Source: Pseudomonas lurida (GTDB taxonomy: Bacteria; Pseudomonadota; Gammaproteobacteria; Pseudomonadales; Pseudomonadaceae). From it: a DNA stretch of 64,000 nucleotides. A program made the position numbers and the translations under genes. The notes beneath the pieces are model-generated. The model was not told the DNA's origin. It did not search any database and saw nothing but the letters and a program-made list of their open reading frames with translations. Positions 1 to 64,000 of the stretch are shown piece by piece; the first letter of the stretch is position 1; each line of letters begins with the position of its first letter. Location of the stretch: the NCBI RefSeq assembly GCF_013522705.1, contig NZ_JAAMRE010000021.1:1-64000 (forward strand), given 5' to 3'.

Positions 1-81
1 GGATTTCAACCATGGGGGTTTATGGCGGACGAGTGGTGTTTATCGGTCTGACACCCATTTCAGAGCACTGCAAAACCAAAA

Positions 82-169
82 GTGGGAGGGGACTTGCCCC
101 CGATGGCGGTGTATCAGTCACCGAAAATATTGACTGATCTACCGCTATCGGGGGCAAGCCCTCTCCCAC
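82..169. repeat. REPIN (two inverted REP elements, GTGGGAGGGG type)
   Basis: Left arm 82-110 begins GTGGGAGGGGACTTGCCCCC. Right arm 141-169 is its near-perfect reverse complement, ending GGGCAAGCCCTCTCCCAC. A 30 bp spacer separates them. This is the layout of the group I REP doublets (REPINs) dispersed in P. fluorescens by RAYT transposases. It lies downstream of the SPOR-domain gene. Nothing else is recognisable in bases 1-193. Confidence 0.85.
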
Positions 170-193
170 ATTTATGCTGGTGTGTCTTCGAAA

Positions 194-895
194 TCAGCGG
201 CTCTGGCGCTGTTGTAACAACAGGTTGCTAAACCCGGCCCCGGCCAATTGCTTCTGCGCCACGGTCAGCTGTTCGCGGTTGCTGAACGGCCCTACCAGCA
301 CGCGATACCAGGTCGCGTCCTTCACCGTGCCGGACTCCACGGTCACCGTCTGGCCCAGCAGGATGATCTGCGCACGCACGCGATCGGCGTCCGCCTGTTT
401 CGGGAACGAACCGGCCTGCAGGAAGAACTTGGTCACCGGTGCCGCCTTGGTCTCGGCGACCGGTGGTGCCGGCGGCGGGGTGATGCCGGCCAGCGCTGCC
501 TGGGCGCGTGCGGTATCGATCTTGGCGGCTTCGGCCGGGGTGACCGGGGTGGTCGGCACTTGCGGCGTCGGCAGGGTTTTTTCCGGGACGGCGTCGGGCG
601 GGACGATCACTTCCGATTCCGGCAGCAGCGTATAGAAGTCGTATTTGGGCTTCACCGGTGCGGTCGGGCTCGGGGCGGTCTTGTTGGCTTCGGCGATCTT
701 CGAGGCTTTCTGCTGTTCCTGCTTGACCCGTTTGACGTCATCGCCCTGACCCGGGTCCAGCTTCATCAGAAACACCACAAACGCACCGACCGTGAGGCCG
801 ATAGCCATCCACAACCAGCCCGGGATCGGCTTCTTCGCCGGGGCCTGGTAGCGGCTCGCGCCGCGCTTGGGTGCAGGTTTTTTCTTGGCAGCCAA
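194..895 (-). CDS. SPOR-domain inner-membrane protein (FtsN-like)
   Basis: This 233-residue bitopic protein has a basic cytoplasmic N-terminus (AAKKKPAPKRG), one membrane segment at about residues 26-45, a long Pro/Ala/Thr-rich periplasmic linker, and a C-terminal SPOR domain at about 155-230. SPOR domains bind denuded septal peptidoglycan, so a role at the division site, like FtsN, is inferred. The start is TTG at 895, two bases after the argS stop (TAAGTTG), so it is almost certainly co-transcribed with argS and translated by coupling. The same pair is found in other pseudomonads. FtsN identity is not proven, because short SPOR proteins with this layout are numerous. Confidence 0.85.
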   Translation of the reverse strand: MAAKKKPAPKRGASRYQAPAKKPIPGWLWMAIGLTVGAFVVFLMKLDPGQGDDVKRVKQEQQKASKIAEANKTAPSPTAPVKPKYDFYTLLPESEVIVPPDAVPEKTLPTPQVPTTPVTPAEAAKIDTARAQAALAGITPPPAPPVAETKAAPVTKFFLQAGSFPKQADADRVRAQIILLGQTVTVESGTVKDATWYRVLVGPFSNREQLTVAQKQLAGAGFSNLLLQQRQSR

Positions 896-896
896 C

Positions 897-2633
897 TTAC
901 ATACGCTCCAGGGTTTCCAGGCCCAACAACTCCAGGCCTTGCTTGAGGGTCCGTCCAGCCAGTGCGGCCAGGCGCAGGCGACTCTGCTTCTGGGCTTCGT
1001 CGTCGGCGGTGAGGATCGGGCAGTTCTCGTAGAAGCTGGAGAACAACCCGGCTACTTCGTACAAATAGGTGCACAGGATATGCGGCGTGCCTTTTTCGCC
1101 AACGCTGTTCAGCACTTCGCCGAACTGCGCCAGCTTGGCGGCCAGGTCCTGTTCATGGGGCGCGTCCAGCACGATCCGGCCTTCGACCTGGCTGAAGTCC
1201 TTGCCCAGTTTGCGGAACACACCGGCCACGCGGGTGTAGGCATACAGCAGGTACGGCGCGGTGTTGCCTTCGAAGTTGAGCATCAGGTCGAAGTTGAAGC
1301 TGTAGTCGCTGGTGCGGTGCTTGGACAGGTCGGCGTACTTCACCGCGCCGATGCCTACTACGCGGGCGATATTGCGCAAGTCGGCCTCGGCCAGCTCCGG
1401 GTTCTTTTCCTTCACCAGGTTGTAGGCCCGTTCCTGGGCTTCGTTAAGCAGGTCGATCAGCTTGACGGTGCCGCCATCGCGGGTCTTGAACGGTCGGCCG
1501 TCGGCGCCGTTCATGGTGCCGAAGCCCATGTGTTCCATGTGCATCGGGTGGGTAACGAACCCGGCGCGGCGTGCCACCTCGAACACCTGTTGGAAGTGCA
1601 GGGCCTGGCGCTGGTCGACGAAGTACAACGCACGGTCCGCCTTGAGCACGCCGCTGCGGTAGCGCACGGCCGCCAGGTCGGTGGTGGCGTACAGATAGCC
1701 GCCATCGGCCTTGACGATGATCACCGGCAGCGGCTCGCCGTCGGCGGTCTTGAATTCTTCGAGGAACACGCACTGCGCGCCGTTGCTCTCCACCAGCAAA
1801 CCCTTGGCTTTGAGGTCGTTGACCACATTGATCAGGTCGTCGTTATAGGCGCTCTCGCCCATCACGTCGGCCATGGTCAACTTGACGTTGAGCAGCTCGT
1901 AGATTTCCTGGCAGTGGGACAGCGAGATATCGCGGAAGCGATTCCACAGGTCCAGGCATTCCTCGTCGCCGGCCTGCAGCTTGACCACCAGGCCACGGGC
2001 GCGGTCGGCGAACGCTTCGGATTCGTCGAAGCGCTTCTTGGCGGCGCGGTAGAAGTTTTCCAGGTCCGACAGCTCATTGCTGGTGATCGGATTTTCCTGC
2101 AGGTAGGCCATCAGCATGCCGAACTGGGTACCCCAGTCGCCGACGTGGTTCTGGCGAATCACGGTGTCGCCGAGGAACTCCAGCACCCGTGCCACGCCGT
2201 CGCCGATGATGGTCGAGCGCAGGTGGCCGACGTGCATCTCTTTAGCCAGGTTGGGCGCCGACAGGTCGATGACCACGCGTTGGATGTCGCCGGCCTTGCG
2301 CGCGCCGATACGGGCATCGGCCAGCGCGGCGTCCAGGCGCGAGGCCAGGGCCTGGGTGTTCTGGAAGATATTGATAAAGCCCGGGCCTGCGATCTCGGCC
2401 TTGCTCACCTGCGGGTCGGCGGGCAGGGCGGCGATGATTTTCTCCGCCAGGTCGCGCGGCTTCATGCCGGCCGGCTTGGCCAGCATCATCGCAATATTGC
2501 TGGCGAAGTCGCCGTGGGTCTTGTCACGGGTGTTCTCCACCTGGATCGCCGGCGTCAGGCCTTCAGGCAACACACCTTCGTTGACGAGTTGGGTGAGGGC
2601 TTGTTGGATCAGCTGGCGAATGGTGTCTTTCAT
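897..2633 (-). CDS. argS: Arginyl-tRNA synthetase
   Basis: Class Ia synthetase that charges tRNA-Arg in the cytoplasm (578 aa, normal length). An N-terminal Add1-type domain (about 1-110) is followed by the Rossmann catalytic core with the HIGH-type motif HVGH at about 134-137. The anticodon-binding domain is C-terminal and ends in the conserved LERM. As in most ArgRS, a KMSKS-type signature is degenerate (PFKTRDG). ATG at 2633 was chosen over an in-frame start 147 bases upstream because the family starts at MKDTIRQL and an AGAGAAC purine tract precedes it. It heads a two-gene unit with the SPOR protein. Confidence 0.97.
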
Positions 2634-2743
2634 GGTGTTCTCTTTCGACCGCAAGCGGCGGCGCGCGATGCGCAGGTGGAAAAACTGGGCATTATCCGTG
2701 GCGGGGGCGGGCTTGCCAACCTTCGCGGGACCTGTGGCCAGGC

Positions 2744-4963
2744 TTAATACAAATCTACCGGGTCTACGTCCAACGACCATCTCACCTGGCGACCGCTTGG
2801 CATTTGCTCCAGCGCAAGTAACCAGCTACTTAACAGGCGATGCAAGGGCGCACGTGACGTTGCTTGCAAAAGCAGTTGAGCACGATAACGTCCGGCGCGG
2901 CGTTCCATGGGCGCGGGCACCGGGCCGAGCAGTTCGATGCCGGTCAGACCCAGCTCGCCGAGCAAACGTTCGGCGGCGCTGCAGGCTTCATCCAGAAAAC
3001 CTTCGGCCTGCCCGGGTTTATGAGCCTCGGCGCGCAGCAGCGCCAAGTGCGCGAATGGCGGCAGGCCGGCGGAACGACGCTCGCTCAGGGCCTGTTCGGC
3101 AAAGGCAAAATAACCTTGTTCGGTCAGCTGGATCAGCAACGGATGGTCGGCCAGGTGCGTCTGGATGATCACTCGCCCAGGCTCCTCGGCGCGTCCCGCG
3201 CGGCCGGCGACTTGCACGATCAACTGGGCCATGCGTTCGCTGGCACGGAAATCCCCGGAAAACAGGCCGCCGTCGGCGTCCAGGATCGACACCAGCGTCA
3301 CCCGAGGGAAGTGATGACCCTTGGCGAGCATCTGCGTGCCCACGAGGATGCACGGCTGGCCCTTCTGGATCGTGGCGAACAGCTGGTTCATCGCGTCTTT
3401 GCGCGAGGTGCTGTCGCGGTCGACCCGCAGCACCGGGTAGTCAGGGAACAGAATGCCCAGGCGCTCCTCGGCGCGCTCGGTACCCGCGCCGACCGGTCGC
3501 AGGTCCACTTTGCCGCATTGCGGGCAGTGGCGTGGCACCCGTTCCACGTGGCCGCAGTGATGGCAACGCAACTCGCCGTAGCGCTGATGCACGGTCATGC
3601 GCGCATCGCAGCGTTCGCACTCGGACATCCAGCCGCAGTCATGGCACAGCAGGGTGGGGGCAAACCCGCGGCGGTTGAGGAACACCAGCACCTGCTGTCC
3701 GGCGGCGAGGGTCTGGCCGATGGCTTGCTGCATCGGCCCGGAAATGCCGCTGTCCAGTGGGCGACTTTTCACGTCCAACCGCAGGAAACGTGGTTGTTTG
3801 GCGCCACCGGCTCGCTCATTCAAGCGCAGGAGTCCGTAACGGCCGGTGTAGGCGTTGTGCAGGCTCTCCAGCGATGGCGTGGCCGAACCCAGCACAATCG
3901 GAATGTCTTCCTGGCGCGCGCGCACCAACGCCAGGTCGCGGGCGTGGTAGCGCAGGCCTTCCTGCTGTTTATAGGAGCCGTCGTGCTCCTCGTCGATGAT
4001 GATCAGCCCAGGGTTTTTCATTGGCGTGAACAGCGCCGAACGGGTGCCGATAATGATATCGGCCTCGCCGTCCCGCGCCGCCAGCCAGGACTCCAGGCGC
4101 TCACGGTCGTTGACCGCCGAATGCACCAGGGCAATGCGTGCATTGAAGCGTTGTTCGAAGCGGGCCAGGGTTTGTGGGCCGAGGTTGATCTCCGGGATCA
4201 GCACCAGGGCTTGTTTGCCGGCCTGCAGGGTTTCACGGATCAGTTGCAGATAAACTTCGGTCTTGCCACTGCCGGTCACGCCGGCCAGCAGGAACGCATT
4301 GAAGCTGTCGAAGCCGGCGCGAATCGCTTCATAGGCGGCACGCTGTTCGGCATTCAACGGCAGTTCCGGCTGGGCCAGCCAGTGTTCGTGGCGGGCGTCG
4401 GGGGCATGCTTGCGGATTTCCACCTGCACCAGGCCTTTGGCGAGCAGCAGGTCGAGGCTGTCCTTGCTCAGCATTAGCTTGCTCAACAATTGATGCGCCA
4501 CGCCATGGGGGTGTTGAGCCAGCGTCGCCAGGGCTTCACGCTGGCGCGGGGCGCGGGCGATGCGTGGGTCGTCCAGGCGCGCGCCGGGCACCGTCGACCA
4601 GAAACGTTCCTGGCGCGCCTCGGCCAGTTCGCCCTGGCGCAGCAGAACCGGCAGCGCCCAGCTCAAGGTATCGCCCAGGCTGTGCTGGTAATACTGCGCG
4701 GTCCACAGGCATAGCTTGAACAGCGCAGGCGGCAGCGGCGGGGTGGCGTCGAGGATCGCCACGGCCGGCTTGAGTTTCTCGGCCGGCACCTCGCTGTGGT
4801 CGGCCACTTCCACCAGGATCCCGATCATTTCCCGACGGCCGAACGGCACACGCACGCGCATCCCCGGCTGCAACTGCGCACGCAGCACGCCGGCCGGCGC
4901 ACGGTAATCGAACAGGCGGCGCAGGGGCGAGGGCAGGGCGAGGCGCAAAATGGCGTCGGGCAC
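2744..4963 (-). CDS. priA: Primosomal protein N' (replication restart helicase PriA)
   Basis: 739-residue superfamily 2 DNA helicase that recognises stalled forks and reloads DnaB. Visible elements: an N-terminal 3'-end-binding domain, Walker [13 protein letters not shown], the DEEH box ([13 protein letters not shown]), and a zinc-binding module with paired Cys ([13 protein letters not shown], then CHHCG and CPQCG). The helicase C-terminal motif is [10 protein letters not shown]. The start is GTG at 4963 with only a weak ribosome-binding site. It is transcribed away from rpmE and toward argS; 110 bases separate it from the argS start. Confidence 0.97.
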
Positions 4964-5081
4964 GCAGGGAGTCTCTTATAAAGGCAGGCGGTGGCGCAGG
5001 GGCGCGAGCCTAGCAGAGGAGGGCGTTAATGGGTATGCCGTGGTTTTCTGATGAAAGGGGCTTTTCTGGCATAGGGGCCGC

Positions 5082-5109
5082 TTGCGCGATTACAAAGGTC
5101 TGGTAGAAT
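5082..5109 (+). promoter_or_regulatory. Predicted sigma70 promoter of rpmE
   Basis: TTGCGC at 5082-5087 and TAGAAT at 5104-5109 are separated by 16 bases, about 70 bases before the rpmE ATG. A 6-bp hairpin (TCGACA/TGTCGA, 5134-5149) lies in the leader. Judged by sequence match only. Confidence 0.5.
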
Positions 5110-5179
5110 CCGCGGCCTAATTACGTGCGGTATTCGACAATAGTGTCGAGTGGCGGCACGCTAGCCAGAGGAAGTCACC

Positions 5180-5413
5180 ATGAAAGCCGATATCCATCCA
5201 GCGTACGAAACCATCGAAGTGACCTGCAGCTGCGGCAACAAGTTCGAAACTCGTTCGAACCTGTGCAAGCCACTGGGTACTGACGTATGCAACGAGTGCC
5301 ACCCGTTCTACACCGGTAAGCAGAAAACTCTGGACACCGGCGGCCGTGTACAGCGCTTCGCAGATCGCTTTGGTGCTTTCGGCAAGAAGCCTGCTGCTAC
5401 TCCAGCAGAGTAA
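5180..5413 (+). CDS. rpmE: 50S ribosomal protein L31 (zinc-binding form)
   Basis: 77-residue ribosomal protein L31 bridging the large subunit to the small-subunit head. It is the Cys-containing zinc form: CSCG near residue 16-18 and [10 protein letters not shown] around 36-45. The ribosome-binding site AGAGGAAG lies just before ATG 5180. It is monocistronic in appearance: a promoter lies upstream, and two hairpins overlap the beginning of the next gene. Pseudomonads may also carry a Zn-free L31 paralogue elsewhere; none is in this window. Confidence 0.97.
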
Positions 5414-5418
5414 GGTTC

Positions 5419-5437
5419 AAAAGCCTTATGGGCTTTT
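5419..5437 (+). other. Hairpin with the nuclease start codon in its loop
   Basis: A perfect 7-bp stem (AAAAGCC 5419-5425 with GGCTTTT 5431-5437) encloses the loop TTATG. The ATG at 5428-5430 is the predicted nuclease start codon. It lies 6 bases after the rpmE stop and may act both as a terminator-like hairpin and as a block on translation of the next gene. Confidence 0.6.
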
Positions 5438-6234
5438 ACCTGTGGTTGAAGAAGGCGTCCCTTGTGGGCGCCTTTTTTGTGCCTGGGATTTGGCTGTCGG
5501 CCGTTCAAGCGCAGGCCTTTTGCAGCGCGCCGGCGTCCTTGGTGCAGGTGCAGGTGGCGCGGGTGGTGGATGGCGACACCGTGCGTCTCAGCGATGGTCG
5601 CAGCGTGCGCATGATTGGCCTCAATGCGCCGGAAATCGGCCAGAAGGGGCGCCCTGACGAGCCATTCGCAGTCGCCGCGCGCCAGCGTCTGCAGGCGTTG
5701 GTGCAGGCCAGTGGCGGGCGGGTCGGCCTGGTGCCGGGACGTGAGGCCAAGGATCGCTACGGGCGAACCCTGGCCCATCTATACGGCGCCGATGGCCGCA
5801 ACCTGGAAGCGCAGTTGCTCGCCGACGGCCTGGGGTTTCAGGTCGCGGTCGCGCCGAATGTCGACCTGGTGACATGCCAGCAGGCTGCCGAAGCCAGCGC
5901 GCGCAATGCGCAAAAGGGGTTGTGGCGCCAATCGCCGGTGCGCACGGTGGCACACGTCAAACGTTCCGGATTCGCCGTGATCAGTGGGCAAGTTCGCGGT
6001 ATCGAACGCAACCGTGGCGGAATCTGGATCGAGTTGCAGGGCTCATTGGTATTACGCATTGCGCCCGATCTGGCCGGGCACTTCGACAGTCGCCTGCTGA
6101 AGAATCTGCAGGGCGAGACCGTCGAGGCTCGAGGCTGGGTGCAGGATCGCGCCCGGCGCGGTGGCATTAAAACTCATCAGGCGCGTTGGTTATTGCCACT
6201 GACCGATCCCGGCATGCTGAAAGTGCATCGCTGA
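5428..6234 (+). CDS. Secreted thermonuclease-family (SNase-like) protein
   Basis: 268 residues. The N-terminal signal peptide (about 1-29, ending VQAQA) predicts export to the periplasm or beyond. An SNase fold follows, with the hallmark active-site pieces: VVDGDTVRL, RMIGLNAPEIG and KDRYGRTLAHLY. These provide the Arg, Glu and Arg that staphylococcal nuclease uses to cleave phosphodiesters with Ca2+. A further domain of about 90 residues at the C-terminus resembles an OB-fold. Cys at about 32 and 151 could pair. The gene follows rpmE by 14 bases; its first codons overlap two terminator-like hairpins, so expression is probably limited by read-through or has a different start. No downstream in-frame ATG before the signal peptide end is convincing. 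Confidence 0.85.
   Translation: MGFYLWLKKASLVGAFFVPGIWLSAVQAQAFCSAPASLVQVQVARVVDGDTVRLSDGRSVRMIGLNAPEIGQKGRPDEPFAVAARQRLQALVQASGGRVGLVPGREAKDRYGRTLAHLYGADGRNLEAQLLADGLGFQVAVAPNVDLVTCQQAAEASARNAQKGLWRQSPVRTVAHVKRSGFAVISGQVRGIERNRGGIWIELQGSLVLRIAPDLAGHFDSRLLKNLQGETVEARGWVQDRARRGGIKTHQARWLLPLTDPGMLKVHR
5452..5478 (+). terminator. Intrinsic terminator of rpmE inside the nuclease signal-peptide codons
   Basis: AAGGCG-T-CCC pairs with GGG-CGCCTT across the loop TTGT, and a run of six T ends at 5478. This is a standard Rho-independent terminator placed about 40 bases after the rpmE stop. It is coding for residues 9-17 of the nuclease precursor. Confidence 0.7.
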
Positions 6235-6324
6235 TAAAAAGTTGTAGACATTTTTTAAGTGGATTGTGAACAGTCAAGCCCTTGTATCCCGTGGCCTTAG
6301 ACCAAAGTACGGCGCTTTGGGGCC

Positions 6325-6353
6325 TTGACACCGGTGACTGCCCAGTCTTGTAG
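6325..6353 (+). promoter_or_regulatory. Predicted promoter of the malic enzyme gene
   Basis: A perfect -35 TTGACA (6325-6330) lies 17 bases from a weak -10 TTGTAG (6348-6353). A CCAAAG/CTTTGG inverted repeat at 6302-6320 directly upstream could be an activator or repressor site. Sequence match only. Confidence 0.45.
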
Positions 6354-6415
6354 GGACTTTGCGACACGCGTATCCTCGGCGGTCCGTCGACCAACAGTAA
6401 AAGCGGAATGCCGAT

Positions 6416-7684
6416 ATGTCTGATTTGAAAACTGCCGCTCTCGAATATCATGCCCATCCTCGTCCAGGAAAGCTGAGTGTAGAGCTCACCAAAGCCACCG
6501 CCACCGCCCGCGACCTGTCGCTGGCTTACAGCCCTGGCGTGGCCGAGCCCGTACGTGAAATCGCTCGCGACCCCGAGCTGGCGTACAAGTACACCGGCAA
6601 AGGCAACCTGGTTGCAGTAATTTCCGATGGCACCGCGATTCTCGGCCTGGGCAACCTCGGCCCATTGGCATCCAAGCCGGTCATGGAAGGTAAAGGCGTG
6701 CTGTTCAAGCGCTTTGCCGGCATCGACGTGTTCGACATCGAAGTCGATTCCGAAAGCCCGCAGGCCTTCATCGACACGGTCAAGCGCATTTCCATCACCT
6801 TCGGTGGCATCAACCTGGAAGACATCAAGGCGCCTGAGTGCTTCGAGATCGAAAAGGCCCTGATCGAACAGTGCGACATTCCGGTATTCCACGATGACCA
6901 GCACGGCACCGCGATCGTGACCGCGGCCGGCATGATCAATGCGCTGGAAATCGCCGGCAAAACCCTGGCTGACGCCAAGATCGTCTGCCTGGGTGCCGGT
7001 GCGGCGGCCATCTCCTGCATGAAGTTGATCGTCAGCATGGGCGCCAAGCTGGAAAACATCTACATGGTCGACAGCAAGGGCGTTATCCAGTCCGAGCGTA
7101 CCGACCTGAACCAGTACAAGGCGATGTTTGCCCACCCGTCCTCCAAGCGCACCCTGGCTGACGCGCTGAACGGCGCTGACGTATTCGTCGGCCTGTCCGG
7201 CCCGAACCTGCTGAGCGCCGAAGGCCTCAAGTCCATGGCAGCCAACCCGATCGTGTTCGCCTGCTCCAACCCAGACCCTGAAATCGCGCCGGAACTGGCT
7301 CACGCCACCCGCAGCGACGTGATCATGGCCACCGGTCGTTCGGACTACCCGAACCAGGTCAACAACGTATTGGGCTTCCCGTTCATCTTCCGTGGTGCTC
7401 TGGACGTTCGCGCCAAGCGCATCAACGAAGAAATGAAAGTAGCGGCCGCCAACGCCCTGCGTGAACTGGCCAAGCTGCCGGTGCCTCAGGACGTGTGCGA
7501 CGCCTACGGTGGCGCCAAGCTGGAATTCGGACGTGAGTACATCATCCCGAAACCAATGGACAAGCGCCTGATCACCCTGATCTCCGACGCCGTGGCCAAG
7601 GCTGCGATCGAGACCGGTGTGGCGACCCTGCCGTATCCGAAAAACTACCCGCTGCAGAGCGTGGATGATGTGTTCAACGGCTAA
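6416..7684 (+). CDS. maeB: NAD(P)-dependent malic enzyme
   Basis: Oxidative decarboxylation of malate to pyruvate with NAD(P)H production. At 422 aa it is the short form: malic N-domain (about 1-160) and NAD-binding domain (about 160-400), without the phosphotransacetylase-like C-terminal domain that makes E. coli MaeB about 759 aa. Conserved blocks are YSPGVAEPVREI, the metal/substrate segment VFHDDQHGTAIV and the Rossmann loop GAGAAAISC. The ATG at 6416 has a purine-rich site (AGCGGAA) upstream. It stands alone, bounded by its own promoter and a strong bidirectional terminator. Cofactor choice cannot be settled from sequence alone. Confidence 0.93.
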   Translation: MSDLKTAALEYHAHPRPGKLSVELTKATATARDLSLAYSPGVAEPVREIARDPELAYKYTGKGNLVAVISDGTAILGLGNLGPLASKPVMEGKGVLFKRFAGIDVFDIEVDSESPQAFIDTVKRISITFGGINLEDIKAPECFEIEKALIEQCDIPVFHDDQHGTAIVTAAGMINALEIAGKTLADAKIVCLGAGAAAISCMKLIVSMGAKLENIYMVDSKGVIQSERTDLNQYKAMFAHPSSKRTLADALNGADVFVGLSGPNLLSAEGLKSMAANPIVFACSNPDPEIAPELAHATRSDVIMATGRSDYPNQVNNVLGFPFIFRGALDVRAKRINEEMKVAAANALRELAKLPVPQDVCDAYGGAKLEFGREYIIPKPMDKRLITLISDAVAKAAIETGVATLPYPKNYPLQSVDDVFNG

Positions 7685-7692
7685 GCCGTAGA

Positions 7693-7735
7693 CCCATAAA
7701 AAAACCCGGCTAAGAACGCCGGGTTTTTTTATGGG
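7693..7735. terminator. Bidirectional intrinsic terminator between maeB and mrcA
   Basis: Perfect 18-bp inverted repeat: CCCATAAAAAAACCCGGC at 7693-7710 and its complement at 7718-7735, with loop TAAGAAC. It has a T7 tract on both strands, so it can serve both convergent genes. Confidence 0.92.
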
Positions 7736-7740
7736 GAAGT

Positions 7741-7818
7741 TTCAAGCTGCAAGCGACAAGTTCAAGAACGGCACATCGCAGCTCTTAACTTGCCGCTTGT
7801 AGCTGACAGCTTGCCGCT
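7741..7818. repeat. Intergenic palindromic repeat, copy 1 (AAGCGGCAAG family)
   Basis: Imperfect dyad with arms rich in GCAAG/CTTGC. The right arm AACTTGCCGCTTGTAGCT is shared exactly with the repeat at 23671-23751. It is unrelated to the REP core seen elsewhere. It sits between convergent maeB and mrcA, reaching to within 3 bases of the mrcA stop. It is probably one of the dispersed non-coding repeats of P. fluorescens genomes. Confidence 0.7.
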
Positions 7819-7820
7819 CT

Positions 7821-10289
7821 CTAAAAGAGATCGATCGGCGCGCCTTCATCCGCCGGCAGCGGGCTGCCTGGTACGACGCCGTTGCCCAGTTCGTTGACCG
7901 ACGGCGGCGTGTCTTCGCTCTTGAACAGTTCGAAGTACGCATTCGGCGTGCTTGGCGAGGCCGCACGGCCACTCACCGGGTCGATCCTCAGGCTGAGGAT
8001 GCCTTCCGGTTCCGGCTGGGTGTGCAGCGGCTTGTCCTTCAAGGCTGCGCCCATGTAGCTCATCCAGATCGGCAGCGCGACGGTGCCGCCGAACTCACGG
8101 CGACCGAGGCTTTCCGGTTGGTCATAGCCGGTCCACACCGTGGTGACGTAGTCGCCGTTGTAGCCGGAGAACCAGGCGTCCTTGGATTCGTTGGTAGTAC
8201 CGGTCTTGCCCGCGATATCCGCGCGGCCCAGGGCCAGGGCGCGGCGGCCGGTGCCCTTCTTGATCACATCTTCCAGGATGCTGTTGAGGATGTAGGTGGT
8301 ACGGCCATCCACCACGCGCTCGGCCACAGCCGGTGCCTGCGGTTCGCTGGGGGCGCTGGGGTTGGCGGCTGCCGGAGTCGTGCCGGGTGTTGGCTCGATG
8401 GTGATGCCGCCGTGGCTCGGCGCGGCCAGGCCGTCAGTGGCCGCCACACCGTTGACCACATCGCCCGGAACGCGTGGCGGGTTTGCGGTGAAGAGGGTGT
8501 CGCCGTTGCGGCTTTCGATCTTGTCGATCAGGTACGGCGTGATCTTGTAGCCGCCGTTGGCAAAGGTGCTCCAGCCGGTGGCGATTTCCATCGGCGTGAG
8601 GGTGGCGGTGCCGAGCGCCAGCGACAGGTTCGGCGGCAGGTCTGACTTGTTGAAGCCAAAGCGCGTGATGTAGTCGATGGTCTTGCCGACGCCCATGGCC
8701 TGCAGCAGGCGGATCGACACAAGGTTGCGCGACTTGTACAGCGCTTCACGGATACGGATCGGACCGAGGAAGGTGTTGGTGTCGTTCTTCGGGCGCCAGA
8801 CCTTGTCCAGATACTCGTCTACAAACACGATCGGCGCATCGTTGACCAGGCTGGCAGCCGTGTAGCCGTTATCCAGCGCGGCGCTGTAGATGAACGGTTT
8901 GAAACTCGAACCCGGTTGGCGCTTGGCCTGGGTGGCGCGGTTGTAGTTGCTCTGTTCGAACGCGAAGCCGCCGACCAGGGCGCGAATCGCACCGTTCTGC
9001 GGGTCCAGCGATACCAGCGCGCCCTGGGCCAATGGCACCTGGCTGAATTTCAGGCTGTCGTCCTTCTGGCGTTGCACACGGATCAGGTCGCCCACCTGCG
9101 AGACGTCCGATGGCTGCTTGGGCATGGCGCCCATGCTGTTGGTATTCAGGAAAGGGCGCGCCCATTTCATGCTGTCCCACGCCACGTGGGCTTCGCCGGT
9201 ACGGGTGAGCACTTGCAGGCCGTCTTTCTTGACCTGGGTGACAATGGCCGGCTCCAGGCCGCTGATCGGGCGCTGTTTACCCAACTCTGCGGTCCAGGCG
9301 CTCAGGGTCTTGCCTGGCAGGCGTGATTCGGGGCCGCGGTAGCCGTGACGCTGGTCGTAGGCAACCAACCCGGAATGCACCGAATCGTTGGCAATTTCCT
9401 GCAAATCGCTCGGAACGGTAGTGGTCACGCGAAAGCCTTCGGTGTAGGCGTCGCTGCCGTAGCGACCGACCATCTCGGCGCGGGCCATTTCGGCGATATA
9501 CGGTGCATTCACTTCCGGCGTCGGCACGTGATAGCTGGCATTCAGTGGCTCGGCCACGGCGCTTTCGTAAGCACTCTGGGAAATCTTGCCCAGCTTGTAC
9601 ATGCGTCCCAGGATCCAGTCGCGACGCTCTTTGCTGCGTGCCGGGTTGGCCAGGGGGTTGAAGCGCGACGGAGCCTTGGGCAGGCCGGCGATCATGGCCA
9701 TCTGCGCCAGGCTGGCGTCGCGGATGGACTTGCCGTAGTACACCTGGGACGCGGCTTCGATGCCGTAGGCGCGGTTGCCCAGGTAGATCTTGTTGACGTA
9801 CAGCTCGAGGATCTCGTCCTTGGTCAGCTGGCGCTCGATCTGCAGGGCCAGGAGGATCTCGGTGGCCTTGCGTGAAAAACTGCGCTCGCTGGTGAGGAAG
9901 AAGTTCTTCGCCACCTGCATGGTGATGGTGCTGCCGCCGGATTGAATATGTCCGCTTTTTACCAACTGTGTCGCGGCGCGCACCAGGCTGCTGGGGTCGA
10001 CGCCATAGTGGTTGGCAAAATTATCGTCCTCGGCCGACAGCAGGGCGCTGATGAAATTGGGCGGAATGTCGGCAAAACGGATCGGTGTGCGGCGCATTTC
10101 GCCGAACTCCGCGATCAGTTTTTCATCGCTGCTGTAGACCCGCAGAGGAATCTGCAACTGGATACTTCTGAGGGCCTCTACCGACGGTAAACCCGGACTA
10201 AGGTAGAGATACGCCCCGCTGAGCACGAGCAGGAGCCCGCAGACGATGGCGACAATGGAGTACCCGAAAAACTTCAGCAGACGAATCAA
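7821..10289 (-). CDS. mrcA: Penicillin-binding protein 1A, class A bifunctional
   Basis: 822-residue inner-membrane peptidoglycan synthase. One N-terminal membrane anchor (about 8-30) precedes the glycosyltransferase-51 domain with catalytic Glu87 in SAEDDNFANHYG. An OB-like insert follows. The transpeptidase domain has SSFK with nucleophile Ser461, the SRN triad residue set (YKSRNLVS) and the KTG box (AGKTGTTNESKD). A Pro/Ala-rich loop lies at about 620-660. The start is TTG at 10289 (LIRLLKFF in the reading frame), with no good ATG alternative. It is divergent from the pilM operon, the same layout as PA5045/PA5044 in P. aeruginosa as I recall. Confidence 0.95.
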   Translation of the reverse strand: MIRLLKFFGYSIVAIVCGLLLVLSGAYLYLSPGLPSVEALRSIQLQIPLRVYSSDEKLIAEFGEMRRTPIRFADIPPNFISALLSAEDDNFANHYGVDPSSLVRAATQLVKSGHIQSGGSTITMQVAKNFFLTSERSFSRKATEILLALQIERQLTKDEILELYVNKIYLGNRAYGIEAASQVYYGKSIRDASLAQMAMIAGLPKAPSRFNPLANPARSKERRDWILGRMYKLGKISQSAYESAVAEPLNASYHVPTPEVNAPYIAEMARAEMVGRYGSDAYTEGFRVTTTVPSDLQEIANDSVHSGLVAYDQRHGYRGPESRLPGKTLSAWTAELGKQRPISGLEPAIVTQVKKDGLQVLTRTGEAHVAWDSMKWARPFLNTNSMGAMPKQPSDVSQVGDLIRVQRQKDDSLKFSQVPLAQGALVSLDPQNGAIRALVGGFAFEQSNYNRATQAKRQPGSSFKPFIYSAALDNGYTAASLVNDAPIVFVDEYLDKVWRPKNDTNTFLGPIRIREALYKSRNLVSIRLLQAMGVGKTIDYITRFGFNKSDLPPNLSLALGTATLTPMEIATGWSTFANGGYKITPYLIDKIESRNGDTLFTANPPRVPGDVVNGVAATDGLAAPSHGGITIEPTPGTTPAAANPSAPSEPQAPAVAERVVDGRTTYILNSILEDVIKKGTGRRALALGRADIAGKTGTTNESKDAWFSGYNGDYVTTVWTGYDQPESLGRREFGGTVALPIWMSYMGAALKDKPLHTQPEPEGILSLRIDPVSGRAASPSTPNAYFELFKSEDTPPSVNELGNGVVPGSPLPADEGAPIDLF

Positions 10290-10502
10290 GGCTTTTGGAT
10301 TTCCAGAGAAAAGAATGGGTTAGGCGTCGGGGCATGCATGGCGAACGATGGATCAACCCGAGCTGCAGATAAAAGCGGGAAAAAACGCTGGGCATTAAAG
10401 CATTTTCGGCCTGGGGCGTCATTCGCGCCTCTGCAACAAGGCGACCGAATGCACGGTGTCAGGCAACCAGGCGGTATGACAGGGAAAGTTTTGGGGAGTT
10501 TT

Positions 10503-11156
10503 ATGAGAAAAGGATTATTCAGGCGAAAAGTCGACACCTTGCTGGGCATCGATATCAGCGACACGGCCATCAGGCTCGTCGAGTTGCGGCTCGATCCCGC
10601 TGGTTACAGCGTCGCAGGGTATGCCATCCACGGGTTGCCCGCCCGGGCGGTGGTAGATGGTGCTTTTTTGGACTTCGAAGGCATCGGGCAGGCCCTGCGC
10701 GCGGCGCTGCCCAGGGTTCAGGCAACGTCCAGGCGCGCTGCAGTGGCGGTGTCGGGCCCTTCGGTCATCACGCGATTGATCGAGCTGGAGGCCGGGCTCG
10801 CGGAGGAAGAGATGGCGGGGGTGGTCGAGAGGGAGGCAGAGCAGTACATTCCATACCCGTTGGATGACATGGCCTTCGACTTTCAAGTCCAGGGGCGCTC
10901 GGTTGCTGACCCGACACGGGTCGAGGTATTGCTGGCGGCGTGCCTGAAGGAACATGTGGAGGCCCGGGAGGCCGTTCTGGCCATGGCTGGGCTGGTGCCG
11001 GCGGTGGTCGATGTTGAAGCGTTTGCAATGGCGCGCGCGAGCAGTCAGGATTTCGCCAGCTTCACGTCGGGCCATCGAGTCGATGGTGCACAATGGGCCA
11101 TGGATGCCCAAGGAATGGGAATCGCCTGCGGACTGGCCCTGAGGAGTTTCGCTTGA
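10503..11156 (+). CDS. pilM: PilM, internally deleted (domain II missing)
   Basis: Cytoplasmic actin-like protein that anchors the type IV pilus alignment complex by gripping the N-terminus of PilN. Here it is only 217 aa against about 354 in other pseudomonads. Residues 1-178 match the usual N-terminal half, including phosphate-1 TLLGIDISDTAIRL, QYIPYPLDDMAFDF and VVDVEAFAM. The protein then jumps in frame to the usual extreme C-terminus (RVDGAQ..., IACGLALRSF). The phosphate-2 motif (VVDIGA type) and adenosine motif (LAGG type) are absent, so nucleotide binding is probably lost. The junction is near 11034-11052. ATG 10503 was chosen because the family starts MxxGLFxxK and a TTTTGGGGAG tract precedes it. 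Confidence 0.9.
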   Translation: MRKGLFRRKVDTLLGIDISDTAIRLVELRLDPAGYSVAGYAIHGLPARAVVDGAFLDFEGIGQALRAALPRVQATSRRAAVAVSGPSVITRLIELEAGLAEEEMAGVVEREAEQYIPYPLDDMAFDFQVQGRSVADPTRVEVLLAACLKEHVEAREAVLAMAGLVPAVVDVEAFAMARASSQDFASFTSGHRVDGAQWAMDAQGMGIACGLALRSFA

Positions 11157-11707
11157 AGACACGTATCAATCTTTTGCCCTGGCGCCAGGCTCGGGCCGAG
11201 CGGCGACGCCGCTACTTTATGGTGTTGATGCTGGTGTTCGTCTGCGTGGCGTTGGTGGTTGTGTGGCTGGCGGACCAGGTCATTGACCAGGCGATCGATC
11301 GGCAGGTGACGCGTAATAATCACCTGGACAAAGATCTCGCTCTTCAGGATTCCAGCATCAAGACCCTTGACGACCTGGAGGCGCAAAGCCAGCAGTTGGC
11401 CGAGCGAATGAAGATCGTGCAGGACTTGCACAATGGTCGCTCTTCCGGCGCCCAGTTACTGGACCAACTGGCGCGTGCGGTGCCGGATGGGGTGCATCTG
11501 CATGAAGTAGTGGCCAAAGGCGATACGGTGAGTATTCGCGGCAGTGCCGAATCCAGCCAGGACATTGCCCAACTGATGCGCCGGCTGGAGGTGTCGCAAG
11601 GCGTCCACACAGCGCGCCTGCAGCACGTGCGCACCGAAGGTGCGAGCGGTGATAACGAATTTCAATTGATGGTGCGCCAGGGAGAATCCTCCGAGGCCCA
11701 GCCATGA
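11153..11707 (+). CDS. pilN: PilN, type IV pilus alignment protein
   Basis: 184-residue bitopic inner-membrane protein that links PilM to PilO. The N-terminus carries the PilM-binding signature INLLPWR at about residues 5-11. A membrane helix follows at about 22-42, then a coiled-coil and ferredoxin-like periplasmic region. The start is TTG at 11153, overlapping the pilM stop as TTGA and preceded by GAGGAG. In related genomes this junction is normally ATGA, so the initiation codon is weakened. The PilM-binding segment is intact although PilM is truncated. Confidence 0.9.
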   Translation: MKTRINLLPWRQARAERRRRYFMVLMLVFVCVALVVVWLADQVIDQAIDRQVTRNNHLDKDLALQDSSIKTLDDLEAQSQQLAERMKIVQDLHNGRSSGAQLLDQLARAVPDGVHLHEVVAKGDTVSIRGSAESSQDIAQLMRRLEVSQGVHTARLQHVRTEGASGDNEFQLMVRQGESSEAQP

Positions 11708-12684
11708 GCCTGCCCAGGCTCGAACTCGGCGCACTCTCTTACCACGCTGCAAAATGGCCCTTGCCTGGCAAGCTCTTGCTCGGCTGCGTCCTGGCCGGTG
11801 CAGTGCTGGCTGTGGGTGAATGGATGCTCTTGAGTCCTGCACGGGCTCGGTTGCATCAGGCACAGGCGCAGGAGGGGATTCTTCGCCAGCAACTCGCGCA
11901 GCAGAGCGCCGTAGCGGCCAGCCGTGACGTGCGTGCGCGGCAGCTCCAAGTGATGCAGGCCGAGGCCGATGCACTGTTACGGCTGTTGCCCGGCGGGTCC
12001 GAAATGCCCGGCCTGCTGGAGGATATCGCGCGGTTGGCGCTGGCCAATGGCGTGTTAGTCGAAAGGGTGGCTCCGCAGGAAGAACAGCCGGCGCCGCTGT
12101 ATACCGCGCAGCCGATGCAGATCGGCGTCACGGGTGCCTATCACGATCTGGCCATGTTTATGAGCGCCGTTGAAGGGCTTTCGCGACTTACCACGGTGCA
12201 TGAGATGGACGTGCAGCGTGAGGGCCGATTATTGCGCCTCGATCTGCTGGTCAAGACGTACCGGCGTGATCAGGCCGCCGTTGGGGCTCCGGTGCGTGAG
12301 CGACCACTGCCGCAAGGCGCATCCTTCGTCTATCAAGGGGCCGGTTTGCGCGATCCGTTCCAGCCGTCGACCTTGCAGGTTGAGCATAGGCCTGGGCGGC
12401 GTGCGCCTGCGCCGGATCTGGAGCGGCCCAGAGGCCCTCTGGAGCGCCAGGCGCTGGAGCGCTTCCAGATGGTCGGCACGCTCGCGCGAGGCGCGCAGAC
12501 CTTTGCGCTGTTGCGCGTGGCGACCGATGTGTATCGCCTGGCGCTGGGCGATTATCTCGGGCCGGACCACGGGCGCGTTACGGCTATTCATGACAGCCAT
12601 ATTGAAGTGGTCGAGCTGTTTCCCGATAAACAGGGTGCGTGGCTGGAGCGCCCCAGAACCCTCGTGTTGAACGTCAACTCATAA
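11704..12684 (+). CDS. pilO: PilO-PilP fusion protein
   Basis: One 326-residue frame covers two normally separate proteins. Residues 1-187 are PilO: short cytoplasmic end, membrane helix about 23-43, coiled coil, and a periplasmic domain ending LLVKTYR. Residues 188-206 are a linker. From 207 on is the PilP domain: FVYQGAGLRDPFQP, then RGPLERQALERFQMVGTL, ALGDYLGPDHGRV and WLERPR. PilP is usually a lipoprotein; the fusion has no internal signal peptide or lipobox, so the PilP part is tethered to the inner membrane through the PilO helix. It overlaps pilN by ATGA (11704-11707). PilP normally links PilNO to the PilQ secretin, so the fusion fixes a 1:1 ratio. Confidence 0.9.
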   Translation: MSLPRLELGALSYHAAKWPLPGKLLLGCVLAGAVLAVGEWMLLSPARARLHQAQAQEGILRQQLAQQSAVAASRDVRARQLQVMQAEADALLRLLPGGSEMPGLLEDIARLALANGVLVERVAPQEEQPAPLYTAQPMQIGVTGAYHDLAMFMSAVEGLSRLTTVHEMDVQREGRLLRLDLLVKTYRRDQAAVGAPVRERPLPQGASFVYQGAGLRDPFQPSTLQVEHRPGRRAPAPDLERPRGPLERQALERFQMVGTLARGAQTFALLRVATDVYRLALGDYLGPDHGRVTAIHDSHIEVVELFPDKQGAWLERPRTLVLNVNS

Positions 12685-12697
12685 CGGAATCGAACAA

Positions 12698-14080
12698 ATG
12701 AAAAGGACTTTCTCGTCCTTCGGTGTGGCGCTATGGATAGCGTTCACAGCACCGATGGCTGCCGCTGTGCCCAACCGTATAGATCTTATTCAACTGCCGC
12801 CGCCGGGTGGGGCCATGGCGGGGGCCTACAGCGGCGACAAGCTCACGCTCAACTTCCAGAACATAGAGCTGCGCGCGGTATTGCAGCAGATTGCCGATGT
12901 GGCCGGCCTTAACCTGGTCGCCAGCGATGACGTCCAGGGTTCGATCACACTGCGCCTCAAAGATGTGCCCTGGGATCAGGCGCTGGAGCTGGTGTTACAG
13001 ACCAAGGGGTTGGATAAGCGCATTCACGCCGGCGTATTGCTGGTAGCGCCCGCCGAGGAATTGGCAGCCCGCGAACTGCTGACGCTGGAGTCGCGCAGGC
13101 AGATAGCCAACCTCACACCGCTGCGGCGGGAGCTGTTGCAGGTCAATTATGCCAAGGCAGCCGATCTGGCCAGGCTGTTCCAGTCGGTGACCGGCCTTGA
13201 AGGGGCCACCGACGAACGCGGTTCGGTGGCGGTGGATGAGCGCACCAACAACATCATCGCCTACCAGACCGGCGAGCGGCTCGACGAGCTGCGGCGCATC
13301 GTGGCGCAGTTGGATATCCCCGTGCGGCAGGTCATGATCGAAGCGCGGATCGTGGAGGCCAACGTCGATTACGACAAAAGCCTGGGAGCACGCTGGGGCG
13401 GACGGCTCAATCGCGGCAACTGGCAGGCCGGTGGCATTCCAAAGCCCCTGCCCGATGGCGTAGAACCGCCGGAAAATCCGCCTGGCTCACCGTTTGTCGA
13501 CCTCGGCGCAATAGCCGGCGCGTCCGGCCTGGGTGTGGCTTACATCACCGACAATGTGCTGCTGGACCTGGAACTGACGGCCATGGAAAAGACCGGCAAC
13601 GGCGAGATCGTTTCCCAGCCCAAGGTCGTGACCTCCGACAAGGAGACCGCGCGCATCCTTAAGGGCACCGAGATTCCGTACCAGGAGTCCAGCTCCAGTG
13701 GCGCCACGTCGGTGTCGTTCAAGGAGGCCTCGCTGTCGTTGGAAGTGACCCCTCAGATCACCCCTGATGACCGGGTGATCATGGAAGTGAAAGTCACCAA
13801 GGATGAGCCGGACTATCTCAACAGGCTCAACGACGTACCACCGATCAAGAAAAACGAGGTCAACGCCAAGGTGCTGGTCAAGGATGGCGAGACCATTGTG
13901 ATCGGCGGAGTTTTCTCCAATACCCAAAGCAAAGTGGTAGATAAAGTGCCATTTTTGGGCGATGTGCCGTATCTTGGCCGCCTTTTCCGGCGCGATGTGC
14001 TGGCGGAGAAAAAATCCGAGCTGCTGGTATTCCTGACTCCGCGTATTATGAATAACCAGGCGATTGTTGTGAGTCGTTGA
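12698..14080 (+). CDS. pilQ: PilQ-type secretin, short form without AMIN domains
   Basis: Outer-membrane secretin pore of a type IV pilus or DNA-uptake machine, 460 aa against about 700 for typical Pseudomonas PilQ. The signal peptide is about 1-23. The STN/N0 domain ([20 protein letters not shown]) starts almost at once, followed by N1 (about 135-210) and the secretin core (about 215-455) with [14 protein letters not shown] and the LLVFLTPRI end. The peptidoglycan-binding AMIN repeats normally found before N0 are missing. This length resembles E. coli HofQ and Haemophilus ComE. It starts 13 bases after the PilO-PilP fusion and ends 4 bases before aroK. Confidence 0.92.
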
Positions 14081-14084
14081 TTCT

Positions 14085-14603
14085 GTGCGAAATTTGATTC
14101 TTGTGGGACCGATGGGGGCTGGAAAAAGCACCATCGGCCGTTTGCTGGCCAAAGAGCTGCGCCTGCCGTTCAAAGACTCCGATAAGGAAATTGAATTGCG
14201 CACGGGTGCCAATATCCCGTGGATCTTCGATAAAGAAGGCGAACTGGGCTTTCGCGACCGCGAGCAGGCAATGATTGCTGAATTATGCGGCTGCGATGGC
14301 GTGGTATTGGCCACCGGCGGTGGCGCAGTGATGCGCGATGAAAACCGCCGTGCGCTGCATGCCGGTGGTCGGGTGGTTTACCTGCATGCATCAGTCGAGC
14401 AGCAGGTCGGTCGGACTGCGCGCGATCGCAATCGCCCATTGCTGCGCACCGCCGATCCGGCGAAAACCCTGCGCGATCTACTGACGCTGCGCGATCCGCT
14501 GTATCGGGAAATTGCCGATCTGGTGGTGGAAACCGATGAGCGGCCGCCACGTATGGTGGTGCTCGACATTCTTGAGCGCCTGCAACGGCTGCCTCCCCGT
14601 TAA
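14085..14603 (+). CDS. aroK: Shikimate kinase I
   Basis: 172 aa; phosphorylates shikimate at O3 using ATP in the shikimate pathway. Walker A is [12 protein letters not shown] (about 8-19), the substrate residues lie in the DSDKEIE segment, and TGGGAVMR is the third core motif. The lid arginines lie in [10 protein letters not shown]. The start is GTG at 14085, 4 bases after the pilQ stop, so it may depend partly on read-through from the pil operon. It is followed by aroB after about 125 bases. Confidence 0.96.
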
Positions 14604-14728
14604 AGCCAGGGGCGAAATGCGCTATTCTCGGCGTCGCGCCATCGCCCTGCGGGTTGTGGCGTAGAGCCATCAGGCAGCGTCGTATCCTGACGTTACCGGT
14701 CGTCAATTCATCTCTCACGCGGGGACAC

Positions 14729-15829
14729 ATGCAGACACTTAAGGTCGATCTAGGCGAGCGCAGCTACCCGATCCACATTGGCGAGGGCCTGTTGGGCCAG
14801 CCCGAGTTGCTCGCACCGCACATTGCCGGGCGGCAAGTGGCGATCATCTCCAACGAAACGGTCGCGCCGCTGTATCTTGAGCGTCTGAGCCGCAGCCTTG
14901 CGGCCTACTCGGTGATTTCGGTAATACTGCCCGACGGCGAAGCCCACAAGAACTGGCAAACCCTGCAACTGATTTTCGATGGCCTGCTGACCGCGCGCCA
15001 TGACCGGCGTACCACGGTGGTGGCCCTCGGAGGCGGCGTTATCGGCGATATGGCTGGTTTCGCCGCTGCCTGCTACCAGCGCGGCGTGGACTTTATCCAG
15101 GTGCCGACCACCCTGCTGTCCCAGGTCGATTCGTCGGTGGGCGGTAAGACCGGCATCAACCATCCGCTGGGCAAGAACATGGTCGGTGCGTTCTATCAGC
15201 CCAATGCCGTGTTGATCGACACCGCTACCCTTAACACGCTGCCGCCGCGTGAGCTGTCGGCGGGCCTGGCGGAAGTCATCAAGTATGGATTGATCTGCGA
15301 TGAGCCTTTCCTGACTTGGCTGGAAGAGCACATGGACGCCTTGCGCGGCCTCGATCAGGTGGCGCTCACCGAAGCGATTTCCCGCTCCTGCGCCGCCAAG
15401 GCCCTGGTGGTCAATGCCGACGAGCGTGAGTCCGGCGTGCGGGCCACGTTGAATCTGGGTCACACCTTCGGGCATGCGATCGAAACCCACATGGGCTATG
15501 GTGTGTGGTTGCATGGCGAGGCCGTGGCGGCTGGCACGGTGATGGCTATGGACATGTCGCACCGGCTTGGCTGGATCAGCGCCCAGGAGCGGGATCGCGG
15601 TATTCGCCTGTTTCAGCGGGCCGGTCTGCCGGTCGTTCCGCCGCAGGAGATGACCGAGGCGGATTTCCTCGAACATATGGCAATAGACAAGAAAGTGATC
15701 GACGGTCGACTGCGACTGGTGCTGCTGCGCCACATGGGCGAAGCGGTGGTGACCGACGATTATCCGAGAGAGATTTTACAGGCCACGCTGGGAGCGGATT
15801 ACCGCGCCCTGGCCCAGCTTAAAGGTTAA
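14729..15829 (+). CDS. aroB: 3-dehydroquinate synthase
   Basis: 366 aa; converts DAHP to 3-dehydroquinate with NAD+ and a divalent metal. NAD-binding and catalytic segments are visible: [32 protein letters not shown], the AEVIKYG lysine and the metal-binding His in [11 protein letters not shown]. The ATG at 14729 ([15 protein letters not shown]) fits the family start and has a GCGGGGA site upstream. It forms an aromatic biosynthesis pair with aroK and is followed 10 bases later by the DamX-like gene. Confidence 0.97.
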
Positions 15830-15839
15830 CAGGATCACC

Positions 15840-17417
15840 ATGACTAGTTTGCATGCCGACGAGGCGTTCCTCGGCCATTACCAGTTAAGCCACGACCCTT
15901 TTGCTCCACGGGTGCCGGGTTTCAAATTCTTCCCTGCCCAGCGCAAGCCGGTGCTGGGGCAGCTTCACCATCTCGCGCGCTACAGCCAGTTGCTGCTGGT
16001 CGTCACGGGCCCCTTGGGCAGCGGCAAGACGTTGCTGCGCCAGGCCCTGGTTGCCAGTACCAACAAGCAATCGGTACAGAGCGTGGTGGTGTCGGCCCGC
16101 GGCGCCGCTGATGCGGCGGGTGTGCTGAGCCAGGTGGCCCAGGCGCTGGATGTGGCCACCGCCGAGCCGAGCGCGATCCTCAAGCAGGTGGTGCAGTTGG
16201 GCTTGACCGGCCAGGAGGTCTACCTGCTGGTGGACGATGCCGAGCAGCTCGACGAATCGGCCCTGGAAGCCCTGCTGGCGTTGGCTGCGGGTACGCCGGA
16301 AGGTCGCCCCCATGTGTTCCTGTTTGGTGAGTCTTCGCTGATCGCCGACCTTGAGCAGATCAGTGGCGATCAGGAACTGTTCCACGTCATCGAACTGCAG
16401 CCGTATGAAGAGGAAGAAACCCGCGAATACCTGGCTCAACGCCTCGAAGGCGCAGGGGCGGGCATCGAACTTTTCTCCGCTGCGCAGATCTCTGATATTC
16501 ACGACAGCGCAGGCGGCTGGCCTGGCACCATCAACCAGGTTGCCCGCGATGCGATGATCGAAGCCATGATTGCCAGCCGCTCAGCGGTCAAGCGTCCAAA
16601 GATGGGGTTCACTATGCCTAAGAAGCACGTACTGGCCATTTCCGCAGTGGTCGTGGTTGCCGTTGCCGCCGCCTGGTTGATCCCAGGCCGCAACAAGGCT
16701 CCCACCCCTGCTGGCGCGCCTGCCGAACAGGCGCAGTTGCCACTGGGCAAACCCACACCGAATGTCGAATTCGCCAACTCCGGTCAGCCGACCAACCTGC
16801 CGATGGTCGGTCAGCCTGTGATGCGCGGCCCGCTCGCCGAAGAAGCCGGTGGCATTTCCGAAGGCGACGACGGCGTGCCGGTGGAAGGCTCCAGCGCCAC
16901 GCCGCCGACCGTAACCACCACCGCGCCGCCTGCGGGCGTACCGGCCGGCCAGCCCGCTGCCAAGCCGACGCCTGCCCCAACGCCGGCACCGACCGTCGCA
17001 ACCGCCAAACCTGCACCGGTCACCAAGCCTGTGGTCGCAGCGCCTGCGCCAGCCCCTGCGGCCAAGCCGGCCCCGGCCGCCAAGCCCGCTGAAAAACCCG
17101 CCACCACCGTGGCCAAGGCAGGCGCCGCCGGCAGCAGTTGGTACGCCAGCCAGCCGAGCGGTAACTTCGTGGTGCAGATCCTCGGCACCAGCTCCGAAGC
17201 CAATGCCCAGGCGTTCGTGAAAGAGCAGGGCGGCGAGTACCGTTATTTCAAGAAAGTGCTCAACGGCAAGCCTCTCTATGTGATCACCTACGGCAACTTC
17301 TCCAGCCGTGCAGCCGCTGATTCCGCTATCAAGGCCTTGCCAGCGAAGGTTCAGGCTGGTAAACCTTGGCCTCGCACTGTTGCCAGCGTTCAACAAGAAC
17401 TCGCAACAACTCGCTGA
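15840..17417 (+). CDS. DamX-like AAA+ ATPase with C-terminal SPOR domain
   Basis: 525 aa. The N-terminal ExeA/GspA-type ATPase domain (about 10-250) has Walker A GPLGSGKT at 57-64 and Walker B VYLLVDDAEQLD. A transmembrane helix lies at about 263-283, then a long Pro/Ala/Lys low-complexity periplasmic linker (about 290-430), and a C-terminal SPOR domain (FVVQILGTSSEANAQAF..., about 440-520) that should bind septal glycan. The arrangement is that of DamX, a non-essential division protein. It begins 10 bases after aroB, the conserved aroK-aroB-damX order. The substrate coupled to the ATPase is unknown. Confidence 0.9.
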   Translation: MTSLHADEAFLGHYQLSHDPFAPRVPGFKFFPAQRKPVLGQLHHLARYSQLLLVVTGPLGSGKTLLRQALVASTNKQSVQSVVVSARGAADAAGVLSQVAQALDVATAEPSAILKQVVQLGLTGQEVYLLVDDAEQLDESALEALLALAAGTPEGRPHVFLFGESSLIADLEQISGDQELFHVIELQPYEEEETREYLAQRLEGAGAGIELFSAAQISDIHDSAGGWPGTINQVARDAMIEAMIASRSAVKRPKMGFTMPKKHVLAISAVVVVAVAAAWLIPGRNKAPTPAGAPAEQAQLPLGKPTPNVEFANSGQPTNLPMVGQPVMRGPLAEEAGGISEGDDGVPVEGSSATPPTVTTTAPPAGVPAGQPAAKPTPAPTPAPTVATAKPAPVTKPVVAAPAPAPAAKPAPAAKPAEKPATTVAKAGAAGSSWYASQPSGNFVVQILGTSSEANAQAFVKEQGGEYRYFKKVLNGKPLYVITYGNFSSRAAADSAIKALPAKVQAGKPWPRTVASVQQELATTR

Positions 17418-17767
17418 AGATCCGGCGGCCTTACCCAGGCCGCCCTCCCGGCACCTCAAAAAAATCGCATGGCGTGCAGTCTCCAGGGACCGCGCGCTTT
17501 GTGGTGTCTGCGTCACGGTAGCTTTTGAGTCGTAGCGGTCAGAATTAAAAAAGTTTTGACTAGCACAGCATATCGCTTTAAACCTTTCATAAATGCGACA
17601 TAGATTTGCGACATTTCGTCGCTAAATTTGTGAGCGTCTGTGTCGGTGTGTACAATGACCTCCCTTTTGCCCCCGCTAAGCCGGCGAACGTTCGGCGTGG
17701 AAGGTAACCGGTTGAATTGAAAAGAAATTTGCCTCGGTATAAGAGGCAGCCTGGTGAGAAAGTGTCT
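17418..17767 (+). promoter_or_regulatory. damX-gltB intergenic control region
   Basis: A GC hairpin (GGCGGCC 17424-17430 with GGCCGCC 17438-17444, loop TTACCCA) follows damX as a probable terminator, though without a T run. A good sigma70 promoter lies further on: TTGTGA at 17628-17633, a 17-base spacer, and TACAAT at 17651-17656. The leader of about 105 bases contains the perfect 10-base palindrome CGAACGTTCG at 17685-17694, which could be an operator. No open frame in this stretch looks coding. Confidence 0.6.
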
Positions 17768-20700
17768 ATGAAAGCAGGTCTGTACCAACCCGATGAATTC
17801 AAGGATAACTGCGGATTCGGCCTGATAGCCCATATGCAGGGCGAGCCCAGTCATACCCTTCTGCAAACGGCCATCGAGGCCCTGACCTGCATGACCCACC
17901 GCGGTGGGATCAACGCCGACGGCAAGACCGGTGACGGTTGCGGCTTGCTGATTCAAAAGCCCGACCAGTTCCTGCGCGCTGTCGCCAAGGAGCATTTCGC
18001 GGTCGACCTGCCCAAGCAGTACGCCGTGGGCATGGTGTTTTTCAACCAGGACCCGGTGAAAGCCGAAGCCGCTCGCGAGAACATGAACCGCGAGATCGTC
18101 GCCGCCGGCCTGCAACTTGTCGGCTGGCGCAAAGTGCCGATCGACACCAGCGTGCTCGGCCGTCTGGCCCATGAGCGCCTGCCGCAGATCGAACAGGTGT
18201 TCATCGCCGGTGAAGGCCTGAGCGACCAGGACATGGCGATCAAGCTGTTCACCTCCCGTCGTCGCTCGTCCGTGGCCAACGCTGCCGACACCGACCACTA
18301 CATCTGCAGCTTTTCCCACAAGACCATCATTTATAAAGGCCTGATGATGCCGGCGGACCTCACCGCCTTCTATCCAGACCTGAGCGATGAGCGTCTGCAG
18401 ACCGCAATCTGCGTGTTCCACCAGCGCTTCTCCACCAACACCCTGCCGAAATGGCCGCTGGCCCAGCCGTTTCGCTTCCTCGCCCACAATGGCGAGATCA
18501 ACACCATCACCGGCAACCGCAACTGGGCCGTGGCCCGTCGCACCAAATTCGCCAATGACCTGATGGACCTGGAAGAGCTCGGCCCGCTGGTCAACCGCGT
18601 GGGCTCCGACTCCTCCAGCATGGACAACATGCTCGAACTGATGGTCACCGGCGGCATCGACCTGTTCCGTGGCGTGCGCATGATCATTCCGCCAGCGTGG
18701 CAGAACGTCGAGACCATGGACCCGGACCTGCGTGCATTCTACGAGTACAACTCGATGCACATGGAGCCGTGGGACGGCCCGGCCGGCGTGGTCATGACCG
18801 ACGGCCGCTACGCGGTGTGCCTGCTCGACCGCAACGGTCTGCGCCCGGCGCGTTGGGTCACCACCACCAACGGCTTTATCACCCTGGCGTCGGAAATCGG
18901 CGTATGGGACTACAAGCCTGAAGACGTGATCGCCAAAGGCCGCGTCGGCCCTGGCCAGATCCTGGCCGTGGACACCGAAACCGGGCAGATCCTCGACACC
19001 GACGCCATCGACAACCGCTTGAAGTCGCGTCACCCGTACAAACAATGGCTGCGCAAGAACGCCCTGCGCATCCAGGCGACCATGGAAGACAACGACCACG
19101 GTTCGGCCTTCTACGACATCGACCAGCTCAAGCAGTACATGAAGATGTATCAGGTCACGTTCGAAGAGCGCGACCAGGTGCTGCGTCCGCTCGGCGAGCA
19201 AGGCTACGAGGCGGTCGGCTCCATGGGCGACGACACGCCGATGGCCGTCTTGTCCCAGCGCGTGCGCACGCCATACGACTACTTCCGCCAGCAATTCGCC
19301 CAGGTGACCAACCCACCGATCGATCCGCTGCGCGAAGCTATCGTGATGTCCCTGGAAGTGTGTCTCGGTGCCGAGCGCAATATTTTCCAGGAGTCGCCCG
19401 AGCACGCCTCCCGTGTGATCCTCAGCTCGCCGGTCATCTCCCCGGCCAAGTGGCGTTCGTTGATGAACCTGGAGCGCCCAGGCTTCGACCGTCAGATCAT
19501 CGACCTGAACTATGACGAGAGCCTCGGCCTTGAAGCCGCAGTGCGCAACGTCGCCGACCAGGCCGAAGAAGCCGTGCGCGCCGGGCGTACCCAGATCGTG
19601 CTGACCGACCGTCATATTGCGCCGGGCAAGCTGCCGATCCATGCCTCGCTGGCTACCGGTGCCGTGCACCACCGCCTGACCGAAAAAGGCCTGCGCTGCG
19701 ATTCCAACATCCTCGTGGAAACCGCCACCGCCCGCGACCCGCATCACTTTGCGGTGCTGATCGGCTTCGGCGCCTCGGCGGTGTACCCGTTCCTCGCCTA
19801 TGAAGTGCTGGGTGACCTGATCCGTACCGGTGAAGTACTGGGCGACCTCTACGAGGTGTTCAAGAACTACCGCAAGGGCATCACCAAAGGCCTGCTGAAG
19901 ATCCTGTCGAAGATGGGCATCTCCACCGTCACCTCCTACCGTGGGGCGCAGTTGTTCGAAGCCATCGGCCTGTCGGAAGAAGTCTGCGAGCTGAGCTTCC
20001 GTGGCGTGCCGAGCCGTATCAAGGGCGCGCGGTTCGTCGACATCGAAGCCGAGCAGAAAGCCCTGGCGGCCGAAGCCTGGAGCGCGCGCAAGCCGATCCA
20101 GCAAGGCGGCCTGCTCAAGTTTGTGCACGGTGGCGAGTATCACGCGTACAACCCGGACGTGGTCAGCACCCTGCAAGCCGCCGTGCAGCAGGGCGACTAC
20201 GCCAAGTTCAAGCAATACACGAGTCTGGTGGATAACCGCCCGGTATCGATGATCCGTGACTTGCTCAAGGTCAAGACCTTGGACACGCCGATGGACATCA
20301 GCGAAGTCGAGCCGCTGGAATCGATCCTCAAGCGTTTCGACTCTGCGGGTATTTCCCTGGGCGCCTTGTCGCCCGAGGCCCACGAAGCCCTGGCCGAAGC
20401 CATGAACCGCCTGGGGGCGCGCTCCAACTCCGGCGAAGGCGGTGAAGACCCGGCGCGCTACGGCACTATCAAGAGTTCGAAAATCAAGCAGGTCGCGACT
20501 GGTCGTTTCGGCGTCACGCCGGAATACCTGGTCAACGCCGAAGTGCTGCAGATCAAGGTAGCCCAGGGCGCCAAGCCCGGTGAGGGCGGCCAGCTGCCGG
20601 GCGGCAAGGTCAACGGTCTGATCGCCAAGCTGCGTTATGCGGTCCCGGGCGTGACCCTGATCTCCCCACCGCCGCACCACGACATCTATTCGATCGAAGA

Positions 20701-22213
20701 TTTGTCGCAGCTGATTTTCGACCTCAAACAAGTCAACCCGCAGGCGCTGGTCTCGGTGAAGCTGGTCGCGGAAGCCGGCGTAGGCACCATCGCCGCCGGT
20801 GTGGCCAAGGCCTATGCCGACCTGATCACCATCTCCGGTTACGACGGCGGCACCGGCGCATCGCCGCTGACCTCCATCAAATACGCCGGCGCGCCGTGGG
20901 AGCTCGGCCTGGCCGAGACCCACCAGACCCTGCGCGGCAACGACCTGCGCGGCAAGGTCCGTGTGCAAACCGACGGCGGCCTGAAAACCGGTCTTGACGT
21001 GATCAAGGCGGCAATCCTCGGCGCCGAGAGCTTCGGCTTCGGCACCGCGCCGATGATCGCCCTGGGCTGCAAATACCTGCGCATCTGCCACCTGAACAAC
21101 TGCGCCACCGGCGTCGCCACTCAGAACGAGAAGCTGCGCAAGGATCACTACATCGGTACCGTCGACATGGTGGTGAATTTCTTCACCTACGTCGCCGAAG
21201 AAACCCGTGAGTGGCTGGCCAAGCTGGGCGTGCGCTCGCTGGAAGAGCTGATCGGTCGTACCGACCTGCTGGACATCCTTGAAGGCCAGACCGCCAAGCA
21301 ACAGCACCTGGACCTCACGCCGCTGCTGGGCAGCGATCACATCCCGGCAGACAAGCCGCAATTCTGCCAGGTGGACCGCAACCCACCGTTCGACAAAGGC
21401 CTGCTGGCCGAGAAAATGGTCGAGATGGCCAGCTCCTCGATCAACGACGCCAGCGGTGGCGAATTCGCCCTGGACATCTGCAACTGCGACCGTTCCATCG
21501 GCGCACGCATCTCCGGCGAAATTGCGCGCAAGCACGGCAACCAGGGCATGGCGAAGGCGCCGATCACGTTCCGCTTCAAGGGCACCGCTGGCCAGAGCTT
21601 CGGCGTATGGAACGCCGGTGGCCTGAACATGTACCTCGAAGGCGACGCCAACGACTACGTGGGCAAGGGCATGACCGGCGGCAAGCTGGTGATCGTTCCG
21701 CCTACAGGCAGCGTCTACAAGACCCAGGACAGTGCCATTATCGGCAACACCTGCTTGTACGGCGCCACGGGCGGCAAGCTGTTCGCCGCCGGTACGGCCG
21801 GTGAGCGTTTTGCCGTGCGTAACTCCGGTGCCCACACCGTGGTTGAAGGCACGGGCGACCACTGCTGCGAGTACATGACCGGTGGTTTTGTCGCGGTGCT
21901 GGGCAAGACCGGTTACAACTTCGGTTCGGGCATGACCGGCGGTTTCGCCTACGTGCTGGATCAGGACAACACCTTCGTCGACAAGGTCAACCACGAGTTG
22001 GTCGAGATCCAGCGGATCAGCGGCGAAGCCATGGAATCCTACCGGAACCACTTGCAGCACGTGCTGGACGAGTACGTCGAGGAAACCGGCAGCGAATGGG
22101 GTCGCAACCTCGCCGAGAATCTCGATGATTACCTGCGTCGTTTCTGGCTGGTCAAGCCCAAGGCTGCCAACCTGAAATCGTTGCTTTCCAGCATCCGTGC
22201 CAACCCGCAGTGA
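17768..22213 (+). CDS. gltB: Glutamate synthase (NADPH) large subunit
   Basis: 1481-residue alpha subunit of GOGAT; with GltD it makes two glutamates from glutamine and 2-oxoglutarate. A 14-residue propeptide is removed to expose nucleophile Cys15 ([14 protein letters not shown]) of the type 2 glutamine amidotransferase domain (to about 410). Then follow the central domain, the FMN (beta/alpha)8 domain, the 3Fe-4S cysteine cluster [12 protein letters not shown], and the C-terminal beta-helix ([18 protein letters not shown] repeats). ATG 17768 was preferred to a frame extension 51 bases upstream because processing requires this propeptide length. gltD follows after 32 bases. Confidence 0.97.
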
Positions 22214-22236
22214 TATGCGCCTGAAGAGTTTGATGA

Positions 22237-23664
<1,428 letters not shown>

Positions 23665-23670
23665 TGACGT

Positions 23671-23751
23671 AGCGGCAAGTTTCAAGCGGCAAGCGGCAAG
23701 TTAAAAGCACAATGGCTTCAACTTGCCGCTTGTAGCTTGCCGCTTGCCGCT
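23671..23751. repeat. Intergenic palindromic repeat, copy 2 (AAGCGGCAAG family)
   Basis: The left arm begins AGCGGCAAG and repeats GGCAAGC units. The right arm, AACTTGCCGCTTGTAGCT then TGCCGCTTGCCGCT, is its imperfect complement. It shares 18 consecutive bases with the copy at 7741-7818. It fills the gap between gltD and hemE. Confidence 0.7.
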
Positions 23752-23793
23752 GTCTTTTGAGACCATACCCGCACTTTTTTTGCGGATGCCGAC

Positions 23794-24861
23794 ATGACTG
23801 CCCTCAAGAACGACCGTTTCCTGCGTGCCCTGCTCAAGCAGCCTGTAGACGTCACCCCCGTGTGGATGATGCGTCAAGCCGGTCGCTACCTGCCGGAATA
23901 CCGCGCCAGCCGCGCCCACGCCGGCGACTTCATGAGCTTGTGCATGAACCCTGCGTTCGCCTGCGAAGTCACGATGCAGCCTCTGGACCGCTACCCACAA
24001 CTGGATGCGGCCATTCTGTTCTCCGATATCCTCACCATCCCCGATGCCATGGGCCAGGGCCTGTACTTCGAGACCGGTGAAGGTCCACGTTTCCGCAAAG
24101 TCGTCAGCACCCTGGCCGACATCGAGGCCCTGCCGATTCCCGATCCGCACAAGGACCTGGGCTACGTGATGGACGCCGTCAGCACCATCCGCCGCGAGCT
24201 CAACGGGCGCGTGCCGCTGATCGGCTTCTCCGGCAGCCCGTGGACCCTGGCCACCTACATGGTCGAAGGCGGCTCGTCGAAAGACTTCCGCAAGACCAAA
24301 GCCATGCTCTACGACAACCCTCAAGCCATGCACCTGCTGCTGGACAAGCTGGCCCAGTCGGTGACCGCGTACCTCAACGGCCAGATCATGGCCGGTGCGC
24401 AAGCCGTACAGATCTTCGATACCTGGGGCGGCAACCTGTCGGCAGCGGCGTACCAGGAATTCTCCCTGGCCTACATGCGCAAGATCGTCAGCGGCCTGAT
24501 CCGTGAACACGAAGGCCGCCAGGTGCCGGTCATTCTGTTCACCAAGGGGGGTGGCCTGTGGCTGGAAAGCATCGCCGATGCCGGTGCGGACGCCTTGGGC
24601 CTGGATTGGACCTGCGATATCGGCGAGGCCCGCCGTCGCGTCGGCAGCCAGGTCGCGCTGCAAGGCAACATGGACCCGACCGTGCTGTACGCCAAGCCGG
24701 AAGCGATTCGCGCCGAAGTCGGGCGCATCCTGGCCAGTTATGGCAACGGCACCGGACACGTGTTCAACCTCGGCCATGGCATCACCCCGGAAGTGAATCC
24801 AGACCACGCCGGCGCGTTCCTGCAAGCTGTGCACGAATTGTCCGCGCAATATCACCAGTAA
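23794..24861 (+). CDS. hemE: Uroporphyrinogen decarboxylase
   Basis: 355 aa; removes the four acetate carboxylates of uroporphyrinogen III to give coproporphyrinogen III in haem synthesis. The N-terminal signature [17 protein letters not shown] holds the active-site arginine. The catalytic Asp segment is [14 protein letters not shown], and [16 protein letters not shown] is the second family signature. It is a single gene with its own leader and a hairpin after the stop. Confidence 0.97.
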
Positions 24862-24873
24862 CATCCCGCCCCA

Positions 24874-24910
24874 AGCGAGCCGCCCCCTGCCTGGCAGAGG
24901 GCGGCTCGCT
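24874..24910 (+). terminator. Hairpin terminator of hemE
   Basis: A 12-bp stem (AGCGAGCCGCCC with GGGCGGCTCGCT) closes 13 bases after the hemE stop. There is no downstream T run, so termination may be Rho-assisted, or the hairpin may stabilise the mRNA end. Confidence 0.55.
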
Positions 24911-25055
24911 GCGCTTCAGCGTTCGTTAAGTCCTGCCTTGATAGTCTGCAGAGGTTGGGATTTCTCCTACAGCCTCTGGTAACTCGCCTCGGTAAAAATC
25001 CTACCCGACGTTTCCACTCGCCAGCGATTGGCGTTCATTGTCAGGTGCTATCAGG

Positions 25056-25730
25056 ATGAACACTTCAGCGTATTCAACGGGCCAGAAACTGCTGCATTGG
25101 GTTTCGGCCGTCATCATTATGTGGTCTTTGTTGTCCGGTTTTGCCGTGGCCGTCTTCAGCGTGCCGGCGTCGGTAAAGGCATGGGTCGCGTTCTTCAATG
25201 TGTCGTTGACCACCCTCTATATTCCGGTTTTTGCCTTGCGGGTGTACTGCTCCTTCGGCCATGGCCTGGATTTTTCCATCAAGCGCACGTTGCAGGAATA
25301 CATGGCGTTGCTGGTGCATAAGGCCATGTACCTGGTGCTGGCCGTGGTGCTGGCGACGGGCGTGCTGATGATGGATCGACCGATCAATATCTTTAACCTG
25401 GCCTTCATTGCGCCATTTGAAACCGACCCTGCGCGTATCGCCCTCTATACCCGCGTACACGTGCTGTCCTGCGTGGCGCTGTTGTTGATGCTGGTGCTGC
25501 ACATCGGCGCGGTGGTCCTGCATGAACGTCGCGGCAAGCGGGTGATGGCGCGGATGTCGTTCGCGGCGGCCGCTCCTCAGGCCGAGGCCAGCGGTGGCAG
25601 CTTTGCCAGCTTCAACGCCACCAGCAAGGCGCCGATCAACAGCGCAACGATAAAACCGCCAATGCCATGCCATCCGCCAAAGTGCCAGAAGAACCCGCCC
25701 GCCGTGCCGGCAATACTCGACCCGGCGTAG
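25056..25730 (+). CDS. Cytochrome b561-like membrane protein
   Basis: 224 aa with four predicted membrane helices (about 13-35, 45-65, 85-105, 140-160). Histidines are placed as haem b ligands: KLLHW near 13, HKAMY near 87, and HVLS/VLHIG in helix 4. The family transfers electrons from quinol, superoxide or an unknown donor across the inner membrane. ATG 25056 has AGG spacing just before it. Residues after about 175 (AAAAPQAEASGG onward) are low-complexity and lie antisense to the last 154 bases of the convergent MFS gene. This tail is probably a read-through extension after loss of the original stop. The tail is doubtful; the core is clear. Confidence 0.8.
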   Translation: MNTSAYSTGQKLLHWVSAVIIMWSLLSGFAVAVFSVPASVKAWVAFFNVSLTTLYIPVFALRVYCSFGHGLDFSIKRTLQEYMALLVHKAMYLVLAVVLATGVLMMDRPINIFNLAFIAPFETDPARIALYTRVHVLSCVALLLMLVLHIGAVVLHERRGKRVMARMSFAAAAPQAEASGGSFASFNATSKAPINSATIKPPMPCHPPKCQKNPPAVPAILDPA

Positions 25731-26845
25731 TAGCAGAACAGGTACAGCGACGATGCTTGCCCTTTGGCTTTCACCGCACGGCGGCCGATCCAGCTGCTGG
25801 CCACCGAGTGGGCGCCGAAAAACCCGAAAGTGAACACCAGCATGCCCGGAACGATCAGCCACAACGGTGTGAACAGGGTCAGGGCCATGCCCGCCAGCAT
25901 CACCAGGATGGTGGCCCACAGCACGCGCCGGCGGCCGAGGCGGTCGGCCAGCGAACCGATCCTGGCCGAGCTGTAGATGCCCGAGAGGTAGACCAGCGAT
26001 AACAGGCCCACCCACGCCTGGCTCAGATCGTAAGGGGCGGCGAGCAGGCGATAACCGATGTAGTTGAACAAGGTCACGAACGCACCCATCAGCAGGAACG
26101 CTTCCAGAAACAGCCAAGGCAGCCCGGCATCCTTGAAGTGCATGACAAACCCGTCCAGCAGGCTGCGCGGCCTCAGGCTGCGAGGGCGGAAATTGCGCGA
26201 TTCGGGAAGGATTTTCCAGAACACCGTCGCGGCAACCAGCGCCAGGGCGCCGATGATCAGCATCCCGGTGTGCCAACTGACGAAATCGATCAGTACTCCC
26301 ATGATCAGGCGCCCGCTCATGCCGCCGATGGCGTTGCCGCCGATATACAGGCCCATGGCCAGACCGATGTGTTGAGGGTGGATCTCTTCGCTCAAGTACG
26401 TCATGGCCACGGCCGCCAGCCCACTGAGCGCCAGCCCCACCAGCGCACGCATAAACAGGATGCCTTCCCAGGAAGGCATCAGGCCGCTGGCGATGGTGGC
26501 AAGCGCGGCACAGAACAACGCGGCCACCATCACCGGTTTACGCCCCAGGGTGTCTGAAATCGGACCGGTGATCAGCAGCCCCAGCGCCAGCATCGCCGTG
26601 GAAACCGAGAGGACCAGGCTGCTCTGCGCCGCGTTGATGGAAAACTCATGGGACAGCGCCGGCATCATCGGCTGTACGCAATACAGCAGGGCAAACGTGG
26701 CGAAGCCGCCGGAGAACAGCGCGAGCACCGTGCGCATGAACAGCGGCGTGCCTTTTTCGATGTACTCGTCGTTAAGTTGCGCCACCACCTCATCCAGAGC
26801 GGTGGGCGGGGCATCTTGAGCGAGTGGCGCGACAGCAGGTTTCAC
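25577..26845 (-). CDS. MFS transporter, YnfM-type
   Basis: About 422 aa with twelve membrane helices. It closely resembles E. coli YnfM throughout: FALLYCVQPMMPALS, the motif A loop ISDTLGRKPVM, MTYLSEEIHPQH, NAIGGMSGRL, and SVASSWIGRRAVKAKGQASSLY near the end. YnfM-type proteins are proton-driven exporters of poorly defined substrates, including arabinose-type sugars. The start was set at GTG 26845 because GAGG lies 5 bases upstream; a TTG at 26884 is an alternative that adds 13 residues. A LysR gene is divergent, the usual setting for a regulator and its target. Confidence 0.85.
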   Translation of the reverse strand: MKPAVAPLAQDAPPTALDEVVAQLNDEYIEKGTPLFMRTVLALFSGGFATFALLYCVQPMMPALSHEFSINAAQSSLVLSVSTAMLALGLLITGPISDTLGRKPVMVAALFCAALATIASGLMPSWEGILFMRALVGLALSGLAAVAMTYLSEEIHPQHIGLAMGLYIGGNAIGGMSGRLIMGVLIDFVSWHTGMLIIGALALVAATVFWKILPESRNFRPRSLRPRSLLDGFVMHFKDAGLPWLFLEAFLLMGAFVTLFNYIGYRLLAAPYDLSQAWVGLLSLVYLSGIYSSARIGSLADRLGRRRVLWATILVMLAGMALTLFTPLWLIVPGMLVFTFGFFGAHSVASSWIGRRAVKAKGQASSLYLFCYYAGSSIAGTAGGFFWHFGGWHGIGGFIVALLIGALLVALKLAKLPPLASA

Positions 26846-26970
26846 AGAGACCTCGGGGCGATAAAAGCCGGGCAGAGCAGGCAATGCAAAAAAGCATATA
26901 GCTGGCTAATGATTCTTTCCAATATATTGTTCGACCTGTTTGATAGCTTTAACGACCTAATGAGGCAAGC

Positions 26971-27894
26971 ATGGAATTACGTCATCTGCGGTATTTCATC
27001 GCGGTCGCCGAAGAGCTGCATTTTGGCCGTGCGGCGCAGGTACTGGGCATCTCGCAACCGCCCCTGAGCCAGCAGATCCAGGCGTTGGAGAACGAAGTGG
27101 GGGCGCGGCTGTTCGAGCGCACCAATCGTCGGGTCGAACTGAGTGAAGCGGGGCGCCTGTTCCTGCAAGAGGCACGCCTGGTGCTAGCCCAGGTCGATAA
27201 AGCCGCAGACGTGGCGCGGCGGGCACAGTTGGGCGAACTGGGAGAATTGAAGATTGGCTTCACGTCATCGGCGCCGTTCAATGCCAGCATTCCCCAGGCG
27301 ATCTTTGCCTTCCGTCAGGCATTCCCGGCGGTTCACCTCAACCTGCAGGAAATGAGCAGCACCGAGGTGGCCGAGTCGCTGGTGGATGAGTCGATTCAGG
27401 TCGGGCTGATGCGTCCGTTGCCCTTGCCGGATTCGCTGGCTGTGATCGAGCTGATGCGCGAACCGCTGGTGGCCGTGCTGAGCGCCGGCCACCCCTTGGC
27501 GCAAGGCTCCGAGCGTGGCTTGCACCTGGCGCAATTGGCGCAGGAGCCGTTTGTGTTTTTCCCACGCAGTTACGGCAGTGGCTTGTACGCCCAGCTGCTC
27601 AATCTGTGCCGCGACGCCGGCTTCAGCCCGCGCTTCGCCCAGGAAGCGGGGGAGGCGATGACGATTATCGGGTTGGTGGCGGCGGGGTTAGGCGTGTCGG
27701 TACTGCCGGCGTCGTATCAGCGCATCCGCATCGATGGCGTGGTCTATCGCACGTTGCTGGATCAGGAGGCGGTGACGGCGGTCTGGCTGGTACAGCGCAA
27801 AGGCGCACAAACGCCGATGGCGAAGGCGTTTGTGGAGTTGTTGGTGGTGAGCGGGCTTGCCCCGCGTTGGGCTGCGCAGCAGCCCCAAATCTGA
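26971..27894 (+). CDS. LysR-family transcriptional regulator
   Basis: 307 aa. The N-terminal winged helix-turn-helix is at about 1-60 (MELRHLRYFIAVAEELHFGRAA, SQPPLSQQIQALE), and the C-terminal effector-binding domain (periplasmic-binding fold) is at about 90-295. It diverges from the MFS transporter across a short AT-richer spacer (26846-26970), which it likely controls. The last 15 codons (VSGLAPRWAAQQPQI) and the stop come from the left arm of a REPIN, so the native C-terminus has been replaced. The effector is unknown. Confidence 0.92.
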   Translation: MELRHLRYFIAVAEELHFGRAAQVLGISQPPLSQQIQALENEVGARLFERTNRRVELSEAGRLFLQEARLVLAQVDKAADVARRAQLGELGELKIGFTSSAPFNASIPQAIFAFRQAFPAVHLNLQEMSSTEVAESLVDESIQVGLMRPLPLPDSLAVIELMREPLVAVLSAGHPLAQGSERGLHLAQLAQEPFVFFPRSYGSGLYAQLLNLCRDAGFSPRFAQEAGEAMTIIGLVAAGLGVSVLPASYQRIRIDGVVYRTLLDQEAVTAVWLVQRKGAQTPMAKAFVELLVVSGLAPRWAAQQPQI

Positions 27895-27974
27895 CGCTGT
27901 GATCTGTCTGAAAAAACGCGGTGATCTTGTTGGGGCCGCTTCGCAGCCCAACGCGGGGCAAGCCCGCTCGCCAC
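27847..27974. repeat. REPIN (GTGAGCGGGCTTGCCCCGCG type) overlapping the LysR 3' end
   Basis: The left arm 27847-27886 runs GTGAGCGGGCTTGCCCCGCG and on through TTGGGCTGCG. The right arm 27932-27974 is the reverse complement, ending GGGCAAGCCCGCTCGCCAC. This is a different REP group from the copies at 82 and 46380. It lies between the convergent LysR and lipoprotein genes. Confidence 0.85.
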
Positions 27975-27997
27975 AGAGGTGGTGCCTGGCTTTGGTT

Positions 27998-28444
27998 TTA
28001 CTTCGACGTTCCCGTCTGCTCAAACAACTGCGCCGCCGACCCTGCCTCGCCACTCACACCATTACTGCGCAACCCCGCCATGATGTCGTTATCCAGGTTG
28101 TTCACCCAGCGGTTGTAATTGCGATGGATCTTGCCGTCCTTGTAGCCCAGGTCGCGGCTGTCGCGGTAGGTGATGGCATAGCTACTGCGGGTGTAGTGGA
28201 TGTCGATTTCAGCGTGGTACTGGCCGCGTACGGTGATTTCGGCCTGAACCAGTTGCGGGCTCAGGCGCTGCACGGTCCATTCGCGTTTCTGCAAGGCGTT
28301 GACGATCACCTGCTTCATTTTTTCTTCGCTGACCTGCGTTCCGGCCGGTAGCTCACTGTGAGGGTTGAGCACCGGTTTGCTGGTGCAACCGGCGGCGCTC
28401 AGCAGAGCCAAAGTGATGAAGGTGGCGCGTAGCAAGGAAGACAT
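27998..28444 (-). CDS. Small lipoprotein of unknown function
   Basis: 148 aa. A signal peptide with lipobox LSAAGC (Cys about 20) predicts a lipid-anchored periplasmic or outer-membrane protein. The mature part has a mixed alpha/beta pattern (EEKMKQVIVNALQKREW, AEITVRGQYHAEIDIHY, YKDGKIHRNYNRWVNNLDNDI) and no family signature I can name with certainty. It begins 26 bases after the last aryl polyene gene on the same strand, so it may be co-transcribed, but it is not among the usual core genes of such clusters. Confidence 0.75.
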   Translation of the reverse strand: MSSLLRATFITLALLSAAGCTSKPVLNPHSELPAGTQVSEEKMKQVIVNALQKREWTVQRLSPQLVQAEITVRGQYHAEIDIHYTRSSYAITYRDSRDLGYKDGKIHRNYNRWVNNLDNDIMAGLRSNGVSGEAGSAAQLFEQTGTSK

Positions 28445-28470
28445 TCCGTTTTCTCCAATCGATTAAAAAA

Positions 28471-29697
28471 TCAGGACCAGCGGCGAAAGATCAGCGACGT
28501 ATTGACGCCACCAAAGGCAAAATTGTTGTTCATCACATAGTCGTGATGCATCTGGCGAAAGCCGCCCTGCAGGTAATCCAGCTCGCCGCACTGCGGGTCG
28601 ACCGTGTCCAGGTTGAAAGTGTGCACGTACTGGTCGCGGTTCATCATTTCGATGCTGAACCACGACTCCAGCGCCCCGCACGCGCCCAGGGTGTGGCCCA
28701 GAAAGCTCTTTTGCGAACTGATAGGCATGCGACTGCCGAACAGGCTGCTGGTGGCCAGGGTCTCGGCGATGTCGCCCTGATCGGTGGCGGTGCCATGCCC
28801 GTTTACGTAACCGATGGCGGCCGGTGCCAGCCCGGCGTCTTCCAGGGCCAGTTCCATGGCACGGCGCATGGTTTTCTGTTCCGGGCGGGTGGTGTGCTGG
28901 CCGTCGGCGTTACTGCCGAAGCCGACGATTTCGGCATGGATATGCGCACCGCGCGCCAGGGCGTGTTCCAGTTCTTCGAGCACCAGCATGCCGCCGCCTT
29001 CACCGATCACCAGGCCGTCGCGGCCGCTGTCGTAGGGGCGTGGGCTGGTTTGCGGTGCGTCGTTTTTCAGGCTGGTGGCGTACAGCGCATCGAATACCAT
29101 GGCTTCGGTGGGGCACAGCTCTTCGGCACCGCCGGCGAGCATCAACGGCAGGCGCCCGAACTTGATCGCCTCGTAGGCGTAGCCGATGCCCTGGCTGCCG
29201 CTGGTGCAGGCGCTCGAAGTGGGAATCAAGCGCCCGGTCAGGCCAAAAAAAATGCTGATATTCGCCGCCGTGGTGTGCGGCATCATGCGCACATAGGAGT
29301 TGGCGTTGAGCCCCTCGGCCACCGAGTTGAGCAGCATGTTGCCGAAAGCCTTGATCTCATCGGTGCTGCCGGTGGACGAACCACAGGCCACGCCCATGCG
29401 CCCGTCCTTGATCGACTCATCGCCGAGCAAACCGGCATCCTGCAACGCCTGCTCCGCGGCCCACACCGCCAGGCGCGAGACGCGGCCCATGCTGCGCAGT
29501 TGCTTGCGTGTCCAGTGGGAGGGCACCACGAAATCGTCGATGGGCCCGGCCAAGCGCGTGTTCAGTTCGGTGAAACGGTCCCATTCGTCCATGCGCCGGA
29601 TACCGCTGCGGTTGGCGCGGAAGTTGGCCGAAATGGTCGGCCAGTCGCTGCCCAGGGAGGTCACGCCGGCCATGCCGGTGACGACGACACGCTTCAT
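28471..29697 (-). CDS. Beta-ketoacyl-ACP synthase, second ketosynthase of the aryl polyene operon (ApeR-like)
   Basis: 408 aa, FabF/FabB fold. The active-site Cys164 sits in SSACTSGSQG, and the two catalytic histidines in VNGHGTATDQGD and FLGHTLGACGA. The gating and C-terminal NNNFAFGGVN motif is present. In the studied Xenorhabdus system ApeR is a second KS that works beside the ApeO-ApeC pair. ATG 29697 overlaps the ketoreductase stop by one base (TGATG). It is the last gene of the 19-gene run. Confidence 0.9.
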   Translation of the reverse strand: MKRVVVTGMAGVTSLGSDWPTISANFRANRSGIRRMDEWDRFTELNTRLAGPIDDFVVPSHWTRKQLRSMGRVSRLAVWAAEQALQDAGLLGDESIKDGRMGVACGSSTGSTDEIKAFGNMLLNSVAEGLNANSYVRMMPHTTAANISIFFGLTGRLIPTSSACTSGSQGIGYAYEAIKFGRLPLMLAGGAEELCPTEAMVFDALYATSLKNDAPQTSPRPYDSGRDGLVIGEGGGMLVLEELEHALARGAHIHAEIVGFGSNADGQHTTRPEQKTMRRAMELALEDAGLAPAAIGYVNGHGTATDQGDIAETLATSSLFGSRMPISSQKSFLGHTLGACGALESWFSIEMMNRDQYVHTFNLDTVDPQCGELDYLQGGFRQMHHDYVMNNNFAFGGVNTSLIFRRWS

Positions 29698-30425
29698 CAG
29701 CACAGGCCCCCATTCACCGCCAGCACCTGGCGGGTGATGTAACCGGCTTCCGCAGACATCAGGAAGTTCACCGCCCCGGCCACTTCTTCCGGGGTGCCCA
29801 TGCGTTGTGCCGGGATCATTTTCATCAGTTCCTCGACGGGTACGTTTTCGTCCAGCATGGCCGTGTCGATCAGCCCCGGCGCGACGCAGTTGACCGTGAT
29901 CCTGCGCTTGCCCAGCTCGATGGCCAGGGCCTTGGCCGCGCCGATCAGGCCGGCTTTCGAGGCACTGTAGTTGACCTGCCCGCGATTGCCGATCAGCCCC
30001 GATACCGAGGTAATGCACACGATGCGCCCGGCCGCGCGACGACGGATCATCGGCATCATCACCGGGTGCAGCACGTTGTAGAAACCGTCCAGATTGGTGC
30101 GCATCACCACGTCCCAGTCGTCCTCCGACAAGGCCGGGAACGCGCCGTCGCGGGTCAGGCCGGCGTTGAGCACCACGCCGTAATAGGCGCCGTGTTGCTC
30201 CACATCGGCTTCAAGGATGTGCTTGCAGCTGGCGCGATCCGCCACGTCGAACTGCAGCACCCGCGCCTGACGGCCCAGGGCCTGGATCTGCACCTGCACC
30301 GCATCCGCCTCGGCGCGGCCGCTGCGGCAGTGCAGCACAATGTCGTGGCCCGCCTGGGCCAGGCGCAGGGCAATGGCGCGGCCGATGCCACGGCTGGAGC
30401 CGGTGACCAGTACGGATTCAGTCAT
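29697..30425 (-). CDS. 3-oxoacyl-ACP reductase (FabG/ApeQ-like)
   Basis: 242-residue short-chain dehydrogenase that reduces the beta-keto group on each elongation cycle of the polyene. The NADPH site is TGSSRGIGRAIA at about 8-19. NAG (LNAGLTRDG) and the catalytic Ser-Tyr-Lys set (ITSVSG and NYSASKAG) are intact. ATG 30425 overlaps the upstream dehydratase stop as ATGA. Confidence 0.93.
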   Translation of the reverse strand: MTESVLVTGSSRGIGRAIALRLAQAGHDIVLHCRSGRAEADAVQVQIQALGRQARVLQFDVADRASCKHILEADVEQHGAYYGVVLNAGLTRDGAFPALSEDDWDVVMRTNLDGFYNVLHPVMMPMIRRRAAGRIVCITSVSGLIGNRGQVNYSASKAGLIGAAKALAIELGKRRITVNCVAPGLIDTAMLDENVPVEELMKMIPAQRMGTPEEVAGAVNFLMSAEAGYITRQVLAVNGGLC

Positions 30426-30883
30426 GGCGTTTCGTCCTTCGATTCATCTAAATAGGCGGCCGCCTGGGGCGGTCGAAATACGTTCAAGCGCGCGCTGGCG
30501 TGGAACCCGTCGCCGCGCAGGTGGCATTCGAACACACCCATGCCGTTGTCGTCTTCCAGCGACCGCAGGCCGTGGATGCTCAGCTCGGCGCCGGCCGGGA
30601 AGTGCTCGACGTTGCACTCGAACTTACGCGTGCCCAGCAGGAAGCCCAACGCCACCGGCTCGCCTTTGCGGCGGGCGTGGCAGCCGGCGTAGGCGGCGAC
30701 GCTCTGGGCCATCAGTTCGATGCCGACCCAGGCCGGCAGGCTGCCGTCAGGGCGGTTGAACAGGCCACCGGGCTTGACGGTGGCGCGGGTGTGAATCTGT
30801 TCTTCGTCGAACGACAGCACCTGGTCGATCAGGATCATGTCGCCCGCGTGGGGGATCAGTTCGGCGAGTGGCCAATCGATCAT
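30422..30883 (-). CDS. FabZ/FabA-like 3-hydroxyacyl-ACP dehydratase (ApeP-like)
   Basis: 153-residue hotdog-fold protein (DWPLAELIPHAGDMILID, then GSLPAWVGIELMAQSVAAYAG). The His in LIPHAG and the Glu in GIELMAQ are the expected dehydratase residues. It should form the trans double bonds of the polyene. The cluster has a second hotdog dehydratase fused to the ligase at 41025-42689, matching the ApeI/ApeP pair known from Xenorhabdus. It has an ATGA overlap on each side. Confidence 0.88.
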   Translation of the reverse strand: MIDWPLAELIPHAGDMILIDQVLSFDEEQIHTRATVKPGGLFNRPDGSLPAWVGIELMAQSVAAYAGCHARRKGEPVALGFLLGTRKFECNVEHFPAGAELSIHGLRSLEDDNGMGVFECHLRGDGFHASARLNVFRPPQAAAYLDESKDETP

Positions 30884-32046
30884 GGGGCCTCTCCGATAAT
30901 CAGGCTGACGTTGTTGCCGCCGAAGGCAAACGAGTTGCTCATCAGGCAGGTTTTCTCCAAAGGTTCGCCGACACGCGCCCATTGCAAGGCCGGGAGCACA
31001 GGGTCGGCCTCGCCGTCCCAAACATGCGGTGGCACCTGGCCGTGGCGCAGGCTCAGCCAGCAGAACGCGGCTTCCAGCGCGCCGGCGGCGCCCAGGGTAT
31101 GGCCGCTCATGGGTTTGGTCGACGAGCAGGTCACGCCGGCGGGGAACAGGCTGGCGACTGCCAGGCTTTCCATGGCGTCGTTGTGCTGGGTAGCGGTGCC
31201 ATGCAGGTTCAGGTAGCCGATCTGCTCAGGCATCAGTTTTGCGCTGGCCAAGGCCTTGCGCATCGCCTGCAACGCGCCCTTGCCGCTCGGCTCCGGCGCG
31301 GAAATATGGTGCGCATCGCAACTGGCGCCGCTGCCCAACAGGGCGATGGGCGCCGGTTGCCTGCTCATCAGGAACAGCACGGCCGCTTCACCGATATTGA
31401 TGCCGTCGCGGTTGCGCGAAAACGGGTTGCAGCGCGTGTCGGATACCGCTTCCAGCGCGCTGAAACCGTTGAGGGTCAGCTTGCACAGGCTGTCCACGCC
31501 GCCGCAGATCACCGCGTCGCACAGGCCCAGGTCCAGCAGGCGCCGGGCACTCATCAGCGCACGGGCGCTGGAGGTGCAGGCGGTGGAAATCACATAGGCC
31601 GGGCCGCTCAGTTGCAACCAGTCGGCGAGGAAATTTGCCGGCGCACTGAGTTCCTGTTGCTGATAGTCATAGGTGCCGGGGAAGTGGTTGTCACGCAGGT
31701 ACTCGGCGATGCCGCGACTGGCCTCATCGATGCCCGAAGTACTGGTGCCGAGCACCACGCCCACGCGCGAGGTGCCGTAGGTGTGGATGGCCTGGCGAAT
31801 CTCGTCCTCGATCTGCAACGCCGCTTCCAGCAACAGTTGATTGTTGCGGCTGCTTTGCTGGCCCAGTTCAACCGGGATACGCGCCAGCTCACCCTGCACG
31901 CCGCCCACCGGCAATACGCGTTCCGGCACCCAGCCACTTTCGGCGCGCATGCCCGAGCAATCGCCGGCGAACAGGTTGCGGCTGACTTCGGCCTGGCCTC
32001 GGCCAAGGGCGCAGATCAGGCCGAGGGCGTTCAGGTAGGCGCTCAT
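30880..32046 (-). CDS. Beta-ketoacyl-ACP synthase, elongating ketosynthase (ApeO-like)
   Basis: 388 aa. Active-site Cys157 lies in STACTSSARALM, His in NLHGTATQHND and MSGHTLGAAGA, and the C-terminus has NSFAFGGNN. In characterised aryl polyene systems this KS pairs with the chain-length factor ApeC to condense malonyl-ACP onto a 4-hydroxybenzoyl starter. Here the probable partner is encoded by the first gene of the operon (44527-45246). It starts at ATG 32046, overlapping the lipoprotein stop as ATGA. Confidence 0.92.
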   Translation of the reverse strand: MSAYLNALGLICALGRGQAEVSRNLFAGDCSGMRAESGWVPERVLPVGGVQGELARIPVELGQQSSRNNQLLLEAALQIEDEIRQAIHTYGTSRVGVVLGTSTSGIDEASRGIAEYLRDNHFPGTYDYQQQELSAPANFLADWLQLSGPAYVISTACTSSARALMSARRLLDLGLCDAVICGGVDSLCKLTLNGFSALEAVSDTRCNPFSRNRDGINIGEAAVLFLMSRQPAPIALLGSGASCDAHHISAPEPSGKGALQAMRKALASAKLMPEQIGYLNLHGTATQHNDAMESLAVASLFPAGVTCSSTKPMSGHTLGAAGALEAAFCWLSLRHGQVPPHVWDGEADPVLPALQWARVGEPLEKTCLMSNSFAFGGNNVSLIIGEAP

Positions 32047-32525
32047 CGGGCGGCTCCAAGCGGCGTGATGCGGTAGCTCAAAGGCTGCCCCGCGATGTTC
32101 ACGCGGAATACTTCGGAAGACTGGTACACGATCTGCCAATGGCCCGGCAGGGTGCGCGTCAGGTCCCGCGCCTGGGCGCTGGGGTACAGCGCGCGCACCT
32201 CATCCGCCGACGTCAGGGCAAATAACAGCGCGGCGAACAGCTCACGCGCCTGCGGGTTGGGCGGCAGCAAGCCATCGGCCTGCCACTGGCCGTCGACCAG
32301 TTTCTGCCGGGCCTGGGGAATACCCAGCGGGTCCATCATCGACCAGCGCAATGCGGCGCCTTCGCGTTGCACCACCAGCAGCCAATCCTGGGTCTGGCCG
32401 TCCGCCAGGCGTTGCACATGCAGTTGCAGCGGCAGCGGCAGGCGCGGGGTGGTCGCGGGCAGCGGCGGCTGGCTGGCGCAGGCGCTGAGCAGCAACAGGC
32501 AACCGATCAATAACGCGCGGATCAT
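32043..32525 (-). CDS. DUF3261-type lipoprotein of the aryl polyene operon (ApeN-like)
   Basis: 160 aa. Signal peptide with lipobox LLSACAS (Cys about 16). The mature part is beta-rich (LPLQLHVQRLADGQTQDWLLVV, then QIVYQSSEVFRVNIAG) and Ala/Leu/Pro-rich. DUF3261 lipoproteins are regular members of these clusters, next to the LolA-like protein and the MMPL pump. A part in moving the aryl polyene lipid to the outer membrane is inferred from context. It has ATGA overlaps at both ends. Confidence 0.82.
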   Translation of the reverse strand: MIRALLIGCLLLLSACASQPPLPATTPRLPLPLQLHVQRLADGQTQDWLLVVQREGAALRWSMMDPLGIPQARQKLVDGQWQADGLLPPNPQARELFAALLFALTSADEVRALYPSAQARDLTRTLPGHWQIVYQSSEVFRVNIAGQPLSYRITPLGAAR

Positions 32526-33256
32526 GGCGCAACGCTCGCCAAGGGTTTGCGCGCCACGCAGTTGACCAGGGTTTCTTCGCGCTGGCCCACCGGTTTCGGC
32601 CGGCGCAGGCGCAGGCGTTCGAGCAGGCCGAAATCCTTCGAGCGGCTCCACCACAGGTAGGGGTATGAAACGTTCTGCGGGCCAAACTCAAAGCCTTGCT
32701 CGCGCAGCATCGCCAGGTATTCTTCGGCGCTTTTCTGCACGTGCATGGGGTGGCGGAACAGCCACCGGATCACCCAGGTGTCGATATAGGCTTCGGTGGA
32801 TTCGGCAAACAACAGGTAGCCGCCGGGTTTGAGCACCCGGTAGAACTCTTGCAGCGCACGGTGCTGTTCCACCAGATGGTGAAAGGTCTGGTGGCAGAAC
32901 AGCAGGTCGACGCTGTCGTCGGCCATGTCGAGGGTGGCGCAATCGCTGCCGATCAGCTCGACGTTCAGGCCCTGGCGCTCGGCTTCGGCCTGGCTCATCT
33001 GCAAACTGTGGGGGTCGGCATCCAGGCCGATCAGGCGCGCCGGTGCAAACGCTTGTTGCAGCAGGGTGAACGATTTGCCCTGACCGCAACCGGCGTCCAG
33101 CAGCACCGGCGCCTGGGGCAGCGGCTCGCTGAACAGGCCGCGCAGGTCGTTGATGGCCACGCGCAGCACGTAGTGTTGCCAGGTGTGGCTGCGCAGGAAC
33201 CACAGGCCGAAGCGGGTTTCCTCGACGTAGTTTTTGCTCAGGTAGGGCGTACTCAT
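32522..33256 (-). CDS. Class I SAM-dependent methyltransferase of the aryl polyene operon
   Basis: 244 aa. SAM-binding motif I is LLDAGCGQGKSF (about 51-62), with the acidic residue GLDADPHS at the end of beta-2. The motif III-like region is DLLFCHQTFHHL, followed by LKPGGYLLFAEST. The N-terminus carries about 45 extra residues (SKNYVEETRFGLWFLRSHTW). It probably methylates the aryl head group, since O- or C-methylated heads occur in known aryl polyenes, but the site is not readable from sequence. It overlaps the flavoenzyme stop as ATGA. Confidence 0.88.
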   Translation of the reverse strand: MSTPYLSKNYVEETRFGLWFLRSHTWQHYVLRVAINDLRGLFSEPLPQAPVLLDAGCGQGKSFTLLQQAFAPARLIGLDADPHSLQMSQAEAERQGLNVELIGSDCATLDMADDSVDLLFCHQTFHHLVEQHRALQEFYRVLKPGGYLLFAESTEAYIDTWVIRWLFRHPMHVQKSAEEYLAMLREQGFEFGPQNVSYPYLWWSRSKDFGLLERLRLRRPKPVGQREETLVNCVARKPLASVAP

Positions 33257-34500
33257 ACCGGCTCACTCGCACAGATTTCCGACAACATCCGCAAGCGTCG
33301 CTTGGGCTCGCTGACAAACGGGTTGCGCTCGTCCCATGCATAGCCGGCAAGGATCGAGCTGATCATGCGGCGAATCTCCGGGGCGCTGCCGGGATGGAAA
33401 ATTACATCCTGGAACGTCCCGGCGTACCAGCCTTCGACGTAGCAACGGAAAGTATCGACGCCGCGCTTGAGGGGCGCGGCGAATTCGGTCTGCCAATCCA
33501 CCGTCTCGCCGCTCAACTGGCGGTGCAGCACGCCGGCGGCCATGCTGGCCGAGCGCATGGCGATGGTCACACCGGAGGAGAACACCGGGTCGAGGAATTC
33601 CGCTGCGTTGCCCAACAGCGCAAAGCCCGGGCCGTGCAAGGTGGTGACGTTCGCCGAGTAGCCGCCGATGCTGCGCGCCGGCGTATCCCACACAGCGTTT
33701 TGCAGCACGCCGGCCAGGCTCGGCGTTTCGGCGATAAAGCCGCGCAGGCAAGCGTCCAGATCATCGCCACGGGTGTCGAAATGCTCCTTGGCCGCAACCA
33801 CCCCCACTGAGCAGCGGCCGTTGCTGAACGGTATGGTCCAGAACCAGATGTCGCGCTGGGTGGGATGGGTGGTCACGAGGATCTTGGTGCGGTCGAAGCC
33901 TGGGTGTTCGATGCGGTCTTCGACGTGGGTGAACACCGCCTGACGCACCGGAAAATTCGACGGAGCTTCCAGGTCCAGCAGGCGCGGCAGCACGCGGCCG
34001 TAGCCGCTGGCATCGAGCACGAACTTGGCCTTGAGGTGGTACTCGCTGCCGTTCTCGCGACGCACATGCAAGTAACGGCAGTCACCTTTGAAGTCCACGC
34101 CGACGATGGTTTCGCCGTAGCGGATATCCACACCCTGCAGTTCGGCCTGGTCGGCCAGCAACTTGTCGAACTCGCCGCGCTGCACCTGGAACGTGGTGGG
34201 CTTGCCATCGCTGAACGTATCGCTGAAATCGAAGGCGCTGTAGCGCTCGCCCCAGGCGAACGCGGCACCGGTTTTCAGTTGGAAACCTGCTGCCTGCACG
34301 GCGTCCAGCATGCCGGCCTCTTCGATGAAATCGATGCAGTGGGACAGCAGGCTTTCACCGATCGAGAATCGCGGAAAGTGCTGGCGCTCGATGATCAATA
34401 CATCATGCCCTTTGCGCTTGAGCAGCGCGGCGGCGATGGCACCTGATGGGCCGGCACCGATCACCAGGACCTGGCGGCGTTCCATTTCAACTGTGGGCAC
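33253..34500 (-). CDS. Flavin-dependent halogenase-like oxidoreductase in the aryl polyene operon
   Basis: 415 aa. The FAD fold has GAGPSG at about 15-20, followed by FPRFSIGESLLSH and GFQLKTGAAFAWGE. The Lys at about 76 aligns with the catalytic Lys of flavin halogenases. WFWTIP at 219-224 (bases 33829-33846) is the WxWxIP signature of that family, and GNAAEFLDPVFSSGV is the second FAD motif. Brominated xanthomonadins set a precedent for halogenated aryl polyenes. A non-halogenating reductase or monooxygenase of the same superfamily is the main alternative. GTG 34500 was chosen because AAGGAG lies 5 bases upstream; an ATG 18 bases earlier spans that site. Confidence 0.85.
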   Translation of the reverse strand: MPTVEMERRQVLVIGAGPSGAIAAALLKRKGHDVLIIERQHFPRFSIGESLLSHCIDFIEEAGMLDAVQAAGFQLKTGAAFAWGERYSAFDFSDTFSDGKPTTFQVQRGEFDKLLADQAELQGVDIRYGETIVGVDFKGDCRYLHVRRENGSEYHLKAKFVLDASGYGRVLPRLLDLEAPSNFPVRQAVFTHVEDRIEHPGFDRTKILVTTHPTQRDIWFWTIPFSNGRCSVGVVAAKEHFDTRGDDLDACLRGFIAETPSLAGVLQNAVWDTPARSIGGYSANVTTLHGPGFALLGNAAEFLDPVFSSGVTIAMRSASMAAGVLHRQLSGETVDWQTEFAAPLKRGVDTFRCYVEGWYAGTFQDVIFHPGSAPEIRRMISSILAGYAWDERNPFVSEPKRRLRMLSEICASEPV

Positions 34501-34533
34501 GAGGGCTCCTTGCCGCATTGGCGATAATCACAT

Positions 34534-36864
34534 TCATAAGGCATGTTTCTGTTGGCCGGCCCAGGGCGCCAGCATAAAGCTGAACGCCAGGCCCAGGCTG
34601 ACCGATAGACCGAAATTACTCACCGCCGGTGTACTCGACACCGCCAGCAGACCAAACGATAGCCATGTCGTCAGCGCCGCCAGCAGTGTACCCAGCAGGC
34701 TGACCGCCGCGCCGCCGATCTGTTCGCGCATCAGGATCGCGTAGTCGACACTGATCGCCGTCACCAGCAGCAGGCCGAACAGGCTGAACAGCGTCAGCGG
34801 CTGGCCCAGCCAACCGAGGCTGGCCAGGCTGCACAGCGCGGCCAGCAGCGGCAGTGCGACGATGCGCAAGGCACCGCCGACACCAAACGGCATGATGAGC
34901 AGCAGGACGATCAACCCGCACGACAGCAGCTTCAATTCGGCGGCGCTGATCTGCGTGGCGGCGAACACCCGGTTCAGGTCACCCAGGCGATCCACCAGTT
35001 GCACGCCCGGCAGATCCGCCGCCTGAGCGTGCAGCAACGCCGGGTTGTTCAAGCCTTGCAGGCTGACCATCGCCGCCACGCCGCCGTCCACCGGCCCCAG
35101 CCACAGTGTGCGCCAGGGTTCGGCCAGCGGGCCCGCCAGTGCGGCGTCGATGTCTTCGGTGGGCAGCGCCTGCAGTTGTGCGATTTCCGCCTGCAGGGCA
35201 CTGGCGGGCACGCCGAGGTCCAGCAGCGGCTGCCAATGCTGGGGCAGGCGGTTCAATGCGTCGCGCACCTGCTGTTGCTCGGCGGGGCGGCTGACCAATT
35301 GGTTGAGTGCCAGGTAGCCCTGTAGTTTGCCCGTGTTCACCAATTGATCCAGACGCTGGCCCAGGGTGTCCAGGCGCTCCAGCAACTGGGGCTGGTCCGG
35401 CGCGCGCACCAGAAAGAACTGGCTGGTGGGCTGGAACCCGGTGATGCGCGCCACGGCCTGGGCCTCCTGTAGCAACTGCGGCGGCGCGCCGATCCATTGG
35501 CGAATGTCGTTCTTGGTATTCAACTGCCACAGGCCGCCGGCGCAGAACAGCAGCACCAACGCCAGCAACACCGCACTGGGGACGCGCTTGAGCAACGCGG
35601 CGCGCAGCTGCCATAGGCGTTCGGCGATGCGCAACGGCCAGTGCGCCGGGCGCAGTTCGACGCCGTTGAGCAGCGCCGGCAACAGGCACACCGCCGACAG
35701 GTACGCCCCCACCAGCCCGGCGGCGGAGAACACAGCGATCTGGGTCAGTGCCGGGAACGGCGTCCAGGCCAGCGCCAGGTAGCCGATGCAACTGGTCGCC
35801 AGGCTCAGGCTCAGCCCCGGTAACGTCAGGCGCAGCGCCGGCCAGCTGCGCCACGGTTGCAGGCTCCAACTCTTGGACAAGTAGTGCAGCGGGTAATCCA
35901 CCGCCACGCCGATCAAGCTCGAGCCCAGCACCAGCGTCATCACATGCATATGGCCGAACAGCGCCACACAGGCCACCGCGCCGAACAGCATGCCCACCAG
36001 TACCGGCACGAACGCCAGCAGCACGCGCCAGCGCCGGAACGCCAGCAACAGCAGCAACAGAATGCCTACGGTCGCGCCGCCGCCAACCCAGGTGATTTCG
36101 CGAGTGGCCTGTTGCTGACCGTTGGCGGCGTACAGCAGGCCGCTGGCGGCCAGCAATTGCGCGCCCTGTGCGTCGGCCTCGGCGCGGCTGGCCTGGAGCA
36201 GGTCCGCCACGCGCAGTGGCAGGTGCATATCGAAGGCGTTGCCGGTGGTGCGCGCGCGCAGCAGCACCCAACTCTTGCCGTCGGCATCGGCAATCAGCGC
36301 ACCGCTGCCGATATCCAATTGCACCGCGCCACGTTGCGGTTGGCTGTTCTGGATGCGCCCCGTCAGGCCCAGCCAATCCTCCTGGCTGGGCACCAGGCTG
36401 AAGCCGGTGAAGGGGTCGAACAGCGCTTGCACACGCTGCTGGATGAAAGCGTCGGGATGCTCGATCAGTTGCGCGCGGTCCTTGGCCGACAGCATCGCCA
36501 GACGTCCGCGCAGCAGTTGCTCGCGCAGCGCCGGTAGATCGGCCTGCAGGTTCCACTGCACCTTTTCGAACAGGCCGCTGGCCTGCCAGCGTTCGCCCAA
36601 TTGCCGGGCCACGGCCACCGCCTGCTGGCGGTCGGTGTGCCCCACCAGTACCAGCATCTCGCGGTTCAGCGGCTCCTGCATGCGCTGCTCGGCCTGCTGC
36701 TCCAGAGCATTCGGCGTGCTGCCGGGCACCAGCTCCATCAGGTTGGCCGACAGTGGCGCGCCGTGGCGCCACTGCCAGCCGGCCAGGGCCAGCACGGCCA
36801 CCAGCAGGATCAGGAACAGGCGCGGCAGCTGGCGCTCACTGGGCAAAATCGTGTTGCTCCGCAT
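34534..36864 (-). CDS. MMPL/RND-type exporter of the aryl polyene operon (ApeM-like)
   Basis: 776-residue inner-membrane protein with the two-fold repeat of RND/MMPL exporters. Each half is a membrane helix, a large periplasmic domain, and a bundle of five or more helices (about 250-400 and 640-770). Landmarks are LGSSLIGVAVDYPLHYLSKSW in the first half and VTAISVDYAILMREQIGG in the second. Both hold the conserved Asp of a proton path. It probably moves the lipid-linked aryl polyene out of the inner membrane, handing it to the LolA-like protein. It overlaps that gene by 29 bases. Confidence 0.9.
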   Translation of the reverse strand: MRSNTILPSERQLPRLFLILLVAVLALAGWQWRHGAPLSANLMELVPGSTPNALEQQAEQRMQEPLNREMLVLVGHTDRQQAVAVARQLGERWQASGLFEKVQWNLQADLPALREQLLRGRLAMLSAKDRAQLIEHPDAFIQQRVQALFDPFTGFSLVPSQEDWLGLTGRIQNSQPQRGAVQLDIGSGALIADADGKSWVLLRARTTGNAFDMHLPLRVADLLQASRAEADAQGAQLLAASGLLYAANGQQQATREITWVGGGATVGILLLLLLAFRRWRVLLAFVPVLVGMLFGAVACVALFGHMHVMTLVLGSSLIGVAVDYPLHYLSKSWSLQPWRSWPALRLTLPGLSLSLATSCIGYLALAWTPFPALTQIAVFSAAGLVGAYLSAVCLLPALLNGVELRPAHWPLRIAERLWQLRAALLKRVPSAVLLALVLLFCAGGLWQLNTKNDIRQWIGAPPQLLQEAQAVARITGFQPTSQFFLVRAPDQPQLLERLDTLGQRLDQLVNTGKLQGYLALNQLVSRPAEQQQVRDALNRLPQHWQPLLDLGVPASALQAEIAQLQALPTEDIDAALAGPLAEPWRTLWLGPVDGGVAAMVSLQGLNNPALLHAQAADLPGVQLVDRLGDLNRVFAATQISAAELKLLSCGLIVLLLIMPFGVGGALRIVALPLLAALCSLASLGWLGQPLTLFSLFGLLLVTAISVDYAILMREQIGGAAVSLLGTLLAALTTWLSFGLLAVSSTPAVSNFGLSVSLGLAFSFMLAPWAGQQKHAL

Positions 36865-37426
36865 CGCTCAAAGGTTGATCGGCGGTGCTGTCCTGCATAC
36901 GCAATACGGTACTGTCGCCCTGGGTTTCCAGCAGTTCGATGGTTTGCACCAGCGCGCCACCCTCGATGTTGATCCGGGTGAATACTTGCTTGAGCAGCAG
37001 CGAGCGCGGGATCAGCGTGAGCTTCCACTGCGTGGCCTCGCCTTGCAGTTGCAGCTCGAAGTCACGTTGCAAGCCACTGCTGTCGCCTTGCAGCACGGCG
37101 AGGAACAAACGATTCTGCTCGGCGCCGGCGCTCTTGTTCGGCAGCAACTGCCAGCCATTGGCATCACGGCGGGCGATGCCTTGGGCGCTGATGCGGTAAT
37201 CCTGTTGCAACGGCGTCTTGAGCAGCCATAGCAAGCCGTGGTCCTTGGCCAGGACGAAGGTGCCTTTGCTGACCAACGGCTGCGGCAGGGCGCGCAGGTG
37301 TTTTTCTTGGGTGAAGCTGCCGTGGATCACCGAGGGTTTGGCCAACTGGTCGCTGAGTTGCTGCAGGTCGAAGGCCTGGGCTTGAAGCGACAGCAGCAAT
37401 GCGCCGAGGAAGGTGATCAGTTTCAT
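36836..37426 (-). CDS. LolA-like outer-membrane carrier protein (ApeL-like)
   Basis: 196 aa. Signal peptide about 1-18 (LLLSLQAQA). The mature protein resembles LolA-type lipid carriers: FDLQQLSDQLAKPSVIHGSF, SKGTFVLAKDHGLLWLLKTP, and a beta-rich half barrel. Carriage of the pigment lipid across the periplasm is inferred from similarity and from its place beside the MMPL exporter. ATG 37426 overlaps the thioesterase stop as ATGA. Confidence 0.88.
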   Translation of the reverse strand: MKLITFLGALLLSLQAQAFDLQQLSDQLAKPSVIHGSFTQEKHLRALPQPLVSKGTFVLAKDHGLLWLLKTPLQQDYRISAQGIARRDANGWQLLPNKSAGAEQNRLFLAVLQGDSSGLQRDFELQLQGEATQWKLTLIPRSLLLKQVFTRINIEGGALVQTIELLETQGDSTVLRMQDSTADQPLSDAEQHDFAQ

Positions 37427-37848
37427 GACAAGGCCCTGTCGACGGCGTCGGTGAAGACTTTGGGGGACGCCAGCTGCATCTCGCGAGTGACGATTTCTAC
37501 CGCCACCTGCACGGTGCTGGCGCGGGTCAGGCGCTCGCCGCTGGCCCGGTCGGTAATCAGGTAGTTGACCTTCAAGCGGTTCTCCCATTCCACCAGGCTG
37601 GCGCGCACATTGAGGGTCTGGCCGAACACCGCCCCCCGCACATAGCGCAGTTGCATGTCGATGACCGGCCAGGCATAGCCCGAGTCGAGCATGTGCGTGT
37701 AGTTGTGGCCGATCTTGTCCAGCAGCGCGCAGCGCGCCACTTCCAGGTATTTCACATAGTGCCCGTGCCACACCACGTGCATGGTGTCGACATCGAAAAA
37801 CGGCACGAGGATCTCGGTGTCGCAGTGCAACACGCCCTGACTACGCAT
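37423..37848 (-). CDS. Hotdog acyl-thioesterase (ApeK-like)
   Basis: 141 aa, 4-hydroxybenzoyl-CoA thioesterase/YbgC family. The catalytic Asp lies in FFDVDTMHVVWHGHYVKYLE. The family's later segment LRYVRGAVFGQTLNVRASL is intact. In aryl polyene systems this enzyme is thought to release or edit acyl chains from the carrier protein. The start ATG 37848 overlaps the ammonia-lyase stop by 8 bases. Confidence 0.9.
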   Translation of the reverse strand: MRSQGVLHCDTEILVPFFDVDTMHVVWHGHYVKYLEVARCALLDKIGHNYTHMLDSGYAWPVIDMQLRYVRGAVFGQTLNVRASLVEWENRLKVNYLITDRASGERLTRASTVQVAVEIVTREMQLASPKVFTDAVDRALS

Positions 37849-39382
37849 GCAGCCTCCAATGTTGTTCGGCGATGCGTTGCAGACACAGGCGCAGCTCGCC
37901 TTCCAGGGCGCGGTCTTCGATCACCGGTGGGAAGTCTTGGGTCAGTTCTGCGTGCATGGCCGCCAGCGCCGGTGGCAGCGGGCGCGCGTCGTCGGCCTGG
38001 GCGCGCAGCCACACGCCCTGGTTGGCGGCCAGCAGCGTGGCGGCGGCGACCTGTTCGGTCAGCTCCAGCACGCGGATCGCATCGCGGGCGGCGATGGTGC
38101 CCATGCTGACTTTGTCCTGGTTGTGGCATTCGGTGGAGCGCGAGAACACGCTGGCCGGCATGGTGTTTTTCAACGCTTCGGCGGTCCAGGCGCTGGTGCC
38201 GATCTGCACCGCCTTGAAGCCGTGGTTGATCATCGCGCGGTCGGCCGGCGCGCCGGACAGGTTGCTCGGCAGGCCGTGGTTGTAGCGCACGTCCACCAGC
38301 AGGGCCAGTTGTCGGTCGAGCAGGTCGGCGACGTTGGCCACCAGGGTCTTGAGGCTGTCCATGGCGAAGGCGATATGCCCGCCGTAAAAATGCCCACCGT
38401 GCAGTACGCGTTCCTCCTCGGCGTCGATGATCGGGTTGTCGTTGGCGCTGTTCAGCTCGATTTCGATAAACGAACGCAGCCAATTCAGGCTGTCGGCCAG
38501 CACGCCGAGCACATGGGGAGCGCAGCGCAGCGAATAGCGATCCTGCAAGCGGTGCAGCGGCGCGGTGGGTGCATCAATCGCCAAGTCCTTGCGCAGCCAG
38601 GCGGCGACTTGCATCTGCCCCGGGTGCGGCTTGGCGGCGAACAGGCGCTCGTCGAAGTGTTCGGGGTTGCCTTGCAGCGCCACCACGTTCAGCGCGGTGA
38701 TACGCGTGGCCAGTTGCAGCAGATAGTCGGCGCGGGCAAACGCCAGGCAGGCCAGGCCGGTCATTACGGCGGTGCCGTTCATCAAGGCCAGGGCTTCCTT
38801 GGGGCGCAGCACCAGCGGTTGCCAACCCAGTTCGCGATGCACATCGGCGGCCGCGCGGCGTTCGCCACGGAACAGCACCTCACGTTCGCCGGACAGCGTC
38901 GCCGCCACATAGGACAGCGGCGTCAGGTCGCCGCTGGCGCCCACCGAACCTTCCTGCGGGATCAGCGGCAGCACGTCGTGTTCCAGAAACGCTTGCAGAC
39001 GCTCCAGTAACTCAACGCGTACCCCGGACACGCCGTGGCACAGCGACTGCAAGCGCGCGGCCAGCACGGCGCGGGTGGCCTGGGCGTCGAGTAACTGCCC
39101 CAGGCCGCAGCCGTGGAAGGTATACAGATGACGGGGCAGGGCTTCGACATGCTGCAACGGTACCGCCACCACGCAAGAGTCGCCGTAGCCGGTGGTCACG
39201 CCGTAGATCACGCCTTCCTTGTCCAGCAGCGAGTCGAGGAACTGCGCGCCCTTGGCGATGCGCTGGCGATAGGCCGCGTCGCTTTGCAGTTGGGTAGGCA
39301 CCTGACGGTTGGCCAGGGCCAGCACGTCTTCGATGCGCAGGGGGCGTTCGCCAAAGGTTACCGGCTCAAGATGCGTCGTCAT
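37841..39382 (-). CDS. Aromatic amino acid ammonia-lyase (HAL/PAL/TAL family)
   Basis: 513 aa. The self-forming MIO prosthetic group arises from Ala149-Ser150-Gly151 in GSVGASGDLTPLSY. The catalytic Tyr60 is in IYGVTTGYGD, and later family blocks include ELNSANDNP and FYGGHIAFAMD. In this setting it probably deaminates tyrosine or phenylalanine to a cinnamate that feeds the aryl starter, not histidine. The selectivity position reads Phe89-His90 (RHLYTFHGCG) by my alignment, where histidine lyases have Ser-His and classic tyrosine lyases His-Leu. It overlaps the acyltransferase gene by 17 bases. Confidence 0.9.
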   Translation of the reverse strand: MTTHLEPVTFGERPLRIEDVLALANRQVPTQLQSDAAYRQRIAKGAQFLDSLLDKEGVIYGVTTGYGDSCVVAVPLQHVEALPRHLYTFHGCGLGQLLDAQATRAVLAARLQSLCHGVSGVRVELLERLQAFLEHDVLPLIPQEGSVGASGDLTPLSYVAATLSGEREVLFRGERRAAADVHRELGWQPLVLRPKEALALMNGTAVMTGLACLAFARADYLLQLATRITALNVVALQGNPEHFDERLFAAKPHPGQMQVAAWLRKDLAIDAPTAPLHRLQDRYSLRCAPHVLGVLADSLNWLRSFIEIELNSANDNPIIDAEEERVLHGGHFYGGHIAFAMDSLKTLVANVADLLDRQLALLVDVRYNHGLPSNLSGAPADRAMINHGFKAVQIGTSAWTAEALKNTMPASVFSRSTECHNQDKVSMGTIAARDAIRVLELTEQVAAATLLAANQGVWLRAQADDARPLPPALAAMHAELTQDFPPVIEDRALEGELRLCLQRIAEQHWRLHA

Positions 39383-40301
39383 CGGTCTTCCAGAAAGGGT
39401 AAAAGTTGAACCATTGTTGGGGCGCTTCCAGGCAGAAATCGGCCAGGCGCGCGGCGTAGCGTGAGGTCCACTGGGCGATGACCTGCTCGCGGGTGCTGCG
39501 TTTCCATTCGATCGATGGCGCGAACGGTTCGATGGTCAGGCGATAACGGCCATTGTGCTTGAGGCACATCAGCAGGTTCACCGGGCAGTTGAGCAGGCCG
39601 GCCAAGAGCCAAGGGCCCTGGGGAAATGCGGCGGCGTGCCCGAGGAAATCCACGCGCACCGTGCGCCCGCCGTGCAGCGGCACGCGGTCGCCGGCAATCG
39701 CCAGCCATTCGCCTTCGTCCAGGCGCTGGCTGAGCAACAGCATGGTCGCCGGGTCCAGCTCGCTGACCTGAATCAGGCGCAAATGGGTCGCGCCGGCTTC
39801 GCCCAGCAAACGGTTGAAACGTTCAGCGTGTTTGGTGTGTACCAGCACGTTCATGGTCACTTGTTCGCCGATTTCCGCCAGGGCGCGGCACACTTCCAGA
39901 TTGCCCAGGTGTGCCCCCACCAGCATCTGCCCGCGCTCGCCGCGCAATTGCCCGCGTAGTTTGGCCGGGTCGTCGATGTCGATCTGTTCGATGCGCAGCT
40001 TGCCGTTCCACACATCGAGCTTGTCGAGCAGGGCGTCGGCGAAGGCCATGAACTGGCCGAAGACTTTTCTATGGGAGGGGCGCAGTTCATCGCGCCCGCT
40101 CCACTCGGCCAGGCGCTGCTGGTACTGCCAGGCGCTCTGGCGCGCGGTGCGGCCGAACACGAAGAAGTACAACACGATGCCGTACAGCACCGGGCTCAGC
40201 AGGCGCCGGCCCAGCACCTTGGCGGCGAACGCGGTGAGTTTCATCAGCCAATAGCTGCCGCGTTCTTCGCGGTCGGCCCAGTGCTTGGTGCTGTCGCTCA
40301 T
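39366..40301 (-). CDS. LpxL/HtrB-like acyltransferase of the aryl polyene operon
   Basis: 311 aa, lysophospholipid acyltransferase family of the lipid A late-acylation type. It has one N-terminal membrane helix (about 25-45) and the HxxxxE active-site box GAHLGNLEVCR. The later segments are AGDRVPLHGGRTVRVDFLG and FPQGPWLLAGLLNCPV. It is expected to transfer the finished polyene or a fatty acyl chain to a lipid anchor. In Xenorhabdus and E. coli a single ApeJ has glycosyltransferase plus acyltransferase parts; here they are two genes joined by ATGA. Confidence 0.88.
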   Translation of the reverse strand: MSDSTKHWADREERGSYWLMKLTAFAAKVLGRRLLSPVLYGIVLYFFVFGRTARQSAWQYQQRLAEWSGRDELRPSHRKVFGQFMAFADALLDKLDVWNGKLRIEQIDIDDPAKLRGQLRGERGQMLVGAHLGNLEVCRALAEIGEQVTMNVLVHTKHAERFNRLLGEAGATHLRLIQVSELDPATMLLLSQRLDEGEWLAIAGDRVPLHGGRTVRVDFLGHAAAFPQGPWLLAGLLNCPVNLLMCLKHNGRYRLTIEPFAPSIEWKRSTREQVIAQWTSRYAARLADFCLEAPQQWFNFYPFWKTDDDAS

Positions 40302-41032
40302 GCCTGCCACCGCCGCCACAGGATCATCGGCGCGCGCACCAGCATGCCGAAGAACAGCCGCGCATGCATGGCGCTGATGCGCACGTTGTCGCGCAACAGG
40401 CGAAAGTGCGACAGGCCGTCGGCCGGGTAGTGCACCTGCGTCGGCAGCCAGCGCATGGGCTGGTTGCGCCAGGCCAGACGCACCAGGATGTCGGAATCAA
40501 AATCCATGTGCGTGCCGATGTAGGCCGAATCCATCAGGGCCAACACCAGCGCCAGCGGGTACACGCGAAAGCCGCACATCGAGTCGCGGATCTGCAGCGA
40601 CAGGGTATTGATCCATACCCATACGTGGGTCAGGTAACGCGCGTACAGCCGGCCTTTGGGCACGCTTTCGTCGTATTCGGGGTAGCCGCAGATCAGCGCG
40701 TCGGGCTGGCGGCGAGAGGCGTCGATAAAGGTCTCGACTTCGCGCAGGTCGTGTTGGCCGTCGGCATCGACCTGCAAGGCATGACTGAAGCCCAGGCGCG
40801 CCGCTTCGCGAAAGCCCGCCATCACCGCGCCGCCTTTGCCCTGGTTGGTCGGCAGGGTCAGCAGGGTGACATTCTCCAGCCGCGCCAGTTGCGCCAGCAC
40901 CGCTGCGCAGGCCGGGCTGCTGCCATCGTCCACCAACAGGCACGGCAGGCCGCTGTTCAACAGGCTATGGACCACGGCGGGCACGGCGGCTTCGTGGTTA
41001 TAGACCGGGATCAGCGCGCAGGGGTTATGCAT
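40298..41032 (-). CDS. Family 2 glycosyltransferase of the aryl polyene operon
   Basis: 244 aa, GT-A fold like dolichol-phosphate mannosyl transferases. The nucleotide-sugar site is ALIPVYNHEAAV, then LLVDDGSSPA. The metal-binding DxD appears as QVDADGQHD, and CGFRVYPL lies in the acceptor part. It probably adds a sugar to the lipid anchor of the aryl polyene. ATG 41032 overlaps the ligase-dehydratase stop by 8 bases, and its own stop overlaps the acyltransferase start. Confidence 0.9.
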   Translation of the reverse strand: MHNPCALIPVYNHEAAVPAVVHSLLNSGLPCLLVDDGSSPACAAVLAQLARLENVTLLTLPTNQGKGGAVMAGFREAARLGFSHALQVDADGQHDLREVETFIDASRRQPDALICGYPEYDESVPKGRLYARYLTHVWVWINTLSLQIRDSMCGFRVYPLALVLALMDSAYIGTHMDFDSDILVRLAWRNQPMRWLPTQVHYPADGLSHFRLLRDNVRISAMHARLFFGMLVRAPMILWRRWQA

Positions 41033-42689
41033 GGGCAGGTTCCAGCAGAATGCGGCCACTGGAGCACGCGGCGACGTCGTTGCGATAGGCGAAATACAAT
41101 TTGCCGCGCTCTGTGTCGAAACGCAGGTGCAGTTCGATCTGGTCGCCGGGGCGTACCAGTTGCTGGAACTTGAGCACTTCCATGCCGGCAAAGGTCGGCG
41201 GCAGGTCGAGCAGTTGTCGGCCGAGGTTGAACGCCCATTCCACTTGCACCACCCCCGGCAGAACCGGTGTGACCGGAAAGTGCCCGCTGAAATACGCCAG
41301 GTCCGGCGGTACGCTCAATTGCAGCGTCCATTCGCCGTCGATTTCAACCTGTTCCAACACCTGCGGTGCCTTCGGCCGTGGCGCCATGAGCAGCGCCGCC
41401 ACGTCGGCCTGGGGCAGTTTGCCTTGGGCGTTGAGTGGCAGTTGGCTCAGCAGGCGCCAGCGGCGCGGCAGGGCCAGGGCTTCGCAATGTTGGCTCAAGT
41501 GCTGGCGCAGGGTCTGGGTGACGCTGCGCCGCCCCTGATTGCGCAGGGCGTGCACACCGGCGGCGCTTAACACCACGAGGGCGCCGAGGGACGCGCGGTT
41601 TTCCTCGACCACGCCCAACCGTGTTTCGGCCACCCACGGGTGGGCCATCAACGCCTGTTCGAGCATGGGCAGGGAGATGCGTTTTTCTTCCAGTTTGACG
41701 ATGCGATCCAGACGCCCCAGCAGCTCGAAGCGGCCATCGGCATGCAGGCGCGCGGCGTCGGCGGTCTGCTCGATATGCCCGGCCGGCAGGTACGGCGAAG
41801 CGATGCGCAGGGCGCCGTCGGCGTCTTGGCTCAGGTGCACATCGGCAAACGGCTGCCAGGGTTGATTGCCCTGGCGCCAGGCAATGCCGCCGGTTTCCGA
41901 GCTGCCGAGGATTTCCGTCGGCCATTGCTGCAGGCGTTCATACAGACTGCCGGCGGCTTCCATCGGCAACGCGCCGCCGGAGGAGAACACGCGCGCTACC
42001 TGGCTCAGCGCCGGCCAATCAAGGTTGTCGCCCATGCGCTTGAGCAGCGCCGGGCTGGCCACCCAGGCAAACCGTGTGTGTTCGCGGCTGGCGCGCTGTA
42101 AATCTTCGGGGAAGGCCAGTTGCTGACGCACAAACGTGCGACCGGCACACAGCGGCCACAGCACACGGAACAGCAAGCCGTAGATATGCTGCGTGGCGAC
42201 ACTGCCGATGATGCAGGCACCGTCGAGGTCGGCGCCCCATAGGGTTTCCAGGGCCTGCACTTCGTTGGCCAACTGGCGCAGGGTCTTGTCGATGCGCTTG
42301 GGTTCGCCGCTGGAGCCGGAGGTGCACAGGCTCAGTTGGCAGGTGTCCAGGTCCAGCGCGGCCGGGTTCAGGGGCGACTGATACACGGCGTCAAGGTCAG
42401 CGGCCTCGGTCAGCCAGGCATCCACGCATTCGTCCCAGCGTTGACGGGTCTGGGGTTGCAGGTCGGCGGGCAGCAGCACGCTGACCCCGGCACGCCAGGC
42501 GCCCAGCAGGGCGATCGCCAGCAGGCCGGCATCTTCCAGGTGCACGGCCAGGCGCTGGATGCCACGGCGTTGCAGCCCGGCGGCCAGGCACAGAGCCTGG
42601 TCGCGCAGTTGGGCGTGATTCAGGTTGGCGCACACCGAACGCTGCGCCACCGGCTCAAGCAACAGATGCTCAAGGTTCAACCAATTCAT
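41025..42689 (-). CDS. AMP-dependent acyl-ACP synthetase fused to a hotdog dehydratase (ApeH-ApeI fusion)
   Basis: 554 aa. Residues about 1-440 are an ANL-family ligase: phosphate loop [13 protein letters not shown]5-like [26 protein letters not shown], and a C-terminal Lys in [11 protein letters not shown]. From about 455 the protein is a FabZ/FabA-type hotdog domain with [19 protein letters not shown] (catalytic His about 470). The ligase should load the aryl starter on a carrier protein, and the hotdog domain should dehydrate intermediates. ATG 42689 overlaps the upstream membrane gene as ATGA. In Xenorhabdus these are two proteins. Confidence 0.9.
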
Positions 42690-43231
42690 ATGCGGCCCCG
42701 CACCCTTTGTCGTACCAGCCATTCCACGGCAAACAGCAGCCCCATCAGCCCGTAAGCGATCAGGCCGTTGTACAACGTCCACCAGCTCAGCGGTGCCCAC
42801 AAGGTGAGGGCGGCCGCGAGCAGGCCATTAACCAAGAAAAAGACACTCCAGACCACGGTGACCTGGCGCGTGTACACGATGGCTTCGGGTGGCAGCTCCG
42901 GTTCCGTCATGCGCGCCAGGCGTTCAACCATCGGCGGGCCGTATTTCAGGCTCAAGCCGAACAGCGTGAGCATGAACGCGCTGACCAGGCTCGGGTACCA
43001 GCGCAGCAGCTGCGGGTTGTCGAACCAGGCCAGCAGCAGGCAGAACACGATCACCGCCACCGCCATCCAGCGGCTGCCGGGTCTGCGCGCGGCGGTGAGC
43101 GCCCGCAACAGCCACAGGCCGCCCAGCAGCAGGCCGAATTGCCACGGCGCAAAATGCTCGGTGCCGTAATACACCGCGAAGGGGTACAACAGCCCCGCCA
43201 GCAACAGGCCAAGGCCGATCAGCCGGCTCAT
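42686..43231 (-). CDS. Multi-pass membrane protein of the aryl polyene operon (COG4648 type, ApeG-like)
   Basis: 181 aa with about five to six membrane helices (about 5-20, 28-46, 56-70, 80-95, 128-150, 152-172). It contains no soluble domain and no catalytic motif I can name. Members of this family are regularly found in aryl polyene clusters between the carrier proteins and the ligase; their function is not established. It overlaps both neighbours by ATGA. Confidence 0.82.
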   Translation of the reverse strand: MSRLIGLGLLLAGLLYPFAVYYGTEHFAPWQFGLLLGGLWLLRALTAARRPGSRWMAVAVIVFCLLLAWFDNPQLLRWYPSLVSAFMLTLFGLSLKYGPPMVERLARMTEPELPPEAIVYTRQVTVVWSVFFLVNGLLAAALTLWAPLSWWTLYNGLIAYGLMGLLFAVEWLVRQRVRGRI

Positions 43232-43482
43232 GCGGCCGGTTGGACCAGACGGTACACCGCCTCAACCACATCGTTCACAGTGCGCACCGCCTTGAATTCC
43301 TCGGCGGCGATCTTCTTGCCGGTCTGGCGCTTGATATGGTCGATCAGGTCCACCGCATCGATGCTGTCGATTTCCAGGTCCTGATACAGGTTGGCGTCGA
43401 GGGTGACGCGCTCCGGGGGCAGTTCAAACAGTTCCACCAAGGCATCGCGCAGGGTGTTGAAAATTTCGTCACGAGTTTGCAT
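43228..43482 (-). CDS. Acyl carrier protein 2 of the aryl polyene operon (ApeF-like)
   Basis: 84-residue ACP. The phosphopantetheine serine lies in DLEIDSIDAVDLI (Ser about 40). Four-helix pattern of normal length. With the first ACP it mirrors the ApeE/ApeF pair, where one carrier holds the growing polyene and the other may serve starter or fatty acyl loading. Its stop overlaps the following membrane gene as ATGA. Confidence 0.92.
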   Translation of the reverse strand: MQTRDEIFNTLRDALVELFELPPERVTLDANLYQDLEIDSIDAVDLIDHIKRQTGKKIAAEEFKAVRTVNDVVEAVYRLVQPAA

Positions 43483-43491
43483 GGTCCGGTC

Positions 43492-43761
43492 TCAAGCTGC
43501 CTGTCTGGCCGTGACGAACGCCGCAAGGCTGGCCACGTTGGTGAAGTGATTGCGGGTGTCCTTGGCGTCGGCATCGATCTTGATACCGTACGTTTTCTGG
43601 ATCGCCAGGCCCAGTTCCAGGGCGTCTACCGAATCCAGGCCCAGGCCTTCGCCGAACAGGGTTTGATCGCTGCCGATGTCGTCGGCGCTGATGTCTTCCA
43701 GGCCCAGGGCCTCGATGATCAGCATCTTTATGTCGTGCTCAAGGCTATGTTGGTCGCTCAT
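43492..43761 (-). CDS. Acyl carrier protein 1 of the aryl polyene operon (ApeE-like)
   Basis: 89-residue ACP. The attachment serine is in GEGLGLDSVDALELG (Ser about 44). It is more acidic and longer at the C-terminus than ACP 2. It begins 17 bases inside the end of the acyltransferase gene, and the gap to ACP 2 is only 9 bases. Confidence 0.92.
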   Translation of the reverse strand: MSDQHSLEHDIKMLIIEALGLEDISADDIGSDQTLFGEGLGLDSVDALELGLAIQKTYGIKIDADAKDTRNHFTNVASLAAFVTARQAA

Positions 43762-44530
43762 CTTCGGCGAGCTCCTTAGTGAAATAGTGATGCAGGTAAT
43801 CGTTGAGCTTGCGTGAGGCCTGGGGCGCGGGCCCCAGAGTTGCGAACGCCTGTGGTTCTATATCGGCCCCGACCCGCAAACTGAAGTGCACGCGGCGTTT
43901 GGGGATGCGATACCAGGGTTCGGCCTTGGTCAGGGTGGTGGGGCTGACTTTGATCATGACGGGGGTGATGATTGTCGCACCTCGCAGGGCAATGGCGGCG
44001 CCCCCGCGATGAAAGGCCGGCGCGGCGCCGGGCGTGGTGCGGGTGCCTTCGGGGAAGATGATCAGGGTTTGCCCGCTTTGCAGGGCGCCGGCGGCGGCGT
44101 CGAGCATCTCGGCGCTGCCGTCGTTGCTGATATATCCGGCGTCGCGTACCGGCCCGCGGGTAAAGGGGTTCTGCCACAGGCTCTGCTTGACCACACAATT
44201 GGCCTGGCGTACCAGGCCGATCAGGAACACCACATCGATCAGCGAAGGGTGATTGGCAATGATCATCTGGCCGGGGCGACCGAGTTTTTCGGCGCCTTCG
44301 ACGCTGTAGGTCAGCACGCCGGCGCGTTGCATCAGACCAATGAAGAACCAGAACAGCCAACTGATCATGTGCCGCGCACGACCTCGATGCCGGGCCGCGC
44401 TGCCCGGCAGGCAATTGAGCAGGGGAAACACCAGCAGGCGCAGGCACAGCCCGCCGACACCGAACAGGGCGAAACTGGCGGCCGTGGCGCACAGGCGCCA
44501 GTAGTAGGCGTCCCTTGGCTTGTCGGTCAT
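43745..44530 (-). CDS. PlsC-like 1-acyl-glycerol-phosphate acyltransferase of the aryl polyene operon (ApeD-like)
   Basis: 261 aa. The membrane-associated N-terminus has two hydrophobic stretches (about 13-35 and 50-70). The acyltransferase box is ANHPSLIDVVFL (NHxxxxD), with IIFPEGTRTTPG as the second block. It is probably involved in building the lipid part of the aryl polyene. ATG 44530 makes an ATGA overlap with the upstream gene like many others here; an in-frame ATG at 44551 with GGAAG upstream is a fair alternative. Confidence 0.88.
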   Translation of the reverse strand: MTDKPRDAYYWRLCATAASFALFGVGGLCLRLLVFPLLNCLPGSAARHRGRARHMISWLFWFFIGLMQRAGVLTYSVEGAEKLGRPGQMIIANHPSLIDVVFLIGLVRQANCVVKQSLWQNPFTRGPVRDAGYISNDGSAEMLDAAAGALQSGQTLIIFPEGTRTTPGAAPAFHRGGAAIALRGATIITPVMIKVSPTTLTKAEPWYRIPKRRVHFSLRVGADIEPQAFATLGPAPQASRKLNDYLHHYFTKELAEDERPT

Positions 44531-45246
44531 GGCGTGCGTTGCCAATTCCATACGCGGTTCTTCCAGGCATGTTGGCACGCGCCCTGGTTGGTGAGCAGGG
44601 TGCGCAGCAGGTTCAGGGCGTGGGGCCACTGGGTTTGAGTGGCTTGGACAGTGCCGGTGGTGAGTTCCAGTTGCCACTCGTCGCCTGGGGTGAGCAGCAG
44701 GCCAAGCGCGTAGGGGAAAGGCACGTCATGGATCCAGCTGGCATAGGCGGCGGGCGGCTGCTCTTCGGTGATCACCAGCAACACCGCCGGTGCGCCTTCA
44801 TTGAGCAACGCGGCGGCTTCGAGCAGGCCGTGTTCCAGGCCGTCGCCGGCGGCGGCGAGGGCGGTCATTTCGCTGGTTTCATTGCGCAGGATCGACCACA
44901 GGCCGATCACTGCGTTGTGCACCGACAGGCTGAACTGGGTCGGCGACAATGGCTGTTCGTGGGCCAGGTCGCTGAGGATGTCGAGGGTGCGCGGGGTTTC
45001 GCCGTGGCGCGACACAAATACCAGCGGCAGGTCCTGCAGGCCCTCGGCCAGCGGCCAACCCACACTGAAAGCCATGCGCGCCAGGCGGCTCAGGCGTCGG
45101 CGTTGAATGGCTGGCAGAAATGACACGTCGGGAGAGGCTTCGCTTTCGGGCAGCAACACCGGGGCCTTGCACCAGGCGTGCCAGTCGTCCGCACTCTCCA
45201 GGCCAGGGGCCCAGGCGCGCCATTGGGCGATGTTGAAGTTGATCAC
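44527..45246 (-). CDS. Ketosynthase chain-length factor (ApeC-like)
   Basis: 239 aa, a truncated ketoacyl synthase (N-terminal half fold) without an active-site cysteine. It has the family's VFVSRHGETPRTLDILSDLA, QPLSPTQFSLSVHNAVIGLWSI and AALAAAGDGLEHGLLEAA-like segments. In Xenorhabdus ApeC pairs with the KS ApeO and sets chain length. It is the first gene of the operon. The start is GTG 45246; no clear ribosome-binding site is visible, and a CCCGC/GCGGG hairpin (45258-45271) lies just upstream. Confidence 0.9.
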   Translation of the reverse strand: MINFNIAQWRAWAPGLESADDWHAWCKAPVLLPESEASPDVSFLPAIQRRRLSRLARMAFSVGWPLAEGLQDLPLVFVSRHGETPRTLDILSDLAHEQPLSPTQFSLSVHNAVIGLWSILRNETSEMTALAAAGDGLEHGLLEAAALLNEGAPAVLLVITEEQPPAAYASWIHDVPFPYALGLLLTPGDEWQLELTTGTVQATQTQWPHALNLLRTLLTNQGACQHAWKNRVWNWQRTP

Positions 45247-45583
45247 TGAGAAGTTATCCCGCCCCTGCGGGCTTCCATGTGCGGCATTTGGCCCCGAATA
45301 CCGGGACAGGGAGCAAGCGCCGAATGGCGCGCATTATCCGGGTGCCGTGGGGTTCTAGCAAACATTGGTAAAAAAATGTTCAAGGTCGATTACAAAATCA
45401 CGGGAAAGATTGACAGATTGTCCGTTACCCAAGCGCTGGTTGGATTGTCAGACCGTTCCGAATCATTCGTGTGTGTCATACGACTGCGTTCTGTCGATGC
45501 AGCACTGCATGGATGAACGAGGTAGCTAACAGGCGCTTTTGCCCTCTACACTCGGACATTCATTGATACACGGAGGTTTTTCC
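45247..45583. promoter_or_regulatory. Divergent control region between the aryl polyene operon and parA
   Basis: 337 bases with no convincing gene. It holds a hairpin next to the GTG start of the operon (45258-45271) and the inverted repeat AACATT/AATGTT at 45361-45380, a possible operator. A TTGAAC at 45383-45378 on the minus strand could be a -35 element, but no good -10 follows. The region is less GC-rich between 45361 and 45480. Promoters for both directions should be here; I cannot place them firmly. Confidence 0.45.
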
Positions 45584-46354
45584 ATGCGGCGTGTGGTGTT
45601 CAATCAGAAAGGCGGCGTGGGTAAATCCAGCATCGCCTGCAACCTGGCGGCGGTCAGCGCCAGCGAAGGCTATCGAACCCTGTTGGTGGACCTGGATGCA
45701 CAAGCCAATTCAACCCAGTACCTCACCGGCTTGACCGGCGACGACATTCCCATGGGCATCGCCGATTTTTTCAAGCAGACCCTGTCTTCCGGGCCGTTTT
45801 CCAAGAAGAACAAGGTGGATATCTACGAAACGCCGTTCGACAACCTTCATGTGATCACCGCCACCGCCGAACTGGCAGACCTGCAACCCAAACTCGAAGC
45901 CAAGCACAAGATCAACAAGCTGCGAAAGCTGCTGGATGAACTGGGCGAAGATTACGACCGGATTTACCTGGATACACCCCCGGCATTGAATTTTTATGCG
46001 GTTTCGGCGCTGATTGCCGCTGATCGCGTGTTGATCCCCTTCGACTGTGACAGCTTCTCGCGCCAGGCCCTGTATGGCCTGCTGGCGGAAATCGAAGAAT
46101 TGAAGGAAGACCACAACGAAGGGCTGGAAGTGGAAGGCATCGTGGTCAATCAGTTCCAGGCCCGCGCCAGCCTGCCGCAGCAGATGCTCGACGAGTTGAT
46201 CGCCGAAGGCCTGCCGGTGCTGCCCGTGTACCTGGCCAGCTCCGTGCGCATGCGCGAATCGCACCAGGAAAGCCGGCCGCTGATCCACCTTGACCCACGG
46301 CACAAGCTGACCCAGCAATTTGTGGAGCTGCATAACCTGCTGGAAGGCACCTGA
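45584..46354 (+). CDS. Orphan ParA-family ATPase
   Basis: 256 aa. The deviant Walker A is KGGVGKSS at about 8-15, Walker A' is LLVDLDAQANSTQ, and Walker B is RIYLDTPPALN. It is the size of small chromosomal ParA/Soj proteins and lacks the N-terminal HTH of plasmid ParA. No parB or parS-like site lies nearby. ATG 45584 has CGGAGG 7 bases upstream. ParA relatives of this type position cell-pole or cytoplasmic cargo, but the cargo is unknown. By memory, a homologue sits at the same place in P. aeruginosa, so it belongs to the core chromosome and not to the aryl polyene cluster. Confidence 0.88.
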   Translation: MRRVVFNQKGGVGKSSIACNLAAVSASEGYRTLLVDLDAQANSTQYLTGLTGDDIPMGIADFFKQTLSSGPFSKKNKVDIYETPFDNLHVITATAELADLQPKLEAKHKINKLRKLLDELGEDYDRIYLDTPPALNFYAVSALIAADRVLIPFDCDSFSRQALYGLLAEIEELKEDHNEGLEVEGIVVNQFQARASLPQQMLDELIAEGLPVLPVYLASSVRMRESHQESRPLIHLDPRHKLTQQFVELHNLLEGT

Positions 46355-46379
46355 GCTCAAGCGCCACACAGATCCAAGG

Positions 46380-46462
46380 CGGGAGGGGCTTGCCCCGATA
46401 GCGTATTGCCAGCTAACTCATTTGGAGCTGACCCTCCGCATCGGGGGCAAGCCCCCTCCCAC
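46380..46462. repeat. REPIN (GGGAGGGGCTTGCCCC type)
   Basis: The left arm from 46380 reads CGGGAGGGGCTTGCCCCGAT. The right arm ends at 46462 with GCAAGCCCCCTCCCAC. The spacer is about 40 bases. It is the same group as the copy at 82-169. It lies between the convergent parA-type gene and trxC and may act as their 3' end structure. Confidence 0.85.
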
Positions 46463-46487
46463 AGTGTCCAGCATTGTGTCGGTCCGG

Positions 46488-46922
46488 TTATATCCCCTGG
46501 CTACGCAACCAGCTCATTAATTGCGGCAGCGGGAACGCCCCGCTCTGGCGCGCCACTTCACGGCCGTTTTTGAACAGAATCAGACTGGGTATCGACCGAA
46601 TCCCCAGTTGCGCCGACAACGGCTGGTTGGCTTCGCTGTCCAGCTTGGCCAGCCGGCACTTGCCTTCCAGCTGCCCGGCCGCCTGCTCAAACACCGGCGC
46701 AAACGACTTGCACGGCCCGCACCAGTCGGCCCACACATCCACCAATAGTGGCAGATCGCCCTTGATCTGACTGGCGTAGTCGCCTTGCTTCAACTCGAAA
46801 GGCTTGCTCAGTAGCACCGCTTGCTTGCAGCGCCCGCACTTGGGCGCATCACCCAGACGTTCGCCGGGGATGCGGTTGAGGCCGTTGCAATGGGGGCAAG
46901 GGATGACGAGAGGTTCGGACAT
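46488..46922 (-). CDS. trxC: Thioredoxin 2
   Basis: 144-residue cytoplasmic disulfide reductase. The N-terminal zinc-binding module has two Cys pairs (CPHC at about 9-12 and CGRC at about 29-32). The thioredoxin domain follows, with active site WADWCGPCKSF and the cis-Pro loop IRSIPSLILFKNG. Zinc release under oxidation is known to regulate this family. It is monocistronic, and its 3' end faces a REPIN. Confidence 0.95.
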   Translation of the reverse strand: MSEPLVIPCPHCNGLNRIPGERLGDAPKCGRCKQAVLLSKPFELKQGDYASQIKGDLPLLVDVWADWCGPCKSFAPVFEQAAGQLEGKCRLAKLDSEANQPLSAQLGIRSIPSLILFKNGREVARQSGAFPLPQLMSWLRSQGI

Positions 46923-47009
46923 GGTGGGCTCCTGGGATGGCCAATGGATTTTATTTGGCGCCGCCGCCGGTGTTTATCAAGGTAGCCAGCATGCGTCGAC
47001 CTCTCGATT

Positions 47010-48521
<1,512 letters not shown>

Positions 48522-51500
48522 TTAGTCGAGTTTGCTCGGTGGCGGTTCAGGTGCATCCTGGACTTTTCCGGCGGGCGGCTCGGGTGCGTCCTGCTCCGGC
48601 GTCGAGGCGGCGATGGTCTTGCGCTCGTCCTCGACCGGCACCAGCTTATATTCCTGGCCGTGCATGTTCTTGAGGTACACCTCCATCTGCCGGAACGAGA
48701 TGTTGATGTGCTGTTTCTTGAACTCACGGTTGATATAGCGGTTGACCTCGTCCAGTACCGGGTTGCGGTCGCCCAGGTCGCGCACGTGCATGCGCAGTTC
48801 GTGGTCCAGAGTGCTTTCGCCGAAGTTGAGGAAGTACACATGGGGTTCCGGATCTTTCAGAACCCGTGGGTTTTCCCTCGCGGCCTTGAGCAGCAGTTCC
48901 TTCACCAGGTCCAGGTCGGAGCCGTAGTCCACGCCCAGTTTCAGCGTGACGCGGGTGATGGTGTCGGTCAGCGACCAGTTGATCAGTTGCCCGGTGATAA
49001 ACGTTTTGTTCGGGACAATGATGTCCTTGCGGTCGAAATCGGTGATGGTGGTGGCGCGGATGCGGATCTTGCTCACCGTGCCCGACAGGTTGCCGATGGT
49101 GATGGTGTCGCCGATGCGCACCGGGCGTTCGAACAGGATCATGATGCCGGAAATAAAGTTGGCAAAAATTTCCTGCATGCCGAAGCCCAGGCCCACCGAC
49201 AGCGCGGCCACCAGCCATTGCAGCTTGTCCCAGCTCACGCCGAGGGTGGACAGGGTCGAAACAAAACCCACGCCGGCAATGATGTAGGACAGCAAGGTGG
49301 TGGTGGCGTAGGCGCTGCCCTGGGCCAGGTCCAGTTTGGACAGCACCAGCACTTCCAGCAGGCCGGGCAGGTTGCGCGCCAGGGCGAAGGTGATGCCAAT
49401 GATGATCAGCGCGCCGAGCAAGTCGCCGATGCTGATGGGCACCATGCTGATATTCGCGCCGGTGCCGCTGGTGTATTCGTACAGGGTGACGTTGTCCAGG
49501 TAGGAAAATACCGAGATCAGGTCCGACCACACCCAGTACAGGGCCGCGATGAAGCCGCCGAGCAAGGCCAGGCGGATCAGGCGCATGGACTGTTCGTTGA
49601 CCTGTTCGATGTCCAGGGTCGGTTCTTCGATCACCGCTTCGCCTTCGCCGGCTTCCTTGGCAGCCTGGCGTTTGGCCAGGGCACGCGAATAAGCCAGGCG
49701 CCGCGCCGCGACACCGAGGCCGCGCACAAAGGTGGCTTCGATCACCAGCCAGAGCATCAGCAGGTAGAGGGTGTTGATCAAACGGTCGCTGAGCTTGAGA
49801 GCGGTGTAGTAGTAGCCGAAGCACACCGCGATAAACAGCGCGACGGGCAGCGCGGTGAACAACAGGCCCACGGCTTTGCGAAACAGCGAGGCTTTTTCGT
49901 GGGTCGGGCTGTAGAGCAGCAGGCGACCCAGCAGCCAGGCCATCAACGCGTAGCAGGTCAGCACCACGCCGATGCCCAGCACATCGTCGGCCAGCGCCGC
50001 CGGCTGGTGTTCGGCGATAGCTACCACCGCCACGAGTGCCAGCACCACCAACCCGAGCTTGCGCACCCAGCCTTGGAGGAATTCAACCTGGGGTTTTTCC
50101 CAGCGGAAGTGCAATTCGGCCACGCCGCCCGGCGCCAGAATCCGGTAAGCGGTGTAGAACACCAGCCACGCCTGGGCCAGCTGCAGCAGCGCCGAACCCA
50201 GGTTGGCGTTCTGCCCTCGGGCGTCGATCTGCAGCGCGTAGCCGCACAAGGCCAGGCCCAGGGACACCGGCATGGCCAGCAGAATGTTGATCAGAATGGC
50301 CTGCGGCGTGTGCCACTGGCTGTCGCGCTTGAAGTGGCCGATGTCCAGGTGCACCTTGTTCAGGCGCTGATACAGGGCCTTGCGGCGCCACAGCAGCGCG
50401 CCGATCAACAGCAGCAATGGCAGAAACAGCAGCGGGCGCTGGATCAGGCCGTCATACAATTCGCTGACGCTGGAGGCCCAGGGCAGGGTGGTGACTTGCT
50501 TGCTCAGGTGCGCCGGCACGGTTTCCAGCCACTCAGTGTCCAGCGGCTTGTTGCTGGGGATCCAGAACATCTGTTCGTCCAGCGTGGCGCGCAGGGTGGT
50601 GGCGGTGCTGAGCAGTTGTTTCTGGTTCAGTTGCAGGGTGATGGATTCGTTCAGCAGCGCGCTTAACTCGCGGCTCAGGCGTTCGAGCAGGTCGCTGCGG
50701 GTAATCGCCAGTTCCAGCAGGGTGCGCCGCAGTTGCGGGGTCACCTCGTCCGGTGGCTGATTGGTCAGCAGGTTATCCACATAGGCACTGGGGGAGCTGA
50801 TCAGCTCGCGCTGCTGGTTGACCTCGAACTGGTACAGGCGAATGTTGGCGATATCGTCCGCCAGGTCGCGGTCCACCGTCAGACGCGGCAATGCCTGTTT
50901 TTGCTTATACAGAATCTTGGAAAGCAGCAGGCTGCCCTTGAGCACGTTGATCTGCTCGTCCAGCGCCGAGTCGCTCTGGGTGACGGTGTCCAGCTGCTGC
51001 TTGGTCTGCAGGTTTTTCTGGGTCAGGTCGTTGAGGCGGTCGGTGCTTTTGAGCAGGTAGTCCGAGAGCTTCAGGTTGGCCGCGCTTTCGGTGGCCAGCA
51101 GGCTGCTGCCGCCGGCTTTCTGCGCTTCGATGGACTGCTGCGTAACGGTTTGCTGCGATTGGGCCAGGCGCTTCTGGTTGATCAGGGTTTGCAGGTCCTG
51201 GATTTCCTGCTCCAGGCGCGCGGTTTTTTCCTGGATCAGGTCGTGCTGGCTGTTGCCCAGGTCTTGCAATTGGCTGTTGCCGGCCAGTTCCTGGCGGCGC
51301 AACGGGATCAATGCGTTCAAGGCGGCGAGTTCAGCGTTCAGCTGGTTGCGCTGGTCGCCACTGAGGGCTTTGCCATTGTCCTTGCCGGTCTTGAGGATCG
51401 TATTGATCTGCTGGATGCGCGTCTGGCTGCTGCTGATTTCGGTCTGCGCCCGCTCGGGGCGGGTCTGGGCGGCGATGGTCAGGCTATTGGCGTCGGCCAG

Positions 51501-51905
51501 CTCTTTTTGCAGGTCGCCTTGCTGGGTGCTGCGCTGCACCAGCAGTTGTTCGAGCTGCGGCACCGGCAACGTGGCGTAGCGCTGGGCCACGGGCACGATT
51601 TTGGTGGCCTTGAGTCGGGCCAGCTCGCGCTGGTTATCGGCGGTCTCGCGTGGCGCGTTTTCCAGCTGGCGCTTGAGGTCGGCCAGGCGCTGCTCGTAAT
51701 CCTGCTTGTTGCTCAGGTAAGTCAGCGTCTGCTGCAGGATCGCCTGCAACGCCTTCATGTCGGCGTCGGGCAGCTTGCGGTCGGGCAGTTTGTCCAGGGA
51801 TTGCTGGATGGCGTCGGCGCTGGGAGGGTCGGCGGCGTAGACGCTGCCGACACAAAGAGTCAGGCCCAGCAGGGCAGTGGCGAGAAAAGTGCGCAGGATT
51901 GGCAT
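48522..51905 (-). CDS. mscK: MscK/KefA-type mechanosensitive channel
   Basis: 1127 aa. A signal peptide (about 1-24, ending VYA) is followed by a long periplasmic coiled-coil domain (about 25-480, Gln/Leu-rich heptads). Then come some eleven membrane helices (about 485-900) and a MscS-like pore and beta domain with GFGMQEIFANFISGIMILFE and GDTITIGNLSGTVSKIRIRAT. The C-terminus is Pro/Glu-rich. It opens under membrane tension to release solutes on osmotic downshock; MscK also senses external K+. It is followed downstream by selO after 48 bases and preceded by a K+/H+ antiporter, a sensible osmotic pairing. Confidence 0.92.
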   Translation of the reverse strand: MPILRTFLATALLGLTLCVGSVYAADPPSADAIQQSLDKLPDRKLPDADMKALQAILQQTLTYLSNKQDYEQRLADLKRQLENAPRETADNQRELARLKATKIVPVAQRYATLPVPQLEQLLVQRSTQQGDLQKELADANSLTIAAQTRPERAQTEISSSQTRIQQINTILKTGKDNGKALSGDQRNQLNAELAALNALIPLRRQELAGNSQLQDLGNSQHDLIQEKTARLEQEIQDLQTLINQKRLAQSQQTVTQQSIEAQKAGGSSLLATESAANLKLSDYLLKSTDRLNDLTQKNLQTKQQLDTVTQSDSALDEQINVLKGSLLLSKILYKQKQALPRLTVDRDLADDIANIRLYQFEVNQQRELISSPSAYVDNLLTNQPPDEVTPQLRRTLLELAITRSDLLERLSRELSALLNESITLQLNQKQLLSTATTLRATLDEQMFWIPSNKPLDTEWLETVPAHLSKQVTTLPWASSVSELYDGLIQRPLLFLPLLLLIGALLWRRKALYQRLNKVHLDIGHFKRDSQWHTPQAILINILLAMPVSLGLALCGYALQIDARGQNANLGSALLQLAQAWLVFYTAYRILAPGGVAELHFRWEKPQVEFLQGWVRKLGLVVLALVAVVAIAEHQPAALADDVLGIGVVLTCYALMAWLLGRLLLYSPTHEKASLFRKAVGLLFTALPVALFIAVCFGYYYTALKLSDRLINTLYLLMLWLVIEATFVRGLGVAARRLAYSRALAKRQAAKEAGEGEAVIEEPTLDIEQVNEQSMRLIRLALLGGFIAALYWVWSDLISVFSYLDNVTLYEYTSGTGANISMVPISIGDLLGALIIIGITFALARNLPGLLEVLVLSKLDLAQGSAYATTTLLSYIIAGVGFVSTLSTLGVSWDKLQWLVAALSVGLGFGMQEIFANFISGIMILFERPVRIGDTITIGNLSGTVSKIRIRATTITDFDRKDIIVPNKTFITGQLINWSLTDTITRVTLKLGVDYGSDLDLVKELLLKAARENPRVLKDPEPHVYFLNFGESTLDHELRMHVRDLGDRNPVLDEVNRYINREFKKQHINISFRQMEVYLKNMHGQEYKLVPVEDERKTIAASTPEQDAPEPPAGKVQDAPEPPPSKLD

Positions 51906-51954
51906 AGAGACCGGTCGAGCAAGTGAAGAATCGGGGGCATTGTCGCCCCGCAGT

Positions 51955-53697
<1,743 letters not shown>

Positions 53698-53824
53698 AGG
53701 CAGTACTCCATAAGCAGATACATAAGACGAGGCGCAAACTGACCATGCAGTCTGCGTGCCAGGGATTCTAACCTGTTGAATTGCCGCCCTGTCAAAAAGC
53801 TTTTCTGATTCACCTGGATCCAAA

Positions 53825-53850
53825 TGGGGGAGGGGCAAGCCTCTCCCACA
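53825..53850. repeat. Collapsed REP palindrome
   Basis: TGGGGGAGGGG then CAAGCCTCTCCCACA form a short hairpin made of the two outer ends of a REP doublet with the spacer missing; a T5 run follows. It lies just beyond the chemoreceptor stop and may be what is left of a REPIN. Confidence 0.6.
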
Positions 53851-53872
53851 TTTTTCAAGCCTGTGCAGGCAG

Positions 53873-55498
53873 TTAGAGGCGGAAGCGGCCTACCATCCCG
53901 TTCAGGTCTACCGCCAGGCGTGACAATTCGCTGCTCGCGGCGCTGGTCTGGCTGGCGCCCGTAGCCGATTGCACCGACAAATCACGAATATTCACCAGGT
54001 TGCGATCCACTTCCCGCGCCACCTGCGCCTGCTCTTCCGCCGCGCTGGCGATCACCAGGTTACGTTCGTTGATCTCGACGATTGCGCTGTTGATGGTCTC
54101 CAGGGACATCCCTGCGCCTTTGGCGATGTTCAGCGTCGATTCCGCGCGCTCGGTGCTGTTACGCATCGAGTTCACGGCGTGTTCGGTGCCGGCTTGGATG
54201 CTGCCGATCATCCGCTCGATTTCGCTGGTGGACTGCTGCGTGCGATGGGCCAGGGCGCGGACTTCGTCGGCGACCACCGCAAATCCACGCCCGGCTTCAC
54301 CGGCACGAGCCGCTTCGATGGCGGCGTTCAGGGCCAGCAGGTTGGTCTGGTCGGCCAGGCCGCGGATCACATCCAGCACTTTGCCGATGTCCCGCGACTC
54401 AGTGGCCAGGTCACCGATCAAGGTGGCGGTGGCCTGCACGTCGCCGCTCATACGCTCGATGGCGCTGACGGTTTCCTGCACCAGATCGCGGCCGTCGCCG
54501 GCTGAAGCGGTGGCATTGCGTGAGGCTTCGGACGTGCTCACGGCATTGCGCGCGACTTCTTCGACGGCGCTGGTCATCTCGTTGACCGCCGTGGCGGCCT
54601 GTTCGATTTCGTTGTTCTGTCGGGTCAGGCCGCGCGCGCTTTCGTCGGTGACTGCGTTCAGTTCTTCCGCCGCCGAGGCCAACTGAGTGGCCGAGCCGGC
54701 GATACGCTGCAGGGTGTCGCGCAATTTGGTCTGCATCTTCGCCATGGCGGCGAGCAGGCGACCGGCTTCGTCGTTGCCTTCGACCTGGACCGGCTGCGTC
54801 AGGTTGCCCTCGGCGATGGTCTCGGCGGCGCTCAATGCCTGGGAAATCGGCAGCGTGATGCTGCGGGTCAATAGCCAGGCGAACAGCATCGTCAACGCGG
54901 TGGCGAGCACCAGCAGGCCCACCACCAGGTCAAAGGCCAGGGTGTATTGATCCTTGGCTTCCTGATTGGTCGCCAGCGCCATGCTGTTGTTGATATCCAG
55001 CAGGCGTGTCAGTACTGCGTTGACCTGCTCCGAGTTACTCAACAGCTCAGTGTTGAGCAGGGTCCGCAGCTGATCCATCTGATTAGCCAGGGACAGGCTC
55101 TTCATGCGCGCTTCGATCTGGTGGTACTGGCCGAGCAGCTGCACGTACTCATCGTAGGCAGCGCGCTCCTCGCGGCTTTCAATCAGCTTTTCGTAGGTAG
55201 CCTGGGCGGTGCGGATCTGTTGGTTGCGCAGTTCGAACGCTTCCAGGGTTTTTTGCTGCACGTCCGGTTCGCGATTGGTCAGCAGGCGGTACGACAGTAC
55301 CCGCAGGCGCAGGGTCAGTTGGGTGAATTCATCCAGTGCGCGGATGCTCGGCACACTGGACAGGGTGATGTCTTGCGCGGCGGCTCGGATCTTACTCATC
55401 TGGTTCAGGGCAAACACACCGAGAAACAACATCAGTGCACCAATCAACGCGAAACCGAGGAAAGCCCTCGGCGCGATATTCATATTACGAAGCGACAT
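53873..55498 (-). CDS. Methyl-accepting chemotaxis protein with four-helix-bundle sensor
   Basis: 541 aa. Membrane helix 1 is at about 11-31, a periplasmic four-helix-bundle ligand domain (4HB type) at about 35-185, and helix 2 at about 190-212. The HAMP domain follows ([28 protein letters not shown]), then the cytoplasmic signalling hairpin with the core [21 protein letters not shown]. No C-terminal CheR-binding pentapeptide is present (ends VGRFRL). The ligand is unknown; 4HB sensors often bind small metabolites. It is a single gene with a long divergent leader toward the coiled-coil gene. Confidence 0.92.
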
Positions 55499-55779
55499 GC
55501 TGAAATCCTGAAGGGGGAAAAGCGCGATCCGTGCGGCCGTGAGACGGGATGTGCATGGCTATCGGTCGTAAGACTAAAGTCTAAAGGGGGCTGTGCGTTT
55601 TTGTCGCACCTGACGAGGGGTTTGGCCGATTCAGGAACCAGATGGGGGAATTGCAGTCACTAAGGCTCGAAAGCGTGGCCTGCCCCTTGAAAAACCGGGC
55701 TGCGCGCCGGGATAAGCCTGGCATCCGAGGTGAATTTTCTTTATCGTCACCGCCCTTTTAAAAAGCTCGAGAAATCAAA

Positions 55780-56010
55780 ATGTTAGAAGCATCCCTCAGC
55801 CAACTGGAACAACTGGTCAGCGACTTGGTACAGCAAAACCAGGACTTGCTGGGCAGCAATGAAGCCCTTAAGGCAGAACTCGCTCGTGCCAAGGATGAAA
55901 ACGACAGCCTGCAACTGAACCTGATGGAACAGGAAGAAAAGCACGGTGCTACCGCTGCCCGTATCCAAGCGCTGGTTGAGCGCGTGAGCGCAGGTCCTGT
56001 GAGCGCATGA
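55780..56010 (+). CDS. Small coiled-coil protein paired with a ZapA-like gene (TIGR02449-like)
   Basis: 76 aa, almost entirely a predicted coiled coil (LEASLSQLEQLVSDLVQQNQ, then EALKAELARAKDENDSLQLN) like ZapB and the small TIGR02449 proteins. It has no cysteine and no signal sequence. The stop of this gene overlaps the start of the ZapA-like gene by 4 bases (ATGA, 56007-56010), so the two are made together. It probably bridges the ZapA-like protein to itself or to another partner. Confidence 0.78.
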   Translation: MLEASLSQLEQLVSDLVQQNQDLLGSNEALKAELARAKDENDSLQLNLMEQEEKHGATAARIQALVERVSAGPVSA

Positions 56011-56297
56011 ATGAAGGGATAAAGGTCGTTTCGATCCTCGGCGAGGATTACTCGATCAAGGCGCCGGCCGGGGAAGACACGACCCTGATGCACGCCGTGA
56101 CCATGCTCAAGGCCTCCCTGGCCACCACCAAGAAGAAGTACCCGACGTTGATCGGTGACAAATTACTGGTGCTGGCGGCGCTGAATCTATGCGCCGAGCA
56201 GATCGAAATGCAGCAGGCCCATCAACAGGAACTCGACCGTTACCAAGAGCAAGTCAGCGCCACGGTCGAGGTGATTTCCAAGGCGATCCAGCCTTAG
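56007..56297 (+). CDS. ZapA-like cell-division protein
   Basis: 96 aa. The pattern is that of ZapA: an N-terminal beta segment (KVVSILGEDYSIKAPAG), an alpha region with DKLLVLAALNLCAEQ, and a long C-terminal coiled coil (QQELDRYQEQVSATVEVI). ZapA tetramers bundle FtsZ filaments. It differs much from the ZapA that pseudomonads keep next to 6S RNA and ygfA, which are not in this window, so this may be a second, paralogous copy. Its last codon and the end of the acyl-CoA dehydrogenase gene overlap by 4 bases tail to tail. Confidence 0.75.
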   Translation: MNEGIKVVSILGEDYSIKAPAGEDTTLMHAVTMLKASLATTKKKYPTLIGDKLLVLAALNLCAEQIEMQQAHQQELDRYQEQVSATVEVISKAIQP

Positions 56298-58096
56298 AAC
56301 CACTCATCCTGCATCGCGAGGCACGTATCGTCCCGTGCCTCCAGAATCGCCAGTTCATGATGGCAGCTCGGTACTTCCCAGGTCAGGAAGTACCGGGCAG
56401 CCTGGAGCTTGCCTTTATAAAACGCAGCGTCCGCTGCATTGCCCTTGGCCAGTCCTTCCTCGGCGCGAATCGCCTGTTCCAGCCAGCGCCAGCCAATCAC
56501 CGTGTGCCCGAACACCTTCAGGTACAGCGCCGAGTTCGCCAGGCTGCTGTTGACCTTGCCTTGCGCGAGGTCCGTCAACAGGCCGAGTGTGACGCTTTGC
56601 AGTCTGTTGAGCAGGTGCTCCAGCGGTTCACGCAATGCGGTGAGTGACGGGTACTGCTGGGCGCGCGCGCCGGTGTCGGCGATCAGGCGGATCAGTTGCT
56701 TGAGCCCCGCGCCGCCGTTCTGCGCCAGCTTGCGACCCAGCAAGTCCAGGGACTGGATGCCATGGGTGCCTTCATGGATCGGATTGAGGCGGTTATCACG
56801 GTAGTACTGCTCCACCGGGTATTCGCGGGTGTAGCCGTGGCCGCCGAGAATCTGGATCGCCAGCTCGTTGGCCTTGAGGCAGAACTCCGACGGCCAGGAT
56901 TTAACGATGGGGGTGAGCAGGTCCAGCAATTCGTGGGCCTGCTTGCGCTCTGCCTCGCTGACCAGCGTAGTGGTGTCGTCGAACAGGCGCGCCGCATACA
57001 GGCCAAGATCGAAGGCACCTTCCACGTAGGCTTTTTGCGTCAGCAGCATGCGCTTGATGTCCGCGTGCTGGATGATCGAGACCGGTGCGGTCGTGGGGTC
57101 CTTACTGTCCGGCAAGCGGCCTTGCGGGCGTTCGCGGGCGTATTCCAGCGAGTACAGGTAACCGGCGTAGCCGAGCATCACCGCGCCCATGCCCACGCCA
57201 ATACGCGCCTCGTTCATCATCTGGAACATGCAGCTCAGGCCCTGATGCGGCTTGCCTACCAGGTAGCCCACGCAGTTGCCGTTGTCACCGAAATTCAGCG
57301 CTGTGGACGTGGTGCCACGCCAGCCCATCTTGTGAAACAGCCCTGCCAGCAGCACGTCGTTGCGTGCGCCCAGGCTGCCGTCGTCGTTGACCAGGAATTT
57401 AGGCACGATAAACAGCGAAATGCCCTTCACCCCAGGCGGCGCATCCGGCAACTTGGCCAGCACCATGTGCACGATGTTTTCCGACAAGGGGTGATCACCG
57501 CCGGAAATAAAGATCTTGTTGCCTTTGAGGCGATAGGTGCCGTCATCCGCAGGTTCTGCGCGTGTACGAATATCCGACAACGACGAGCCGGCATGGGGCT
57601 CGGTCAACGCCATGGTGCCGAAGAAGCGTCCTTCGATCATCGGCTGCAGGAAGCGCTGTTTCTGCTCCTCGGTGCCGAAGCTTTCAATCAGGTTGGCCGC
57701 GCCCATGGTCAGGAACGGGTACGAGGTGGACGCCGCGTTGGCCGATTGGAAGTGCGCGAAGCAGGCTTGGGACAGCAGGGTCGGCAACTGCATGCCGCCA
57801 GCCTCGAAACTGCGCGCGGCATTGAGAAAGCCAGCCTCCAGAAACGCGTCCACGGCCGGCTTGACCTCCGGGATGAGGATGGCCTTGCCGTCTTCATAGC
57901 GCGGTTCGTTTTCGTCGTTTTTGCGGTTATGGGGCGCGAAATACTTTTCGGCGATGCTGCGTGCGGTGCTGATGGCCGCATCGAAGGTTTCACGGTTGTG
58001 CTCGGCAAACCGCTCGCGCTGGGTCAGGCCCTCGGCATCGAGGACTTCGTACAGCTCGAAAGCCAGATTGCGGGAACTGAGCAGCGTCTCGGACAT
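56294..58096 (-). CDS. Acyl-CoA dehydrogenase (600-residue type)
   Basis: 600 aa. The dehydrogenase domains have TEPHAGSSLSDIRT (FAD and substrate contacts), ISGGDHPLSENIVH, HKMGWRGTTSTALNFG and the FAD-binding ILGGHGYTREYPVEQYYRD. The catalytic base is likely the Glu in PIHEGTHGIQ. A C-terminal helical domain of about 130 residues is the extension seen in the DmdC/FadE5-type subfamily. It oxidises an acyl-CoA; the chain length is not readable. It is a single gene, convergent with the ZapA-like gene. Confidence 0.92.
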   Translation of the reverse strand: MSETLLSSRNLAFELYEVLDAEGLTQRERFAEHNRETFDAAISTARSIAEKYFAPHNRKNDENEPRYEDGKAILIPEVKPAVDAFLEAGFLNAARSFEAGGMQLPTLLSQACFAHFQSANAASTSYPFLTMGAANLIESFGTEEQKQRFLQPMIEGRFFGTMALTEPHAGSSLSDIRTRAEPADDGTYRLKGNKIFISGGDHPLSENIVHMVLAKLPDAPPGVKGISLFIVPKFLVNDDGSLGARNDVLLAGLFHKMGWRGTTSTALNFGDNGNCVGYLVGKPHQGLSCMFQMMNEARIGVGMGAVMLGYAGYLYSLEYARERPQGRLPDSKDPTTAPVSIIQHADIKRMLLTQKAYVEGAFDLGLYAARLFDDTTTLVSEAERKQAHELLDLLTPIVKSWPSEFCLKANELAIQILGGHGYTREYPVEQYYRDNRLNPIHEGTHGIQSLDLLGRKLAQNGGAGLKQLIRLIADTGARAQQYPSLTALREPLEHLLNRLQSVTLGLLTDLAQGKVNSSLANSALYLKVFGHTVIGWRWLEQAIRAEEGLAKGNAADAAFYKGKLQAARYFLTWEVPSCHHELAILEARDDTCLAMQDEWF

Positions 58097-58213
58097 GGCG
58101 GATTACCTTTGTAGGAATTGGCCTGAGTCTAAGTGCGCGAATTAAGGGTGAATAGCAAGATTGATCTAAGTGATGGAACGGCAAAACACAGATGATCATT
58201 TGCAATGCAGTCG

Positions 58214-58244
58214 AATGTGGGAGGGGGGGTGCCCCTCCCACATT
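58214..58244. terminator. REP-derived hairpin after putA
   Basis: A perfect 13-bp stem AATGTGGGAGGGG (58214-58226) pairs with CCCCTCCCACATT (58232-58244) across a 5-base loop. It is a REP-type GTGGGAGGGG core reduced to one hairpin. It lies 23 bases after the putA stop and probably ends or protects that mRNA. No T run follows. Confidence 0.6.
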
Positions 58245-58267
58245 GTCCAGCTGTATTTCTTTCAGGG

Positions 58268-61200
58268 TTAGCCGATGGTCATCAGGCTGGCGTTACCGCC
58301 CGCCGCAGCGGTGTTGACGCTCAATGCCCGCTCGATCACCAGGCGCTCCAACGCAATGGAGGTCTCGCCCTGGGACAACCCATGCACCCCGACAATCGCC
58401 CCGCCACGCTGTGCCACTTGCTGGCATACCGCGCGCAATTGATCGGAGTCGCCGTGGTGCAGAACGGCGTCGAACACCACGCCGTCCTTGGTCCAATCGG
58501 CTACGCGCTTGATCTTCGCCTGAATATCCTTCGGCAGGCGTGGGAACAAGGCTTTGGTCAGGTCGGTTTCCGGCCATACCGCCGAGCCACCCACCGCCAA
58601 TACCGCTGCCAATTGAGTCAACAGGTCGCCTTCCACGTCTGCCAGGCACAGAACGTGCTCGCGAGGGAGGATGGCGTAGCTGTTGCGCTCACCGGTCGGG
58701 CCGGCCAGTTGGCGGGTGATACCGCTTTGCGATTGCGCGGCGAATTGAGTGCACAGGGCGCTCAGTTCGCTGAACTTATTGCTGTCTGCCCAGCTTTTCA
58801 GGGCGGTCAGCGGTTGGCTCATGGCGTCGCGCAGGCGCATGTCCGGTGCGGCCACTTTGTCGGCGCGAACGAAGGATTGCTCGATCGCATCGGTAGGACG
58901 AGTCGACAGCAAACGGTACAGGTACAGCGGACCACCGGCTTTCGGGCCGGTGCCCGACAGGCCTTCGCCGCCGAACGGCTGCACGCCGACCACGGCACCT
59001 ACGATGTTGCGGTTAACGTAGACGTTACCGGCATGAACGTTGTCGATCACTTTGGCGATGGTTTCGTCGATACGCGTGTGCACGCCCAGGGTCAGGCCAT
59101 AGCCGGACGCGTTGATCTGACCGATCAACTGGTCGATCTCTTTGCGCTTGTAGCGCACTACGTGCAGCACCGGGCCGAAGATCTCGCGCTGCAGTTCGTC
59201 GAAGCTTTCCAGTTCGATCAGGGTTGGCATCACGAAGGTGCCGCGCTTGATTTCTTCGCCGTCGGCAATCGCCACCTGGTACACAGTGCGGCCTTTATCG
59301 CGCATGGCCTGGATGTGTTTCTCGATGCCGGCCTTGGCTTCGGCGTCGATCACCGGGCCGATGTCCACCGACAGGCGCTCCGGGTTGCCGAGGCGACATT
59401 CGGCCATGGCGCCCTTGAGCATTTCGATGACGCGGTCCGCCGAATCTTCCTGCAGGCACAACACGCGCAGGGCCGAGCAACGCTGGCCGGCGCTGTCGAA
59501 GGCCGACGACACCACGTCGATGACCACTTGTTCGGTCAGCGCCGAGGAGTCGACGATCATCGCGTTCTGGCCGCCGGTTTCGGCGATCAACGGGATCGGA
59601 CGGCCCTGGGCATCCAGGCGACCGGCCACATTGCGTTGCAGCAGGCGCGCCACTTCGGTGGAACCGGTGAACATCACGCCTTTGACGCGATCGTCACCCA
59701 CCAGACGCGCGCCGACGGTTTCGCCCTGGCCCGGCAGCAGTTGCAGCACGCCTTCCGGGATACCGGCCTCCAGCAGGAGGCGCACAGCCTGGGCCGCCAC
59801 CAGCGGGGTTTGCTCGGCAGGCTTGGCGAGCACCGGGTTACCGGCAGCCAGCGCTGCGGCGACCTGGCCACTGAAGATTGCCAGCGGGAAGTTCCATGGG
59901 CTGATACATACCACCGGGCCCAGCGGGCGGTGGGCGTCGTTGGTAAAGTCGTTGCGCGCCTGCACCGCGTAGTAGCGCAGGAAATCCACGGCCTCGCGCA
60001 CTTCGGCGATGGCGTTGGCAAAGGTCTTGCCGGCTTCGCGGGCCAGCAGGCCCATCAGCGGCTGGATCTCGCCTTCCATCAGGTCGGCGGCGCGTTCCAG
60101 GATGGCGGCGCGCTCGGCCGGCGGGGTGGCCTGCCAGATCGGACCGGCGTTGATCGCGCATTGGATGGCGTTGTCGACGTCTTCGACGGTGGCTTCCTGT
60201 ACCTGGCCGACCACATCGCGCAGGTCGGACGGGTTCAACACCGCTGTCGGCGCTTGCTCGCTGGAGGCGCAACCGAGCATCGGTGCGGCTTTCCAGTTGT
60301 TGTGGGCGGTGGCCAGCAGGGCGCAGGACAGCGATGCCAGGCGGTGTTCGTTGGCCAGGTCGATACCGGCCGAGTTGGCACGGTCGCTGCCATACAGGTC
60401 ACGCGGCAGCGGAATGCGCGGGTGCGGCAGGCCGAAGCCGCCTTCCACGGTGGCCATCTGCTCGATGCTGGCCACCGGGTCGGCCACCAGCTCCTGGATC
60501 GAAATCGACTGGTCGGCGATGCGGTTGACGAACGAGGTGTTGGCGCCGTTTTCAAGCAGGCGACGCACCAGGTAAGCCAGCAGTGTTTCGTGAGTGCCGA
60601 CCGGGGCGTACACGCGGCACGGACGATTCAGCTTGCCGTCGGCCACTTTGCCTACCACCTGCTCGTACAGCGGTTCGCCCATGCCGTGCAGGCACTGGAA
60701 CTCGTACTGGCCGGGGTAATAGTTCTGACCGGCAATATGGTAAATGGCCGACAAGGTGTGGGCGTTGTGCGTAGCGAACTGCGGATAGATGACTTCCGGC
60801 ACCGACAGCAGTTTGCGCGCGCAGGCAATGTAGGAAACGTCGGTGTATACCTTGCGCGTGTACACCGGATAGCCTTCCAGGCCTTCGACCTGGGCGCGCT
60901 TGATCTCGCTGTCCCAGTACGCGCCTTTCACCAGGCGGATCATCAGGCGATGGCGGCTGCGGCGCGCCAGGTCGATGACGTAGTCGATCACGTATGGGCA
61001 ACGCTTCTGGTAAGCCTGGATTACGAAACCTATGCCGTTCCAGCCTGTCAGTTGCGGCTCGAAGCACAGGCGCTCCAGCAGATCCAGCGACAGCTCCAGG
61101 CGGTCGGCTTCTTCGGCGTCGATGTTCAGGCCGATGTCGTATTGCTTGGCCAGCAGGGTCAGGGACAGCAGGCGCGGGTACAGCTCATCCATCACGCGCT

Positions 61201-62221
61201 CGTATTGCGCACGGCTGTAGCGCGGGTGCAGCGCCGACAGCTTGATGGAGATACCGGGGCCTTCATAAATCCCACGGCCGTGGGAGGCTTTGCCGATGGA
61301 GTGAATAGCTTGCTCGTACGAGGCCAGGTACTTCTGGGCGTCGTGTTCGGTCAGGGCGGCTTCACCGAGCATGTCGTAGGAGTAACGGAAGCCCTTGGCT
61401 TCGAACTTGCTCGCGTTGGCCAACGCTTCGGCGATGGTTTCGCCGGTCACGAACTGCTCGCCCATCAAGCGCATGGCCATGTCGACGCCCTTGCGGATCA
61501 TCGGTTCGCCGCTCTTGCCGATGATGCGGCTCAGGGATGAGGTGAGGCCGGCTTCGTTATGGGTGGCGACCAGCTTGCCAGTCAGCAACAGGCCCCAGGT
61601 GGCGGCGTTGACGAACAGCGACGGGCTGTTGCCCAGGTGCGGCTGCCAGTTGCCGGTGCTGATCTTGTCGCGGATCAGTGCGTCGCGGGTGCCCTTGTCC
61701 GGAATGCGCAGCAGCGCTTCGGCCAGGCACATCAGCGCCACGCCCTCCTGGGACGACAGGGAAAATTCCTGCAGCAGGCCCTGAACAATCCCGGCACGGC
61801 CGCCGGCACTCTTCTGATTGCGCAGTTTCTCGGCAATGGTGGCAGCCAGTTTATTGGTGGCCTCGGCCATTGGCGCCGGGAGGCGGGCCTGCTCGATCAG
61901 CATCGGCACCACTTCCGGCTCAGGGCGGCGGTAAGCGGCGGTGATCGAGGCACGCAATACGGACTGCGGCAGGATGCTTTCGGCAAACTCGAGGAAGCAC
62001 TGGTGGGCGTGGTCGGTCTGGATGTCGCCTGCGTCGTCGGCGTCCTTGGTGCTCGAGCCGTTGAGTTCGGTCAGGGTTGCACCACCCTCGAGTTTCTCCA
62101 GGTAATTGAAAATCGCCTGCTTGATCAGCCAGTGCGGCGTGCGATCAATGGAGGTCGCGGCCGCCTTCAAGCGTTCGCGGGTTGGGTCGTCGAGTTTGAC
62201 CCCAAGGGTGGTCGTCGCCAT
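58268..62221 (-). CDS. putA: Bifunctional proline dehydrogenase / P5C dehydrogenase and repressor
   Basis: 1317 aa, the trifunctional PutA. An N-terminal ribbon-helix-helix (about 1-47, TTTLGVKLDDPTRERLKAAA) represses the put genes when proline is absent. The FAD-dependent proline dehydrogenase barrel (about 260-580) contains KLSALHPRYSRAQYERV and LRQ-type flavin contacts. The NAD+-dependent glutamate-semialdehyde dehydrogenase domain (about 600-1150) has the active-site Cys in SAGQRCSALRVL and the general base in AETGGQNAM. The C-terminal region is the usual extra fold. ATG 62221 was chosen because RHH PutA starts MATTTLGV. It diverges from putP. Confidence 0.97.
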   Translation of the reverse strand: MATTTLGVKLDDPTRERLKAAATSIDRTPHWLIKQAIFNYLEKLEGGATLTELNGSSTKDADDAGDIQTDHAHQCFLEFAESILPQSVLRASITAAYRRPEPEVVPMLIEQARLPAPMAEATNKLAATIAEKLRNQKSAGGRAGIVQGLLQEFSLSSQEGVALMCLAEALLRIPDKGTRDALIRDKISTGNWQPHLGNSPSLFVNAATWGLLLTGKLVATHNEAGLTSSLSRIIGKSGEPMIRKGVDMAMRLMGEQFVTGETIAEALANASKFEAKGFRYSYDMLGEAALTEHDAQKYLASYEQAIHSIGKASHGRGIYEGPGISIKLSALHPRYSRAQYERVMDELYPRLLSLTLLAKQYDIGLNIDAEEADRLELSLDLLERLCFEPQLTGWNGIGFVIQAYQKRCPYVIDYVIDLARRSRHRLMIRLVKGAYWDSEIKRAQVEGLEGYPVYTRKVYTDVSYIACARKLLSVPEVIYPQFATHNAHTLSAIYHIAGQNYYPGQYEFQCLHGMGEPLYEQVVGKVADGKLNRPCRVYAPVGTHETLLAYLVRRLLENGANTSFVNRIADQSISIQELVADPVASIEQMATVEGGFGLPHPRIPLPRDLYGSDRANSAGIDLANEHRLASLSCALLATAHNNWKAAPMLGCASSEQAPTAVLNPSDLRDVVGQVQEATVEDVDNAIQCAINAGPIWQATPPAERAAILERAADLMEGEIQPLMGLLAREAGKTFANAIAEVREAVDFLRYYAVQARNDFTNDAHRPLGPVVCISPWNFPLAIFSGQVAAALAAGNPVLAKPAEQTPLVAAQAVRLLLEAGIPEGVLQLLPGQGETVGARLVGDDRVKGVMFTGSTEVARLLQRNVAGRLDAQGRPIPLIAETGGQNAMIVDSSALTEQVVIDVVSSAFDSAGQRCSALRVLCLQEDSADRVIEMLKGAMAECRLGNPERLSVDIGPVIDAEAKAGIEKHIQAMRDKGRTVYQVAIADGEEIKRGTFVMPTLIELESFDELQREIFGPVLHVVRYKRKEIDQLIGQINASGYGLTLGVHTRIDETIAKVIDNVHAGNVYVNRNIVGAVVGVQPFGGEGLSGTGPKAGGPLYLYRLLSTRPTDAIEQSFVRADKVAAPDMRLRDAMSQPLTALKSWADSNKFSELSALCTQFAAQSQSGITRQLAGPTGERNSYAILPREHVLCLADVEGDLLTQLAAVLAVGGSAVWPETDLTKALFPRLPKDIQAKIKRVADWTKDGVVFDAVLHHGDSDQLRAVCQQVAQRGGAIVGVHGLSQGETSIALERLVIERALSVNTAAAGGNASLMTIG

Positions 62222-62678
62222 TTTCTTATCCTCATGGGTGCCACTACCGCGTGGCATTAGCTGGCGGCAAGATTAGCTTTGCCCATCAAGAGGTGCAACC
62301 GGGTGCAACCCTTTTTATTTGTGAAATGTGAGTGGCTTCGTCGGAAATAATTTGGCGGCTGCACAATCCGCTGTTTCTTGGTGCATTTACTTCTGAGATC
62401 GGCGCTCCTTGCTCCGAAAAGGAGCAAAAACGAGGCCTTTTCTGCAAATTGCGTCAGGGTGCAACTTATTCTCGAGAAACTGGTTGCACCTTATTTGCTT
62501 TGTTGAATAGCATTCGCGGCCAAGGTGCAACCAGCTTACGGGCTCGGTTCATCGGCTGGCGGCTTTCCTGGGGAAACGCCAGTCATAAATGCGCGGCGTG
62601 CAGGTTCGTCCAGCCCTTAAACGGGAGGCGTCTGACAGGTCGCCGCTACATAAAAACAAAGCCAGGGCGTCACTTCTT
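62222..62678. promoter_or_regulatory. putA-putP divergent control region with five PutA-type operators
   Basis: 457 bases without a gene. The sequence TGCAAC (or its complement GTTGCA) occurs exactly five times: 62294-62299, 62304-62309, 62460-62465, 62483-62488 (minus orientation) and 62526-62531. All are extended as GGTGCAAC[C/T], and the first two are one helical turn apart. GTTGCA is the established operator core of E. coli PutA. A 7-bp hairpin (TTGCTCC/GGAGCAA, 62409-62427) sits between the two groups. Promoters are not placed with confidence. Confidence 0.75.
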
Positions 62679-64000
62679 ATGAGCGTTAGCAATCCAACCC
62701 TGATCACATTCGTGATCTATATCGCAGCAATGGTGCTGATCGGCTTCATGGCCTATCGCTCCACCAACAACCTTTCCGATTACATCCTGGGCGGTCGCAG
62801 CCTCGGTAGTGTGGTAACGGCTTTGTCGGCCGGCGCTTCCGATATGAGCGGCTGGTTGTTGATGGGCCTGCCGGGCGCCATCTACATGTCCGGTCTGTCG
62901 GAAAGCTGGATCGCCATCGGCCTGATCGTCGGTGCCTACCTCAACTGGCTGTTCGTGGCCGGTCGCCTGCGGGTACAGACCGAACACAACGGCGACGCCC
63001 TGACGCTGCCGGACTATTTTTCCAGCCGCTTCGAAGATAAAAGCGGCCTGCTGCGGATCATCTCCGCAGTGGTAATCCTGGTGTTCTTCACCATCTACTG
63101 CGCCTCGGGTATCGTCGCCGGCGCGCGTCTGTTCGAAAGCACCTTCGGCATGTCCTACGAGACTGCGCTGTGGGCCGGTGCGGCGGCGACCATTGCCTAC
63201 ACCTTCGTTGGCGGTTTCCTGGCGGTGAGCTGGACGGATACCGTACAAGCCACGCTGATGATCTTTGCGCTGATTCTCACGCCGATCATCGTGCTGCTGG
63301 CCACCGGCGGCGTCGACACCACGTTCCTGGCGATCGAAGCCAAGAACCCCGACAACTTCAACATGCTCAAGAACACCACCTTCATCGGCATCATCTCGCT
63401 GATGGGCTGGGGCCTGGGTTACTTCGGCCAGCCGCACATCCTCGCGCGCTTCATGGCGGCCGATTCGGTGAAGTCGATCGCCAACGCGCGCCGCATCTCC
63501 ATGACCTGGATGATCCTGTGCCTGGGAGGCACCGTGGCCGTGGGCTTTTTCGGCATCGCCTATTTCTCGGCACACCCGGAAGTGGCCGGGCCGGTGACCG
63601 AGAACCACGAACGTGTGTTTATCGAACTGGCCAAGCTGCTGTTCAACCCATGGATCGCTGGCGTGCTGCTGTCAGCCATCCTGGCGGCGGTAATGAGCAC
63701 CTTGAGCTGCCAGCTGCTGGTGTGCTCCAGCGCCCTGACCGAAGACTTCTACAAGACCTTCCTGCGCAAGAGCGCGTCCCAGGTTGAATTGGTCTGGGTC
63801 GGCCGGCTGATGGTGCTGCTGGTGGCCTTGATCGCCATCGCCATGGCCGCCAACCCGAACAACCGCGTCCTGGGCCTGGTGAGCTACGCCTGGGCCGGTT
63901 TCGGCGCCGCGTTCGGACCTGTGGTGCTGATTTCGGTAATCTGGAAAAACATGACCCGCAATGGCGCTCTGGCCGGCATCCTGGTCGGCGCGATTACCGT
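62679..64000 (+). CDS. putP: Sodium/proline symporter (partial, runs off the window end)
   Basis: Residues 1-440 are visible; the family is about 490-500 aa, so only the C-terminus is missing. It is an SSS-family LeuT-fold transporter with at least eleven membrane helices visible. The conserved parts are TALSAGASDMSGWLLMGLPG (Na+ and proline site), GGRSLG in helix 1, and GQPHILARFMAA. It imports proline with Na+ for the PutA pathway. ATG 62679 follows directly from the control region shared with putA. Confidence 0.95.
   Translation, partial: MSVSNPTLITFVIYIAAMVLIGFMAYRSTNNLSDYILGGRSLGSVVTALSAGASDMSGWLLMGLPGAIYMSGLSESWIAIGLIVGAYLNWLFVAGRLRVQTEHNGDALTLPDYFSSRFEDKSGLLRIISAVVILVFFTIYCASGIVAGARLFESTFGMSYETALWAGAAATIAYTFVGGFLAVSWTDTVQATLMIFALILTPIIVLLATGGVDTTFLAIEAKNPDNFNMLKNTTFIGIISLMGWGLGYFGQPHILARFMAADSVKSIANARRISMTWMILCLGGTVAVGFFGIAYFSAHPEVAGPVTENHERVFIELAKLLFNPWIAGVLLSAILAAVMSTLSCQLLVCSSALTEDFYKTFLRKSASQVELVWVGRLMVLLVALIAIAMAANPNNRVLGLVSYAWAGFGAAFGPVVLISVIWKNMTRNGALAGILVGAIT

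Follow-up and report, generated by a model that had tools for sequence, protein, structure and literature searches.

A PilM that appears to be cut down to its PilN-docking half in Pseudomonas genomes lacking canonical PilB

The first gene of the pilM-pilN-pilOP-pilQ operon in a 64,000-nucleotide stretch of Pseudomonas lurida DNA (the whole of the stretch analysed, hereafter the window) appears, judging by its sequence, to encode a PilM cut down to the half that docks PilN. The initial annotation had seen in this gene a surgical removal of ATP binding that kept the anchor function. What it did not foresee is that the PilM deletion is one step in a series that comprises the loss of canonical PilB, of PilY1 and of the AMIN domains of PilQ, together with the fusion of PilO to PilP. 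We consider it probable that, after PilB had been lost, the nucleotide-binding half of PilM was no longer needed and disappeared in three lineages, and that the leftover serves as a PilN clamp in a simplified, PilB-less machine.

The half-length pilM (10503 to 11156, + strand) encodes a protein of 217 aa, and the operon that it heads is flanked by a divergent gene for a penicillin-binding protein and by one for a shikimate kinase, which we take to be ponA and aroK, respectively. By profile score the product is a member of the PilM family: it matches Pfam PF11104 (PilM_2) with 171.7 bits against a cut-off of 27, at profile positions 1-167 of 340 only, and TIGR01175 with 170.2 bits against a cut-off of 133. 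When aligned to a profile of the PilMs from the 73 genomes with canonical PilB, it occupies positions 5-180 and 321-355 of 356, and a profile built from 15 short PilMs aligns with residues 6-182 of P. aeruginosa PilM (5eox, 357 aa) and, more weakly, residues 322-357 (19.5 bits). These alignments confirm the in-frame deletion proposed in the initial annotation, which had put it at about 135 residues; it in fact removes some 139 (profile positions 181-320 are absent). At the junction (11040 to 11045, + strand) two residues stand in place of approximately 140, the profile jumping from position 180 to position 321 between PilM residues 179 and 182. The C-terminal segment that is kept (11046 to 11153, + strand; profile positions 321-355) includes the terminal helix ACGLALRSF, which is invariant in all 15 short PilMs.

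A PilM match was found in 118 of 119 Pseudomonas genomes (G076, with no match, stands outside the 118, and PilM lengths were counted from the start of the match), and the short form of 217-218 aa occurs in 15 of these. Of the 80 best named loci, 27 carry the short form (L045-L071) and 53 a full-length PilM; the 27 represent at most 26 genomes, because L046 and L047 both belong to P. costantinii LMG 22119. The named short-PilM loci include P. rhodesiae, P. costantinii, P. grimontii, P. canadensis, P. poae and P. trivialis, and also P. cedrina, P. yamanorum, P. spelaei and P. proteolytica, species that presumably represent the P. fluorescens and P. gessardii subgroups.

Predicted structures point to the same boundaries. 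In a comparison of an AlphaFold model of the short PilM (mean pLDDT 84.6, pTM 0.80) with one of a full-length relative (mean pLDDT 89.0, pTM 0.86), everything from strand 196-202 through strand 317-319 of the relative was unmatched in the short protein, and the C-terminal helix was present in both. From these models we take the missing piece to comprise subdomains 2A and 2B in full, and the retained half to consist of what we assume to be subdomains 1A and 1C together with the C-terminal helix of 1A. The segment that carries the phosphate-2 and adenosine motifs is indeed among the residues lost, as the initial annotation had said. Among the closest known systems is the alignment subcomplex of the P. 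aeruginosa type IVa pilus (PilM structures 5EOU and 5EOX), which has the same operon order as the window; the window model superposes on 5eou_B, the PilN-bound form, with Z 24.7 and an rmsd of 3.1 over 206 residues at 51% identity. Unlike P. aeruginosa PilM, the window protein is without the 2A/2B half, its phosphate-1 loop is decayed, and the genomes that carry it are without canonical PilB and PilY1. Structure alignments omitted loci L047 and L070 and took in 23 of the 53 full-length named loci. The short model fits ADP- and AMP-PNP-bound forms less well than the PilN-bound one (rmsd 5.0-5.1 over 214-215 residues). We rejected the idea that the short PilM is fixed in its PilN-bound conformation as a prediction bias, because the full-length control has the same preference (1.4 over 342 residues for the PilN-bound form versus 2.9-3.1 over 350-351 for the nucleotide-bound forms).

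The ATP site has suffered in the retained half as well. In column counts that set the 73 PilB genomes against the 15 short-PilM genomes, the loop GIDISSTSVK, invariant in 73 of 73 of the former, is replaced in the window by GIDISDTAIR (10545 to 10574, + strand). Across the short clade S20 has become D or E in all 15 genomes, S22 has been lost in 14, and K24, the counterpart in the alignment of the ATP-contacting Lys-26 of T. thermophilus PilM, has been replaced in 10 (by R in nine and by M in one) and is still K in five. A different set of 20 reduced PilMs, described below, shows D17 changed to E in 18 and K24 changed to R or N in all 20. With positions 181-320 absent and the phosphate-1 loop decayed, the window PilM falls short of a complete actin-like fold, in which both halves of the ATP site are present.

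The docking motif in the partner of the retained half is intact, as the initial annotation had maintained. The adjoining pilN (11153 to 11707, + strand; 184 aa; PF05137, 57.9 bits) begins with a TTG start that overlaps the pilM stop, and its docking motif INLLPWR can be read in the sequence at 11165 to 11185 (+ strand). All 118 PilNs carry this motif, in the exact form in 73/73 PilB genomes and 15/15 short-PilM genomes and in the same form or as close variants elsewhere. The first residues of PilN lie in a channel between two of the subdomains of PilM (PMC6325625), and we infer that the remaining half of PilM still anchors PilN.

Further along the operon the machine has been rebuilt. A single ORF (11704 to 12684, + strand) encodes a PilO-PilP fusion of 326 aa, with PF04350 at residues 50-187 and PF04351 at residues 203-322 of the one protein; such fusions occur in 12 of the 15 short-PilM genomes and 25 of the 27 named short loci, and in none of the 73 PilB genomes. 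The fusion would remove the lipoprotein start of PilP, which would then be tethered by the membrane helix of PilO. The pilQ that follows (12698 to 14080, + strand) encodes a secretin of 460 aa in which Pfam recognizes N0, STN, Secretin_N and Secretin domains and no AMIN domain. PilQ measures 460-465 aa in the 15 short-PilM genomes and 455-464 aa in the 27 named short loci, as opposed to 680-748 aa in the 72 readable of the 73 PilB genomes (in G038 the locus stops at the contig end). Two AMIN stretches are found in PilQ of P. aeruginosa PA7 and one in that of G073; the PilQs of the window, G061 and G071 are devoid of them. The PilQ of G073 (L255 3768-5486), with 573 aa and its single AMIN, is intermediate between the two-AMIN and the AMIN-free secretins.

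Other type IVa pilus components are retained. PilT, the pilotin PilF (TIGR02521) and PilA (PF00114) are present in every one of the 15 short-PilM genomes, and in the genome of the window pilA, pilC and pilD are adjacent without pilB, PilC being recognized as T2SSF and PilD as Peptidase_A24; together with PilQ, these complete the set PilA, PilC, PilD, PilT and PilQ of a type IVa pilus. A search with PF00114 matched PilA in 28 of 30 genomes and missed G012, which has PilB, and G106. In the latter, a PilB-less genome, a pilin-like ORF adjoins pilC by eye despite the miss, and the PilT match (G106:C1:83925-84848) contains one in-frame TAG, such that its retraction ATPase may be broken.

The extension ATPase is the component that is missing. 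None of the 15 short-PilM genomes has a canonical PilB above the TIGR02538 cut-off, a criterion that a strongly diverged PilB could escape, and none of them has PilY1. Across the 118 genomes, 73 have canonical PilB, and in 73 of these 73 PilM is 351-362 aa long. The 45 genomes without it comprise 15 with the short PilM, 20 with a reduced PilM of 225-312 aa, two with PilM fused to PilN and eight with a full-length PilM, so PilM is shortened or PilN-fused in 37 of 45. PilY1 is present in 76 genomes, namely the 73 with PilB plus G034, G075 and G080. These last three were counted as PilB-less and are doubtful members of the eight, since G034 has a PilB fragment and G075 and G080 are 87% and 86% complete, respectively. 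The other five (G021, G061, G071, G073 and G088) have kept a full PilM without PilB and PilY1, and loss of PilB thus does not force the deletion at once. For this association we rely on counts and origins only. A claim of significance was dropped because Fisher's test (3.7e-23) ignores kinship, and with kinship taken into account an independent-pairs test had too few events to reach significance.

There are five TIGR02538 matches in the genome of the window, none of them on contig C4, where pilA, pilC and pilD sit. Those on C25 and C17 were rejected as PilB because their neighbouring ORFs, inspected by eye, mark them as GspE of type II secretion; C22:318758 is PilT; C22:216277 is an orphan GspE-like ATPase and, by eye from its neighbouring ORFs, not PilB; and the match on C19 is weak (48.7 bits). 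The orphan GspE/PilB-like ATPase (L149 8251-9915, - strand, on C22) has an MshEN domain, and its neighbours look by eye like glycine-cleavage (gcv) genes. It shares 68-77% identity with counterparts in five genomes, three PilB-less and two with PilB. We rejected it as a PilB replacement peculiar to the short clade, as it also occurs in the PilB genomes G049 and G005 (68% identity).

Two gene trees bear on how often, and when, PilM was shortened. In a tree of PonA fragments (116 rows; G045 and G025 have no such fragment and were left out, and 52 of the 99 inner branches are weak) the short-PilM clade has a single origin with support 99. G071, which has a full PilM, no PilB and a PilQ of 465 aa, joins this clade with support 90, and G061 and G073 lie nearby. 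Loss of the full-length PilM requires three changes on the PonA tree (113 rows), and when its well-supported (starred) branches alone are considered, one change each is forced for the short and the reduced forms. By these counts the independent events are few, which weighs against the model favored below. The PilQ tree likewise gives the short form one origin (support 100), and it gives the reduced form two, both of which are forced by starred branches.

The tree suggests an order of events in the lineage of the window, in which PilB and PilY1 were lost first, PilQ was then stripped, PilM was halved thereafter, and PilO was finally fused to PilP. The fusion is placed last because three genomes inside the short clade (G030, G032 and G052) have PilO and PilP as separate proteins. 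Nucleotide binding seems, then, to have gone after the motor and not to have been trimmed from an otherwise normal pilus. The proposal of a targeted removal of ATP binding stands in part: the segment is gone and the phosphate-1 loop has decayed, but the deletion belongs to a wider remodelling.

Elsewhere in the genus, reduced PilMs occur in the pair G106/G116 and in a group of 18 genomes with G007 and G096, and their junctions differ. In G106, whose protein matches PilM_2 at positions 1-168 only, a separate deletion has removed both subdomains; its sister G116 retains more. In G007 (L130 869-2116) a PilM without the nucleotide-binding half runs, in one ORF, from its C-terminal helix VACGLAM into the PilN sequence LNLLPWRE, such that one protein contains both the PilM_2 and the PilN domains. 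The same PilM-PilN fusion is seen in G096 (L140 995-1981), where the gene is frameshifted near its start. The layout of the G007 fusion, and likewise that of the frameshifted G096, is the layout of GspL/EpsL of type II secretion, which has a PilM-like cytoplasmic domain. The window encodes PilM and PilN in two ORFs and not as the single polypeptide of GspL. The window model matches 1yf5 with Z 11.7 and an rmsd of 4.0 over 161 residues, a Z that unrelated actin-like folds share.

The model that we favor can be outlined as follows. PilM homologues bind the extension ATPase (PMC8389850), and the nucleotide-binding half of PilM may have served the coupling of PilM to PilB. With PilB gone, this half would have been left without partner and use, and the remaining half would clamp the cytoplasmic N-terminus of PilN without nucleotide. 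Such a clamp could hold together the PilNOP-PilQ bridge of a simplified machine, a pilus or an uptake device, which would run perhaps on PilT or on the conserved orphan GspE-like ATPase. Tentatively, and as a possibility that we would rate somewhat below even, the model could be extended to at least three Pseudomonas lineages that independently made their type IVa pilus PilB-independent, by means of a nucleotide-free PilM clamp (PilN-fused in one of them), mostly a PilO-PilP fusion, a stripped secretin and another ATPase; the ATP site of PilM would then serve PilB only.

In T. thermophilus the K26A variant of PilM does not bind ATP, and yet the traffic ATPase is still bound and stimulated by it (PMC6325625). 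By these data motor binding does not require ATP, which makes the link from PilM ATP to PilB an indirect one and counts against the model. The Pseudomonas genomes offer a natural deletion series that separates the two halves of PilM, in which, among the genomes compared, the nucleotide-binding half is lost only where PilB is missing.

Several elements of this picture are already known, namely the lack of pilB in P. putida, short gene sets such as HofMNOPQ, and PilM-PilN fusions. P. putida WCS358 has a pilA-pilC-pilD cluster without pilB (PMC4509608), as does the genome of the window, and the accessible portions of the reports on WCS358 and KT2440 make no mention of changes in PilM, PilO-PilP or PilQ (PMC4509608, PMC12918733). 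In Campylobacterota pilM and pilN are fused in most type IV pilus clusters, and PilMNO homologues are kept in the FcpMNO flagellar cage; this is another phylum, and the sections of the study at hand report no loss of the nucleotide-binding half of PilM (PMC11870540). In the accessible open-access literature we found no published account of the PilM deletion, of its link to PilB, of the PilO-PilP fusion or of the PilQ change. A gene list for P. fluorescens PCL1751, as far as the portion seen extends, names pilA, C, D, E, F, G, H, I, J, M, N, O, Q, T, V and X, with pilB, pilP and pilY1 absent (PMC4599888). Gene lists that give plain names, pilM or pilQ for instance, mask the remodelling.

The model has to be weighed against other explanations. 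First, the PilMNOPQ bridge may have been repurposed for a non-pilus role, such as DNA uptake, the function annotated for HofMNOPQ, or some other envelope scaffold, with PilM reduced to a mere structural plug; we regard this as rather doubtful. E. coli does have a similar short set, which resembles the window in gene order, in a short HofM (259 aa), in a HofQ of 412 aa without AMIN and in a HofN with INFLPWR, and which differs from it in that HofO and HofP are separate genes. HofM, however, is matched neither by the Pseudomonas PilM profile at E 10 nor by Pfam at E 0.001, and its kinship to PilM is taken here from annotation and gene order. The repurposing of such proteins has a precedent in the Campylobacterota flagellar motor, of which PilMNO homologues are a part (PMC11870540, from the part available). 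A pure scaffold, on the other hand, would need neither the PilA and PilT kept in all 15 short-PilM genomes nor the pilC and pilD of the window's own genome. As a separate observation on E. coli hofM (L267 4973-5752), no Pfam family is assigned to it at E 0.001, though the control-genome search with PF11104 exceeds the cut-off in E. coli.

Second, the pilus system could have become vestigial after PilB was lost, with the pilM gene slowly on its way out, which we judge to be unlikely. The losses of PilB and PilY1 would fit such a course, as would the relaxation of two of the genes. In NG86 medians over pairs with dS 0.05-1.2, dN/dS of PilM is 0.26 in the short clade (98 pairs) versus 0.074 in the PilB genomes, and that of PilO is 0.29 (59 pairs, mostly PilO-PilP) versus 0.175; this would also be expected of early decay. 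Both genes are nevertheless constrained, their values being well under 1, and neither PilN (0.125, 44 pairs, versus 0.143) nor PilQ (0.117, 104 pairs, versus 0.147 in the PilB genomes, whose PilQ includes the AMIN part) is relaxed. Nor is the lost half of PilM normally a loose one, since in PilB genomes the two halves, with dN/dS of 0.080 and 0.086, are equally constrained. Gene breakage points towards decay in that pilM is disrupted in two of the 27 named short loci (the other 25 are open frames) and in that the G096 fusion is frameshifted. In L054 (P. cedrina DSM 17516, 5001-5651) pilM has a premature stop and in L070 (P. kitaguniensis MAFF 212408, 5001-5650) it is frameshifted, the clade being otherwise intact in each case. 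Against decay, all 15 genomes have the protein of 217-218 aa intact, 59 of its alignment columns are invariant despite identities to the window protein of down to 57%, and PilA, PilT and the pilotin have all been retained.

P. putida provides arguments on both sides of this question, in the portion of the study available to us. No pili were seen there, save that a fimV mutant displayed a pilus-like structure in under 1 in 1,000 of its cells, and tagged versions of PilO, PilQ and PilT escaped detection, as would befit a vestigial system; its surface spreading, however, is absent in a pilA mutant, and the species has no clear PilB homologue (PMC12918733). A PilB-less system can therefore be active. 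Spreading that depends on pilA without a clear PilB would imply either another pilus extender or a pilin that acts without one (PMC12918733).

Third, the lost half of PilM could be supplied in trans by a separate gene. This is most improbable: the missing 142-residue segment, used as a query, matched nothing in the window's own genome or in the 14 other short-PilM genomes and found PilM in five of five full-length controls; the phosphate-1 loop of the retained half has decayed as well; and a search of the window's genome with PF11104 for a second PilM matched the window gene alone, which also disposes of a full-length pilM elsewhere in the genome. Finally, the chance that a sequencing or assembly error produced the deletion is negligible, as the short PilM recurs in the second genome of the same species (97% identity), in 13 further genomes of the genus and in the 27 named loci from many species.
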